Shown in pieces: positions 1 to 64,000 of a DNA stretch of 64,000 nt. This DNA is from Leptobrachium leishanense (taxonomy: Eukaryota > Chordata > Amphibia > Anura > Megophryidae). The stretch covers positions 349,702,442 through 349,766,441 of the forward strand of contig CM019063.1 in assembly GCA_009667805.1 (NCBI GenBank), given 5' to 3'. Each line of letters starts with the position of its first letter. Position 1 is the first letter of the stretch. The position numbers and the translations under genes were made by a program. Below the pieces are notes generated by a model. The model searched no databases. It was given only the letters and a program-made list of their open reading frames with translations, and was not told the DNA's origin.

Positions 1-334
1 ACCTCCCAAGAATATTGCTACACTGAAACAGTTTTGTGAAGAGGAGTGGTCCAAAATTACTCCAGATGGTTGTGCAGGTCTGATCTGCAACTACAGGAAA
101 CGTTTGGTTGAGGTTATTGCTGCCAAAGGGTCACATACTTTTTCCACCCTGCACTGTGAATGTTTACATGTTCTGTTCAATAAACACATGAAAACATATG
201 TTTGTGTTGTATTATTTTAAGCAGACTGTGTTTTTCAAATTGTTGTGACTTAGATGATCAGAGCACATTTTATGACCAATTCATGCAAAACTCCACGTAA
301 TCCCAAAGGGTTCACATACTTTTTCTTGCAACTG
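1..334 (+). mobile_element. Tc1-like DNA transposon, 3' end
   Basis: This is the right end of a Tc1/mariner element cut by the window edge. The tail of a transposase frame is followed by about 85 bases of 3' spacer and a terminal repeat that, read inward from the right end, starts CAGTTGCAAGAAAAAGTATG. A TA dinucleotide follows at 335-336, as expected for Tc1 target duplication. The left half lies outside the window. Confidence 0.8.
2..220 (+). pseudogene. Tc1 transposase C-terminal fragment
   Basis: An open frame of 72 codons runs from the window edge to TAA at 218-220. Its first part matches the Tc1 transposase C-terminus: EEEWSKITPDGCAGLICNYR followed by KRLVEVIAAKG. In the family this segment lies after the last catalytic glutamate. 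The final 30 residues do not look like transposase, so the true stop may have been lost or the frame may have shifted. The catalytic core is not in the window. Confidence 0.75.
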
Positions 335-399
335 TATGTATGTCTACCTCTACCGCTCACTCTGTCAGGGATCTGGTTCCTAGGAGTTTCGTATTGGTC

Positions 400-1095
400 C
401 TACTTTATTTATAAAGGATTTTACCAGGAAGGATACATTGAGATTTCTCTCGTTTTCAAGTATGTCCTGGATGGCGAGTATGTACTGTTAGGTGTCTTGC
501 CCAAGGACACTTACTGGAGAGGTTGCTCGCTGGGATCGAACCCATGACTCCACAGGCACTCTCCATGCATAGCAGTGATGTTATCTCTACTCCATTTCTG
601 TAACGACTGTAATAAAACGCAAGATATTTAAAAAACAACTCAAATATACAGATTAACAGAAAATATATTCACTGTTACATGTTTACAGGTGCGTTCTGTA
701 TTGAGGTATGTTAATAGGGAGCTCTTGAGTGACTTTAAACAGGGGGAAGATTTGATGGCATCTGGGAGATTATTCCATAATTGTGGTGCGCTGTAGAAAA
801 ATGAGGATCGAGCCACTTTCTTTTTGTATTGTGGTGTTGCAAGTTAGGTGCAGGTCCTGGATCGGAGGTTATAGGATGAGGGAACTGCTAGGGCAAGCAG
901 TCTATTCAGGTAGGGTGGTAGCTTCCCAGAAAAGCTCTTAAACACCAGGTTGGAAAGGTGAAGGGTGTGTCTAGATTCCAGCAACAGCCAGTTTAGCTCT
1001 TTTAACATGTCACAATGGTGGGTCATGTAGTTACATTGTAGCACAAAGCGGCAGAATGAGTTATACATTGTAGTAAGTTTCTGTTGTGTTTGCGA
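400..1095 (-). mobile_element. CR1/L2/Rex1-type LINE, 5'-truncated copy A
   Basis: One of four copies of the same non-LTR retrotransposon in this window (others at 6175-7290, 13085-14010 and 57331-58462). Read on the minus strand, a reverse transcriptase C-terminal frame (about 1085 down to 840, with YNSFCRFVLQCNYMTHHCDM and SGKLPPYLNRLL) is followed by a shared 3' UTR. The 3' end reads TATCCTTCCTGGTAAAATCC and then an A-rich tail. Upstream of the CNYMTHHCD motif the frame diverges from the other copies, so the 5' edge is approximate. The exact LINE clade is inferred from the C-terminal style only. Confidence 0.7.
460..600 (-). repeat. tRNA-derived SINE-like insert in LINE copy A
   Basis: On the minus strand a B-box-like GGTTCGATCCC follows a tRNA-like head and is followed by CCTTGGGCAAGACACC, a phrase common in vertebrate short interspersed repeats. 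The LINE 3' UTR in the other copies lacks this block, so it looks inserted. No clear target duplication was found. It could instead be an old tRNA-like fragment. Confidence 0.4.
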
Positions 1096-1129
1096 GCTGC
1101 GTGAAGCTGGCCCCCCTACAATCGGCACA

Positions 1130-1740
1130 AATACAAAAATCCACTGTGTTTGGTTAGTGCTACGTTGCGCTCTTTGGTGCCATGAAAATTGTCTATTCTA
1201 ACACCAAGGCTGGAATAATAATCTTTTAATAAAGACAGGAAGCAAATATTTTGCATTCTCTTTTCTTTACTCTGTTGCTATGTAAACTTTAAGTAAACAA
1301 TAAAATCTAGCATAAGAGGTCATCAAGCCCCTTCCAAGTCCTCTTTTCTTGAATGGTGAAATATCAGGTGACAAGACAAAACAGGAACCATAGAAAATGG
1401 AAGTAAAACAGGAACCAGCAAGATGGTGAGGCTGATGTCCGGTAATCAGAGGAAGACAGGCCTGCTAACGAGGACCAACGGGTCAGCGGGAGCCAAAGTA
1501 CCAGGTGATGGAAATGTGTCAACAAGCAATTAGCTAGCACAATGGACACAGTACATATGGATATGGTATAAGAGCAATGAAAACCAAAAGTCTAGGGTTA
1601 CTTAACGAAGGCTAGACAAAACACATGCCTGCAAAGATGACAGATTTACTTGATGAAAAAGAAGCTTAAAGAAAGGACACAAGGCCGACATAGAAATTGA
1701 GTACTTTTTTTTTTATTTTTATTTTATTTTTTACTTAAGG
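1130..1740. other. No gene seen; one DIRS-end-like stretch
   Basis: No coding signal was recognised. At about 1195-1270 the phrase AACACCAAGGCTGGAATAAT and a following 'ggaagcaaatattttgca' resemble 1808-1880 beside the DIRS remnant. This may be a diverged second copy of a DIRS terminal sequence. The rest is A-rich spacer ending in a T-rich run at 1700-1735. Confidence 0.4.
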
Positions 1741-3285
1741 TTGTACCTACGTGCAAGTTGCACACATAGTAGGAGTACCGGGAAGGGAGGGTGGGAAAAA
1801 TATTCGCCTCCTAACACCAAGGCTGGAATAATCCACAATTTTATATCAAGGCAGGAGGCTTCATATTTTGCAGTTTTAAAGCTGCACCAGACCCTCAGCG
1901 GCATGAGAACGAAGTCGGAAGTAAAAGGTACGGAAAGTGGCCGCCGAGTTGAAGTATGGCTTGCGAGCGTGAAAACAACCCCGCCCCCCCAGGTTAGAAG
2001 GAGATGCTGAGTGCATTAAACGCTGTAACATTCGAAACCCATCTAAACGGGGGTTAGGAGGGTTAGTTTCTCAGATTTGGCGCAGGGACAGCAAGTCCTA
2101 TAGAATCAGTGAAAGAGGGGCGGTAGTGGGATCAGCCTGTTGTTGCATACACCAGCCACATAATATCCTCCAGGTGTAGCAGTAACATTTCTGAGGTCCA
2201 GGAGCCCAGGACTCTGACAACTGGGTACAAGCTGCATCTGGTATGCCTTATAGCATGAGGGATCCCCGGAAATCATCCACTCCATCAGCGGAAGATTCCT
2301 TTCCAAAACAAGCAGGTGTGGGTTGCCTTGAGGATTCGGGAGGACATGGATGGTAGACAAGGACGGCAGCAGAAGCGGGTGTTTGACAGGAGAGCTCCAG
2401 CGCCAATGCGAGTCAGGGCTGAGAGTGCCATAGGGGGGTGAGGAGCAGAAGCCGCACAGCCTTTTAACGTCCTTCTTGAAGTGGTTGCATAATCATTGAA
2501 TACGGGGAAACACATAAGCTCCCGATGGAGGCCAGGATTGGAGAAAGGCACCCACTGCTGTTGCCTGCAGGTCCGGAAGCCATCTGAAGTAGATTGGCGT
2601 CTGATGGTTCAGGCAAGAGGGAAACATGTCCAGATGGAGGGGCCCCACAGCGTCAACAGGTGTTGAAACATTGCGCTGTCCAGATGCCAGTCGCTGTGGT
2701 CTCTCTGGTATCACAAAACCAATCTGCTACATAGTTGGTCGATCCAGGCAGGTTCTCTGCTTTGAAAGATATGTTACTTTCCAGGCAGAAGTTGAAAAGG
2801 GAGAGTGTAACGTCCGACAGGGGTTTGGAGCGAGAGCCCCCCAGCCGGTTGACGTATTGGACTGCGGAGATGTTGTCCATCGGAAGGAGTAGGGAGCAGT
2901 CGCTGAGGCCATGGTTAAAACTGCGAACAGCAAAGGAGCCTGACAAGGAGCTCCAAGTAATTGTGGAGGAGCTGCTGTTTTTGAGTCCATCCACCGCCAC
3001 TGGACATGGATCCGCAGGTCGCTCCCCAGCCCAGTTGGCTGGCGTCTGATTCCAGGACGAAATCTGGGAGAGAACCGAATATGGCATGCCCATTCCAAGC
3101 TTCCATATGGTGCAGGCACCATAGAAATTCCATTTGAACTTCCGGGGTGATGGGGACCGACTGGTCGTAGGAGGGGTAGAGGTACGTTGTCTTCAGACAT
3201 TGCATCGCCCGATAGCATAAAAAGGCCAGAGCCGCGTTCAATACCTCAGCAGCTGCTGAATTGAGGCAGCGCAGCAATTAAGTTG
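1741..3285 (-). mobile_element. DIRS-type retrotransposon remnant
   Basis: A minus-strand coding remnant of a tyrosine-recombinase (DIRS) retrotransposon with its 3' flank. The coding part runs from about 3280 down to 2070. The stretch at 1780-1900 (GGAGGCGAATATTTTTCCCA on the minus strand) probably belongs to the terminal region. That is inference, because no matching second terminus is present. DIRS elements are common in amphibian genomes. Confidence 0.7.
2070..3280 (-). pseudogene. DIRS pol, RNase H and connected region, frameshifted
   Basis: Pieces of one protein appear in several minus-strand frames. From 3277 downward come a reverse transcriptase tail and HMEAWNGHAIFGS, then the RNase H start ESDASQLGWGA, LELL, and the DIRS signature MDNISAVQYVNRLGG (about 2850-2880). 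The frame then shifts to PLHLDMFPSCLNHQTPIYF (about 2620) and to segments such as NPQGNPHLLVLERNLPLMEW (about 2300). This order matches the RNase H and downstream region of DIRS and Ngaro polyproteins. At least three frame breaks make it non-functional. The methylase and recombinase genes are absent. Confidence 0.8.
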
Positions 3286-3735
3286 ATGCAGCAGTGTCTC
3301 TGAACTCTTTGGATGCAAATTTCAAAACAAAATGGCCGATTTCTGTAGTTTCTGCAATATCCGCAGTTTTATTAGCAGAAACTGAGACTGAGGCCATCTT
3401 TTGAAATAACTAAAAGCAGTCGGCACAATTCCGTTTTGTATGCACACAACACAAATGATAGTTTTTATTGAATAAACGTAATGGTTACATAAAATCTATA
3501 ATTGTACCGTAATATATGTCTGTGCAGGGGTAAATAATAAATATTTTGTGCTTTGGTCAACAAAAACCTCAAAATGAACATTGCCGTTCTGAATTGTTAC
3601 TTGCTCCATGGTGGTGGCCATTTTTACTACGTCACACTCAGCTACTCGCTGCATCTCTCCGAGTTGCTGCAAGTGCTAAGTTAGCAGTGCTGAGCGGCAG
3701 AACGGTGTTCAGTGGCAAGTTGCTAACTTGAATGA
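3286..3735. other. No gene seen
   Basis: Unique-looking AT-moderate sequence between the DIRS and L1 remnants. No reading frame resembles a known protein, and no terminal repeats or tandem arrays were seen. Confidence 0.5.
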
Positions 3736-3739
3736 GCAC

Positions 3740-4795
3740 CCCTCGCCGCCTGGGTGTACAGAGCAAGTGGATCTGGCCAGGGAAACTGAAGCGGGGCAAC
3801 TGAAATTCTTCTGATAGGAGGGTCACGTCCTCCGGCGATTGAACTATGAACGGGCCTCGGTCGGATAAAACAGCCAGACCAGTGGGTATATGCCAACGGT
3901 AGCAAAGCTTGATCACGCAGCACAGTAATAAGGGGTTTTAAAGCTCGGCGATACGCCAACGTGGCAGGTGACAAGTCAGGAAACAACTGTAAGTCTGTCC
4001 CTTCATTGGAGAACTGTCTAGCTTTTCGCAAGATGTCTTCCTTAAGTCCAAAATCATAGAGGCAGCACACAACGTCTCTCGGCGAGCTCCCCGAAGGTCC
4101 TTTGGGTCCTAGCGCTCTAAGTCTACCGCTGAAGTTTCAGGTCGCTCCAGTAAGGAGTTAAAGATCGACATCAGCATACCTGTGAGCTGGTCAGGGGAGG
4201 ATTCAGGTAGGCCTCGGAGTCTCAGATTATTGCGGCGTCCTCTATTGTCTAAGTCAGCCTGGTAAAGAGCCATGTTACGTAGTTGTGAGGAGCAGAGTAG
4301 ATGTGGAGTCTTCTGGTGCCAGCCTCAGAGTGTCAGTACCTTGCGCCAGAGTGTCCACTCGATTCGTTAGGCATTGAATGTCCTGGTGGACCAGTTGCAG
4401 CTCTGTCATTATAGAGGAGGGGCAGCTCTGCGTTCGCCTCCTTGTGGTCAGCTTTGGTGGGTAAGTTCTGCTGTAAGGGAAGCCATGTAGCTGGATCCAT
4501 CGCCACCGTGGAGTGTGCCTGTGGGGCTGAGGAGGAGCCCTGCTCCGCGAGTGGCCGCGTGTCGTCCACCATTTTGTCGGGCGGTCCAGCCAAAAGTTCA
4601 GATGGCGCGATGAGGAAACGCCGCAAGGATGGCGTTTCGGGCGCCCGGTCGATGCCCTGGACCTTCTGGGTATCGGGGGTCTTGTTGACCTTCCCCTTCG
4701 CTGGCCAGGGAGAGCCGTGGGGAGGTGGAATCTGTGTGCAGCTCCAAGCTCAAACGGCCATTGCAGTCGGCGCCCAAGCCACGCCCCCACTTATT
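3740..4795 (-). pseudogene. L1-type ORF1 protein, degraded copy
   Basis: Minus-strand fragments follow the L1 ORF1p order. There is an N-terminal proline-rich and coiled-coil part (about 4790-4275), then RRNNLRLRGLPES marking the RNA-recognition fold (about 4215). Next come KEDILRKARQF and LQLFPDLSPATLAYRRALKP in the C-terminal domain (about 4040-3940). The intact copy at 8279-9235 has the same architecture. Several frameshifts separate the parts. No ORF2 follows at the 3' side, where the copy ends near 3740. Confidence 0.75.
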
Positions 4796-4808
4796 CTATA
4801 GATTTTAA

Positions 4809-4990
4809 CCCCTTCACTGCTGAGCCATTTCACCTCTGTGTGCCGAGCTCATTTTTACATGTATAATAAATGTGACTTCAAATCACATTTAAACAACACA
4901 GACATATTATTATTTTTTTTTCGGCAGATTCAAAATATATCATTATTATATGTATATGTCATGCCCTGCCTGAATATTGTAATGAAAAAT
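4809..4990. mobile_element. piggyBac-like non-autonomous element, end fragment
   Basis: The target TTAA at 4805-4808 is followed by CCCCTTCACTGCTGAG, the terminus of the TTAA-flanked family seen repeatedly in this window. The next 170 bases match, inverted, the right end of the copies ending at 10758 and 37959 (GCCGAGCTCATTT and the 'cattattatatgtat' stretch). The other end is missing. Confidence 0.7.
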
Positions 4991-5105
4991 GCAATAGAAA
5001 ATATAAATGCCAAAGGCATATGGGAGCGTACAATGAATATCAGTCACAAGTACCATCAACGGTAATATCGATAGAACAGAATACTCTATAATATTTGAGG
5101 AATGT

Positions 5106-5150
5106 CTGATTGATAAGGCCTGCAGCAAGCAGGCAAAACGCGTCTCGGTT
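5106..5150 (+). ncRNA. Degenerate hammerhead-ribozyme-like motif
   Basis: CTGATTGATAAG is followed by a 6-bp stem (GCCTGC 5118-5123 with GCAGGC 5129-5134, loop AGCAA) and then AAAACGCGTC. The arrangement mirrors CUGANGA, stem II, GAAA and a tiny stem III. However, the first box carries an extra base and GAAA reads AAAA, so it is probably inactive. Confidence 0.35.
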
Positions 5151-5236
5151 TTATGCCCATTTTATTCTTTGAAAATTTATTCTAACATAAAAAATAATTA
5201 ATGCTTTATGTATACTCAGCCTGTTCTTTCATCTAA

Positions 5237-5684
5237 GGCTGCTGTCAGACGAGCGTAGTGTTCACGTCCGTGATTGCGCCTAAAAGTACGTCCGTGATAG
5301 CATGAAAGAAAGTCCATTGGAGCCTGACACATGAAGTACGTCCGCACTGAACTGCGGACGCATGACGGACGCTGCAAACGGACGCAGGTTAGGCAAGAAC
5401 GTAATACTGCTAGAACGGACGTGCGGAGTGCGCCACGTCCACAACGTCTGCATAGCTTTGTGTGTGAGTGATGGAGCATGGTCAGACGGACTGCATTTAT
5501 ACGTCCAGCATTTTTGACGGACAGAATGTTTTTCCATTGTAATTTATTTTTCCCTCCTACATCCGTCAAAAATAACTTCAGTGAAAAAACGGACTGTGTG
5601 ACCACTACTGCGTCATCCGTACTGACGATGTCCGTACTGCACGGACGTACAGTCCGTAGAAATCACGCTAGTCTGACCCTAGCC
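5237..5684. mobile_element. PIF/Harbinger-like MITE, copy 1
   Basis: Ends are GGCTGCTGTCAGAC and GTCTGACCCTAGCC in inverted orientation, flanked by TAA at 5234-5236 and 5685-5687. The 3-bp TAA/TTA duplication is typical of PIF/Harbinger. The 448-bp interior is rich in CG-containing words such as ACGGACG and has no gene. Confidence 0.65.
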
Positions 5685-6174
5685 TAAAAGTATACACCTT
5701 GAGCCCAGCAGGATACGGACCATATCGGTAGAGGCGAGGTGGGGGACCCCCTCAAACTTAAGAGGTCCTAGGTGATTCTACCGAGCCACCTAGGCAAGAG
5801 GCTCTGCGGCACGTGAGTGTGTCTTTTTAAATTCTGTTAATCTTTCCATATGTTGCAGGACTGTACTATGTCTTTTTATTCGAGATTACATCTACATAAC
5901 CCAATTTGAACTTGCTACAATCAAGAATCGCTGTGCGGGAGGAGCACCCTAAAAGAGGCTCAGAGGCTTACACTTTGTGTCTTAAACTCCATTTTTGATT
6001 CGATGACCGTTTAAAAGGACATAACTTCGAAGCAGATCTCCACGAGTTATTTGCCACAAATATTATAGATTATTCTGTTCTATCGATATTACCGTTGATG
6101 CTATTTGTGACTGATATTCGTTGTATATAACCTATGCGCTCCCATATGCCCTTGGCATTTATATTTTCTATATG

Positions 6175-7290
6175 TTGTGAGTGGAGGATACACTGGTTTA
6201 GAAATAGTCATTATGTTGCGTGTTTGCAGGCGCATTCCGTATTGAGGTATGTTATTATGGAGCTCTTAAGGCACTTTAGACTGGGGGAAGATTTGATGGC
6301 GTCTGGGAGGTTATTCCACAATTGCAGTGCTCTGTAGGAAAATGAGGATCGAGCTACTTTCTTTTTGTATTGTGGTGTTGCAAGTAAGGTGCAGGTCCTG
6401 GATCGGAGGTTATAGGATGAGGGAACTGCTAGGGGAAGCAGCCTATTCAGGTAGGTGGTAGCTTCCCAGAAAAGCTCTTAACCAGGTTGGAAAGGTGAAG
6501 GGTGTGTCTAGATTCCGACGGCCAGTTTAGTTCTTTTAGGCTAGGGTCAGACTGAGGCAGTGCGAACGCGCGTGCAGCCGCACTTAATCACGGCCGCACT
6601 AGCAGCAAGTGCCGGGCAATGACGGCCAATATACGAAGTACGGTCGCACAAAAGTGCGGCAGCGCAACGCAAGTGGAAAATGAACGCATTTTTTCGAGAA
6701 CGTGAAACCGCAGGTACTGACGTACAGAGTGCGCTGCGTCCGCTAGCGGCGTGTGTGTGTGATTAGGAGACGTCAGACGCTGCTAATGTCCGGCCAACAT
6801 AACGTCCAGACCCAAAAAGAGTTTTATTGATGATCCGTACAAAATCACGGACGAAAATGCGCATAGTATGACCGCTATCACGTATTCTGTGAAAAAATGC
6901 GTCCATTCGTTCGAACGCATTTTTATGTTGTCTGTGAAAAAGTGCGTTCGTCTGACCCTAGCCTTAACATGTCACAATGGTGGGTCATGTAGTTGCACTG
7001 TATTGCAAAGCGGCAGCATGAGTTATACAATGTAGTAAGTTTCTGGAGGTGCATTTGCGGGGCAGCTGCATACACTACATCTCCATATTCAATGGCTGGC
7101 ATAAGCATTTGTTGTACAATCTGCTCTCTTACCGCGGGGCTCAGGCAGGATTTGTTTCTGTACAGGGCACCTAGTTTGGGGTAAAGGTTTAGATGAAAGT
7201 TTTTCGATGTGGGGGCTAAAGGATAGATTTGGGTCTAACCACATACCTAGATATTTGAGAGAAGTGACTGTTGTCAGCGTACCATTTTTT
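6175..7290 (-). mobile_element. CR1/L2/Rex1-type LINE, copy B
   Basis: Same family as copy A. From the 5' side on the minus strand it holds a reverse transcriptase C-terminal stretch (7285 down to about 6969, with MLMPAIEYGDVVYAAAP and QKLTTLYNSCCRF). A MITE at 6539-6963 interrupts it, and the remaining C-terminus and 3' UTR continue to about 6180. It is truncated before the YADD motif. Stops and small deletions mark it as dead. Confidence 0.7.
6539..6963. mobile_element. PIF/Harbinger-like MITE, copy 2, inside LINE copy B
   Basis: Ends GGCTAGGGTCAGAC and GTCTGACCCTAGCC are flanked by TTA at 6536-6538 and 6964-6966. The empty site is preserved in the LINE copy at about 57850 (TTCTTTTAACATGTC), which proves both the boundary and the 3-bp duplication. 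Confidence 0.8.
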
Positions 7291-7558
7291 TTTTAAAAAA
7301 AAACTGCAATACAATTTGAATCATCTACGTCGTGTTTTTTTTTTTCTTTTCACATTCTACCATCCAAGTCTTTGCGGTTATATTTTCTTTGGGGTGCACT
7401 TGTTAAAATAAAATTTGAATTGGGGGCTCTTCTTTTTTTTTTTTTTTTTTGGGGGGGGGGATTATGTAATTTTTAGCAAACACCCCCCCCCCCATAGAAA
7501 AAGATTTAGTGCAGCATCATTGTTCATTTATAATTGAAATGGGAACAATATTGCTGCA
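7290..7558. mobile_element. piggyBac-like element fragment, inverted and cut by a TTAA insertion
   Basis: The stretch around 7509-7558 is the reverse complement of the block near 37500-37560, and the neighbouring 7290-7500 also matches inverted. It stops exactly at TTAA 7559-7562, where the next element begins. This shows one family member inserted into a TTAA inside another. Confidence 0.65.
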
Positions 7559-7865
7559 TTAACCCCTTCACTGCTGAGGACCTCATTGACGCACGTTACA
7601 TGCTGAGGACGTGCCCCCTCACGTCATCAGCTGTGCGGGACCCCTGCTGGAGATACTCACCTCTCTGTCCGGGGTCCCGCGGCGTTCTGACTTCAGCGTC
7701 CTCAGACGCGCTGATGTCAAGCTCCACCTGATGTAAATGACGTCATCGCGCCATGCATGATGACATAATTTCCAGGCGACCCCCCCCCCCCGGGAGATAG
7801 CCTGGAAGGGAGGGGGGATCCGTTCGGATCCCTCTCCCTCCCGATCGGGAAGGAGCAGCTCCAAC

Positions 7866-7918
7866 AGCCAGGCACCGCTTAAAAGGGGAGAGTCTCCCCT
7901 TTTAAGCGGTGCCTGGCT
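7866..7918. repeat. Perfect palindrome, 26-bp arms and 1-base centre
   Basis: Arms 7866-7891 and 7893-7918 are exact reverse complements around G7892 and contain AAAAGGGGAGA and TCTCCCCTTTT. The same hairpin recurs in sister elements near 11098-11136 (perfect, shorter) and 12713-12762 (imperfect). It can form a cruciform or RNA hairpin. Confidence 0.9.
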
Positions 7919-8202
7919 TTAACCCTCAAGCGCCGGGTCGCACTGTGGCGCTGAAGTGCGGCCTAGCTCCGGTGGGGGCCGCCATCTTGGATGGCGGCTC
8001 CACCCCCGCATCCCCCCTCGCTGCCTGACGTCATCACGCATAGCCTGATGACGTCAGATAGCCGGGGAACCCCTTGGTGGAGATAGGGGGTTACTTTGAA
8101 CCCTGAAATCTCCAGAACAGCTAGGGGGTCATGGAGGGTGTCATTTGAAAGGCCTAAGCAGGTAAAAAGTAAAACAAAAATAATAATAAAAAAAAATAAA
8201 TA

Positions 8203-9971
8203 GGACGGCGGCCATCTTGCGGCCCACACAATACCCCCGCAGCTCCGTCCTCGACAATACAGGCTGACGTCTGCACACATGGGGAAGAAGTCCGTGAAGA
8301 ATGTGGAGGCGGGAGGCTCCGGCCTCACAGACATCCGACAGTCGCTGGGTCTGAGCTCCGGTGGAGGGACGCGGAGCCGGGGCACAGAGATACTCACCTG
8401 TCCTGAACCCTCAGATGTTACTTCCCGGCCTACGTCTTCGTGCTCGGGGGAGAGTGGAGTGCTGCCACTGGATTCGGCGCCGCTGCTGACGGAGACTACC
8501 CTGCGCACGGTCATGGAGGAATTCCGTGGTCTTTGGCGCCAGGATCTTCAGGAGGTTCGTTCTGCCGTGGTGACGCTCCAGTCCCGTATTGACGACGTGG
8601 ATGCCCGTACCCTAAAGGTGGAGGGGGTGCAGGTAGCGATGGATGCCCAGGTTGCGGATCTCCGACAGCAGGTTACTCACCTAAACGCCGCAGTGTTGGC
8701 CCTAGAATCTAGGCACCGACGGAGAAATCTGCGACTTCGGGGGGTTCCTGAGAATATAGCCGAGGAGGGGCTTTTCCAGTATGCGGTTGGCTTGGTGGCC
8801 CGAATCCTGCAGACCCCTACCGATGTCACAGGGTCACCTGTTTTGTCGGTCATGCGCCTTCGGAAGGTGGCTGCGGCACCGGCGTTGGCCTCCCGAGACG
8901 TCCTTCTGGTGCTCCGAGATGTGACCTCTCATTCCCGTATCCTACAGGCCGTCAGCCCTGCTTTCCGGGTAAATCACGATGCTGATACAATCACCATCTT
9001 CAGAGATCTGCCTTTTTTAATGCTGGCAGCCCGAAGACGCTATAAGGAGGTCACCGCCTTGTTGCGCTTGCACGATGTCCGCTACCGCTGGGGATCTTCG
9101 GGCTCTCTCCTTGTATCTTCTAAAGGTGGGTCCCTCACAGCGACGACCCTTGATGAAGCGCGAGCTCTGGTGTCTCGCCTGGTGCAAACAGGTGCTCTGC
9201 CAGCCTCACAGGATCAGTTGCGGGACCCAGGCTGACTGATGTACTTTTCCCCCAAACCGTCTGTTACCCTTGCACTGTCTGAGGCTGATGTTTTATTCCC
9301 CCAACCTTCTCTGAGAAATGACCCCCTCCATGATGACATCCCTCCTGCTATTTGATGAGACCCTTTATCACCGTTGCTTTGTTTTTTCACCCCCACTGTT
9401 ATTCACCCCTTAACATGCAGAGTTTTTCCTTTTTTCGATGAGACCTTCCCCCCCCCCCATTTTTCCCTGTGTTGTGGACTCTCAATTTTTTTTTTTTTTT
9501 TTTTCAGCAACTTTGTGTGAGATCCTCCCCCCCCATCATTCTGGGATACCGTTATTATCTGAGGACTTTTGCTTTATTTTGATGCAACTTGAGGACGGGT
9601 TTTGATGTTTGTGATTAGATGTGATTCTCGTACATGTCTGATCTGTGTTTCCACCCTTTTAATTTTTGTTTCCCCTCTTTATGTACTCCTGAACGATTTT
9701 ATGGTCCTGCTTGCCGATTCTGTGGGTTTAATGTTGTTCATCTGTTGGAGCACTGGGACTCCCCACCCTTTTTTTTTTTTTTTTTTTTTTTTTGGTGTGG
9801 GACATTTGGAGGCAGCCTGGGAGAGCCGCTAGGGTGGCTACCTAGGCTCTGTACACCCTTTTGGCCCCAGGTCTCCTGGCCACGCGGCCCCTTCCATGGC
9901 CCTCGGTTCCCTTTAGGTTGCTGGGGCGAGCCAGGAATGCCACGATATGTTTGGCAGTCCCTCACTACCCC

Positions 9972-10003
<32 letters not shown>

Positions 10004-10261
10004 GGTTTTGTTTGTTTCCCTGGTGCCCCATCAGCGAACTCCATCACTCTCTTTTGTATTTGCAGGATGACGAGTTTCTACACCCCCCCCATTCTTTTTC
10101 GATTTTCTGTAGTTTCCTATGTGAACCCCCCCCCCTTATGTTTTCTGTGCTTGCTTTGTGAGTATCTCATTTGGCCCTGTGCGGCCATCGGACTGGTCGG
10201 TTTGTGACCTTTTGTTTATTGCAAAATAAAAATTTTGAAACAAAAAAAAAAAAAAAAAAAA
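8203..10261 (+). mobile_element. L1-derived element with ORF1 but no ORF2 (half-L1 type)
   Basis: A 76-base 5' leader precedes an intact ORF1 (8279-9235). About 1 kb of T- and C-rich 3' sequence and a poly(A) run from about 10242 follow. AAAAAATAAATA at 8191-8202 repeats at 10262-10273 as a target duplication. No endonuclease or reverse transcriptase frame is present between 9236 and 10241. The layout resembles mammalian HAL1 elements, which need L1 machinery in trans. A secondary internal deletion of ORF2 is the alternative. Confidence 0.7.
8279..9235 (+). CDS. L1 ORF1-like RNA-binding protein, intact
   Basis: This 318-codon frame has the full L1 ORF1p plan. A low-complexity N-terminus spans residues 1-70, a coiled coil about 75-145, an RNA-recognition fold opens with RRRNLRLRGVPE near 148-158, and a C-terminal domain covers about 236-300 (TITIFRDLPF, YKEVTALLRL, YRWGSSGSLLV). 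In the family the protein trimerises through the coiled coil and coats the element's RNA as a chaperone. The start ATG at 8279 follows a short GC-rich leader, and MGKKSV recurs at the start of the broken copy at 54355. The frame is free of stops, unlike every other L1 piece here, which suggests a recent insertion. Expression is not shown. Confidence 0.85.
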   Translation: MGKKSVKNVEAGGSGLTDIRQSLGLSSGGGTRSRGTEILTCPEPSDVTSRPTSSCSGESGVLPLDSAPLLTETTLRTVMEEFRGLWRQDLQEVRSAVVTLQSRIDDVDARTLKVEGVQVAMDAQVADLRQQVTHLNAAVLALESRHRRRNLRLRGVPENIAEEGLFQYAVGLVARILQTPTDVTGSPVLSVMRLRKVAAAPALASRDVLLVLRDVTSHSRILQAVSPAFRVNHDADTITIFRDLPFLMLAARRRYKEVTALLRLHDVRYRWGSSGSLLVSSKGGSLTATTLDEARALVSRLVQTGALPASQDQLRDPG

Positions 10262-10786
10262 AAAAAATAAATAAAAACGTGTTTTTTTTTGTGTTTTTTT
10301 TATTAATGTAGCAATATTGTTCACATTTCAATTATGTGAACAATAATGCTGCACTAATGATTTTTTTCTATGGGGTGCATTTGCTAAAAATCATGTAATT
10401 CCCCCCCCAAAAATGTAACAAGTCCCCATTTCTAATTTTTGTACAAGCGCACCCCATAGAAAATATAACCGCAAATGCTCATGTGATAAAATGTGAAAAA
10501 AAAAAACACTTTACATGCTGCAGATTATTAAAAAATCTATTTTTATTGCATTTTGTTGTCATAATATACAGGCAGGACATGATGTATACATATAAAAATT
10601 ATATATTCTGAATCTGCCGAATCTGCCGGAAAGAACGATATATAATATGTCTGGGCCATATAATAAAATGTGGCTTCAAATCGCGTTTAAACATGATGAG
10701 CGAAAGCGGTAGAAATGAGCTCGGCACACAGCGGTGAAATGCCTCAGCAGTGAAAGGGTTAATAAAAATAATACACAAAACTTTAA

Positions 10787-11939
10787 CCCCTTAAGGACCC
10801 CTGACGTACCCTGTACGTCCTGTCCACAGATCTCCCTTAGACCCGCGGACGTACAGGGTACGTCAGCGGCGCCTAATCCCCCTCCCGCCCGATGCTCACC
10901 TCCCTCGCTGGATCCCTCGGCGATCTGGCAGGGAGGAAGCCTGCCCATGTGATTTACATGGGCAGGCGAGGCTGATGATGTCGCCACGCTGCGTGGTGAC
11001 GTCATCAGCAGGTGTCCCCATGCAATTCAATGGAGGGGTGGGCTCCTTTGGAGCCCTCTATCTCCCCAACCATTGAAGCTAGGGAGATGCTGTTTGCACC
11101 GCTGAAAAGGGGAGACTCTCCCCTTTTCAGCGGTGTATAGCATTAACAGTTTCGCCGCCAGATCACGTTTCGTTCCCAATTGGCGCCAAAACGCGATTCA
11201 AACCTGGAGGGGGGCTGACATCTTGGATGTCAGCCAAGCCTCCAGGTCCCGCCCCACCCACTGACAACCTCCCCATATGTGTGAGGATGTCAGTGGGCCA
11301 GTTAACCATCTAGCTGCAATGTAGAGATAAGGGGATCCTAAGGATCCCCATATCTCCCGATCCATGGCAGCTAGATGGTCATATTTGACATCATTTGAAA
11401 GGCCTGATTATTATAAATAAAAAATTAAATAAAATAATTTTTATTTTTTTTTAAAGTTTTTTTTTTTGTCTGGGGGAGTTTAATTAAATAGGACCTAGGC
11501 TGTCATCTAAAAATAATTAACACAAAATGGTCAGAATGAGCGCAGCGCACATAGGTGAACTGTCTCAGCAGTGAAGGGGTTAAAAAGCAAAAACATGTAA
11601 AATTGGGTATTTCTAGTCTCGGGACAAAATTTTGAACCTATTTAGCCGGTGTCTTTTTGGGTGGTTGTAGATTTTGGGGATTAAATTACGAAAAAGTGTG
11701 TTTTTACCATTTTTTTTCCTCATATTTCATATTTTTTTATAGTAAATTATTCGATATGATGGAAATAGTGGTATTTCTAGAAAGTCCATTTAATGGCGGG
11801 AAAAAGGGTGTATAATATGTGTGGGTTGAATAAACGAGTAAGAGGAAAATTTGACCTAAACACTAACAGCGCAGAAACGTAAAAACAGCAGCGGTCACTA
11901 AAAGACGGATTTGTGTAAAACCGCCCCGTCACTAAGGGG
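10787..11939. mobile_element. TTAA-flanked element(s) with mixed ends
   Basis: The left end CCCCTTAAGGACCCCTGACG follows TTAA 10783-10786. Two candidate right ends exist. CTCAGCAGTGAAGGGG lies before TTAA 11580-11583 and CGTCACTAAGGGG before TTAA 11940-11943. The second pairs better with the left end, and the first belongs to the 'CACTGCTGAG' family, so two piggyBac-like elements are nested or recombined here. Internal palindromes include the sequence around GGATCCTAAGGATCC (11335-11349). No gene is present. Confidence 0.6.
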
Positions 11940-11943
11940 TTAA

Positions 11944-13013
11944 AAAAAATAATCTTTTTATTTTTTTTACTTTGAACATGGTCATGGTTTGTGTATCATT
12001 GGAAAGGCCATGCTCTGGCCTTTCAAATGATACTAAACATGACCCATCTAGTTGTTCGTGAGATATGGGGGTTCAAAGGATCCACCATGGGATTTCCTTG
12101 GCAAATCACCGGGCAGCTAGGGGGTTCCCCGGCTAAGGCTAGGGTCAGACGAAAGCATTTTTACCCGCGAACGTGAAAAAGTGCGTCCGAACGCATTGAC
12201 GTATTTGTTCACGGAATGCGCAAAAACGGTCAGATGACGCGCATTTTCGGGCGTGATTTTGTACGGATCGTCAATAAAACTCTTTTTGCGTCTGGACGTT
12301 ATGTAGGCTGGACATTAGCAGTCTCTGACATCTCCTAATCACGCACACACGCCGCTATGCCGCAGCTGCGCACTCAGTACGTCAGTACTAGCGGTTCAGC
12401 GTTCTCAAAAAACGTTCAAATTCCACTTGCGTTGCACGGCCGGACTTTTGTGCGGCCGTACATCGTATATTGGCCGTCATTGCCCGTCATCTGCTGCTAG
12501 TGCGGCTGTAATTATGTGCGCCAGAACGCACGTTAAAAGTGCGCTGGTCTGACCCCAGCCTAACACTGACATCATTGCGCCATGCGTGATGACGTCAGGT
12601 GGCGAGGAGGGACCCGGAGGTGGAGCTGCCATCCAAGATTGCGGGCCCCACCGGAGATAGGCCGCGATCCAAATGGAGTCAGATCGTGGTCCGGTGCCTC
12701 AGGGGTAAAGTCAGGCACCGATAAAAGGGGAGACTCTCCCCTTTTTAAGCGGTGCCTGCCTTCTACCTCTAGGTTTTCCCGAGGGAGAGGGATGCAAAAG
12801 GATCCCCCCTCCTTTCAGGTGATCTCCTGGCTTTGCCGGAGGGTCGCCTGAAAATGATGTCATCGCGTCCGACTTCAAGGAAATCACAACGCCGCGGGAC
12901 CCGTAGGAGGGAGGTGAGTATCTCTCCTTGGGCTCGCGGTAGTGGATGACGTGTGGGGAACGTCCTCCACATTCAGCAGGAGCCTATGAAGACGTTACCC
13001 ACACAGGGAAAGG
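11944..13013. mobile_element. piggyBac-like element fragment
   Basis: It ends with CAGGGAAAGGG before TTAA at 13014-13017. The interior repeats family traits: the 'GGCCATGCTCTGGCCTTTC' hairpin near 12006-12035, a 'TGATGTCATCGCG' block, and an imperfect copy of the long palindrome near 12713-12762. The left boundary is uncertain. A Harbinger-like MITE sits at 12137-12560. Confidence 0.55.
12137..12560. mobile_element. PIF/Harbinger-like MITE, copy 3
   Basis: Ends GGCTAGGGTCAGAC and GTCTGACCCCAGCC are flanked by TAA at 12134-12136 and 12561-12563. The interior is about 420 bp of CG-containing sequence without a gene. Confidence 0.75.
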
Positions 13014-13084
13014 GTTAATATTATAACCACCACAGCACACTGACTTAATAGAATGGCAAGTGAGGCCCTGACGGTACGTCCCTG

Positions 13085-14010
13085 TTAAAATTCAGAGGTA
13101 GAAAAGTGGATTGCGGATAACAAACTTTTTTTGTGCTGACAAAACTGTAACTATGCTCTTTGGAACAAACTACATAAATTGCAAAATCCCCATCTATGTG
13201 TCAGAACAAAATCAAATGGCACGCTGACAAGTCACTTCTCTCAAATATCTAGGTATGCGGTTAGACCCAAATCTATCCTTTGGCCCCCACATCGAAAAAC
13301 AATTCATCTAAACTTTACCCCAAACTAGGTGCCCTGTACAGAAACAAATCCTGCCTGTGCCCTGCGGTAAGAAAGCAAATTGTACAACAAATGCTTATGC
13401 CGACCATTGAATACGGAGAGGTAGTGTATGCAGCTGCCCCACAAATGCACCTTCAGAAACTTACTACATTGTAAAACTCATTCTGCCGCTTTGTGCCGAC
13501 ATGTTAAAAGAGCAACTCTGGCCGTCGCTGGAATCTAGACTCACCCTTCACCTTTCCAACCTGGTGTTTAAGAGGTTTTCTGGGAAGCTACCACCCTACC
13601 TGAATAGACTGCTTCCCCTAGCAGTTCCCTCATCCTATAACCTCCGGTCCAGGACCTGCACCTTACTTACAGTGCCACACTACAGAAAGTGGCTCGCTCC
13701 TCATTTTCCTACAGAGCAACGGAATTATGGAATAACCTCCCTGACGCCATCAAATCTTCCCCAGTCTAAAGTCCCTTTAGAGCTCCCTATTAATATTCCT
13801 TAATACAGAATGCACCTGTAAACATGTAACATAATGACTATTTTCTGTGTTTATCTGTATATTTCTGTTTTTAATATCTTGCATTTATTACTTTGAAATG
13901 TCACAGTCGTTACAGAAATACAATGTTCTTGAACCCAGGACATACTTGGAAACGAGAGAAATCCTCAATGTATCCTTCCTGGTAAAATACTTTGCAAATA
14001 AATAAAGTGC
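13085..14010 (+). mobile_element. CR1/L2/Rex1-type LINE, copy C
   Basis: The only copy of this LINE on the plus strand. Reverse transcriptase C-terminal frames run from about 13090 to 13770 with breaks; SGKLPPYLNRLLPLAVPSSY and NLRSRTCTLL are readable. Then comes the 3' UTR and the terminal phrase TATCCTTCCTGGTAAAATAC with a short AAATAAATAAA tail. It is 5'-truncated downstream of the catalytic YADD motif and is not functional. Confidence 0.7.
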
Positions 14011-14143
14011 TAACAAGTTCCGTACGCTGTAAAATTGGTGAGACAGAATAACAAATATACATACCAGTATACACAAAACAGTAGGAGAGCGAACCCTGCT
14101 TTCGAGAGCTTACAATCGAAGAACCACGGGTCAATCCCCGTTT
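14011..14143. other. Short spacer with a repeat-like phrase
   Basis: It contains GAACCCTGCTTTCGAGAGCT, a phrase seen in vertebrate interspersed repeats, but no element could be bounded. Confidence 0.3.
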
Positions 14144-14740
14144 TCATATGGCGTATGGGTTTGCTATTCATGCACTTCCCATTCAATTTCCTACGTCCAG
14201 TTTACCCACCTTGAACGACCACTTAAAATCCTTACAAGAGACCCGGAGAAAAGTGAAATCTGACATGGAGAAGAATGTTGAGGTGCAGAAACCGAAGACT
14301 GATGGCCACAGACTCAGTGCACCTACGTACAAAGTAGCGGATAGTGTGGTTGTCCACCAAAAACATTGTCTTCTCATTCCCACAAGGAAGATTGCCCCCA
14401 GATACAGCGTTCTGTAGGGACAAATGTGTCGCATTAACCCAGTGTCCTATGCCCTCTCCTTGCCATCCAACTTTCGTGTACCTAATGTCTTTCACGTAAG
14501 CCTGTTGAAACTTTTATTGTGTAATAGGTACAGTAGGCACAATGTGCCGCCTTCTCCTGCAGTGGTAGGTAGTGAAGATGAGTATGAGGTCTGCGCCATC
14601 TTGAATTCTATGTCTAGGGCGTCTCCAGTACCTAGTCGATTGGGAGGGTTATGGTCCAGAGGGCAGGTCTTGGCTTCCTGCTACTGAGGTTCCTGCACCT
14701 TGGTTTGCACGTACCTTTCATTAGGGGCACCCTCTTAGTC
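14144..14740 (+). pseudogene. Ty3/gypsy chromovirus integrase C-terminus with chromodomain
   Basis: Two adjoining frames (14148-14417 and 14424-14687) cover the end of a gypsy polyprotein. An integrase C-terminal stretch is followed by INPVSYALSLPSNFRVPNVF, HVSLLKLLL, and a chromodomain that opens with DEYEVCAIL and continues in another frame to about 14740. In the family the chromodomain steers integration to particular chromatin. Frame breaks at about 14417 and 14640 disable it. The rest of the element and its LTRs were not seen. Confidence 0.75.
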
Positions 14741-14829
14741 CTAGTGATCGTCTAGTGGCCTCCTGTAGAGGATGGTAGTGTCACTGCTCCCCCCCTCCTG
14801 TGTCTCCGTGGCCGGCATAGTTACAGTCA

Positions 14830-14985
14830 TGCACACTGTCATGTACATCACAGATTTTCACAGCAATAAAACTCTAATGTGCAGTGTGTATGAGTGAGTT
14901 TTATTGCTGTGGAGCTCTGTGATATGCCCAAACACACCGCACAATACTGTGAGATTTATTACTGTGGAGCTCTGTAAAAGGGTGA
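14830..14985. repeat. Palindromic minisatellite, 'GTGAGTTTTATTGCTGTGGAGCTCTGTGAT' type
   Basis: About three degenerate units of roughly 60 bp alternate between the phrase TTTTATTGCTGTGGAGCTCT and its inverse. The same phrase recurs at 50390-50480, 53640-53790, 54640-54820 and 58463-58690. Confidence 0.7.
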
Positions 14986-15129
14986 GTGTGAATGGGACTT
15001 CTGGCCATAACGTCCAATATTTCCACAAGTAGGACCGGTTTCAGCAAAATATTAAATTTTTTGGAAAACTTTCCTAGACCTTAAAATATCGTTATTGGCG
15101 AGTACCTGCAAAAATTATCGGTACTCTTA

Positions 15130-15561
15130 GGCTGGGGTCAGACGAACGCAGTGCGAACGCGCGTTGAGACACACTTTATCACCACCGTAGTAGTAGTAGC
15201 AGCAAATTACATCAAATGACCGGCAATATACGAAGTATGGCTGCATGAAAGTTCGGCCGGGCAACGCAAGCGGCAAACAAACGCATTTTTTCGAGAAAGT
15301 GAAACCGCTAGTACTGACGTACAGAGTGCGCTGCGTCTGCTAGTGCCGTGTGCGCGTGATTAGGAGACGTCAGACGCTGCACATGTTCAGCCTACATAAC
15401 GTCCCGACGCAAAAAGTGTTTTATTGATGATCCGTACAAAATCACGGACGAAAATGCGCATCGTATCACCGCTATCGCGTATTCCGTGAAAAAATACGTC
15501 CATTCGTTCGAACGCTCATTTTCACGGACAAAGCGAAAAATGCGTTCGTCTGACCCTAGCC
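15130..15561. mobile_element. PIF/Harbinger-like MITE, copy 4
   Basis: Ends GGCTGGGGTCAGAC and GTCTGACCCTAGCC are flanked by TTA at 15127-15129 and 15562-15564. The interior is alignable by eye with copy 2 (6539-6963). Confidence 0.75.
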
Positions 15562-15564
15562 TTA

Positions 15565-16125
15565 CTTGTTGTGACGTGCGTCATTTGGACTTGGAGTGCA
15601 TGGACCTGGAGATATATTTGAGAGGTGCAGGCTGGGTGTTCCGTGTAATTTCCTTGCCCTCTCTTGTGTCTATGTAATCTGAGTTATGCAGAAATAATGT
15701 TATGGTCCATGTTTATCTGCCGTGTATTTGAGTTGTTGATCTGCCTTGTAAGGCAAATACTGCCCTGTAAGGCAAATACTGCCCCATTATCTAATTACTG
15801 TTACAATGGTTTAAATAATTACTGTGTGGTCACTGTTTGTCAATTTATGTAACTTCTACTCTTATCTAATGAATTAAGGAATTCTGATGCGCAGCCTGTG
15901 ATTACATGACCCCATATTGTTTCAAGTCTGGACATGTCTAGTTAACTCGAGGCTGGAGGGGGGGGGGGCACCAGGGTGTAGTTCTCTACTATCTCTAATC
16001 CCTCCTGGAAGTGTGTGTGGGTGTATGTGTATATCTATATATAGCTGTTATCCCAGCACTCCCCTATCCTCACAATTTGTCTACAATGATGAAAGCCACG
16101 GTGCTTAGACCAAAGGAAAAGTATG
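15565..16125. other. No gene seen
   Basis: A short direct duplication (CTGCCTTGTAAGGCAAATA then CTGCCCTGTAAGGCAAATA, about 15742-15783) and a G-run near 15959 are the only visible structure. The region could be part of an LTR, but no matching second copy is in the window. Confidence 0.4.
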
Positions 16126-16575
16126 TACAGTTGTGCTCATAAATTTACATACCCTGGAGGAATTTATGATTTCTTGGCCATTATTCAGAGAATATGAATG
16201 ATAACACACAAATATTTCTTTCACTCATGTTTACCGTTTGGCTGAAGCCATTTATCAATCAAGTGTGTTTACTCTTTTTAAATAACAGAAACCACCCATA
16301 TGACCCTAGGCAAAAGTTTACATACCTTGGTGATTTTGGCCTCCTTACATGCACACAAGTTGACACAAACAGGTTTGAATGGCTATTAAAGGTACCCTCA
16401 CCTGTGATCTGTTTGCTTGTAATTAGTGTGCGTTCAATGAGTTTCTGGACTTCTGGCAGACCCTTGCATCTTTCATCCAGTGCTGCACTGACGTTTCTAG
16501 ATTCTGAGTCATGGGGAAAGCAAAAGAATTGTCAAAGGATCTGCGGGAAAAGGTAGTTGAATTGTATAAAACAGG

Positions 16576-17520
16576 TGTAGCGCTCACTCCCGGAGGAGCT
16601 GCTGAATTTAACCTCGGGTTAGTCTCACCGCACTATGGGATAAATATACACCAGCACTGTTGTGGATTTTATAGATTATATACTTTACTGATCCCAATAA
16701 AGCGGCATATGTAATGTGAATACCGTATATGAACGACAGGATTTCGTAATGCGAGAAAAACACGCGGCGGCAAAAAGGAAAGTTTAACCCCTTCATTTCT
16801 GGAGTGTAAGTCCCGCAAAAGTAATGTCCCAAAAAGGTCTGTGTGTGTGCGATTTAGGTACCCGGGTACTATATTCAACTGGCCAGTGAATGGATTGAGT
16901 AATTCTTCGACTAGTCACGTTGGGGCCCTGTAGATTTAAACAATACTGCAGCGTGCTTTGTTTAAACTTGGACTGTGGCCTGGAAGGCCTCTCACCCATC
17001 CGCTGGACAATCTGTTCCGCTGTCCGATCAAGGATCTCTCTCCATCTGATTATACTGGAACTCTGTGCCACCGGATCCGCTTCTCCTGCTTGTCCGATTT
17101 CGGTAACGAGAATTACGGCCTACCGCCTGCACTCCCAGTGGATCATCGCGGTCTCCTTACTCGGGGTCCAAACCGGAACGTTGTGTCTGCGCAAAACCTC
17201 TCAGCGATGTGTGGATAGGTCTCCGCCAGCACTGTCTCTGATTCTCAGCACCCGCAAGGCAGCTCCTGCTCTCCAGCCTGGTCTCAATCTCTGGCAGTCT
17301 CACGTGCGTTTTCCACCTTTCGTCGCTCGGCTCATACTGGCTCTCCTTCGTACGAGGCTGCGGATGTCCTTTGCTCTCTCCCACCCACTTCCTGTCCCCG
17401 CCGCAAAGCATGATGGAAAACGTAGTCCCGTTGTGTCCAGTATACTTTACATTGCGCTTGTCTCCCTCTGGTGGCCAAACCCGAGCAATACATCAACAGA
17501 GGTTTTTAAACCGCGCTACA
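16576..17520. mobile_element. Solo-LTR-like insertion in the Tc1 transposase
   Basis: The ends TGTAGCG and CGCTACA have the TG...CA form of LTRs and are flanked by CAGG at 16572-16575 and 17521-17524, a 4-bp duplication. It has no internal coding region. An AATAAA lies near the left end, and CTCCCTCTGGTGGCCAAAC lies near the right end. A solo LTR left by recombination between two LTRs fits best. A non-autonomous DNA element with 7-bp inverted ends is the alternative. Confidence 0.6.
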
Positions 17521-17737
17521 CAGGAAAGGGATATGAAAAGATATCCAAGGAATTGAATGCCAATCAACAGTGTTCAAACTCTTAAGAAGTGGAAAATTAG
17601 GGGTTCTGTTGAAACCAAACCACGGTCAGGTAGACAAACTATAATTTCAGCCACAACTGCCAGGAAAATTGTTCGGGATGCAAAGAAAAACCCACAAATA
17701 ACTTAAGGTGAAATACAGGACTCTGAAAACACTAGCA

Positions 17738-18591
17738 GGGTTATTCAAAGAGAATTGAAAGGTCACTGCACCTTTGGTGATTTTTCGTTCTCTTCAATTC
17801 GGTGCTATTTGGCGATCCCATTTCGGCAACCCTGCGGTGTATCCAGCAAACACCACAAGGCCGTCGTAGTGCAGGGAAAAGCCACCGCAAAAACCCGGCA
17901 AACGCACACCGAAACCCGCAAAAACATCTGGATTAACCCCGCCAAACATGCCGGAGAAACCTGAGCAGCCGTCAATCACAGCGCAGAGCAGCTGCTGGAA
18001 AAAGCCGACACCGCAGACCAATGGAGTGGAAAAAACAAAACAAAACCGTACGCTTGAATGTTTTAAAAGTGAAATGCTGTTTGCAAAAAACTTTAGTAAA
18101 GGAAAATGGCTGAAATTTACATAGAAGGTCCAATGAATGATAATAAAAAGGGCTGTTACAGAAAAAATTATTTAAAAAAACAAACGGAAATTTTTTTCGC
18201 AAAAAATGCCGAGAAGATCCTAAACAAATCTATAAATACTTTTTACTGCAGAATATTCTAATCAAAGGTTATTAGATATTGGATTAAAACGGGAATATTT
18301 TTAACATTGAAGCCTATGGGATAATGAACAAACCTGGCGAATGTAACCACCGAACTGCAGGGCAATTCGGCAACTTTTCACTGCTGGTTTTTGTTCTCTG
18401 AATAGACAAAGCATTGCTTCTCTATGGGGAGTTCACTGCCCTCGAACAGGCACCGTATGTGCAGGCAATTCACTAACATTTGGCGAACTGCCTTCTCTCT
18501 GAATAGCCGAATGGCCAGGAAAGGTAACCGTACGCTGAATTTCACTGTTCGGTCACCTTTCGGCCACAATTCGGATCTCTTTGAATAACCC
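17738..18591. mobile_element. MITE with GGGTTATTCAAAGAG ends
   Basis: The left GGGTTATTCAAAGAG and right CTCTTTGAATAACCC are inverted repeats, and the sequence around both ends (AATTGAAAGGTCAC and GGTCACCTTTCGGCC) extends the similarity. Short relatives lie at 35640-35817 and 51629-51804. It splits the Tc1 transposase. No clear target duplication was seen, so the superfamily is left open. Confidence 0.6.
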
Positions 18592-19219
18592 CGGTGGTGT
18601 GGTTGTTTCAAGATAGAAGGGCTGCATGGTCGAGTCCCCAGAAGAAAGCCATTACGCAAAATGCCACAAAGTATACCGCTTACAATATGCCAAACAGCAC
18701 AGAGACGAGCATCAAACCTTCTGGCTCAAAGTCATTTGGAGTGATGAGACCAAAATTGAACTTTTTGGTCACAACCATAAACGCTACATTTGGAAAGAAG
18801 TAAACCAGTCCTATGATGAAAGGTACACCATTCCTACTGTGAAACACGGAGGTGGATCGCTGATGTTTCGGGGATGTGTGAGCTGCAAAGGCACAGGACA
18901 TTTGGTCAAAACCGTATGTTCTCAGAAAATACCAGAGGAAAATTTGCATTCATCAGCCCGGAAGCTGCGCATGGGACGCACTTGGATATTCCAACATTAC
19001 ACTGATCTAAAACACAAGGCCAAGTCGACCTGTCATTGGCTACAGCAGAATAAAGTGAAGGTTCTGAAGTGGCCAACTCAGTCTCCTGACCTCAATATTA
19101 TTGAGCCGCGCTGGGGAAATCTCAAACATGCAGTTCATGCAAGACCGCCCAAGAATTTACAGGAACTGGAGGTTTTTTTTGCCAAGAAGAATGGGCAGCT
19201 TTACCATTTGAGAAGATAA
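18592..19219 (+). pseudogene. Tc1 transposase, catalytic half
   Basis: The frame at 18626-19219 carries the DDE core of the split Tc1 element. WSDETKIELFG holds the first aspartate. QHYTDLKHKAK is where the family has QxDNDPKH, so the second catalytic aspartate has become tyrosine. QSPDLNIIEPRW holds the final glutamate. Loss of the second acid and the two insertions make it inactive. It ends with TAA at 19217-19219, ahead of the right terminal repeat. Confidence 0.8.
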
Positions 19220-19507
19220 AGCGCCTCATCCAAAAATACCTCAAGACATCAAGCCGTCATTGATGTTAAAGGGGGCAATACACGGTATTAAGAACTGGGG
19301 TATGTAAACTTTCGATCAGGGTCATTTGGGTTGTTTCTGTTGTCATTATGATTTAAAAGCGTAAACACACTTGATTTGATAATAAATGGCTTCAGCCAAA
19401 CAATAACCACGTGAAAAATGTTTTTGTGTTATCATTCACATTCTCTGTATGATTTCTTGGCCATTATTCATTCTGCCAGGGTATGTAAATTTATGAGCAC
19501 AACTGTA

Positions 19508-19763
19508 TTCAGCATCAGAGAAGGCTGCACACATGTATTAAAAATAAGTTTGTTTCAAATAAATAATTAAAAAATTAACTTTCGGCCCTCACAGGAGCCA
19601 TTCTGAAGGAGATAGATACATACATATATATATATATGTGTGTTATATATATATATATATGTATCTGTATCCTTCCTGGTAAAATACTCTGGATAAGACA
19701 TGCACATTACATCTGCAATTTCCGTCTTTTGGTTTGTCTTTTTTCTTTTTCATCTTGGGTCTG
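19508..19763. other. Spacer with AT repeat and LINE 3'-end scrap
   Basis: A (TA)n run lies at 19625-19660. TATCCTTCCTGGTAAAATAC near 19668-19687 is the 3' end of the LINE family described at 13085. Nothing coding was seen. Confidence 0.5.
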
Positions 19764-19767
19764 CTTT

Positions 19768-20387
19768 TGAAAGAGCGCTACCTGGGAATAACCCCTAGCG
19801 TCAGCCTCTCTGTTCCCTGTCCACCATTTTAGATAGAAAATAGAACTGTATAAAACTAAGTATAGCCTCTAATATCTTGTCTTAAACCTGATTTTTGCTG
19901 ACTGAAGAATTATCTCTTCCCCCCCCCAGGTCTTTAACCCTAAGCCATAAAAGTTGCTTAATATATCGAGAAAGCAGAAGGAATGCGTAAAACCCATAGC
20001 TTGCCATGTTTGTTTTGAAGAATGATTCCGTTTTACAACCTTATTGACTAGACAGAGAATTTAGAGTGTCTGCGGTGGGCTCAAGGGTCGTGCTTTGAGA
20101 TGAATCTTGCTGACTTGCAAAATGATGAATAAAGTCCAATATGTATAATGAAGGTTGATATGATAAGTGGGAGGGTAACCTGGGGGGGAATAAGGTGTGC
20201 ATTTTTACAAGCCATGTATAAATTCTTTGTCTCTCTGTTGGCTCGGGACTTGAGTCTTTTTGGGCTAGACCTGACTCAAGGCTCGGTACCGAATAAATGC
20301 TTTTCCTGCTTAAGAAGGCCTCCGTCTCCTTTGTCTACCACCGAGTCACAATCTCCTAACCCGAATTACACCCAGATGGCTGCTTCA
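19768..20387 (+). repeat. 5' LTR of the provirus
   Basis: Starts TGAAAGAGCGCTACC and ends GGCTGCTTCA. TATAAA at 20217-20222 and AATAAA at 20292-20297 suggest a promoter and polyadenylation signal, so U3 would be about 480 bp. It matches the 3' LTR almost base for base. Confidence 0.9.
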
Positions 20388-20391
20388 TTTC

Positions 20392-20411
20392 TGGGGGCTT
20401 CGTCCGGGATT
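20392..20411 (+). other. Primer binding site, tRNA-Pro-like
   Basis: TGGGGGCTTCGTCCGGGATT lies four bases after the LTR. It matches the proline-tRNA primer site of gammaretroviruses except for one extra T. Confidence 0.8.
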
Positions 20412-21240
20412 GGCAGGCCTGGCTCGGTGACAGCAGGAGAACGGCAGTGTTCTGCAACTCCGTGGGCTCCGTCGGGGCGTGCTGCCGATCAAAAGTTGAT
20501 TGTCTGCCGGCGCCCTTGCAGGTCTTCCTGCACTCTGTGGATCTCAACGTGTTGCGTGGTAGCACCCCCGACCGTGACCCCACGGAAGCACGAGGCCTGG
20601 AGGAAAACCGTTGTGCTATGACCAAGGTAATATATTTTATTATTCAGTATTTGACAGCATAATGAGTGATTGTGTAAATAATTAGCCAACATTGAATGTG
20701 CGGTTGAATCTCCGTGTATGTATTCTGGTATGCCAGATAAAGGGGAAGGCGCCCTCTAGAGAGCTAGGAAGCCTGTAGCGCTTCAATGTGAGGAACCTGC
20801 AGTGTTCCAGGAGTCTGAAGTGCTCCAATAGCTGTGGCCTGGGTCTGAAAAGGGGGGTAAATTGTGCACCCCATAAAAAAAAACAGTACCCCACGGCAGA
20901 AGAGAGTAGCTACCTCTTCTAAAGCTATAGTGTATTGTGTAAAAACGACATCTGTTGGCTATAAGAAAGGATGCTTAGCTGTTAGATATTCTGTATTGCT
21001 AGGATTGTGTACTGAACTGTATTATCTGTATCTGATATTGAGTGGTGACTGAAACTGTGAGTGAACGTACGCCTACACCCTTCGGGGTAAAGCAAATACG
21101 AGAGTGGCCCTATAGTAGGTGAGATTCCAAGCTGGGTGACCACGACTTGGCCACCGAATTAGGGACGCAAAAGAATTGTTGAGTGAAATATCAGATTGTG
21201 CTTTTGTGTATTACTTGGTGCTGGTCACCAAGTTGCGGAA
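20412..21240 (+). other. Proviral leader, no gene seen
   Basis: A GC-moderate leader with a possible splice donor (CCAAGgtaata near 20624). No frame resembles a viral protein. Packaging signals could lie here but cannot be recognised by eye. Confidence 0.5.
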
Positions 21241-21520
21241 ATGGGAAACACCAAATCCCATAAGGGAAACAAAATTGTGAAAGGTGAAACACCGCTTGGG
21301 TATATGTTGCAGAACTTCGAGACTCTCTTTGCAGTTCATCAATATGGGAGGAAGCTGCATAAGAGCAGGCTGCGAGTTCTGTGTGAGGTTGATTGGCCCC
21401 TCCTTTCTCCTTCATGGCGGCAGGAAGGATCAATGGAGCCTGAAGAGATCCAAAGGGTTCATTCAGTGGTCTCTGGACGCCCAAGGCATCCGGACCAATA
21501 CCCTGTATGGATATATGGAG
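21241..21520 (+). pseudogene. gag: Retroviral gag matrix domain, truncated
   Basis: The ATG at 21241 starts MGNTKS, with glycine 2 available for myristoylation, which in the family anchors Gag to the plasma membrane. The tryptophan-proline motif EVDWPLLSPSW and the later HPDQYPVW follow the spacing of gammaretroviral matrix proteins. After about 93 codons a CR1-like insertion begins at 21521. The sequence on its far side does not continue as Gag, so capsid and nucleocapsid are missing from this copy. Confidence 0.7.
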
Positions 21521-22158
21521 TAGTCAATGTAATAGAGCAGCAGGAAATGCTAGCAGAATGCTTGGTTGTGTAGGGAGAGGTATTAGCAGTAGGAAAAGGG
21601 AAGTGCTCATGCCACTGTACAGAGCACTGGTGAGACCTCACTTGGAGTACTGTGTGCAGTACTGGAGACCGTATCTCCAGAAGGATATAGACATCTTAGA
21701 GAGAGTTCAGAGAAGGGCTACTAAAATGGTGTACGGCTTGAAGGAGAAAAGTTACCAGGAAAGGCTTAATGATCTTAACATGTACAGCTTGGAAAAAAGA
21801 CGAGACAGGAGATATGATAGAAACATTTAAATATGTAAAGGGAATCCACAAGGTAGAGGAAGGGAGTATATTTAAAAGGAAACACAGTAGCAAAACAAGA
21901 GGACATAGTCTTAGATTAGAGGGGCAAAGGTTTAAAAGTAACATCAGAAAGCATTATTTTACTGAGAGGGTGGTGGATACATGGAACAGCCTTCCAGTTG
22001 AAGTGGTAGAGGCCAAAACAGTAATTGAATTTAAGCAAGCATGGGATAGGCATAAGGCTATCCTAAACAAAAGATAAATCCAGGTAAAGTATCCATGTAA
22101 TTGGGCAGACTAGATGGGCCGAAAGGTTCTTATCTGCCGACATTCTCTATGTTTTTAT
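21521..22158 (+). mobile_element. CR1-like LINE 3' end inserted in the provirus
   Basis: Reverse transcriptase C-terminal motifs are readable with one frameshift: LYRALVRPHLEYCVQYW, LERVQRRATKMVYGL, SLEKRR and RVVDTWNSLPVEVV. A 3' UTR follows with GGGCCGAAAGGTTCTTATCT and a CTATGTTTTTAT tail. GATATATGGAG at 21510-21520 is repeated at 22159-22169 as the target duplication. A second copy lies at 41684-42120. Confidence 0.85.
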
Positions 22159-22169
22159 GATATATGGAG

Positions 22170-23405
22170 GTATTGTATGTGCTCTGTATATATGTGTTGC
22201 GTTTGCTTAGAAAAAAAAAATGCTGTGTGTATGTTTCCTGTAAATATGCTTTTGCAGTATGTATACAGAAGCTATTATTTGTTGCATTGAACGAATACAC
22301 TATGAGTGTGTGCTGAGTAGTATTATATATGGCTGCAGCCAGTGTGGGTATGTGCTATTTACATAGCAAATGTGTATAAATGTTATGAATATGGATTTAG
22401 AGTTGTGTGTGTATATGTGCTGTTTGCGTTTATGGCGCAATGTATATGTGCTGCCCAGTCTGTATAAGTGATATATATGTGTATAGTGGGTTTATATGCT
22501 CTTTGGTTTTGTATGCATTGCAATGAAAATGATCTATGTATGAAATCTCTGTGTGTGTGTATATGTATTATGGTGTGTACAGTGTACAGCCGTTGTTTTG
22601 TGTTTTTCGGGTGTACCCCTAAAATGCATAGTTAAAATGAATGTAAAATTGTAAGACAGGATGAATTCTAATGAACACATTTCAGAGAGCATTGAGTAAA
22701 AAGGCTAAATTAGGAAGAGACCTGCAATTAGCAAGAGAAACAAAAAAAAACAAAAACCTGTTTTTGACTGAGGAATGTTTGAAGTCTGTTCAAACCAAGA
22801 CAAAAGGTGATTTGATTGTGTGTGCTAAACATGCGTTTTTTTGTAAGTGTGTGGCGTTCTGTGCTACAGTTGTTCATTAAGTGTATATGTCTACGGCAAA
22901 ATTGCCACTTGTTCTGGTATGTTATAAATGCTTGATTTAAAGATCTAGTATGATTTATGTACCAGTATTTTTGCTCCAGTAAGTGAATGTGTTGTGTGCT
23001 ATAGGCTGCGAGAGTTTGTTGACATTTGTAAAACAGTGCTGTTACATCTCAATTGCATTTGAGTCTATTGTAAGAGACTCTGCTGATTAAAAAAAGAAAA
23101 AAAGGTTGTTGCCACTTTGAACCCCCCCCCCCCCTTATGCAAACAAGTAACACTGACAGAGGAGAAAAGGTGGGAGGGAAGGTTCTAGGAGAGGAGTCTG
23201 AGAGATACAGCAGATATAGAGGAAAATACTGCAGGCGTTAGATCAGTTTGGAGGAATTGTAAAATAAATAGAAAAGATAAGTAAGTGATCATAAGAAAGT
23301 AAAAGACAAGTAAAATCGGGAATGCACAAAGAAGTTGGTTATGATGAGAAGAGAGAAACGTGTTATAAAATGTGTATTATTGAAAGTAAGATGAATAAAA
23401 AAAAA
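22170..23405 (+). other. Proviral stretch without recognisable gag or protease
   Basis: AT- and TG-rich sequence with many TATATGTG words. It has one 69-codon frame (22671-22880, lysine-rich, not recognised) and a C-run near 23121. It occupies the place of capsid, nucleocapsid and protease. Either it replaced them or it is part of an unusual leader. Confidence 0.5.
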
Positions 23406-23409
23406 AAAG

Positions 23410-24350
23410 TAATAGCCCGTGGCGCTGCGCCAGTACCACATCCCACAAAAAGCCAGGCAACACATCCAAGTCCACCTTGAACGCTTGCTAAAGTACAGTT
23501 TTCTAAAGTTTTGTGTGTCTTCATGGAATACCCCGTTGCTCCAGTTCAGGAAGAGGGCACTCAAGAACTCACATCTGTACAGGATTTAAGGGCAGTTAAT
23601 TCTGCCACAGTGACTTTATACGGATTTGGCCCAATTGAGTGTAACCTCCTAGCTCTGATACCCGGCAACACAGAATTCTACACTTAATTTAAAAAGATGC
23701 GTTCTTCTGTTCCGGCTTGGCTCCAGCGAGTAAGCCATTGTTTGCCTTTCAGCGGGAAAATGTCCAGAATGGCTTCAAAACCTCAAATGACGTGCCTCCT
23801 TCAAGGTTTACTATCCTCGGGAGAGCGCTGAACAAAGACTCTCAGCCAGACAAAGCTACCCTATTGCAGTATGTTGATGAACTCCTGCTTGCCTCACCAA
23901 CTGAAGAAGATTGTTTCAATGCCACAAACAGAACTGTTAAGTATTTTATGCAAGGCAGGCTACAAAGTTTCTAAAAGAAAGGCCTAAATCTGCCAACGCA
24001 GTGTGAAATACCTAGGCTTTCTTACTGGTACCATGCGTACAATCCAGAACGCAAAGAATCAGTCTGCCGTGTCCCTCAACCACAGGCTCGTTGCCAAGTA
24101 AGAGAATTCTTGGGAGCTGCAGGCTTCTGTCGCCTGTGGATCCCCAACTCTGCCATCATTGCGGAGCCACTGTACCAAGCCACCAAAGGTGCAGAGCCTG
24201 ACCTATTCATTTGGGGTGAAGAACAAACTGAGGCTGTCACCCAATTAAAGACTTTGTTGCTTGAAGCCACTGCCCTCCTGGTTGCAGAAGCAGACAAGCT
24301 CACAATAGGCCAAGAACTCTTTGTGAAAGTCCCTCATGCAGTCTAGACTC
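23410..24350 (+). pseudogene. pol: Retroviral pol: reverse transcriptase, broken
   Basis: Shifted frames give gammaretrovirus-like segments in order: TSVQDLRAVNSATVT (about 23570), ALIPGNTEFYT, FAFQRENVQNGF (about 23750), the polymerase box, and FLGAAGFCRLWIPNSAIIAE with FIWGEEQTEAVTQLKTLL in the connection region (24110-24270). The polymerase box reads YVDE rather than YVDD, which would remove one metal-binding acid. Several frameshifts and a deletion around the first catalytic aspartate also disable the gene. Confidence 0.8.
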
Positions 24351-24391
24351 TTCTAGACCAAAAAGGCAATTACTGGTTCAGCAATGCAAGA

Positions 24392-25150
24392 ATGACCAAG
24401 TACCAAGCCATGCTGTGTGAAAACTCAAGAGTTCATCTGGAACTAATCTCAACACTGAATCCTGCTACATTGCTTCCAGATGCTTCAGAAGACCATGAAC
24501 ATGAATGCCTCCAAGTAATGGATGAAGTATATAGCAGCAGACCTGACCTCAAAGACATACCCCTAGACAAATACGACTTGCAACTGTTCACTGATGGAAG
24601 CAGTTTTGTTGAAAATGGAAAAAGATTTGCTGGGTACGCAGTAGTCACTCTTGACGAAACAATTGAAGCAAAACCACTGCCCAATGGCACTTCTGCTCAA
24701 CTAGCTGAAATTATTGCCCTTACCAAAGGTCTAGAACTATCTGAAAACAAAAGGGTGAACACATACACCGATTCCAAGTATGCCTTCATGACAATTCAGG
24801 CTCACGGAGCACTCTACAAAGAACGTGGCCTCCTAACATCTGCAAGCAAACAAGTCAAAAATGCCCTTGAAATATTGAATCTACTGGATGCGGTATGAAA
24901 ACCGTCCGCAGTTGGTGTTATACATTGTCGAGGACACCAGAAAGGCAAAGAAGAAGTTCCCAGAGGAAACCATAAAGCAGATCAAGTGGCGAAGGAAGCA
25001 GCAAGACAGACACAAGCCCTTGAGCGTGGCTGTGATTGGAAAGAAACCAATGCAAGAGAACTCGACAGCAACAGGAGAATCACTTGAAAAGCTTCCGGAA
25101 TGGAAATCCGGAACACCGAACAGAAACTTCGGTTCCCCAGAGAGGACTGG
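24392..25150 (+). pseudogene. pol: Retroviral pol: RNase H
   Basis: The frame at 24392-24898 keeps the RNase H acids: LFTDGSSFV, QLAEIIALTKGLEL and YTDSKYAFMT. The last aspartate region continues in another frame after a break near 24890. The domain degrades RNA in RNA-DNA hybrids during reverse transcription. Compared with the polymerase part it is well kept, with about 169 open codons. Confidence 0.8.
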
Positions 25151-25880
25151 TTCAAGTTGACTCACCTATCAAGATTCCGGTATGTAAACCCGTATCACTG
25201 CAAATGAAAGTCGAAACTCTGCTCTGTCTAAATACTGCGCTTCAAGATATGCCTAACGTTGACATCTATATGAATAAGAGAAGATTTGCACCTCATGGAG
25301 AATTTATTGAAGATGTTCTTTGCCATTGGTACAATGAATATGAACTTCTAGAGAAGCACCACAGCTACATCCAATGGTTGTTTCCTCTACGTGAACAAGG
25401 CCGGAATGCACATGCAAAGCCTCTGACTACTTCTGAAATTGAAATTATGAAGAACACCGCTGAAATCCAACATAGGCTGCGGAGAGCCTATAAACTGATG
25501 CTGAATTTCTTCGGCGTAAAATTAGTGGGGGAAGAGGAGATAGAAGTGATACGAGACTCAAATTTTTCGACACGCTTCTCCAATTTTAATACTAACACCC
25601 ACAATAACCTGAGAATTACCCGAATTGTGACAAGCATGGAAGAGCTGGGAGCTGCACAATACCAAGCTCCGCTGGTGAAGTTCTTCCTGAAAGAGATACT
25701 GGTTGAAGACCAGCTGCAAATATGAAAGAAAGTGCTTTAAAGTATTTCTTGCCGACTAAAGAATGAACATGAAAGAGATGCACTGTCTGAATATGCTCTG
25801 AAGCACAGAATACCCAAGTATGTCAAAAGACTTCTCTCAGTGGTGATACCTCTGTTACCAACACCCATTACGCACTGAAC
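25036..25880 (+). pseudogene. Opioid growth factor receptor (OGFr)-like domain inside the provirus
   Basis: An open frame of 229 codons (25036-25725) has pol-like residues at its start. From about 25249 it has the hallmark words of the OGFr N-terminal conserved domain: HHSYIQWLFPLREQG, HAKPLTTSEIE, RRAYKLMLNFFGVKL, HNNLRITRI and YQAPLVKFFLKE. After the stop at 25723 the domain continues in shifted frames to about 25850 (ESALKYFL, then ERDALSEYALKH). No introns are present. Cellular OGFr is a nuclear-envelope-associated receptor for met-enkephalin that restrains growth; a retroviral role is not known to me. It sits between RNase H and integrase, so capture of a host cDNA by the virus is the simplest reading. 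Separate retroposition into the provirus is possible. Confidence 0.75.
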
Positions 25881-25959
25881 TCCGGCCTACTCTGAAAAGG
25901 AGAAGAAATGGCTCTCCGAAGAGCCAGGAGAATACAGAGAAGACTGATGGTACCAGTTG

Positions 25960-27030
25960 GAGAGTGAAAGAATTGTCTTACCAGCCACCCTGGCACCTGA
26001 AATTGTCTGGGCCCTGCATTCCAGAACACATGGAGGAAAACAGCCATGGAGCAACAACTAGAACCGCACACTTCTACGTTCCTGGACTCACCTCCGTCTG
26101 CAGAGTGATTGCGCAACAATGTGTCACTTGTGCTAAGAACAACCCAAGGCAAGGGATAGTACAACCACCAGGAGTATTATCGGTTGGATTATCTCCAATG
26201 TCCTCCCTATAAATTGACTTTACTGTTCTCCCACCATGCAAAGGATATAAATATCTACTGGTGCTAGTATGCGCACTAATGGGATGGGTTGAAGCCTACC
26301 CAACTCGAACAGAAAAGACTGCAGAGGTAAGGTGCCTCGAGAGAAAATTATCCCAAGGTATGGACTGCCTCTTGAAATCGGATCAGACAATGGCCCAGCC
26401 TTCATACAAAGTTGTTTGCAGCAGCTCGCCCGATTGCATACAGATTTCAAAGCTCTGGAAAAGAGGAAAGAATGAATAGAAATCCAAAGACATTGATGGC
26501 TAAAATATGCCAAGAAACATCAATGAAATGGCTGGATGTGTTGCCAATAGTTCTACTGCATGTGAGAAGCAGCCCTACCTCACTCCTAAAATTGAGCCCA
26601 TACGAGATGATGTTTGGTTATCCCACCCCTTTGATAACTAGGTTGAGGGGGGGATCCCCGGGTATTAGGAGAAACTGACCTACGCCAGCAAGTGATCAGG
26701 TTAGTTCAGACGATGCAGAGCATGTATACATGAGTTAGTGAACACATACCACATTTCCTATACTTACCTTTACACAGATACTGTCCTGGGGACTCAGTAT
26801 GGGTTAAGGAATGGAAGGTAGACCCGTTAGGGGTTTTTATGTTGTCTTGTTATCAACTCCCACAGCAGTGAAGGTGGCCGAAGTGGTGCCATGGATACAC
26901 CACTCACGATTGAAACCTGCTGCAGAGGTTACGGACCAGGCATGGAAAGTGATAGCCAGTGAATCTGACCCACTGAAGCTACGTTTCCACCGTACCCAAG
27001 CAGCTGCACAGACCGGAGAGGAATAAGGGA
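25960..27030 (+). pseudogene. pol: Retroviral pol: integrase, broken
   Basis: The zinc-binding part includes HGATTRTAHFYVPGL and CVTCAKNNPRQG (25964-26212). The core follows in other frames with IDFTVLPPCKGYKYL (about 26215), SDNGPAF (about 26380) and SPYEMMFGYPTPL (about 26600). The C-terminal domain is at 26811-27026 with YVVLLSTPTAVKVAEVV and WIHHSRLKPA. All three catalytic regions are visible but separated by at least three frame breaks and an in-frame stop before the core. The order and the C-terminal WIHHSR motif are gammaretroviral. Confidence 0.8.
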
Positions 27031-27110
27031 GATCCAAGTCTAGTTGACCACCGGCTCTCCAAACTCCAGTCTTTGTTGAAAGACCGTTAAGTTTACCACA
27101 TTCCCAATCG

Positions 27111-27760
27111 ATGGAAGCTCCAGAGGTACCCCAGGAGGCCCATGAGCCTCTGCTTCCAGATACTATTTTTAAGAGGTTAAAAAAAGGGACCATTTGAACA
27201 GTACCAAAGGATCCTTATATGTATTGGGATTATTGTTTTAGTTTTGACCTTACTGACAATTGTTGCTGGACTATTTTTTTTTTCCAATCCAGCTCCCTAA
27301 GGGAGTGATGTCAGCCCCTATTGTGTTGACACCGGAATTTGACATGACTGTCCCACCAGCACAGGACCGACGGAAACGAGAATTGACAAGACCAGAGGAT
27401 AAACTGCTTATTAAGTTCACGTATGCGTATGCAAAGAAGTCAGGATATGAATCCTGTTGGGTGTGTAACAAATTGAACCAAGGGTCATCAGTTATTCCCA
27501 CCTTAGCGGTACCCCTTAACTTGTCTGACTTCCCTATGAATAAAGGTGTAGTGGTCCCTAGTGTTCTTAAACTGACTAAGAGCTTAATTATGCCAAAAAC
27601 AAACCACACTATTCAGATCAATAATTGGGCTTACTTCCCTTTATGGTGTTTTAAACTAAAGAAAAATCAGGCCCCATCTAGTTCAATGTGTAAAGAATCC
27701 TTGTTTAATGCAACACTAGATGTATCTGATCCAAGGCATTGGGAAATAGTCTCCAAGTAA
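27111..27760 (+). pseudogene. env: Retroviral envelope surface subunit, partial
   Basis: A leader-like stretch from ATG 27111 is followed by a hydrophobic run (27210-27290, frames broken) and an open frame 27260-27760. That frame has a basic RRKRE word, then SCWVCNKL, a CXXC motif like the one used for disulfide exchange in gammaretroviral surface subunits. N-glycosylation sites (for example NLS, NHT, NAT) are present. The frame stops at 27758-27760, well short of a full surface subunit. Confidence 0.7.
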
Positions 27761-27899
27761 TGGTTTGTTGCGGAAACTTATGTCACATGTGGATAAATAC
27801 TGATATAAAGACGTGGTGTTACCTGGCCTGGGTAGTCCCCCTTCAGCGGATCCAAGGTGATACCCTGGACCTAGGACACCACACCACGTTATTCCTTAA

Positions 27900-28490
27900 A
27901 TTTTGCTAAACGAGAACTGTTTTCCAAAGATGATATGGCCTGGTCTTGGTTTCCTTCCTTCACAGGATGCGGCATTGAAATGATGAGAAGACTTAATATG
28001 TTGTACTAAAGGATGAAATTGTGAATATTACTATTGCTGACATCCAACTGTTGAATGCGGAGCTCCGATAAATTCGTAAATTAAAGTTATATCAGAAAAT
28101 AGCTATTGAACAGATACAGGCTGTATTAAATGGAATGTGTGAAATGACGATACAATATGAATGTTGTACTTATCTCCGCACAGCTACTGATGATGTACCT
28201 GAATATTTTGATGTAATTCTCAAGCACCAAGAAGAGAAAGTGTCCCATCTGGGGTACATTTGGGTCATGGTTTGGCGCAATCCTAGGTGCTATTTCCAGG
28301 GTAGGGTCCCTGATCCTCATTGGTATACTAATTCTTATCTGTGCACTAACCTACAAGTTAGCCATGTGTCTGTGGCCAATCTGCCGTAAATTCCTGAAGC
28401 CAGAAGATAGGCCCCTGGGGGACACTTCAGATTACCATCCAATGAGCCAGGCAACCCCTACTGATTATAAATCTTTAATGATATAGAGTA
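27900..28490 (+). pseudogene. env: Retroviral envelope transmembrane subunit, broken
   Basis: Fragmented frames include a cysteine motif, CEMTIQYECC (about 28137-28166), which is C-X7-CC here rather than the usual C-X6-CC. A hydrophobic membrane span SLILIGILILICALTYKLA (about 28310-28365) is followed by a short cytoplasmic tail ending near 28484. Stops and frameshifts separate the parts. The fusion-peptide region was not recognised. Confidence 0.65.
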
Positions 28491-28526
28491 AGTTGGCTAA
28501 GAGAGATCACTTTGTGACTCTCTGCC

Positions 28527-28537
28527 AAAGGGGGGAA
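28527..28537 (+). other. Polypurine tract
   Basis: AAAGGGGGGAA lies directly before the 3' LTR, as needed to prime plus-strand DNA synthesis. Confidence 0.85.
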
Positions 28538-29158
28538 TGAAAGAGCGCTACCTGGGAATAACCCCTAGCGTCAGCCTCTCTGTTCCCTGTCCACCATTTT
28601 AGATAGAAAATAGAACTGTATAAAACTAAGTATAGCCTCTAATATCTTGTCTTAAACCTGATTTTTGCTGACTGAAGAATTATCTCTTCCCCCCCCAGGT
28701 CTTTAACCCTAAGCCATAAAAGTTGCTTAATATATCGAGAAAGCAGAAGGAATGCGTAAAACCCATAGCTTGCCATGTTTGTTTTGAAGAATGATTCCGT
28801 TTTACAACCTTATTGACTAGACAGAGAATTTAGAGTGTCTGCGGTGGGCTCAAGGGTCGTGCTTTGAGATGAATCTTGCTGACTTGCAAAATGATGAATA
28901 AAGTCCAATATGTATAATGAAGGTTGATATGATAAGTGGGAGGGTAACCTGGGGAGGGGAATAAGGTGTGCATTTTTACAAGCCATGTATAAATTCTTTG
29001 TCTCTCTGTTGGCTCGGGACTTGAGTCTTTTTGGGCTAGACCTGACTCAAGGCTCGGTACCGAATAAATGCTTTTCCTGCTTAAGAAGGCCTCCGTCTCC
29101 TTTGTCTACCACCGAGTCACAATCTCCTAACCCGAATTACACCCAGATGGCTGCTTCA
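28538..29158 (+). repeat. 3' LTR of the provirus
   Basis: Nearly identical to 19768-20387. By eye the differences are one C fewer in the C-run near 28691 and GGGGAGGGG in place of a seven-G run near 28953. CTTT at 29159-29162 is the downstream target duplication. Confidence 0.9.
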
Positions 29159-29162
29159 CTTT

Positions 29163-29580
29163 CACACAGAACCCTCCTAATCCATGCCATGCCATACTAG
29201 ATGATTTATTTAGCAGAGATCAGGTATATGCAGCACATGAGCTCTGTGATGCCGTTCTTTGAATTGTGATGTGTAAATGGCTTCAGCAATATTAAATATA
29301 TATATATATATATATATATAATTAGGGCTGTTAACGATTACAATTTTTGTGTTAGATTGTTTTTTTTTCTATCGCTTTAATTTCGATTAATTATAACGCA
29401 CATACAGATCCAATTACTTTTAGCTAATCTGCATGCATTGCAACTCTGAATTAGTCAGTGGTAAATGTTGTATATACTATATACAATCACCCGACACTGG
29501 TTAGTTTCAACAATCCAGGAGTTTACTTCACAGTTCACACAAATACGTCTTAAATTCAGACTCTAGCACTGACGTAAGTT
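29163..29580. other. No gene seen; AT repeat and a hAT-end-like phrase
   Basis: A (TA)n run is at 29296-29320. ATTAGGGCTGTTAACGATTA follows and resembles ends of hAT-type elements in fish and frogs, but no second end was found. Confidence 0.4.
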
Positions 29581-29582
29581 GT

Positions 29583-29889
29583 TATATTTGCCCCCAGCTC
29601 ACGCATGGATATATTTGCCCCAGCTCACGCATGGATATATTTGCCCCCAGCTCACGCATGGATATATTTGCCCCCAGCTCACGCATGGATATATTTGCCC
29701 CCAGCTCACGCATGGATATATTTGCCCCCAGCTCACGCATGGATATATTTGCCCCAGCTCACGCATGGATATATTTGCCCCCAGCTCACGCATGGATATA
29801 TTTGCCCCCAGCTCACGCATGGATATATTTGCCCCCAGCTCACGCATGGATATATTTGCCCCCAGCTCACGCATGGATATATTTGCCCT
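29583..29889. repeat. 27-bp tandem repeat, 11 units
   Basis: The unit is CCCCCAGCTCACGCATGG followed by ATATATTTG. Nine units are 27 bp and two are 26 bp (four C instead of five). Because 27 is divisible by three, long stop-free frames open on both strands; these are artefacts of the repeat. The array ends exactly where an L1 tail begins. Confidence 0.95.
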
Positions 29890-30395
29890 GAGACTCTGTC
29901 CCAGAACTCCTCCATTAAATGTTCCCCACGAAACAGGTTCTGGGTAACCTCTCCGTATCTTCCAATCTCCTGGCCTCCCAGATGGAAATCTACCCAGCTC
30001 CCGACTGTATCGGAGATTAAGACTCGACTGGGGGCGAATCGACTTTTGGACAGCATGGCCAGGGATATGTTGGGGATCCCCTCTCACCATAAAGATCACT
30101 GGTTTATTTGGGATTCATTTTGGTCAACTTTAGAATGTATTGGAATGTGATTTTGGTTATCTTAAATTAGTCTTGCCTTCATCTGTGAGCTCTACTGTTC
30201 CACAATGGCTGTAACCCTCCTACACTGCTGTATTATTTCCCCCCAACTTATGAGTTTGGTTCTTCCTTATTGTTGATTTTGTTATTCCTTCTGTCCTCCC
30301 CTTTTTTCGCTATTTCTTTATTGGAACTAGGCCGTATGTTTTGTATTCTTATGCTTATACCAAAAATAATCTTTTAGACTAAAAAATAAATAAAA
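29890..30395 (+). mobile_element. L1 3' end with ORF2 C-terminus
   Basis: About 85 codons resembling the extreme C-terminus of L1 ORF2 (SEIKTRLGANRLLDSMARDM, then LGIPSHHKDHWFIWDSFWST) stop at 30148-30150. A T/C-rich 3' UTR and an A-rich end near 30385 follow. It is strongly 5'-truncated, and the catalytic domains are absent. Confidence 0.55.
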
Positions 30396-30563
30396 CCTTA
30401 CTCCTTTTTGGCATGATTTGTTTTGCCAAAGTCTATTGGTTATTGAGACCATTAGATCTGCTTTGATGAGGAAAATAACACTCAGTAGGTTTGAATGAAA
30501 ATTTGTTCTCGGAACTGATTATTGTAAATTAAAAAATTGAATTTCTGCATTGTTTATTTTCAG

Positions 30564-30684
30564 GACCAACAAAGCGGTTCAGGAACAGAAATTCAGTCTG
30601 AAGATGGTATCCTGCCTTCTGCAATTTCGTCTAGAGTAGAAATGAAAAGGGAAAGAGTACGCAAACGTACTCCACATCCATCAA
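30564..30684 (+). CDS. znf414: ZNF414-like gene, upstream exon
   Basis: A 121-base exon lies between a polypyrimidine acceptor (TGTTTATTTTCAG, ending 30563) and the donor GTATGT at 30685. It starts in phase 0 and leaves one base for the next exon. It encodes a serine/glutamate-rich stretch followed by basic residues (KRERVRKRTPHPS), which fits the linker before the first zinc finger of ZNF414. Its one leftover A joins AA at 42293 to make a lysine codon, which supports the splice. The region is low in conserved motifs, so the identity rests mainly on the two later exons. ZNF414 is a poorly characterised nuclear zinc finger protein. Confidence 0.65.
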
Positions 30685-30749
30685 GTATGTGTCTCTCTTT
30701 TTTATTATTTGTACATTAAGCAGGTGCGTGACATAGAAGCATACATATG

Positions 30750-31419
30750 CACCGTAATGAAAATTTTGGGCCGAAAATGGTGACTGAACTCTGCTGAAAA
30801 ATCAGACATCCGTACGTAGGCCTGGAGGCCCGGCCGAGCCGGGGCTCGCCTCAGCCAGGAGCTCGGCCGTCCTCCAGGCTCTGACGAGTCCCCGGCTCGG
30901 CCAGGCCTCCAGGGCCCAGGTTCAGATGACTGACTGACTGACTGACTGGGGGGTGACGACTATATTCACATCACTTGCTTGCCTACATTCAAAAATTTCG
31001 GCCCCCGAGCTCCTCCGGCAGTCATTAGCCTGGGGGCAAAGCCCCTAACCATCGGCAAAGCTTTCCCTGGTCCGGCCGTCGGCAGGATCAAAGGCTTCTA
31101 TCCCTGTAAAGTCATCCTGCAACCGGCATCTCGAACACGTGCTGTGCAAAAGGGAAAAAACAGCTGGGGGAAAAATAAAATCGGCTGAAAATCAGTCATC
31201 CGAACCTGGGCCTGGAGGCCCGGCCAGGCCGGGGACTTGCCGGAGCCTGGAGCCCCGATCAAGCCGGGGGCTCGCTGAACCTGGAGATCGGCCCAGCTGG
31301 GTTCGGATGACTGATTTTCAGCTGATTTTATTGTTTTTTTTATTTTTTACAGCTGTTTTTTTCCTGTCGGCCAAAAGCACAATTTTTGGCCAATAATTTT
31401 GGTGGCTGAAATTTCGGTG
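30750..31419. mobile_element. hAT-type MITE with GC-rich internal palindromes
   Basis: Ends CACCGTAATGAAAATTTTGG and, inverted, CACCGAAATTTCAGCCACC resemble hAT termini common in vertebrates. Inside, two GC-rich hairpin blocks (GGCCTGGAGGCCCGGCC near 30820 and 31208) are each bounded by CATCCGAAC- or GTTCGGATGAC-type words. No good 8-bp target duplication remains. Confidence 0.6.
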
Positions 31420-31848
31420 CATCTTGAATACAGATCCTACAGTACATATTTCAGAGACACAATAGCCTTAACCATGCATGGTTACATAGTCACACATATC
31501 CAGTGGAGACTTCTCCATTGGGTCAGTATGAACTGCGCAGTTTTTTGGGGGCAAATAAAATTTAATTCATCCAGGTAATTTAAAAATAAATACGGCTAGG
31601 TCAGTGGCTATTACTTTAAAAAAAACAAAAAAAAAAACAAGATTTTCTCCTGATTAGCATTTGGAGATTTGCTTATTTTTAAATGCTAAAGAGATGCGAA
31701 CACCAAAAAATTAGATGTTCTTAATCTATGTTGCTGTCTGATATCTTGCATGATATCAAAGAAGGTGAAAGTGTATAACCCAGAAATAAGAAACTACTGC
31801 AGTTCACAGCACTCTCCACCCCAACGTGCTCATACAACAATTCTAAGA
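31420..31848. other. No gene seen
   Basis: AT-rich intronic sequence with an A-run near 31617-31640. No repeat family was recognised. Confidence 0.4.
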
Positions 31849-32276
31849 AAAAAGAGAACTGCAGTAAAGTATACAACCTTTAAATGGTCGATATCTCTGA
31901 AATAACAGCCAGTATTTGGATAGATTGCAGTGGCTAAAAATGTAAATAAACCATCATAGCATAACACTGTATGAAATTTAATATATGTAAAATCCAGCAA
32001 AAAGGCCACTCACAAGATTAGTGGCACACATAGCAATAAAAGTGTGCACATAAGCATTTTAAACAGTTTGTGCAAATATTCACCGCCACCGGAATGCGTA
32101 GTCCTCTGGAAGTAAGTTTTGATGGAGGATCCTGGCCAAGGTAAACTCCAGAGAAAACGGTGCAGCTGTCCAATAGAAGCAAGTTCTCACGGACCAGCAG
32201 GTCAGACGACCGGAGGCTTGGGCACATCCAGGATCAGCGGACAGCAGACCGGCGGGAGGACGATATGATGAACAGG

Positions 32277-32333
32277 ACACAAGTCAGCTCAACGCGTTTC
32301 GTCCGTAAGACTTAATCATGAGCTGACTTGTGT
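32277..32333 (-). ncRNA. Hammerhead-like motif in the left arm
   Basis: Reverse complement of 38945-39001. A 14-bp perfect stem (ACACAAGTCAGCTC with GAGCTGACTTGTGT) encloses ATGATTA, a GTC/GAC stem II, GAAA and the short self-pairing CGCG. The first box departs from CUGANGA at two positions, so activity is doubtful. Confidence 0.45.
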
Positions 32334-32539
32334 ATTACAAACACTTTTCTTTTAAAGTATACCTTTGTCTTCATTACAGGGAAGACACAAATCACCTGTA
32401 GGAAGCGGTCAACATCCCCGGCAGCCTCCACAGAGCGCTCCGGAAATGACGCCGCCTCTCACGAGTGTCCATCTTGGTGAAGGGCATACATAGCCCAAGT
32501 ATGTTAAAAGTATGAGCAAACATTACATTTAAAACCGCT

Positions 32540-33439
32540 ATGGATTTTTGGGATTTAAATATTTTTATTAAAGATACGAATTTCTGCACTAAAACTTTCT
32601 TTAAGCCTACTGATAAAAACTCTTATATTAATTACAATAGTTGCCACCATAAGAAGTGGCTTAATAACATTCCAAAAAATCTATTTGGACGTATCCGCCG
32701 TAACTGTACAGAAACGTCAGACTTTATTACCCAAAGTAGAGAGCTTTCTGAAAAGTTCTTATATAAACAATACCTCAAACCCCTAGTCGATAAAAGTCTA
32801 AAAGACAGATCAAATCTACTTCAACGTAAACCAAGATCTCTAGAAGATCAGACTAAATGGGATTTTGCTTTTTTAACAAAATTTAATGGGAGAAGTAGAG
32901 ATATCGAAAAAAAAGTTCTCTCTAGATGTTGGCCTGTCCTCCAAAACGACCAGGTTTTATCTAAACATTTACCAGCGTTTCCTCGTGTTATATATAGAAA
33001 AGCTAATACAGTGAAGAACACGTTAGCCCCAAGTTTTTTACCACTCGAAAATAAAAAAGGAAATATCCATCCCTTGCTTAATAAGCCAAAAGGCTTTTTT
33101 AAGTGTAGAGTGTGTTCGATGTGTAGAGATTTTAAAGTTAAAGTGGATCTATTTAAAAGCACGAGAACTGGAAAAGAATATCACATCAAGGAGTTCATTA
33201 ACTGTAATACCACCAATGTAATCTATCTTCTCCAATGTGGCTGTGGGGCCCAATATATTGGGAAAACGAAGAGAAAATTAAAAGAACGTATTTACGAACA
33301 TTTTTACAACATCAGAAAACTTTGTGATAAACACAGTGTACCTAGACATTGTTGCAAGTGTGATATACATAAATACAGAAAAAATGGCGTCGCGCCCATA
33401 CTCACTTATTTTTGGAGCGGCGGCAACTGCCAGGAGTAA
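32540..33439 (+). pseudogene. Penelope-like reverse transcriptase tail and GIY-YIG endonuclease
   Basis: The frame begins inside the reverse transcriptase (KPTDKNSYINYNSCHHKKWL, IPKNLFGRIRRNC), continues through a linker with cysteine-rich CRVCSMC (about residue 190), and reaches a GIY-YIG endonuclease (NVIYLLQCGCGAQYIGKTKR, about residues 224-245). This order is diagnostic of Penelope-like elements, whose endonuclease nicks the target for reverse transcription. The catalytic palm is missing at the 5' side. The C-terminus is cut at 33357 by a direct-repeat insertion; the last 27 or so codons of the open frame come from that insertion. Penelope-type frame resumes near 33902 (FTTFSWLGIEI). Confidence 0.85.
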
Positions 33440-33900
33440 CAGCCCAGTAAATGTATAAAACATAACAAGGAAGGAGAGTGTCATCTGCGCTCATTCCTAT
33501 GTGTTCCATGTACAACAAAAATGAGGTTTTATTTGTTTCAATGGCCATTGCAACGTAAGCCCACTCGCCACTTCAAGGCACCTCTTTAGAGTGGGTACCT
33601 AACAATTGTAACCAAAAGGCCGCTCTACTGAGCAGCTCCAAGCCCCTCCAGCTGCTTTTCAGCAAGGAGAGACAAAGATGGTGGGTTTTATTTATACACG
33701 CACCAAGCACTTCCCATTTGGGATCAAAAACAAAAACATGGAAAGAGGAACAGCTGCAAAACGACGGACTGGTGTTACAAGCATGATATACATAAATACA
33801 GAAAAAATGGCGTCGCGCCCATACTCACTTATTTTTGGAGCGGCGGCAACTGCCAGGAGTAACAGCCCAGTAAATGTATAAAACATAACAAGGAAGGAGA
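33357..33900. mobile_element. Short element with 125-bp direct terminal repeats (TRIM-like)
   Basis: TGATATACATAAATACAGAA to GGAAGGAGAGTG at 33358-33481 recurs at 33783-33906 with essentially no change. About 300 bases without a gene lie between. TGCAAGTG-type sequence occurs on both outer sides (33350-33357 and 33900-33907), consistent with a target duplication of about 7-8 bases. Its removal restores the Penelope frame. The repeats lack an obvious CA end and no primer site was seen, so classification as a small LTR element is tentative. Confidence 0.55.
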
Positions 33901-34619
33901 GTGCAAGTGCCCAAGTTTCAGCTTTACTACGTTTAGTTGGTTAGGTATTGAAATTATATTGATTTTTTTTTTATTTTTTATATTTGGTTCTTTATCTGGT
34001 TTTTCTGTCTTTTGCCAGTTGGTTTCATCATGTTTTCTCAATTTACGGGATAGGTTTCTTCCCTAGCTCCTTTATTAATTTTTCTTCATTACACTTTTTA
34101 TTTGTTATAGTACAAAAAGCTGCTGTTATATTATGTACTGGCATCTATTTCTGTTTCTTACAGGTTCCTCTATTGCCATTTTCAAATGTACAGAATGTAT
34201 ATATCGGGTTGTTTTTGGGCTCTCCGTAGCGGTTTTAAATGTAATGTTTGCCCATACGATTAACATACTTGGGCTATGTATGCCCTTCACCAAGATGGAC
34301 ACTCGTGTGAGGCGGCGTCATTTCCGGAGCGCTCTGTGGAGGCTGCCGGGCAGGGGCGGATCCGGGGGGGGGCAACGGGGCAATTGCCCCCCCCCCCCCC
34401 GAGCAGTGCAGTTACCAGGCTGACGATCTGAGCAATCAGAGCTTCTCTGGCGGCAAAAATCACAACACTTTGCCTGCCTTCCCCTGCCCGCGTGCAGCAG
34501 TGAGAGAGGCTCCGCCCACCTACAGCCTGCTCTGTGTGTGTGAAGGAGGTAGACGAGAGACACTGCGGCCCAGCAGCCCTGAGTGATCTGGTGAGTGTAT
34601 GATGGCAGCCAGCTGTCAC

Positions 34620-35080
34620 ATTCCTCCCTCCCTGCAGAGCTGGGAAGTTTTAACCCAATCCCCCCCCCCCATCCATGCAGAACGGAGAGTATTTAACACC
34701 ATCCATCCATCAATGGGAAGATGTGACTCCCTCCCCTCTCTGCAAAGCTGGGGTGATTTAACCCCCTCTGGAGAATTTAACCCTCTTTTTTTCCTTGCAG
34801 AGCTAGGGGGATTTAACCCCCTCCCCACAGAAATGGAAGGAGTTAATGCATTCCAGCTCTGCAGGGATGGAGTTATCCTTCTCCTCAATTCTCCTGTCCC
34901 TACAAAAATGAAAGTATTTAACCCCTTTCCCTCCCTGCAGAGCTGGGAGGATTTAACCCCCTCCCCAATTCTCTCCTCTCTACAGAGATGGAAACTGTTC
35001 CCACTGGGCTCCTTAGCATTTAACCCCCACCCCTCCATGCAGAACTGACAACTCTGTTCCCACTTGGCCCCTTGGGATGT
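34620..35080. repeat. Degenerate minisatellite ('CTGCAGAGCTGGGAGGATTTAACCCC')
   Basis: About ten diverged units of 40-55 bp share CTGCAGAGCTGG and TTTAACCCCCTCC. The overlapping frames on both strands are by-products of the repeat. Confidence 0.75.
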
Positions 35081-35249
35081 AACTCCTCTCTCCAAAAAAT
35101 GCCAGCATGAGAAGGGGCGACATGCATATTTTAAATAATATAAAAATTTTATATAATTATTTTATTAATGTTTGAATATGTAATTTCAATATATTACTTT
35201 AATATTTATCTTTATTTAGAATTATTTTTATATATAGTTAATTTTACAA

Positions 35250-35345
35250 ATATATATAATATATATATATATATATGAGACAAAGCTCCGCATAGCAGCA
35301 CTTCTGTGTCATATATATATATATATATATATATATGACATATAT
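35250..35345. repeat. Two (TA)n runs around a short unique core
   Basis: TATATATATATATATATA blocks at about 35256-35275 and 35311-35335 flank GAGACAAAGCTCCGC and nearby bases. Confidence 0.8.
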
Positions 35346-35639
35346 ATTATCCACTGTGAATATCCTACACTTTCAGCCACTGCAACACCTGAACTACCAT
35401 CTGATTATTTAATTGATGATCTGTACAACACCACAGTATAGTAACACCCCATGGCATTTGTCTCCTGCTCAGTACGAGCAGACTGTCAGCTTTACAGTCA
35501 AGGTTTTAATTTATTACTAAACTTTCTTCATGATCTGTGAAGCCTGCAGTCTGCTGTACTGGATATGAGACAGAGGATTTATGCATAATATGTGAGTATC
35601 CACAGCACGTTTAGTGACGCTGCCCATCAATTACTTTCA

Positions 35640-35817
35640 GGGTTATTCAGAAAGCGGTGAAAAGCAGGAGAATGACTGGAGAATGGAAAATTCTAGGTCA
35701 AAATAGCCGATTTGGAAAGTGAGATAAATGGGAGAATTTTTCTGGTTTGGCTATTTTGACCTAGAATTTTCCATTCTCCAGTCATTCTCCTGCTTTTCAC
35801 TGCTCTCTGAATAACCC
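35640..35817. mobile_element. Fold-back MITE, GGGTTATTCAGA family, copy 2
   Basis: A 178-bp near-palindrome. The left half contains AGCAGGAGAATGACTGGAGA and the right half its reverse complement, with ends GGGTTATTCAGA and CTGAATAACCC. Closely related to 51629-51804. Confidence 0.8.
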
Positions 35818-35884
35818 TGTAAGTTAAATTCTCATCACTGAACACAAAAGCCTGTTCTGCATCGCTTTCCTAATGTCCCTCATT

Positions 35885-36285
35885 TTAGGGTCTCCTCCAT
35901 ATATTCAGGGTGTGTGGGTGTCTTTTTAGGGGCTCCTCCATATATTCAGGGTGTGTGGGTGTCTTTTTAGGGATCCTCCATATATTCAGGGTGTGCGGTT
36001 GTGTTTTTAGGGGATCCTCCATATATTCAGGGTGTGCAGGTGTGTTTTTAGGGGCTCCTCCATATATTCAGGGTTTGTGGGTGTCTTTTTAGAGGTTCCT
36101 CCATATATTCAGGGTGTGCTGGTGTCTTCTTAGGGGCTCCTCCTTATAGTCAGGGTGTGTGTGTTTCTCTTTAGGGGTTCCTTCATATATTCAGGGTGTG
36201 CGGGTGTCTTTTTAGGGGCTCCCCCATATATTCAGGGTGTGTGGGTGTCTTTTTAGGGGCTCCTCCATATATTCAGGATGTGTAA
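35885..36285 (+). repeat. 41-bp tandem repeat, about 10 units
   Basis: The unit contains CTCCTCCATATATTCAGGG followed by TGTGTGGGTGTCTTTTTAGG. A stray final unit at 38249-38280 shows the array was split by the material at 36286-38248. Confidence 0.85.
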
Positions 36286-36297
36286 AAATAACATTAC

Positions 36298-36794
36298 TCC
36301 GCGAAATGGAGGAAATGTTCCTCTCCATGGACAATAAATATGACAAATATTTCGTCACGTGGTATTGGTGGCTGGATTTTCGGGCCACGAGATCACGAGG
36401 CTATACTCAGGTGGCCATATCTACTGCTGAGGGGCCGGGTGGAGGAGTGTGATAAATAGGATATACACGAACCGGGACAATGTGACACCTGGAAATTGCA
36501 AACAGCCCAAGTGATGAGTTATTCTCCTGACACCCTGACACTCATAGAAGCATTATATGTCGACATCTGTGAATCCACAACCTGCGTCACTCATATCTAC
36601 CGTATGCAAAGCTGGTTATTTACTGAACCCCCCTCCCTTTTTTTTTTTTTTTTCCTCTCCTTGTCCTCTTTCCCCCACCCCTCCTCCCCCTATCCCCCCC
36701 TCTGTTACAACAAATGACCATTCTATGTGCAACGATACTATGGAATGTACAATATCTCACTATGTATGTTTGATAAAAACCAATAAAAATTTAT

Positions 36795-36820
<26 letters not shown>
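36298..36820 (+). mobile_element. 5'-truncated L1 tail
   Basis: About 520 bp of L1 3' sequence ends in AATAAAAATTTATTATT and a long A-run. AAAAATAACATTAC at 36284-36297 is repeated at 36821-36834 as target duplication. No complete coding domain remains. Confidence 0.75.
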
Positions 36821-36825
<5 letters not shown>

Positions 36826-36861
36826 TAACATTACAGGAGTGGCACCAGCCAGTTCACTTAA

Positions 36862-37959
36862 CCCTTTCGCTGCGGAGGATGCGCTGAGCGCGTCCTCACT
36901 TTGGGGCCAGCGTTCGGCCGGGTTCCGGCCGATCGCCGGCCCCCCCGGTGCGGGCTGACATCCCCGATGTCAGCCCAGCACCCGGAACCGCCGCCGGAGT
37001 AATTAGGTGTCATCGTGGGGGCGAGATGACACCTAATTCAGGCGCCCCCCCCCCCTTCAGACCTCTCTCCCTCCCGATTGGCGGCGTGCAGGGGGTTAAC
37101 CCAGGCACCGTTTGGAAGGGCACAGCCTGCCCTTCCAAATGGTACCTGGCATTAATCCCATGGGGGCCGGATCACGAATCGGCGCCGGTTCGTGATCCTT
37201 TCCCGGAGCTGGCCGACATCTTGGATGTCGGCCAAGCTTCCGGGAATGCCCCCTGAGGCTACGCACGATGACGCCAGTCCTGGAGTTAACCCCTAACTGC
37301 CACCAATGGTGGAGATAGGGGGTTCATTGGAACCCCCTATCTCCCGAACCGTGGCAGTTAGGGGTTAATGTTTGCTATTGTTGGATCGGCCAGAGCGTGG
37401 CAGTTCCAACAATACCAAACTTGACTATGAAAAAAGTTTTAAAAAAAATAATAAAAATAAATTAAAAAATAAACAAGTTTTTTTTCTTTTTTTTGGTTCG
37501 TTAATGCAGCAATATTGTTCCCATTTCAATTATAATGTGAACAATGATGCTGCACTAACGATTTTTGTATGCGGTGCGTTTGTTAAAAATCGCGTAATTT
37601 TCCCCAAAAAAAATGTAACGAGTCCCCATCTCTAATTTTTTTAACAAGCGCACCCCATACAAAATATAACCGTAATTGCTCGCATGTTAAAATGTGAAAA
37701 AAAAAAAACACTTTACACGTTGTAAATTATTGAAAATTCATATTTTATTGCATTTTTTGTTATAATATACAGACAGGTCATGACGTATACATATAATAAT
37801 GACATATTATGAATCTGCCGAGTCTGACGGAAAGAACGATATATAATATGTCTGGGTCATATACTAAAATAAGCCTTCAAAACGCGTTTAAACAAGATGA
37901 GCAAATTCGGTAAAAATGACCTCAGCACAGAGGCGGGAAATGCCTCAGCAGCGAAAGGG
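36862..37959. mobile_element. piggyBac-like non-autonomous element, uninterrupted copy
   Basis: Ends CCCTTTCGCTGC and GCAGCGAAAGGG lie between TTAA 36858-36861 and 37960-37963. It is 1098 bp long and matches the two halves of the element at 7563-10758 without its L1, so it serves as the empty-site reference. Internal hairpins include the block at 37088-37145 and the one around 37271-37368. Confidence 0.85.
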
Positions 37960-38069
37960 TTAATGATTTGTTGAGCTGGTATATGCCAGCAGCGTATTTT
38001 CCCTTTCATCACCTCGGCAATGGCTGTACAGAGATTCAATATAGATAATAAAGGCACACAAGCTTGGTG

Positions 38070-38205
38070 ATAACTGGTCCACTGGTGCAACCCTTTTATT
38101 TCTGCAATGAGCATATAGTATTGAGAAAGGAAGTCACCCTGAAATGTTTGTGTTTGCTCCATTGCAGAAATAAAAAAAGGGTTGCACCAGTGGACCCTTT
38201 TTCAC
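38070..38205. mobile_element. Small Penelope-like terminal repeat hairpin
   Basis: CCACTGGTGCAACCCTTTTA and nearby bases at 38079-38109 recur inverted at 38162-38196. Between them TTGAGAAAGGAAGTCACC and CTGAAATG are laid out like a decayed hammerhead core. Confidence 0.4.
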
Positions 38206-38280
38206 TGATCTCGTATGCCTGTCTTTTCTATATTGTATCCATATATTGATTGTGCTCCCCCACATATTCAGGGTGTGCGG

Positions 38281-38820
38281 GAATATAATGGATACAAAAC
38301 AATTAAACTCCTAGCAATGAGTCTATTTGCTGGTTATTTCCTGGATACTCAAAATGTAAACCTGTACACTCTATGTCCAAGTCAGTGTGTGTCTCTGGTG
38401 TATAAAGCTATGTATGTGTCTTTTAAATGTGTGTCTGTATGCAGCTGTGTATGAGTTTGTACCTGGCCTCGTATTTCCCTAACGTCCCTGTTCTTGAGGG
38501 ACAGTCCCAATTTTGGCCCTGAATCCCCCTTTCCCGCTTTTTTTTTTTTTTTTGTCTAATGCTCCTCCTTTTAGAAACTCCTCAATAAATCCAGGCAGTG
38601 TTGTGTTATTGCTGGTGGTGCTTTATTTTAAGTGACAGAGCACATGCAGTGCATTGCTGTGTGGTGTCAGTCAGGTGTCACTTGAGCCGCATGAGGACAG
38701 ACCCTGTGAGACCATGTTCTAGGGAGAGTGACAAGCAAAGCCTGAGATTAGGCGCATCTCTGCCTGTCACTGCGAACCCAACACCAGCTCTTAGCCAAAA
38801 CTGGTAGACTGCCCCCCCCC
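38281..38820. other. No gene seen (right part of the hAT element)
   Basis: It contains a T-run near 38538 and a C-run near 38811 but no recognisable gene. Confidence 0.4.
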
Positions 38821-38944
38821 CCAAACTTGTCTCTGGATCCGCCCCTGCTGCCGGGGATGTTGACCGCTTCCGGGTTCTACAGGTGATTTGTGTCTTCCCT
38901 GTAATGAAGACAAAGGTATACTTTAAAAGAAAAGTGTTTGTAAT

Positions 38945-39001
38945 ACACAAGTCAGCTCATGATTAAGTCTTACGGACGAAACGCGTTGAGCTGACTTGTG
39001 T
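38945..39001 (+). ncRNA. Hammerhead-like motif in the right arm
   Basis: Same motif as 32277-32333 in inverted orientation: a 14-bp outer stem, ATGATTA, GTC TTACG GAC, GAAA, CGCG. Position and order fit hammerhead ribozymes of Penelope pseudo-LTRs, with two core mismatches. Confidence 0.45.
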
Positions 39002-40029
39002 CCTGTTCATCATATCGTCCTCCCGCCGGTCTGCTGTCCGCTGATCCTGGATGTGCCCAAGCCTCCGGTCGTCTGACCTGCTGGTCCGTGAGAACTTGCT
39101 TCTATTGGACAGCTGCACCGTTTTCTCTGGAGTTTACCTTGGCCAGGATCCTCCATCAAAACTTACTTCCAGAGGACTACGCATTCCGGTGGCGGTGAAT
39201 ATTTGCACGAACTGTTTAAAATGCTTATGTGCACACTTTTATTGCTATGTGTGCCACTAATCTTGTGAGTGGCCTTTTTGCTGGATTTTACATATATTAA
39301 ATTTCATACAGTGTTATGCTATGATGGTTTATTTACATTTTTAGCCACTGCAATCTATCCAAATACTGGCTGTTATTTCAGAGATATCGACCATTTAAAG
39401 GTTGTATACTTTACTGCAGTTCTCTTTTTTCTTATTTCTGATATCTTGCATGTACTATGGTTTTCTCATGTGTACTTTAAATATTTTCTTAACTCTATAT
39501 GTGTCACTGTGTGTATCCATTTTGTGACATTGTTTTGTAAACTGAGCCCACAGTATTTTCACAGAACTTGCTCCTCTGTGTGGTATTTTGCATAGAATGG
39601 AGTTGACTATCACCAGGGGTAGATTAACCACTTGGCAGCAGAGGACGTGTGTCGTTGCGGTTGCTCCCAGCATGCAGGCGGCGCACTGAGTACATCTTCT
39701 CTTCGCAGCCACATTCAGCCAATCGCTGTGGTCTCCCGGTGACCTCCCTTGCCCACTGATGTCATCGCGCATGGCAGCGATGACCTCATAAAGGGACCTC
39801 TCCACAGCCAGGCAGGGAAAACGCAATACAAGAGATACGTGGCCATGCATGGTAAGGCCAGAGCATGTAGGCAAAAATGAAATAAATAACATAAAACCTT
39901 TTTTTTTCTTTCTCTAATGCAGCACTCTTTTTCACTTACTATAAAGTGAACAGTGATGCTGCACTAACTCACCTTCTCATTTCTCACGATGCCAGCAAGT
40001 TTGAAGGCAATGGTCAAATGTTGTTCAAT

Positions 40030-40115
40030 GTATTGTAACCCTGTCTATACTGTGCTTATTGTACAGCGCTGCGGAATATGCTGGCGCTTTATAAATAAAG
40101 AATAATAATAATACA
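40030..40115 (+). repeat. LINE/SINE 3' tail, 'ACAGCGCTGCGGAATATG' type
   Basis: TTGTACAGCGCTGCGGAATA, GCGCTTTATAAATAAA and an (AATA)n end match a tail seen very often in frog genomes. No coding part remains. Confidence 0.5.
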
Positions 40116-40438
40116 ATGCGTTATTACGCATCGGTTCATTGAAAACCTAAACCAGCACAATGCAGCGAGTGACACATGGGGAACTTTGCAACCCTGCGTG
40201 TCTGATATTTTTCACTGCTCAAAGTCATGTGAGGTGTCATCATTGGAAAGGCTAGAGTCTGGCCTTTGCAATAATACCAAATATGACCATTGCGACGAAA
40301 CGGCCCCAATGTTTATTTGCATTTATTTTTTCTTACATTTCATTGCGCTGTATATATCCGACACAAAGAGCGTTTTTGCCTGTATGCTAATAATGCAGAC
40401 CCCTGGTGAAATTGTATAAAGATAAAAGACCCCATCTA

Positions 40439-41156
40439 GGCCCCTATTACATTCTTCGCGCAATTTCGCTTGAGCAGCGCAAATTTTTTTGCGCGCATTG
40501 TCCAGCGTTATCGCACGAAAATTAACGTGGTATACCGATCCGAACGCATTTTCTCATCAGTCAAAAAATAACATTCGTATTGACGCGCAAAACGAAGAGT
40601 AATACGCGCGCAGTAATGTTGCGTACGTAAATCAGTGTGCGGACTGGTTTTTTCGCGGGATTCGTCAATCAGAATTAAGAACATTAATTGACTTGACTCA
40701 CTTAAGTTTTTGCGCCTGTCAAAGGAAATCTGCGTATATATGCTGCAGCAATAAAAAAAAATATGCACGAATTCACAATTGTTTGGGTATGTGTAGAATG
40801 TATAACTATACTGTGCTGTATTTTTATTTTTTTTTCGTGCTGGTGTCTTTCGTTTCATCAAAAATGTTCTGATTTGCAGTTACCACCAGCTTTTCAAAGA
40901 CGTTAAAATTCTGCGCGCAAACGTCGTTTGTAAAAAATGCACATCGATTTGAAATACCATCCGTGTACAGCGCACGAACGAATTTGCGCTCACAATGTTA
41001 AGTATAGGACGCGCGCAGGTCCATTCGCGTTAAACGATAATGCGCATCGTTTACGCAAACGTTGTAATACGACGTTCAGCGCAAAGGGTTTTGCCTCTCG
41101 CGCAAATGTGCATTTGCGCACGCAAAACACACTGCGCGAAGAATGTAATAGGGGCC
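40439..41156. mobile_element. Harbinger-like MITE, second family
   Basis: Ends GGCCCCTATTACATTCTTCG and its inverse are flanked by CTA at 40436-40438 and 41157-41159. The 718-bp interior is rich in GCGCAAA and TTTGCGC words and has no gene. The terminal motif and 3-bp duplication suggest PIF/Harbinger. Confidence 0.75.
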
Positions 41157-41683
41157 CTAGAGTTCAGAATATTTAATTCCATCAATATTTCTGTAATGGA
41201 TAAACAAATACATGAAAAATTTAACAAGGAGCATATTTCTCATTGTTGTACTGAATTAAAATAATCTTCATGCAAATTTTCTAATATGCTCTATATTAAC
41301 TTTGCATACCTGGTTTCAAATAAATGTTTAAAAAATTGGTAGTGAAGTGGTTAATATTATTATGTGTGTCAATGAAAGCCGTTTCAAACACACCCTCTCT
41401 TCTAGGGACTGAGCGGATGGCTGTGGTTAATGGGGGATGGGATAACATGCTAAATTATACCCACATCAAAGCACTTGACTATAATATAGTTTTAAAGATT
41501 TAAAGAACACTTGACTAAAGAATAAGTGGCGAAGATTTGGTTACAAAATATCATCAAAATCACTTAAGACCTCCATAATGTTGGTGTACTAAAAACCTTT
41601 CAAACCTCCAAACCGAATGACTGCTCTTAGGAGGTGAACGGAGTTACATGGGATAGAAAATCCCCCTGTGGTAGCAGATCAAC

Positions 41684-42120
41684 GGTGTACGGCTTGAAGG
41701 AGAAAAGTTACCAGGAAAGGCTTAATGATCTTAACATGTACAGCTTGGAAAAAAGACGAGACAGAGGAGATATGATAGAAACATTTAAATACGTAAAGGG
41801 AATCCACGAGGTAGAGGAAGGGAGTATATTTAAAAGGAAACAAAATAGCAAAACAAGAGGACATAGTCTTAGATTAGAGGGGCAAAGGTTTAAAAGTAAC
41901 ATCAGGAAGCATTATTTTACTGAGAGGGTGGTGGATACATGGAACAGTCTTCCAGTAGAAGTGGTAGAGGCCAAAACAGTAATTGAATTTAAGCAGGTAT
42001 GGGATTGACATAAGGCTATCCTAAACAAAAGATAAATCCAGGTAAAGTATCCATGTAATTGGGCAGACTAGATAGGCCGAAAGGTTCTTATCTGCCGACA
42101 TTTTTCTATGTTTCTATGTT
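41684..42120 (+). mobile_element. CR1-like LINE 3' end, second copy
   Basis: Matches 21733-22150 closely (TVYGLKEKSYQERLNDLNMY, RVVDTWNSLPVEVV) with an open frame of 124 codons ending at a TGA at 42006-42008. The tail is CTATGTTTCTATGTTT. Confidence 0.85.
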
Positions 42121-42292
42121 TAAATAGGCCCCCAGCAGGATATATCCAATGTGAGTTGAGGGGTTCCTGTTTTTGCATTTTCGCAAGGGACAGGAATTTG
42201 TCTCCTGTGGGTCACAGAGTTTCTGTTTTCTGCAAGTATAGACTTTCTCCATACCCTATTGTTATTTAATTAAATGTCTTTCTCGCCTACAG

Positions 42293-42400
42293 AACGTGGT
42301 TATAGATGTTCTAGTCATGGCTGCAACCGGTCATTCCTCACAATGCATGAGTTAATTACCCATGTATCTGTCCACTACAAACCTACAGAATCTTTGAAAG
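42293..42400 (+). CDS. znf414: ZNF414-like gene, first C2H2 zinc finger exon
   Basis: A 108-base exon between an acceptor (TTTCTCGCCTACAG, ending 42292) and the donor GTAAGA at 42401, phase 1 to phase 1. It encodes RGYRCSSHGCNRSFLTMHE and LITHVSVHYKPTESLK, a C2H2 finger (C-x4-C-x12-H-x3-H). From memory of the family, human ZNF414 has a finger beginning CSSPGC and the following linker PTQSLEG at the same place, so PTESLK fits. The frame crosses cleanly to the exon at 63681, giving aspartate from G plus AC. Confidence 0.75.
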
Positions 42401-42913
42401 GTAAGAAAATAAACCATACTTGCATCAACCTAAAGAACCCATTTCTACCAAAACACATCAGAGTCATCTTTGTATTTGAATTTGTGTGAAATAATCACCT
42501 TCAGCATTCACAAAAACAGTACTAGCTGAAAGGTACTAAATGACATGATTTCATACACGGTCATAGCGAATGAGCTGCCATGCTACAATTTGCCTCTTTA
42601 TCTACTCAAAAGTGCAAAGAATACAAAATGTGGACAAAAACCCGGTCCACCTTAGCAAAAGTGTAGTATGAGCTTATCACAATTGGTTGCCTGTCGTTGG
42701 CTGGGGTCAGCTTCAGAAATACTTAAAATAAAATAATTGCCTTCTGAGTTACAGCTTGATCTACCTCCAACTGTGTGTAGACGTCCTTGGAATGCTTTGT
42801 AACATTAACTGGTTGGATTAGTTTGGTGCTTTTACGGTAGCATAATTGCGCTTTTTAAAGAATTGACAAAAAAGAGTTTATGTATTCTATTAAAGGAAGT
42901 CTTTGGACTAGAA

Positions 42914-43092
42914 CAGTGGTTCCCAAACCCAGTCCTCAAGTACCCCTAACAGGCCAGGTTTTAAGGAGTGCCTTGGGGAAATGCAGGCTGAATCCTGCAA
43001 TCCATGAGCAGCAAATCCGATCACCTGTGCTGTGCTTCAGCTGGAAAACCTGACCCTTGGGGGTACTTGAGGACCGCTGTTGGGAACCACTG
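42914..43092. mobile_element. Short fold-back hAT MITE
   Basis: CAGTGGTTCCCAAACCCAGT and the inverted end TTGGGAACCACTG form a 179-bp near-palindrome. GACTAGAA (42906-42913) and GCCTAGAA (43093-43100) are an 8-bp duplication with one change. This type is widespread in vertebrates. Confidence 0.8.
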
Positions 43093-43232
43093 GCCTAGAA
43101 TCTAAAAACCTCACCTTTTCTCATGTGTTACGGTCTCCCCAGCTGTATTCTGGCTCTGCATGGTTTTGTTATAGGAAGCAGCATTTGCGATTAACATGCA
43201 AACTGGCAGATGACTTAATTTTTTTCTGCGTT

Positions 43233-44303
43233 GACTATATTGCCAAAAGTATTCGCTCACCTGCCTTGACTCGCATATGAACTGACTCGCATATGAAGTG
43301 ACATCCCATTCCTAATCCATAGGGTTCGATATGACGTTGGTCCACCCGTTGCAGCTATAACGGCTTCAACTCTTCTGGGAAGGCTGTCCACAAGGTTTAG
43401 AACTGTGTTTATGGGAATTTTTGACCATTCTTCCAGAAGTGCATTTGTGCGGTCACACACTGATGTTGGACGAAAAGGCCTGGCTCTCAGTCTCCGCTCT
43501 AATTCATCCCAAAGGTGTTCTATCGGGTTGAGGTCAGGACTCTGTGCAGGCCAGTTAAGTTCATCTACACCAGACTCTGTCATCCATGCCTTTTATGGAC
43601 CTTGCTTTGTGCACTGGTGCACAGTCATGTTGGAAGAGGAAGGGGCCAGCTCCAAACTGTTCCCACAAAGTTGGTAGCATGGAATTGTCCAAAATGTCTT
43701 GGTATGCTGAAGCATTCAGAGTTCCTTTCACTGGAACTAAGGGGCCAAGCCCAGCTCCTGAAGAACAACCCCACACCATAATCCCCCCTCCACCAAACTT
43801 TACACTTGGCACAATGCAGTTAGACAAGTACCGTTCTCCTGGCAACCACCAAACCCAAACTCATCCATCAGATTGCCAGATAGAAAAGCGTTATTCGTCA
43901 CTCCAGAGAACGCGTCTCCACTGCTCTAGAGTCCAGTGGCAGCGTGCTTTACACCACTGCATCTGACACTTTGCATTGCACTTGGTGATGTATGGCTTGG
44001 ATGCAGCTGCTCGGCCATGGAAACCCATTCCATGAAGCTCTCTGCTTACTGTTCTTGAGCTAATCTGAAGGCCACATGAAGTAGGAGGAAATTTCACAAC
44101 TGGATTTGTTGCACAGGTGGCATCCTATCACAGTTCCACCCTGGAATTCACTGAGCTCCTTTGAGCGACCGATTCTTTCACAAATGTTTGTAAAAACAGT
44201 CTGCATGCCTAGGTGCTTGATTTTATATGTGGCCATGGAAGTGATTGGAACACCGGATTCCGATTATTTGGATGGGTGAGCGAATACTTTTGGCAATATA
44301 GTG
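43233..44303 (-). mobile_element. Tc1-like transposon, second family
   Basis: Terminal repeats contain ATATTGCCAAAAGTATTCGC at both ends, with TA at 44304-44305. The minus-strand transposase spans about 44100 to 43270 in three frames. It is 1071 bp, a little shorter than usual, with part of the 5' coding region deleted. Confidence 0.8.
43270..44100 (-). pseudogene. Tc1 transposase with DDE motifs but frameshifts
   Basis: Minus-strand pieces in order: RTVSRELHGMGFHGRAA and VLWSDE (43891-44097), then [15 protein letters not shown] and [13 protein letters not shown] (43561-43845), then LNWPAQSPDLNPIEHLWDEL (43257-43583). All three catalytic acids (SDE, QHDCAP, PIEHLW) are visible, but at least two frame breaks and the lost N-terminal half make it non-functional. 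Confidence 0.8.
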
Positions 44304-45736
44304 TATGTTTGAAAAAATATATAAACCCAAGTGAAAAACATTTAAGATTCACGAACAATAATAGACACAATAATGGACACACTTCAATAAATATAACACG
44401 GCTTGACCTTCACTTTACAAAAGCAGCAAAGCGCTCAGGTGAGGTCTTGGCAAACCTGTCAATGATTTTATCTTTGTCACTTTTTATGTTTAATGAAACT
44501 TGTTTTTCTACAGCAATGAGCATCAGTGGCTCTAGGTTTTGCTGTGACAGTGATCTTAATCTGGAGTTCAGGATTTTCAACTTGGAAGAGGATCTTTCAC
44601 ATGTACACTGTGTGGTGCTCAAAGTCAATGGTATGCTGAGTAAAAATCAATATGCCAAAAACAGATTTTCAAAGGCCACAGAACACAGTCTGTATTGATA
44701 GAGCAATCTGAAAGCACATGATACACAATTCTTGCTATAAAGAAGGATTCCAGCAAGAGTGGATGTTGATGGCTCAGAGGTAGAGCTGGGGTCTTGCTCT
44801 TCTAAATCCGAATCTCAAGCTTCACTCTCCTCTTCATCACTTTCATCTAACAGGCCTTTGCGGATGTTTTTGTAACTGGACGCAAATGAAAGTAATTCTT
44901 CACGTAGGGCGACTGGATCTATTTCTGTAACTGCATCTGAAATAACGTTTAAATGGATTTTGTCTGAAGAAGCCAGTATTTCATCAAATCTATTTGGATC
45001 CGAACAAGACATTTACTTTCAAAGTTCTCCATGAGTTAAACACCTAGACTTCACACTTTCCAAAACAGTGTCAAGGATAACATTGTAACATGAAATTTCA
45101 AAGTTTTTCCTGTTGTCAGTACCTTCAGCAGTTCTGGTTGATCTTAGTTCAGAAAGGCTTTTATTCAAATGAATGTTGTCATCTGCCAATTTCCCATTCA
45201 TATTATCAATAAATGTACTTGCAGACTGGAAAACCGCAGCAAAATCCCTGCATATTTTATTTAGACGCATTACAGCATCGTCCACCATTCAATTGCCTGG
45301 ATGAAATCAAGGCCTGTAGTTTGCAGATAATCTGATACAGGGGTAGTGATGTCAAATACTCTAATAAAAGTAAAAGCTGCCAGGATGGTTTCAAATTTGC
45401 AAAGGTTTTTACTCCATTTCAGAGCTTCATGGCGAACAGAGGATCGAAAATCCATTGCGTCGCTTACTTCTTTCAAGATTAGAACAAGGTCTGAACATAA
45501 TTCGTTGGAGTGATCGTCGAAACTTCCAAATATTTTTCTCTCTAGCTCTGCTTGACCACCTTGTTTTTCCAGTACGTTCAAACTTTTTACGTTTAGAACG
45601 GTCAGTCTTTCCTCTCATATGGTCTTCCCAGAGTTTCATCCTTTTGTATGACTCATTGAAGAAAGTTGATAAGTTACTAAGGCCGAAATAGACTGACTGC
45701 TGGAACACATACAGTACTTGCATCTCCAATACCTCT

Positions 45737-47101
45737 GAGCGCTGTTACATTCAGTTACTGTAACAGCTGAGCCTGATACATTGTACTGAGAGATAATATA
45801 ACAAGCACCCGATCTCACAGCCACTGTATTTAAAGGGCTAAAAAAAAGTTCCTCTCTGTATAATATATAGAACATCTCCTGCATTAATGTTCCTCTGTAT
45901 AATGTATAGAGCATCCTCCTGCATTAATACCCCTCTCTGTATAATGTATACAACATCCACCTGCATTAATTCATACCCCTCTGTATAATGTATACAACAT
46001 CCTCCTGAATTAATGTCCCTCTCTGTATAGAACATCCTCCTCAATTTATACCTTTTTTGCATAATGTATATAACATCCTCCTGCATTAAAACCCCTCTCT
46101 GTATAATGTATATAACATCCTCCTGCATTAATTAATGCCCCTCTCTGTATAGAACATCCTACTGCATTGGAATGTGGAGGGTGCAGAACTTCGGAATGCA
46201 ATGCTTATCCAGCACAGGAGAGGGAACTTTTACTTAAACTTTGTATCTCTGTGGGGGAGACAGACAGGAATATAAAAGCAGGGGAGAGGGAAAATATTAA
46301 CATAATTCGGTCTGAAAGCTCAGAGATGACTGGTGCAAATTTATTATTATAATAAAATAAAGCACTTTAAATCCAGGGAAAAGATTCAAATAAATCACAC
46401 TGAAGGCTCATAATGACAGAGTAACTGTGAGAGCTGTATACTAAATGTATCAGACGTAAAAAAAAACTTTAGAACAAGCAGCACTGGGAGAGGAGAGGGG
46501 CTTTATATAAAACGTGTGTTATAGATGAGGAAAGTGGGATAGTGCTCCTGGATAATATAAAATGTATCAGACCTAAGCCCCTATTATGCAGAGTGGGAGG
46601 GGGGATAACACACGTTTTATAAAGTCCCTCTCTTCTCCCTGTGCTGCTTGTTATAAAGGGGTTTTTACTATCCTGCCCTCCTCTGTCATTGGCTTTCAGT
46701 GTGATTTATTTGAATGTTTTCCCTCTCCAGCTGCTTTTATCATCTTGTCTGCCTCATAGACATGCAAGGGTTAAGTAAAGGTTTCCGTTCCTGTGCTGTC
46801 TGTGCTGCGAGTGAGTATTCTGGAGCTCTATCACTGTCAGATTTTTGGGTAGGGGTCGGGAAGGATTACGCATACAAACCTTTTCTGTAGCTTTGCGATG
46901 TTGCACTCTTCATTGCTGGTCTCCTTCACTCATCAATGTAATATCACAGAAAGGACTGAAACTAAAATGTAGTGCATTTTAGTTTAGTTTCTTTCGTTTT
47001 TTTGTACTGAGCAGTTTCGTATCTCTCGAGTCATACGAACACTAAATTATCCCAAAATTCGGACTAAATCGTTTTAGTACTAAAACGAATGCACATGTCT
47101 A
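45737..47101. mobile_element. Non-autonomous hAT element, truncated copy 1
   Basis: The right end AAAACGAATGCACATGTCTA is intact at 47082-47101. The left end is missing compared with the copy at 47250-48860, which it otherwise parallels block by block. It includes short CCTCCTGCATTAAT / CTCTGTATAATGTATA tandem units (45860-46160). Confidence 0.7.
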
Positions 47102-47249
47102 GTGAATATGTGTAGGATGAACTTCCTTTATCAATGCCTGCAAACCTGTTTAGGTTCCACTCATATAAGCTGCTCCATCAAAAGAATCACCAATGCACTT
47201 TTCATGATTGAGTCCAGTCGCTGACAGTGATTCCCTGAGTAACGCATGT

Positions 47250-48860
47250 TAGACATGTGCACAGCACAAAATTTCGTTTTGAACTAATGGATTAGTCCTA
47301 AAATGCAATTTATTTAGTTGCTAAAGAAATTCGTTTTCAGTTCTTTAGTATGAAAACTAATTTCATTCTTCCGAAAACCAGTGGATACAATTACTATTGT
47401 AGTGGCTCCTCAGAGGGCTGAGATCGCTGCTTGTTACAGTATCTCTCACTCTCAGCACAATGTGTCAGGCAAAGCTGTTACAGTAACTGACTGCTGCTCA
47501 TCACAGTGCTCAGAGTTTCAGTAAAACTAGTAAATAATATTTTTATATATAAGAGGTTAGAACAATATTATTTCCATGTTTTACTGAAACTCTGAGCGCT
47601 GTTACAGTCAGTTACTGTAACAGCTGAGCCTGATATATTGTATTGAGAGATAATATAACAAGCAGCCGATCTCAGCGCTCACAGCCACTGGATTTAAAGG
47701 GCTAAAAAAAAGACTCCTCTATGTATAATGTATAGAACATCCTCCTGCATTGATTAATACCCCCTCTGTATAATGTATAGAATATCCTCCTGAATTAATT
47801 AATGTCCCTCTCTGTATAGAATATCCTCCTCAATTTATAACTTTCTCTGTATAATGTATATAACATCCTCCTGCATTAATATCCCTCTCTGTATAATGTA
47901 TAGAACATCCTACTGCATTGGCATGTGGAGGGTGCAGAACTTCGGAATGCAATGCTTATCCAGCACAGGAGAGGGAACTTTTACTTAAATTTTGTATCTC
48001 TGTGGGGGAGACACAGGAATATAAAAGCAGGGGAGAGGGAAAATATTAACGTAAATTGGTCTGAAAGCTCAGAGAAGAGATGACTGGTGTAAATGTATTT
48101 TTATAATAAAATAAAGCACTTTAAATCCAGGGAAAACATTCAAATAAATCACACTGAAGGCTCATAATGACAGAGTAACTGCGAAAGCTGGATACTAAAT
48201 GTATCAGACGTAAAAAAAAACCTTTATAACAAGCAGCACTGGGAGAGGAGAGGGACTTTATATAAAACGTGTATTATAGATGAGGAAAGGGGGATAGTGC
48301 TCCTGGATAATATAAATTGTATCAGACCTAAGCCCCTATTATGCAGAGCGGGAGGGGAGATAACACATGTTTTATAAAGTCCCTCCCTTCTCCCAGCGCT
48401 GCTTGTTATAAAGGGGTTTTTACTATCCAGCCCTCCTCTGACATTAGCTTTCAGTGTGATTTTATTTGAATGTTTTCCTTCTCCAGCTGCTTTTATCATC
48501 TTGTCTGCCTCAAAGACATGCAAGGGTTAAGTAAAGGTTTCCTCTCCTGTGCTGGCTGTCTGTGCTGCAAGTGAGTATTCTGGAGCTCTATCACTGTCAG
48601 ATTTTCGGGTAGGGGTCAGGAAGGATTACGCATACAAACCTTTTCTGTAGCTTTGCGATGTTGCGCTCTTCATTGCTGGTCTCCTTCAATCATCAATGTA
48701 ATATCACAAAAAGGACTGAAACTAAAATGTAGTGCATTTTATTTTAGTTCCTTTCGTTTTTTGTACTGAGCAGTTCCGTATCTCTTGAGTCATACTAAAA
48801 CTAAATTATCCCAAAATTCGGACTAAATCGTTTTAGTACTAAAACGAATGCACATGTCTA
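47250..48860. mobile_element. Non-autonomous hAT element, complete copy 2
   Basis: Ends TAGACATGTGCA and TGCACATGTCTA lie between perfect 8-bp duplications ACGCATGT (47242-47249 and 48861-48868). The 1611-bp interior has inverted blocks around the GAGCGCTGTTACAGTCAGTT region and no transposase. Confidence 0.85.
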
Positions 48861-50039
48861 ACGCATGTAGGTTTTTACTACTTCTGTCTTCAACAGTGAC
48901 TAGACGCAGTAATCTTTCCTTCACCTTATCACCAGCAACATACCTAACAATAGCACACTGATCATGAGCGGATACATCTTGCGTTGAGTCCATTTGAATG
49001 GAAAATATTCCAGGACTCTCCACTTCTTTGACTATTTCATCCTTTAACATGTCACCAATAATAGCAAATAACTTGTTGATTGTAGATTTGCTGAGAAAAG
49101 TTACAAGCTTTCCTCTTCCCTTTTTTGATGGATCAGGTGTCTTTGCTTTCTGTATAACATTAGCTAAATGCGCTTTTAAGACTAGACTGTAGTCAGCAAG
49201 AAGCTTCAGTCTCCAGGAAAATACCACGATTTTCTAGATGGTCCTCATCAAACACTTCGGCCACAGACTCAACATGACTACTTCTGTATGGTAGTGCTTG
49301 AACACAGGTGAAAAAAACTATCTATTATGTGACTTACAATAGCACGGCGTTGAAGTACTTGTTGATTTCTAAGAGTCATCTGACTACTTAACAATTTGTG
49401 CTTGATGGATTTTCCTTTCATATTTGGGAAATTGGTGTCACTTGCTTGTGTATGGCATTGAGAGTTCTCATGTTCCATTAATCTTGTTGTGATGTGCCTC
49501 CAGTCGCTGCAAACTTGTATTAATGGAGTCTGTTTTTACTTTTCCGGTTTATAAAATAAGCAATTGGAACAATGTACACTGCTTGTTTTTTCATTAAAGG
49601 TAACCCTTCTTCTATGAACATTAGTCCCTTGTATGCCTTTTCGGTGGTAAACAACCTTATCATTAAATGGTGTGTTGTCTATTGGCTGGTTAGGATGGCA
49701 GTCCCAAAACCTTTCCATAGTAATGCCAGCTTTGTGCAAGCCTTGTCCATGGTGAAAGTAGTCTTCTGTTAATGGTGTACTTTCCGGTCCTGATGGCATT
49801 TTGGCGGTCAGAGGTGCAAGAGTATCTTATTCATTTGGTAGACACATTTCAACACTAGATTCTGTTTCAGGATGTCGAATAACTTCTTCTGGAACCGATT
49901 CCATTGTTTCATCAGTGATCTCAACAGGAGCATCTTATCTTCCTTTGGAACTTCAGATTTTTTTTCCCAAAAAATTTATAAATTTTGCTAGATGACACAT
50001 TTTCTCTGCCTGCTTATCTTTCTTTTCATGGCACCACTT

Positions 50040-50560
50040 TTTTGCTTAAGATCCAGACATTGCTAGTATTTTTGAACCTGGCAATAAAATGATCTAATCA
50101 ATTTGGCTGCACTTCAGGTAATTTTTTTCAAAGCACATAAACCCTTCATTTGTTACCACAAAGACAGGACTGGATTAACAAAGGGTTTACAGGAGCTTCA
50201 GCTCCAGGCAATTACCCCAAAATAGGCCCAGTTGAAACTTGCCTATGTGAATTCAACACAACGATCTTAAGAGGGATAGGGTAGAGGTGGGAAGAATGTG
50301 GCAAATACATGATCCAGATGAGAAGAATGGGGCAGAGGGACAATTCAATATTTTACTATAGTCGCTAGTTCACAAATAATCGAGTACCACCGCAGTAAAC
50401 CTCTCTGAAATGTGCACTGTGTAACAGCACCACAGCAATAAAACTCACAGTAATGTGCACTGTGTAAGAGCACGCAAAACCGGGGGCCCTCGGGCAGTGC
50501 CCTAGTGCCCGATGGGTCAGTCCACCCCTGTTCATGTCCAATGATGAGGAATATAGCTTG
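50040..50560. repeat. hAT-end and minisatellite mixture
   Basis: GCTCCACAGCAATAAAACTC-type minisatellite units occur at 50390-50480. GATGGGTCAGTCCACCCCTG at 50512-50531 is a hAT-like right end. A possible left end CAGGACTGGATTAAC at 50167 is imperfect, and no duplication was confirmed. Confidence 0.45.
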
Positions 50561-50990
50561 TATTCTAAAATACGTACCTCTTCCTACCGAATTAACATAA
50601 TGTGTTTGTGGCAAAGATACTGTCATGAGATCCAAGGAACACACCGAGCTGGGTTCAACATGTGTTTATTGCAGCAGCTAACACAAGGGGCGACAAGCTG
50701 TTTGCATCCTCTCTCTGAGGTGTCTTCCTCATTCTGCCGTCAGAGCCGCCCCTTCCTCTTTCACTCCTGGCTCTCAGCACATCTCCTTTTTAATAACAAT
50801 ACATTTTTCTTAAACCGTCAATAAAACAAACAGAAGCACACACAATTACAGATAAATGGACAATGCTGTCTTGGACATCGGGGTAGACTACCCTAGTCCA
50901 CAGTGACTATGGGATTATTCTGCCCACTCTTCCAGTCACTGTTCTAACTACAGCGCTAATCTCGGTAGCGCGCTGGAAGCTTCATAACTC
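50560..50990. other. No gene seen
   Basis: This may be the 3' flank or LTR part of the gypsy copy that follows, because it ends near its C-terminus. No matching LTR was found. Confidence 0.35.
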
Positions 50991-50999
50991 TACCACTCA

Positions 51000-52055
51000 A
51001 AGTCATTTTGCAAGGACCCCCTCCAGATCACTATGAGAGCGGTTGTGACTCCATTGCAGGCAGTGATGTATCCTCGTCGCAATCTGGTTGCATTGCGGCT
51101 GCACTTAAGGCTGGAGAGTCCACTGGCTGTGGTTGCAAATTCTCGGCACTTAACTCCTCGGGAACCGGCTGAAGGTGCTGTCTATTGCGACGGGCAACAG
51201 TCCCTCCTTCTGTGGAGACCACATAGGACCTTGGCTCGGCAGCACGCCCTACAACTGTGCCTGGTGACTTCCACCTCCTTCCGTCGTCCAGTTTGACCCT
51301 GACATTCTGTCCTGGGTGAAGTTCAGGCAGAGAGCGCGCAGAGTATCTGTAGTTCCGCTTCGCCTCATTATCCCTCCTCCGAACATTCTCCGACTGACCA
51401 GGGGAGAAAGGCTGGAACGCACCCACCGAAGTGTGGTACGAATCTGTCTCCCCATCAACTGTGCCAGGCTACATCCCGTGGCCTAAATAGGAGTTCCCCT
51501 ATAAACCAGGAGGGCCAAATAAGGATCTGGTTGCTTCAAAACAAACTTTGCGGTCTGAACTGCCCTCTCAGCCATCCCATTGGCCTGAGGGTAATGTGGA
51601 CTGGAAGTAGAATGGGGGAAATCGTACAGGGTTATTCAGAGAGCGTGAAAAGCAGGAGAATGACTGGAGAATGAAAAATTCTAGGTCAAAATAGCCAAAC
51701 CAGAAAAATTCTCCCTTTCATCTCACTTTCCAAATCGTCTATTTTAACCAATAATTTTTCATTCTCCAGTCATTCTCCTGCTTTTCACGCTCTCTGAATA
51801 ACCCGGATAGTCTCCTCTGAAGGACTGGAACTTCATAGAAGCAAACTGTATTCCATTGTCACTTGCCAGCTCAGCCGGAACACCCCACCTGGCAAACATG
51901 CTCTTTAGACGCGTGATGACAGTCGCACTGGTCGCCTCAACTAACGGTACAATCTCAACATACCTGGAGTAGTAGTTTACAACAAGATACCTTTTCCCAT
52001 TGAGCTCACATAAATCTGGAGCAATCTTATGCCAGGGGCCCGCAGGCAGCGGGGT
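51000..52055 (-). pseudogene. Ty3/gypsy integrase, interrupted by a MITE
   Basis: Minus-strand order: the core with [20 protein letters not shown] (about 52015), [12 protein letters not shown] (about 51870) and, beyond the MITE at 51629-51804, [20 protein letters not shown] (about 51600), which give the D, D and E regions. The C-terminal part is [20 protein letters not shown] and [20 protein letters not shown] (51426-51031). The sequence differs from the chromodomain gypsy at 14144, and no chromodomain follows. Frame breaks near 51430-51480 and the MITE inactivate it. Confidence 0.75.
51629..51804. mobile_element. Fold-back MITE, GGGTTATTCAGA family, copy 3
   Basis: A 176-bp near-palindrome with the same arms as 35640-35817, inserted between two parts of the gypsy integrase core. 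Confidence 0.8.
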
Positions 52056-52306
52056 AGAAATTAGATGCTCCCTCCTCTGTGTAGGCCATAGGCGACTCTA
52101 TAGGGGGGCAATTGCTGTATCTCCGTCCCTGTGCATCGTAAATGGACGATCAAGGTGTCGTTGGTTAGGGCAGATTCTGACCTTTCCAATGATGCCCAAC
52201 ATGACCATATTCAGTTTGAAGTAAAAGTCATAAAACATTAAATAATAACAAGCACTTACACTTAAACATTTTCACAGGGTTGAAATGGCTCAGCAGTGAT
52301 GAGGTT
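52056..52306. mobile_element. piggyBac-like element right-end fragment
   Basis: It ends GGCTCAGCAGTGATGAGG followed by TTAA. It contains CTGACCTTTCCAATGATGCC, a block shared with other family members. The left end is missing. Confidence 0.5.
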
Positions 52307-52309
52307 AAT

Positions 52310-52600
52310 GTTCAGACTATACATTACATTGTGTATTACGTTAGTTTTTGCCTTGGTTTAGTTGTATATTAAGGGTTAATGGGTAGGCTTCATCCCTAAC
52401 AGTATATATATTTTTTTTTTTATTAATGGCATTGTAGGGGTTAATGGGTAGGCTACATGCCTCACAGTGTATTCATTTCATGTTTTACCTTGATTAATGG
52501 CATATTCGGGGTTAAGGGGTTGCTAAATGCCACATTGTTTGTTATTTTTATTGTATTTCCCTGGGTTTATGGCATTTTAGGGGTTACTATGGAAGTTAGA
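52310..52600 (+). repeat. Degenerate tandem repeat of about 80-90 bp
   Basis: Three to four units share TTAATGGCAT, AGGGGTTAATGGGTAGGCT and a T-rich part. Confidence 0.6.
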
Positions 52601-52696
52601 ATCTAAATGGTCTAATCCTCTTTAGATCCTCTGCTTTTCGTCTCATTTCGGGGAATTAATTTTGCCAAAAATATAGTGAATTCCCTATTTAGCAAA

Positions 52697-52948
52697 TGGT
52701 CACCGTAATTTGCTAAATGTGGAGTCGCTGAAGCAGCAATCAGACATTCAGCGAAAACTGCCAAATTGTGGCAAATAAATTTAAGTATCGGGTTAGTACA
52801 ATAACAAGGTATCATTGCATCACATTAATCGGGAGTTTTGGAATCTTATTTGTATATATACTTATTTAGGGCAATATTACCTGGTGTGAGATAACCCTTG
52901 CCTTGGTCACCGTAATTTGCTAAATGTGGAGTCGCTGAAGCAGCAATC
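52697..52948 (+). repeat. 45-bp direct duplication
   Basis: TGGTCACCGTAATTTGCTAA through AAGCAGCAATC at 52697-52741 is repeated without change at 52904-52948. Confidence 0.85.
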
Positions 52949-52959
52949 GGGACGAGGGC

Positions 52960-53240
52960 GGGCAAAGCCAGCTGGATGATTCTGACTAAAAAAATCATCA
53001 GGTGTCCATCAATGAGCAACAGGAAAACAATAAAAAATAAAAGGGGGGAGACTTGAAAAAGGCAGGGTACTGCCCAATAATCCATGGTGTACATGGCTCG
53101 CCAAAGCAACCAAAAAGGAAACCCGGGGGCCTTGGAAGAGGCAACAAGGCCGGGAGAACTGGGGCTAAAAGGGCAGCCAGAGCCATGGTCGCTACCCCAA
53201 TGGCTCACCCAGGCTACTATCCAGTGTCGAAAAAAGAGGT
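52960..53240 (-). mobile_element. L1 3' region fragment
   Basis: The reverse complement resembles the non-coding 3' part of the L1 element at about 9800-10030 (for example GGCGAGCCATGTACACC against GGCGAGCCAGGAATGCC). Confidence 0.5.
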
Positions 53241-53635
53241 TTGTGAGGGTCCTGAGGATGAGCAGCTGCACTTGTGGCCTGCTCTACGGTGGAGCCCGCT
53301 CAGGTCTCACAGGGTTTTTGCTCGATTGTGCCATTACAGGGACGAATGCTCCATATGCAAATCGGCCTGCTCTCACACAAAAAGGGTGGGCAGTCAGGGG
53401 TGCGGAAATTTAAAAAAAATCTACTTGTCCAATGGACTAAAGTGGTAGCCCGATCTACTTGTCTCTCATGACAATCTACATGTCCAGATAACAAATATAA
53501 TTTCAACAAAATAGCATTAGGTCTTTATTCTTAACTACATAGAGAACAAACACATTAATGCGATCAAGAAAAACAGGTATTTAGTTTAAGTACAACACTT
53601 ATTGCATTGCAGTTTTCTCACACTCCAACCCACAC
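53241..53635. other. No gene seen; a hAT-like end
   Basis: CAGGGGTGCGGAAATTTAAA at about 53394 has the form of a hAT terminus, but its partner was not located. Confidence 0.35.
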
Positions 53636-53795
53636 ATTACAGATCACAGTAATGTGCAGTGTGAGCGTATCACACAGCAATAAATCTCCCAGTAATGTGC
53701 GTATCACACAGCTCCACGACAATAAAACTCACGCTCATACACACCGCATATTACTGTGAGTTTTACTGCTGTGGAGCCCTGTGATACAGTGTATC
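53636..53795. repeat. Palindromic minisatellite, third locus
   Basis: Units with CACAGCAATAAA, CAGTAATGTGC and the inverse TTACTGTGAGTTTTACTGCT, as at 14830-14985. Confidence 0.7.
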
Positions 53796-53819
53796 CTGAT
53801 ATTGCGGTGTCTGTGTCGT

Positions 53820-54360
53820 GACTCCCACTCCACCTACCCTCGTAAGGTGTTCCACTTGGCCGCACAGAGTCCGTACGGGTCGCTAAGTGGTCCCGGGCAG
53901 CCTCCAGGCTAGTCATCTGATCCTGCACAGCAGTCACCTGGGTCTGTATCTCAACAAGCTCCGCCTGCAAACTACCAATATCCACTTGCCAAGTGACCTT
54001 CATGTCAGCAAGCATCAGACGGAGATCACTCTTCGTAATCAGCTGATGAATGCCTGACTCCCCCCTCCCCCATAGAGATCTCAGGTAGGTATGGACCCCG
54101 GGGAAGCTGCCACAGGCTCACAGGGGACTCTCGGGCCTGCCTCACTGTCCTAGGAGTAGAACCCCCCCCCCCTTAACAGCAGGGGACTCCCAAGATGCTT
54201 CCTCCAAATTGGTCCCAGAACCCTCTTCCTCACTGGCATGGAGCGCCTGAAGCTGGGGGGGGACATGGTCTCCCATCCTCCTCCAGCGATTCTCCTATGT
54301 TCCGCTGACGGAGATCCTCCGCAAGAAAGAGCCTCTGGACAGACTTCTTACCCATGGCAC
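53820..54360 (-). pseudogene. L1 ORF1 N-terminal fragment
   Basis: A minus-strand ATG at 54355 starts MGKKSVQRLF, matching the MGKKSV start of the intact ORF1 at 8279. A coiled-coil stretch follows further down (VDIGSLQAELVEIQTQVTAV, about 53985-53930). The RNA-binding and C-terminal domains are missing. Frameshifts separate the two parts. Confidence 0.65.
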
Positions 54361-54639
54361 CTTGGTGGGATGGCTCCAAGCCGGTCTTCCCGCTATAACA
54401 GAAACACAGTACCTCCCGGGAGGCCACAAAGATGACCGCCCAATGCAGGCCACAAAAGTAGGCAGAGATCCTGGGTCAGGTGCAAACGCGTTAGGGAGGG
54501 TCCCCCTCGATCGGACCACTCCAATGTCCACGTGCTGGGGGGGAATACTGCGAGCAGGGGACGCAGTGGAGAGCTCAGCTTCTTGCGCCTGTTTTTATTT
54601 TAATAAAATACTGCATTTTGATATAACTTTAGTTTAATA

Positions 54640-54820
54640 AATAATTTAGTTTTATTGTTGTGGAGCTCTGTGATGCGCACATACACATCACACATTGCTG
54701 GGAGTTTTTTGCTGTGGAGCTCAGTGAAACAGTAATGCGTGTGGTTTGTGTGTGTGTGCATAGGTTTTATTGCTGTGGAGCTCTGTAATGTGCAGTGTGT
54801 ACAAGTGTACCACTAAGGTA
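54640..54820. repeat. Palindromic minisatellite, fourth locus
   Basis: Three units of TTTTATTGCTGTGGAGCTCT with variable spacers. Confidence 0.7.
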
Positions 54821-55225
54821 CAGTATCTTCTAAACTTAAAAGTGAGCGGCAGCTTCCCACGTGTGCCACAGGAACTTGGTGTGCCGTGGCGCAGCCATAG
54901 ATGCAATAAGCATTTTTTATTTTGCTGCATTGTGTTTTATGATGAATAATATAACTATGTATAAAACCCCAATGACTTTGCTCGCAGCGTGGAAAATGAG
55001 AAGGTGAGTAACGGCAGTGGTATTGCTAATTTTATACGCGACAAATGGGCAGTGCCATTGCTTAGGAACAAAAGATTAGTCTTTTCATTTACAGGAAAAA
55101 GTCAAACGGTTTAATAAACATATGAACAGTTTGAAATTTTGCATGCGGCCCCATGGGATATAAAATCTTGTCCAGTGGCCCTCAGGTAATTTGAATTTGA
55201 GACCCCTGGTCTATGGTATACAAAC
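54821..55225. other. No gene seen; hAT-end-like phrase
   Basis: AATTTGAGACCCCTG near 55194-55208 resembles a hAT right end. Nothing else was recognised. Confidence 0.35.
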
Positions 55226-55229
55226 TACT

Positions 55230-55540
55230 GCAGTCAGTGAATGATGCCTCACCGGAATATATGGATGGATGAGAGTGGGGGTTCAGTCTAAACCTAGAGG
55301 ACGCTACTGGAAATAAAACGCTTCAACTTGCTCACACGGCACAAAGGTTTTGGGGCTCACGGAGACCACGTACAAATTAGTCTCCTTCTGGTATCGCAGC
55401 TGGCCCGTGTGTTTCAGATGCTGGATTCATCATACATGGTGGCACTGACCCAAAGATGGTGGAATTTTGGTGTATTGTCGCAGGGGTTGTGAACCAGAAA
55501 TGGATCTGCTTTTTCATCTAGATGGCACTGTTCAACAACG
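55230..55540 (+). pseudogene. L1 ORF2 C-terminal scrap
   Basis: Broken frames reading QLARVFQMLDSSYMVALTQR and WWNFGVLSQ resemble the region after the reverse transcriptase of L1 ORF2, where a cysteine-histidine motif and a W-x-C/T-P-x-V-x-x-FW stretch are usual. It is heavily decayed. Confidence 0.4.
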
Positions 55541-55948
55541 TAAAAAATCCTCTGTTACGCATACAATTATGTACGTAGTTATACACACAATACGGCAGCG
55601 CTGATAAAGTTTTTAGGAATAGTCGCTATAAGCACTCACACGTGGTTCCTGTCCCAAACCACAATACAGTTACCAATAGTCCAAACAAATGGAGTGCAGC
55701 GAAAACCGTGTTCCCATCTTTGAATCCCAGGAGCAAATTTTCAGATCCTGAAGAGAGCGTCCTTCTTAGGGTAACCTCAAAAAAGAACATCATCGTGCGA
55801 TCTGATATATAGAAAGTCCAGAGAAACGTCAGCACACTCACGTGAAATAGAGCCCTCCTGGCTCTGGATGATGCGCCTCTGGGTTATTACCGGCTACCCA
55901 TTTGCCCTTTTGGTGCAGACAATCTTGAAACCTCGAGTCTTGAAACCC
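55541..55948. other. No gene seen
   Basis: Non-coding sequence that may belong to a Penelope terminal repeat. No paired arm was found in the window. Confidence 0.35.
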
Positions 55949-55952
55949 TTAA

Positions 55953-56210
55953 CCACTTCACTGCTGAGCCATTTCACGTCTTAAAAAAAAACAAATTTTT
56001 CCTTTTTGTTATTAGTATTATTTTGTTTCTTTACTTTAAACATGGTCATGTTTGATATCATTGGAAAGGCCATGCTCTGGCCTTTCTAATGATATCAAAC
56101 ATGACCCTGCTAGCTGAAAACAGTCTGGAGATATTTGGGTTCAAACAAACTCCTATCTTTCCTTAGGAGTCAATGAAGACGTTCCCCACACGTCCTCAGC
56201 AGTGAAAGGG
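55953..56210. mobile_element. Minimal piggyBac-like MITE (258 bp)
   Basis: CCACTTCACTGCTGAG and CTCAGCAGTGAAAGGG lie between TTAA 55949-55952 and 56211-56214. Its core is one hairpin (CATGTTTGATATCATTGG with its inverse, about 56046-56103). It is the smallest complete family member here. Confidence 0.85.
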
Positions 56211-56224
56211 TTAAATATGGATGA

Positions 56225-56690
56225 AGACCGGGCATAGCATAGACTGTAATACTATAGAGACAGAAAGGTGGAATGGAAATAGACTCTTTCTTGGACCTAA
56301 CCTAGGTCCTTAGAAATTAGGCTGAGAAGTTGTTATGGGGTACAACTTCAAATAATACCCCATGCAGTGAAGTAAAAATCTAAATTTAATAAAACACAGC
56401 ATAAGAGAATTAATGACCAGAATGCATTTCGCCCGTTGATATATCCTCAGTGGCTTCCTCAGCTGGTTATACCGATCAAATGGCCATTATTCCCTTTAAA
56501 TACCCTAATCTATCATTAATTGCCCAATTGGAAGCCCTCTTTTTGGCGGGAATCCCACCTCCACCAATCATCTGATTCCTTTCTTTTTGTTAATTCAATG
56601 GGCATAAAGCTAAAACAATTAAACTTTAGTTTCGGAAACTGGTGTTTTTCGTGTATACACTAAAACGAAAAGACACGCATATGTATTAAA
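56225..56690 (-). mobile_element. Penelope-like terminal repeat with a hammerhead motif
   Basis: Non-coding sequence with a hammerhead-like motif (56417-56466) followed, on the minus strand, by an A-rich part. The layout resembles Penelope pseudo-LTRs. No coding remnant adjoins it. Confidence 0.5.
56417..56466 (-). ncRNA. Hammerhead ribozyme candidate with consensus core
   Basis: On the minus strand a CCAG/CTGG closing stem encloses CTGAGGA, which fits CUGANGA. Stem II has GCC paired with GGC across a long loop. GAAA and the self-pairing ATGCAT follow as a minimal stem III, then the cleavage-site position after AUU. Minimal stem III is typical of Penelope hammerheads, which act as dimers. 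Confidence 0.5.
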
Positions 56691-57330
56691 ATTATTATTG
56701 TGCGTATGAAATGAAACCATATATCGTACGAACGAAACTACGAGTTGATTCAACTAACGTTTCGAAAATTGGTGTCTTGCGCATATGCGTGAAAAAGATG
56801 CGCATTTGCGTCGTGCGCACTAGACGGAACCATATACCACACGAACAGGGCCGGTGCAAGCATTTTTGTTTACTCAGGCGAAGTTGCGTTTTGGTGCCCC
56901 CCCTCCACCCAATCTGTGCCATGCCAATCGGAAGTGTTTGGTGTCCTCACGCATTGCCAATCTATGCTGTGCCTGGTGCCCCTCCTGTGCCACAGGGCCC
57001 ATATACAGAGTATGTGGTCCCCTCCTTTGGCAATGTGGCATAGGAGGGGCACCAGGCACTGCACAAATTTGCATTGTGGCCTGGTGGTGCCTCCTGGTCT
57101 TGCTGTGTCAATATACCCACATATTTCAAACTGCCTGCCACTCCCAGTGCAGTGTTTCCCTGTGATCCTGCTACCTACCACTCTCACTCTGTTGCTGTGG
57201 TCCACTGTCTGACTCCAGGTCTCCAGAAGCAGACTGGCAGCAGGGTGCTCGTCCTCTAATTCAATTCACTCCCCCTTAATTCATTTTTCCCCTTTAATTA
57301 CTTTCACCCCCTCCCCCCTTAAATTAATTT

Positions 57331-58462
57331 CGTATTTATTTATTTATAAAGGATTTTACCAGGAAGGATACATTGAGATTTCTCTCGTTTTCAAGTATGT
57401 CCTGGGTTCGAGAACATTGAGTGGTTACAGAAATACAAAATCGTAAAATGCAAGATATTAACACAAGACCAAATATACAGATTAACAGAAAAATAAATAT
57501 GTAGGAAATAAAGTCATTATGTTACATGTTTACAGGTGCATTTCGTATTGAGGTATGTTAATAGGGAAGTCTTAAGGGACTTTAGACTGGGGAAGATTTG
57601 ACGGTGTCTGGGAGGTTATTCCATATTTGCGGTGCTCTGTAGGAAAATGAGGATCGAGCCACTTTCTTTTTGTATTGCGGTATTGCAAGTAAGGTGCTGG
57701 TCCTGGATCTGAGGTTATAGGTTGAGGGAACTGCTGGGGGAAGCAGCATATTCAGGTAGGGTGGTAGCTTCCCAGAAAAACTCTTAAACACCAGGTTGGA
57801 AAGGTGAAGGGTGCGTCTAGAGTCCAGTGATGGCCAGTTTAGTTCTTTTAACATGTCACAATGGTGTGTCATGTAGTTACATTGTAGCACAAAGCGACAG
57901 AATGAGTTATACAATGTAGTAAGTTTCTGGAGGTGTGTTTGCGGGGTGGCTGCATACACTACATCTCCGTATTCAATGACTGGCATAAGCATTTGTTGTA
58001 CAATCTGCTTTCTTTCTGCGGGGCTCAGGCAGGATTTGTTTCTGTACAGGGCACCTAGTTTGGGGTAGAGTTTAGATGAGAGTTTTTCGATGTGGGGGCC
58101 AAAAGATTGATTTGGGTCTAACCACATACCTAGGTATTTGAGAGAAGTGACTGTGGTCAGCGTGCCATTTTTTTTTTTGTCCCAACACATAGATGGGGTG
58201 TTTGCAATTTGTGTAGTTTAGGTGCGGTTCCAAAGAGCATTGTAACAGTTTTGTCAGCATTTAGAAAAAGTTTGTTATCTTTGATCCACTTTTCTACCCC
58301 TGTGAATTGTTCTTGCAGCACTGCCTCCAGCTGTGGGAGATTTGGTTTGCTGGTATAGATTACAGTGTCGTCTGCGTACATGTGTACAGTTGAAGCTTTG
58401 CAGACATTGGGCAGATCGTTTATGAATATTGTGAATAGCAGGGGGCCAAGTATCGTATAGCG
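57331..58462 (-). mobile_element. CR1/L2/Rex1-type LINE, longest copy D
   Basis: Minus strand: reverse transcriptase from LGPLLFTIFINDLP and the catalytic MYADDTVIY (about 58375) through VEKWIKDNKLFLNADKTVTM, then a 202-codon frame (58190-57582) ending with RAPQIWNNLPDTVK. The shared 3' UTR and end follow near 57331. It is the only copy of this family here that keeps YADD. It is 5'-truncated just upstream of it. Confidence 0.8.
57582..58455 (-). pseudogene. LINE reverse transcriptase, C-terminal half
   Basis: Two overlapping minus-strand frames, 58483-58157 and 58190-57582, cover palm motif C (YADD), the thumb, and the C-terminal tail with EYGDVVYAATPQTHLQKLTT, CNYMTHHCDMLKELNWPS and APQIWNNLPDTV. 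A single frame change near a poly-T at 58169-58179 separates them. Polymerase motifs A and B and the endonuclease are absent, so it cannot act. Confidence 0.8.
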
Positions 58463-58690
58463 TATGACAGAGCTCCACAGCAATAAACCTCACAGTAATT
58501 TTCAGTTTGTGTGTATGAAAGTATCAATGAGCTCCACAGCAATAAAACTCAAACTCCTACACACTGCCCATTACTGTATCACAGAGCTCCACAGCAATAT
58601 AACTCACAGCAATGTGTGGTGTGTAGGAGCGTATCACAGAGCTCCACAACAATAAAACTCACAGTAATGTACCGATATCAGTTTACTCCA
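58463..58690. repeat. Palindromic minisatellite, fifth locus
   Basis: Four units with GAGCTCCACAGCAATAAAAC, in the orientation opposite to 14830-14985. Confidence 0.8.
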
Positions 58691-58699
58691 ACCCCCAGC

Positions 58700-59239
58700 A
58701 GAACATCACACACACACACACACACACATTACACACACACACACATTACACACACACACACATTACACATACACACACACACATTACACACACATTACAC
58801 ACACCCCAGCAGCACATTACACACACACACCCCAGTTTCACTCCCCACATTTCACCCCCCAGCAAAATATTATACCCCCCGAGCAGAACATTACGCCCCA
58901 GCAGAACATTACACCCCCCGAGCAGAACATTACACCCCCCCGAGCAGAACATTACACCCCCCGAGCAGAACATTACACCCCCCCGAGCAGAACATTACAC
59001 CCCCCATGAGCAGAACATTACACCCCCCGAGCAGAACATTACACCCCCCGAGCAGAACATTACACCCCCGAGCAGAACATTACACCCCCCGAGCAGAACA
59101 TTACACCCCCCGAGCAGAACATTACACCCCCCGAGCAGAACATTACACCCCCCGAGCAGAACATTACACCCCCCGAGCAATACATTACACCCCCAGCAGA
59201 ACATTACACCCCACGAGCAATACATTACACCCCCAGCAG

Positions 59240-59334
<95 letters not shown>
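58700..59334. repeat. Satellite cluster: (CA)n and a 20-21 bp unit
   Basis: CA-rich runs at 58708-58825 precede about 16 units of GAGCAGAACATTACACCCCC (58855-59240) and a pure (CA)n of about 96 bp at 59238-59334. Long frames across it are artefacts. Confidence 0.95.
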
Positions 59335-59336
<2 letters not shown>

Positions 59337-59656
59337 CTCAGTTTATTCAAACCTTTTAAAAATCTTCTCTCGGCCTCCAGGCTTTTCTGCTGCTGCGTGC
59401 CCTGGCTATGTGTGTCACGTGAGGGGGGCGGTGCCAAATTATGCAGTGTGCCTGCTCATGTTTAGAATGTGGGACTGAGGCAGGCACACTGACTCGGTTT
59501 GAGAGTGCGCGGCTGGGCCCCTGGTTGATGTCTGACGATCATTTCATAGCTCCGCTTCCGGTATTTTAAAAACAGAATTTTTCCGCCCCTCACACTGACA
59601 GCAAGCAAGGACAGTAAGGCGGCCGCCTGTGCCGCTTTACACTAGCGCTGGCCCTG

Positions 59657-60060
59657 CGCACGAACGTCATCATCTTTACTTCCGGAACCCGTCATTGCAC
59701 ACTGTGCATCAAAAACTAGATGAAAAAAGTGCGCATGCATTGAAAAACTCCCTATAACTATAAAGGGGAGAGTATTACTGTAGGGGAGTAAGTATTACTT
59801 ACTGCATACGTAAGAGCGTATCTCTGCGTTGCAGCTCCAGCTATCTCCATTATCTATGAGAGAGGGGACTGCAACCCAACTACAAACATTAAAAAATTAT
59901 ATACTAAGCCATATAAAATATATGCCATGGGGTCTAACTGGAAGCTATACATCCACTACAATAAATAAAAACGGAGAATGAAATCTAAAAATAACTGAAC
60001 CTGGAATTTATAAGAAATGACAGAATTCAAAGTCTAGGTTTAAACCTAGAGGGGTTAAAG
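59657..60060. other. No gene seen
   Basis: Sequence continuing the AT-rich, CGAACG-containing flank of the hAT insertion. No repeat or gene was recognised. Confidence 0.4.
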
Positions 60061-60065
60061 TGCAT

Positions 60066-60190
60066 GTATATATATATATATATATATGTGTATATATGTG
60101 TGTATATATGTATATGTATATATATATGTGTATGTATGTATATGTATGTATCTATATGTATGTATGTATGTATGTATGTATATATATATG
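60066..60190 (+). repeat. TATA/TATG microsatellite
   Basis: Alternating TATATATG and TATGTATG units over about 125 bp. Confidence 0.95.
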
Positions 60191-60274
60191 TTTCATTAAA
60201 ATCCCCACCTCTCCAATATCGACAAATTTTCTGGATGGCAATAAATGACTCTCTACTCCCTTGCAAATATTATG

Positions 60275-62830
60275 TACTAGCTTTTGCCCGCGGCTTCGCT
60301 CGCGTGGATTTTAGGATTTGTTAAAATTGTTTTTTAAAAGAAACTTGTTTCCCCCCCCCCCACTTGTGTTTTACAATTTTCCAAAAATCCGTGTTTTTTT
60401 TTTCTCTCAAGAAGAATGTAAGTGCCAAATTTCCTGTAACATCTTTGGTTTTTGAAATATAGGTATACTGATAAAAGTATTCACATCCCTTTCCCCCACC
60501 CCCCTTAACTGGATTTTCGGAAAATGGTAAAACATGGGGGTTTTTGCACAGAGACTGTAAATATCGAATTTCACACCTGTAAAATCATTGGTTTTTGAAA
60601 TATAGGTATAGTGATAAAGGTATTCATCCCTCTCCCCCCCCCCCCCCACTGGGTTTTTGGAAAAATGGTAAAATACGTGTTTTATTTTCAAGAAGATTGT
60701 AACTGCCAGATTTCACACCTGTAACATCTTTGGTTTTTGGAAATATAGGTATGCTGATAAAAAAATTTCCCCCTCCCACTGGGTTTTGGAAAATGGTAAA
60801 ATATGTGTTTTTTTGTTTCTCAAGACAAATCTAAATACCATTTTTCACGTCTGTAGCATCTTCTGTTTTTGAGCTGTAGGTATCCTGTTTAAAAGTATTC
60901 ACCCCCCTTTTTTTTACCCCCCCCCCACTTGGATTTTTGGAAAATGGTAAAACACCTGTTTCTTTATTTTCAAAAGATTGTAATTACCAAACTTCACACC
61001 TGTAACATCTTTGGTTTTTGTAATATAGGTATACTGATAAAAGTATTCAACCCCACATTTTTTTCCCCTTCCCACTGAATTTTTGGAAAATGGTCAAGTA
61101 GGTGTTTTTTTGTTTCTCAAGACGAATCTAAATACCAATTTCACGTATGTAACATCTTCTGTTTTTCAGATATAGGTATCCTGTTTAAAAGTATTCAGCC
61201 CCCCTTTTTTTCACCCCCCACTTGCGATCTTTGGAAAATGGTAAAACACCGGTTTTTATTTTTCAAGAAGATTGTAAATACCAAATTTCACGTCTGTAAC
61301 ATCTTTGGTTTTTGAAATATAGGTATAATGACAAAAATATTCAGACCCCTTTCCCCCGACCCCCCCCCCCCAATTGGATTTGTGGAAAGTGGCAAAAAAC
61401 ATGTTTGTTTGTTTTTTCACGAAGATTGGAAATACCAAATTTCACACCCGCAACATCTTCGGTTTTTGAACTATAGGTATACTGATAAAAGTAATCAACC
61501 CCCCTTTTTGCCCCCCAAGGTATTTTCAGAACATGGTAAAATACGTGTTTTATTTTTCAAGACGAATCTAAATACCAATTTTCAGGTCTGTAACATCTTC
61601 TGTTTTTGGAGGTACAGATATATTGTTTAAAATAAACTATTCAACCCCCTTTTTTCGCCCCCCACTTGGATTTTTGAAAAACGGTAAAATACGTGTTTTT
61701 TTTATTTTTCAAGACTAATCTAAATTACCTATTTTCACGCCTGTAACATCTTCTGTTTTTGAGAGATAGGTATCGTGTTTAAAATATTCAACCCCATTTT
61801 TCACCCCATTAGGGGTGGAGTTTCCAAAAATCCTTCCTTAGCGGGTGCCCACATCATAAAAACAGTGCACCTTCAAAATTTCACGATCCTAGGTTAAACG
61901 GTTTCAGCTGAGCATTGATGAGTCAGTCAGGGCTTTCGTGTTTATGATAAAAGTATTCAACCCCCCTTTTTGCCCCCCCCCCAAGGAATTTTCAGAAAAT
62001 GGTAAAATACGTGTTTTTTTATTTGTCAAGATGAATCTAAATACCGATTTTTCACGTCTGTACCATCTTCTGTTTTTAAGATATAGGTATCCTGTTTAAA
62101 ATATTCAACCCCCTTTTTTCGCCCCCCCCCCAGTGGAATTTTTGAGAAACGGTAAAATACGTGTTTTTATTTTTCTAGACGAATCTAAGGCTAGGGTCAA
62201 ATGAAAGCATTTTTTCCCCGCGAACGTCAAAAAGTGCGTCCGAACGCATTGACGTATTTTTTCACGGAATGCGCGAAAACGGTCATACGATGCGCATTTT
62301 TGTGCGTGATTTTATTCAGATCCAAACCAGAAAACTTTGGGTGTCTGGACGTTATGTTGGCCGGACATGAGCAGCGTCTGATGTCTCCTAATAGCGGACG
62401 CAGCACACTCTGTACGTCAGTACTAGCGGTTCTGCGTTCTCGAAAAAATGCATTCAAATTCCATTTGCGTTGCACAGCTGGACTTTTGTGCGGCCGTACT
62501 TCGTATATTGGCCGTCATTGCCCGTCATTTGCTGCTACTGCGGCCGTAATTAAGTGCGCCAGAACGCACGTTAAAAGTGCGCTAGTCTGACCCCAGCCTT
62601 AATACCGATTTTCACATCTGTAACATCTTCTGTTTTAGAGCTATAGGTATCCTGTTTAAAATATTCAACCCCCTTGGGGGAAGGAGTTTCCAAAAATCCT
62701 TCCTTAGTGGGTGCCTACATCATAAAAACAGTGCACCTTCAAAATTTCACGTTCCTAGTTAAACGGTTTCAGCTGGGCGTTGATGAGTCAGTCAGGACTT
62801 TCGCGTGTGTATATATATATATATATAATC
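60275..62830 (+). repeat. Interspersed repeat with an internal 140-150 bp tandem array
   Basis: It opens with TAGCTTTTGCCCGCGGCTTC, a phrase found in many animal genomes. About 13 units follow, each with ACACCTGTAACATCTTTGG, TATAGGTATACTGATAAAAG, C- and T-runs and GGAAAATGGTAAAATACGTG. A closing part (CCTTCCTTAGCGGGTGCC, CACGATCCTAGGTTAAACGG, TGATGAGTCAGTCAGG) occurs twice, at 61806-61945 and 62668-62815, so two elements may be joined. No coding frame was seen. The superfamily is not assigned. Confidence 0.7.
62189..62598. mobile_element. PIF/Harbinger-like MITE, copy 5
   Basis: Ends GGCTAGGGTCAAATG and GTCTGACCCCAGCC lie with TAA on the left and TTA on the right. It is inserted in a tandem-array unit, where neighbouring units show the uninterrupted GAATCTAAATACC. 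Confidence 0.75.
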
Positions 62831-62849
62831 TATAATCTATAATCTATAC

Positions 62850-63130
62850 TCTCTGATTCTAGTACATAGGGGTCTAATAGTATGCCCTATATAGTGTAAC
62901 CCACACGGACAGGTGATTCTATAGATAATACTCTTCGTTCTACACGTGATTATACCCTTTATTCTATATTCCCTGTTGTTCCGATCTGTAAAGCTGGAAA
63001 TAAAAGTTTTTCCTAGACCTAAAAATTTGCAAGCAGGACAATGCCCATATCTATAAAAGCCCTCTTTCAGATTAAATAAATTTCTATCTTTCAATGGGTT
63101 TCTATGGCTATTTACTAAAATCTTCTTTAT
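62850..63130 (-). pseudogene. Penelope-like element, GIY-YIG fragment
   Basis: The minus-strand frame 63094-62837 contains GHCPACKFLGLGKTF, REYRIKGIITCRTKSIIYRI and TCPCGLHYIGHTIRPLCTRI. These are a cysteine pair and the GIY-YIG endonuclease start, as in the element at 32540. It belongs to a different Penelope lineage, judging by the sequence. The reverse transcriptase is absent. Confidence 0.75.
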
Positions 63131-63189
63131 ATTTGAGACTCCCCGATTGACAAGTTTGGGCTTGTCGCCTATAATACCCTTGAGTGGGA

Positions 63190-63680
63190 TCTCGTTGCAG
63201 TACCAGCCAATACTTCCGAATTATTTGATGTACTGCTCCTGTGTGCTGATTATAATCACTTATAAACATGATCTCATCATTTGTGCTCTCATTAGTAGAT
63301 TTATATGTAAGGGTATCTTGTCGATCTAATGTCCTAACCTCTTCAATGACTGCATCTAAACTGGACTTCTCCTAACCATAACATAACAATAACATTATTC
63401 ATGCATAACTCAGATTACGTAACACTTTGCATCCCAAGTCCACAGTGACTTGCGTCACAATTGTTATTTCAGTTTCTTCTTTGCTGCCGAAAGGAAAAAT
63501 TGTAGGTAAGGATAATGAGCCTTTGTATCTTCAATAAGTCTTGCCTTTCCATCTAACTGAACAAAATGTCCATTACTGTATGGTACACATTTCTTGTTCA
63601 CATGTTTCTCCAGTATTACTGTAACAATTACAATCAATTCAGTGTGCTAGTCATCATATTTATAAATATTTTCTTTTCAG
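63190..63680. other. Intron end, no other feature
   Basis: Non-repetitive AT-rich sequence leading to a polypyrimidine tract and acceptor at 63680. Confidence 0.5.
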
Positions 63681-63786
63681 ACAAGCTGTTCGTATGCTCA
63701 GTGGGTGGTTGTGGAGAGTCACTTGATAGCATGCAAGAACTAATGAACCACCTTAAGGTCCATTATAAGCCTAACCGCTATTTCAA
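63681..63786 (+). CDS. znf414: ZNF414-like gene, second C2H2 zinc finger exon
   Basis: A 106-base exon between TTTTCTTTTCAG and GTAAGTG, entering in phase 1 and leaving in phase 2. It encodes KLFVCSVGGCGESLDSMQEL, then MNHLKVHYKPNRYFK, a C2H2 finger (C-x4-C-x12-H-x3-H) followed by the linker YKPNRYFK. The SMQEL...H.K.HYKPNRYFK pattern is the strongest reason to name ZNF414, from memory of that protein. The last lysine codon is completed by the next exon, outside the window. DNA-binding targets are not known. Confidence 0.8.
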
Positions 63787-64000
63787 GTAAGTGAATATTT
63801 CTGGATGTGAAAGTATAATGATTCTTAAACTGTAACTTTTAGCATTATCAATGTTTTGCTTAGATATGTCTTGAAAGATGCATAGTGAATCTCCCTCATA
63901 GCCTTTTTAACAAGTAATTGGACTTTTAACTCCGGCACTACCAAGCACAACCGTTTTAAATGATTATTATCATAAATTATTTAAAATATGGGATGCATAG
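63787..64000 (+). other. Start of the next intron
   Basis: GTAAGTG donor at 63787 followed by AT-rich sequence. No exon was seen before the window ends. Confidence 0.6.

What the first reader, a model, noticed from the sequence alone, without database searches (positions are those of the whole stretch)
25036..25880. OGFr-like host domain inside an endogenous retrovirus
Between RNase H and integrase of a gammaretrovirus-like provirus lies an intronless stretch with several OGFr hallmark words (HHSYIQWLFPLREQG, HAKPLTTSEIE, HNNLRITRI, YQAPLVKFFLKE). It forms one of the longest open frames of the provirus (229 codons). Captured host genes in retroviruses are usually oncogenes or cytokine genes. 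A captured opioid growth factor receptor domain at the pol RNase H/IN junction would be unusual and could explain multi-copy 'OGFr-like' predictions in frog genomes.
Basis: partly seen in the sequence, partly recalled or inferred. Interest (0 to 1): 0.9.

Follow-up and report, generated by a model that had tools for sequence, protein, structure and literature searches.

The report
Frog retrovirus carrying a host OGFR domain
A retrovirus family in the genome of the Leishan moustache toad long ago copied part of a toad cell-growth gene (the opioid growth factor receptor) into the middle of its polymerase gene, kept it under selection, and spread it to thousands of places in the toad genome.

Summary
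The window (toad Leptobrachium leishanense) holds a gammaretrovirus-like provirus with 99.4% identical LTRs and a CTTT target duplication. Between RNase H and integrase lies an OGFr_N domain (Pfam E=5e-61). It is not a one-off pseudogene: the genome has 2,637 exact matches to a codon-level OGFr pattern (reversed control 0). Of 81 family integrase sites examined, 80 have OGFr sequence upstream. Of 57 distinct loci (window included), 57 have integrase after OGFr and 52 RNase H before it. The 47 proviral OGFr rows form one clade beside the toad's own OGFR (100/98). One host locus has four introns in the domain; the viral copies are intronless, so spliced mRNA was captured, apparently once. Deep dN/dS is about 0.16; 49 of 52 host-conserved residues are kept. 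Related pols from other sources lack PF04664 (0 of 95). The window's copy is a broken member of a defective subfamily. The domain's function is unknown; I favour a virion-delivered OGFr_N activity. My paper searches listed no such retrovirus.

The parts
19764..19767 (+). target-site duplication CTTT, left copy
   Evidence: read; same 4 bases at 29159-29162
19768..20387 (+). 5' LTR (TG...CA)
   Evidence: 19768-20391 is 99.4% identical to 28538-29163 over 627 columns; ends read
20392..20411 (+). putative primer binding site (resemblance to a proline-tRNA type site is recalled, not tested)
   Evidence: read
21187..21573 (+). gag matrix remnant (Gag_MA), interrupted downstream
   Evidence: PF01140 E=2.6e-6, 27.7 bits, just under the cut-off of 30
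21571..22160 (+). LINE-like fragment breaking gag; also behind gag-MA in copies L005 and L021
   Evidence: 21725-22159 matches 41681-42118; LINE nature judged by eye, no Pfam hit
23481..24343 (+). reverse transcriptase remnant pieces
   Evidence: open pieces; only a weak RT_RNaseH_2 hit (0.12); named RT by eye and position
24347..25084 (+). RNase H (main piece, plus its C-terminal end in another frame)
   Evidence: PF00075 E=9.8e-17 and 0.0012; groups with L. leishanense OGFr-bearing pols in the RNase H tree
25036..25725 (+). 229-codon open frame with linker and OGFr_N domain (domain match 25243-25719)
25726..25860 (+). tail of the OGFr_N domain, past stops in this copy
25847..26212 (+). integrase N-terminal zinc-binding region
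   Evidence: PF17921 E=0.0021, under cut-off
26213..26479 (+). integrase catalytic core piece
   Evidence: PF00665 E=0.0051, under cut-off
26808..27026 (+). integrase C-terminal domain of MLV type
   Evidence: PF18697 E=2.3e-7
27257..28489 (+). env-like region in broken pieces; identity inferred from position only
   Evidence: no Pfam hit
28527..28537 (+). polypurine tract
   Evidence: read
28538..29158 (+). 3' LTR
29159..29162 (+). target-site duplication CTTT, right copy
   Evidence: read

Best explanation
Supported by the calls: an ancestral gammaretrovirus-like virus of the Leptobrachium lineage took in part of a spliced host OGFR mRNA, essentially the conserved OGFr_N domain, in frame between RNase H and integrase of pol. 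The trees show one capture. Descendant lineages kept the domain under purifying selection and multiplied to thousands of copies. The window copy belongs to subfamily A, a defective derivative (gag broken by a LINE-like fragment, shared stops in pol) that nevertheless amplified recently, presumably in trans with enzymes of relatives. Inferred: the domain is made as part of Gag-Pol, carried in the virion, and either cut free by the viral protease or left attached to RT or IN; it then performs the ancient core activity of OGFr_N in the infected cell. Of the functional options I favour a virion-delivered OGFr module that interferes with, or replaces, host OGFR in growth control (about 0.35). The confidence given is for origin, placement and selection, not for this function.
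For: OGFr_N E=5e-61. Young LTRs and target duplication. Among protein hits, 19 of 19 to the integrase N-terminal region were L. leishanense and carried PF04664, and so did 17 of 17 L. leishanense hits to RNase H. P0134 (cluster of 49 members) has RNase H 102-243, OGFr_N 265-468, H2C2 526-581, rve and MLVIN_C in one protein; P0133 has RVT_1, RNase H and OGFr_N. RNase H to IN gap: 241-245 aa in four OGFr-bearing proteins and 217 in a fifth, against 10-24 aa in 12 ERVs of other species; 8 of the 25 rows gave no usable distance. 2,637 genomic OGFr pattern matches, control 0. 47 of 47 proviral rows in one clade (100/99), with the toad's two OGFR rows as sister (100/98). Host domain in five exons at one locus. 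Median omega 0.158 for stop-free OGFr pairs at dS over 1.2 (197 pairs), against 0.084 for RNase H (38 pairs) and 0.095 for IN (29 pairs). 49 of 52 host-conserved columns keep the host residue as viral majority. Predicted fold at pLDDT over 90 for about residues 20-200 of a subfamily A protein.
Against: No expression, protein or cleavage evidence. dS of deep pairs is near saturation, and pairs with uncomputable dS were dropped, so omega is rough; OGFr is less constrained than RNase H and IN. Shallow OGFr pairs give 0.37-0.44, and RNase H of all loci at dS 0.1-0.25 gives 0.843 (20 pairs), as expected for copies decaying after insertion. Many copies hold stops (23 of 53 OGFr pieces). The window's copy is broken. 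One of 81 integrase sites (L067) had no OGFr in the 1 kb upstream, and 39 of 100 OGFr motif sites had no exact IN motif downstream. Only one megophryid species could be examined.
Confidence: 0.92

Rival explanations
1. The block is a retroposed OGFR pseudogene that fell by chance into one old provirus.
For: The block is intronless and broken by stops in the window.
Against: 57 of 57 distinct loci have IN after it and 52 have RNase H before it; 80 of 81 IN sites have it; purifying selection; single proteins spanning RNase H-OGFr-IN.
Confidence: 0.01
2. The domain is a truncated decoy or stand-in of host OGFR that lifts the OGF-OGFr brake at G1/S, helping a virus that needs dividing cells.
For: The host axis is reported to act through p16/p21 at G1/S (PMC10968813, passages); the captured part corresponds to OGFr_N without the rest of the host protein; gammaretroviruses need mitosis (recalled).
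Against: OGFr_N also occurs in a protein named as from a Burkholderiales MAG (P0116) and in a Marseillevirus; bacteria have no enkephalin system (recalled), so the conserved core may not be about opioid peptides.
Confidence: 0.35
3. The domain is a tether or trafficking part for integrase: lying just before the IN N-terminal region, it steers the integration complex to nucleus or chromatin, as chromodomains do in some retrotransposon integrases (comparison recalled).
For: Only 40-57 nt between OGFr and the IN alignment start in 45 of 57 loci; host OGFr is reported at the nuclear membrane and in the nucleus (PMC10968813, passages).
Against: No partner is known from these tools; leucine pairs in both linkers (by eye) could be protease sites, which would free the domain.
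Confidence: 0.25
4. The domain is a neutral spacer tolerated in Pol.
For: RT-IN linkers vary somewhat in length, 10-24 aa in 12 other ERVs.
Against: 49 of 52 host-conserved residues kept and omega about 0.16 over deep splits; a spacer would drift.
Confidence: 0.05

Closest known systems
Retroviral dUTPase domain placed between RT and IN
   Same: A captured cellular-type domain in Gag-Pol, in some retroviruses between RT and IN (PMC2427051, passages; that this placement is that of non-primate lentiviruses is recalled).
   Different: Another protein family and retrovirus class, and an enzyme of known use; OGFr_N has no enzymatic activity known to me.
CrocERV29 with KIT-ligand and CrocERV31 with nectin3 (crocodilian ERVs)
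   Same: Host mRNA captured by ERV groups and kept under purifying selection, the KIT-ligand case without loss of a viral domain (PMC4299795, abstract and passages).
   Different: Nectin3 replaced env. Here the domain is fused in frame inside Pol, with copies in the thousands.
Gammaretrovirus-like ERVs of reptiles, birds, caecilians, bats and Pelobates
   Same: RNase H 43-64% identical to P0123 and MLV-type pol domains.
   Different: PF04664 in 0 of 95 hits from other sources, though many are partial proteins; RNase H-IN gap 10-24 aa in 12 measured.
Host OGFR / OGFRL1, and OGFr_N proteins of a Burkholderiales MAG and Marseillevirus LCMAC202
   Same: Same domain; 12 invariant columns across the 38 rows of A1; structural match.
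   Different: Not part of a retroviral Pol.

Membership tests
OGFr_N domain family (PF04664) | Score above the curated Pfam cut-off | tested here: met
   206 bits against cut-off 22
OGFr_N domain family (PF04664) | Conserved core residues kept | tested here: met
   49 of 52 host-conserved columns
OGFR as a met-enkephalin receptor | Binds [Met5]-enkephalin | not testable with these tools
   needs an assay
Gammaretrovirus-like ERV (class I) | MLV-type RNase H and IN C-terminal domain | tested here: met
   PF00075 and PF18697 above cut-off; RNase H tree; the class I label is recalled
Gammaretrovirus-like ERV (class I) | Paired LTRs with TG..CA ends and short target duplication | tested here: met
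Gammaretrovirus-like ERV (class I) | Gag of gammaretroviral type | tested here: inconclusive
   Gag_MA E=2.6e-6 but 27.7 bits is under the 30-bit cut-off
Host-gene-capturing retrovirus | Intronless copy nested with the host gene of the same lineage | tested here: met
   four host introns absent; sister to toad OGFR, 100/98
Accessory Pol domain at the RT/IN junction (as dUTPase) | In frame with both neighbours and kept by selection | tested here: met
   single proteins; omega
Accessory Pol domain at the RT/IN junction (as dUTPase) | Present in virions, with a known activity | not testable with these tools
   no protein data

The most novel reading that the evidence does not exclude
A whole retrovirus lineage with a new Pol architecture (RT-RNase H-OGFr-IN), in which a cell-growth regulator domain of the host is an essential, virion-borne part of the virus, making this toad genome a record of a virus-host contest over the OGF-OGFr growth brake.
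Probability: 0.4. Interest if true: 0.93.

Novelty: new variant of a known kind. Interest (0 to 1): 0.84.

Why it matters
Captured host genes in retroviruses are mostly oncogenes or cytokine-like genes (recalled), usually at the cost of viral genes (PMC4299795, passages). Here a regulator domain sits in frame inside Pol, was kept by selection through many lineages, and reached thousands of copies. It adds a second kind of foreign domain at the RT/IN junction. It also offers a natural experiment on what OGFr_N does, a domain for which a sequence search of the PDB with the window's frame found no relevant structure, and it warns that OGFR-like gene counts in this toad are largely viral.

Tried and rejected
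Rejected: one-off pseudogene (see rivals); several captures (one clade in both trees); a proviral origin of OGFR-like genes in the other frogs sampled.

Full report
Observation. The frame 25036-25722 encodes an OGFr_N domain (PF04664, E=5e-61) between RNase H and integrase of a provirus with 99.4% identical LTRs, TG..CA ends and a CTTT duplication. The domain tail follows past stops. Pol pieces are of MLV type (RNase H E=9.8e-17, MLVIN_C E=2.3e-7; the H2C2 and rve pieces are under their cut-offs). Gag is a weak matrix remnant, under the Pfam cut-off, broken by a LINE-like fragment; env could not be named by Pfam.

Source. A public L. leishanense protein (P0006) matches the window's assembly at 100%. 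That paper gives LTR elements as 17.5% of the genome; the words opioid, OGFr and retrovir do not occur in its main text.

Copy number and position. Genome searches with the window's OGFr frame, P0005, P0010 and P0006 gave 5,718, 6,534, 6,097 and 12,429 first-look candidates, of which 150, 119, 135 and 104 were scored and listed as matches; two matches of the P0010 search are exons of a host gene on C12. A codon-level pattern for HNNLRITR has 2,637 exact matches (1,314 + 1,323), reversed control 0; I did not sort out the few host sites among them. A pattern for the family's integrase motif has 2,147 (1,074 + 1,073). Only the first 100 places of each are listed. On C1 up to 156.7 Mb, 61 of 81 listed integrase sites have an OGFr motif upstream on the same strand (372-3,942 nt, mostly near 555); wrong order 0, opposite strand 0; conversely 61 of 100 OGFr sites have the exact IN motif downstream. 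Of the other 20 integrase sites, two lie in hits that span OGFr, and 17 of the 18 fetched show OGFr by tblastn, several only in part; L067 does not. So 80 of 81 carry OGFr sequence. In 57 distinct loci (62 less 5 duplicates, the window's own L001 included) an IN N-terminal match scoring over 100 follows in 57 and an RNase H match over 100 precedes in 52 (not in L022, L023, L051, L052, L054); neighbouring frames often differ because many copies are decayed. For seven subfamily A copies, flank pieces showed LTR on both sides in four (L002, L003, L004, L006; for L004 only 115 bases at the edge of the piece on one side), on one side in two (L005, L016), and none in the stretch fetched for L021.

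Architecture. In P0134 (cluster of 49 members) RNase H, OGFr_N, IN zinc finger, core and C-terminal domain follow in one protein. Genomic open frames enclosing the domain exceed 1,400 codons in some places. The RNase H to IN distance is 217-245 aa in five OGFr-bearing proteins and 10-24 aa in 12 ERVs of other species, an insert of about 220 aa; 8 of the 25 rows, Pelobates P0145 among them, gave no usable distance. Leucine pairs lie in both linkers (by eye); they might be protease sites, which would free the domain; not tested.

Origin. Trees of 52 and 67 rows place 16 of 16 and 47 of 47 proviral rows in one clade (100/100 and 100/99), sister to the toad's two OGFR rows (97/92 and 100/98). A ladder of other lineages (L052/L054, L051, L062, L057/L059, L053) leads to subfamilies A (window), B and C. 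The host OGFR locus on C12 has the domain in five exons, so the viral form came from spliced RNA. RNase H rows of OGFr-bearing pols form one clade (10 of 10, 98/97), apart from Pelobates and other ERVs. In protein searches, 19 of 19 IN hits and 17 of 17 L. leishanense RNase H hits carry PF04664, and 0 of 95 RNase H hits from other sources do. Limits: those searches see proteins of bounded length that share exact words, many of the 95 are partial, and Pelobates OGFR was not in the tree.

Selection. NG86 on 30 stop-free loci: median omega 0.366 within A (146 pairs, median dS 0.065), 0.149 within the other loci (61 pairs, dS 1.22), 0.160 between (177 pairs, dS 1.9); pairs with dS under 0.02 or not computable were dropped. 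At dS over 1.2: OGFr 0.158, RNase H 0.084, IN 0.095 (stop-free); 0.157, 0.090, 0.114 with all loci. OGFr is thus constrained, though less than the enzymes. Shallow pairs are looser (OGFr 0.41-0.44 at dS 0.02-0.1; RNase H 0.843 at dS 0.1-0.25 with all loci), as expected of decaying copies. 49 of 52 columns conserved in 36 host rows keep the host residue as the viral majority. The predicted structure of subfamily A protein P0001 is confident over the domain.

The window copy and subfamily A. Four of 29 other subfamily A loci examined share the window's frame break after OGFr, and 22 of 30 (window included) share a stop before integrase. The gag-breaking LINE-like fragment lies behind gag-MA in both copies whose fetched piece reached that far (L005, L021). 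With nearly identical LTRs in the window, this fits a defective subfamily copied recently by enzymes in trans; which relatives supplied them is inference.

Function. Host OGFr is reported at the nuclear membrane and in the nucleus, raising p16/p21 and blocking G1/S (PMC10968813, passages). But OGFr_N also occurs in a protein named as from a Burkholderiales MAG (P0116) and in Marseillevirus LCMAC202 (Foldseek E=8.2e-8, TM 0.77 by target, 0.48 by query), which argues for an older core activity, one that may be of use to viruses. I rank decoy or stand-in of host OGFR (0.35), IN tether or trafficking part (0.25), spacer (0.05), and the rest unknown.

Comparison and novelty. dUTPase between RT and IN is the nearest analogue by position (PMC2427051, passages); crocodilian ERVs with KIT-ligand or nectin3 by process (PMC4299795, abstract and passages). 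L. leishanense appears among species with invading ERVs in a figure legend of PMC10435555, in whose main text OGFr and opioid do not occur (passages). I found no description of an OGFr-bearing retrovirus in the listings, of which 94 and 95 showed only the top rows.

Noticed in passing
window 18617-19216: Transposase remnant with DDE_3 (PF13358, E=1.2e-9) upstream of the provirus; Tc1-like by eye.
   Followed up: no
window 29583-29888: 27-bp tandem array, 11.4 copies, 98% matches, just downstream of the provirus; open in several frames on both strands.
   Followed up: no
window 21725-22159 and 41681-42118: Two 96% identical copies of a LINE-like fragment, one nested in gag of the provirus.
   Followed up: partly
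L089 and L095 (flank pieces of copies L005 and L021): The same fragment lies behind gag-MA in these copies, so a gag-broken master seems to have multiplied.
   Followed up: partly
A0A481YX38 (Marseillevirus LCMAC202): A giant-virus protein named opioid growth factor receptor matches the model, suggesting that OGFr_N entered viruses more than once.
   Followed up: no
P0116-P0120: Short OGFr_N proteins (167-181 aa), P0116 named as from a Burkholderiales MAG, the others unnamed; with them the alignment keeps 12 invariant columns.
   Followed up: no
P0010, P0012, P0014, P0037; L063: The toad seems to have more than one host OGFR: P0010 is 92% identical to the long C12 exon, which fits P0037 better.
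   Followed up: partly
L067: One family integrase site without OGFr in the 1 kb upstream: a deletion, an insertion or a relative without the block.
   Followed up: no
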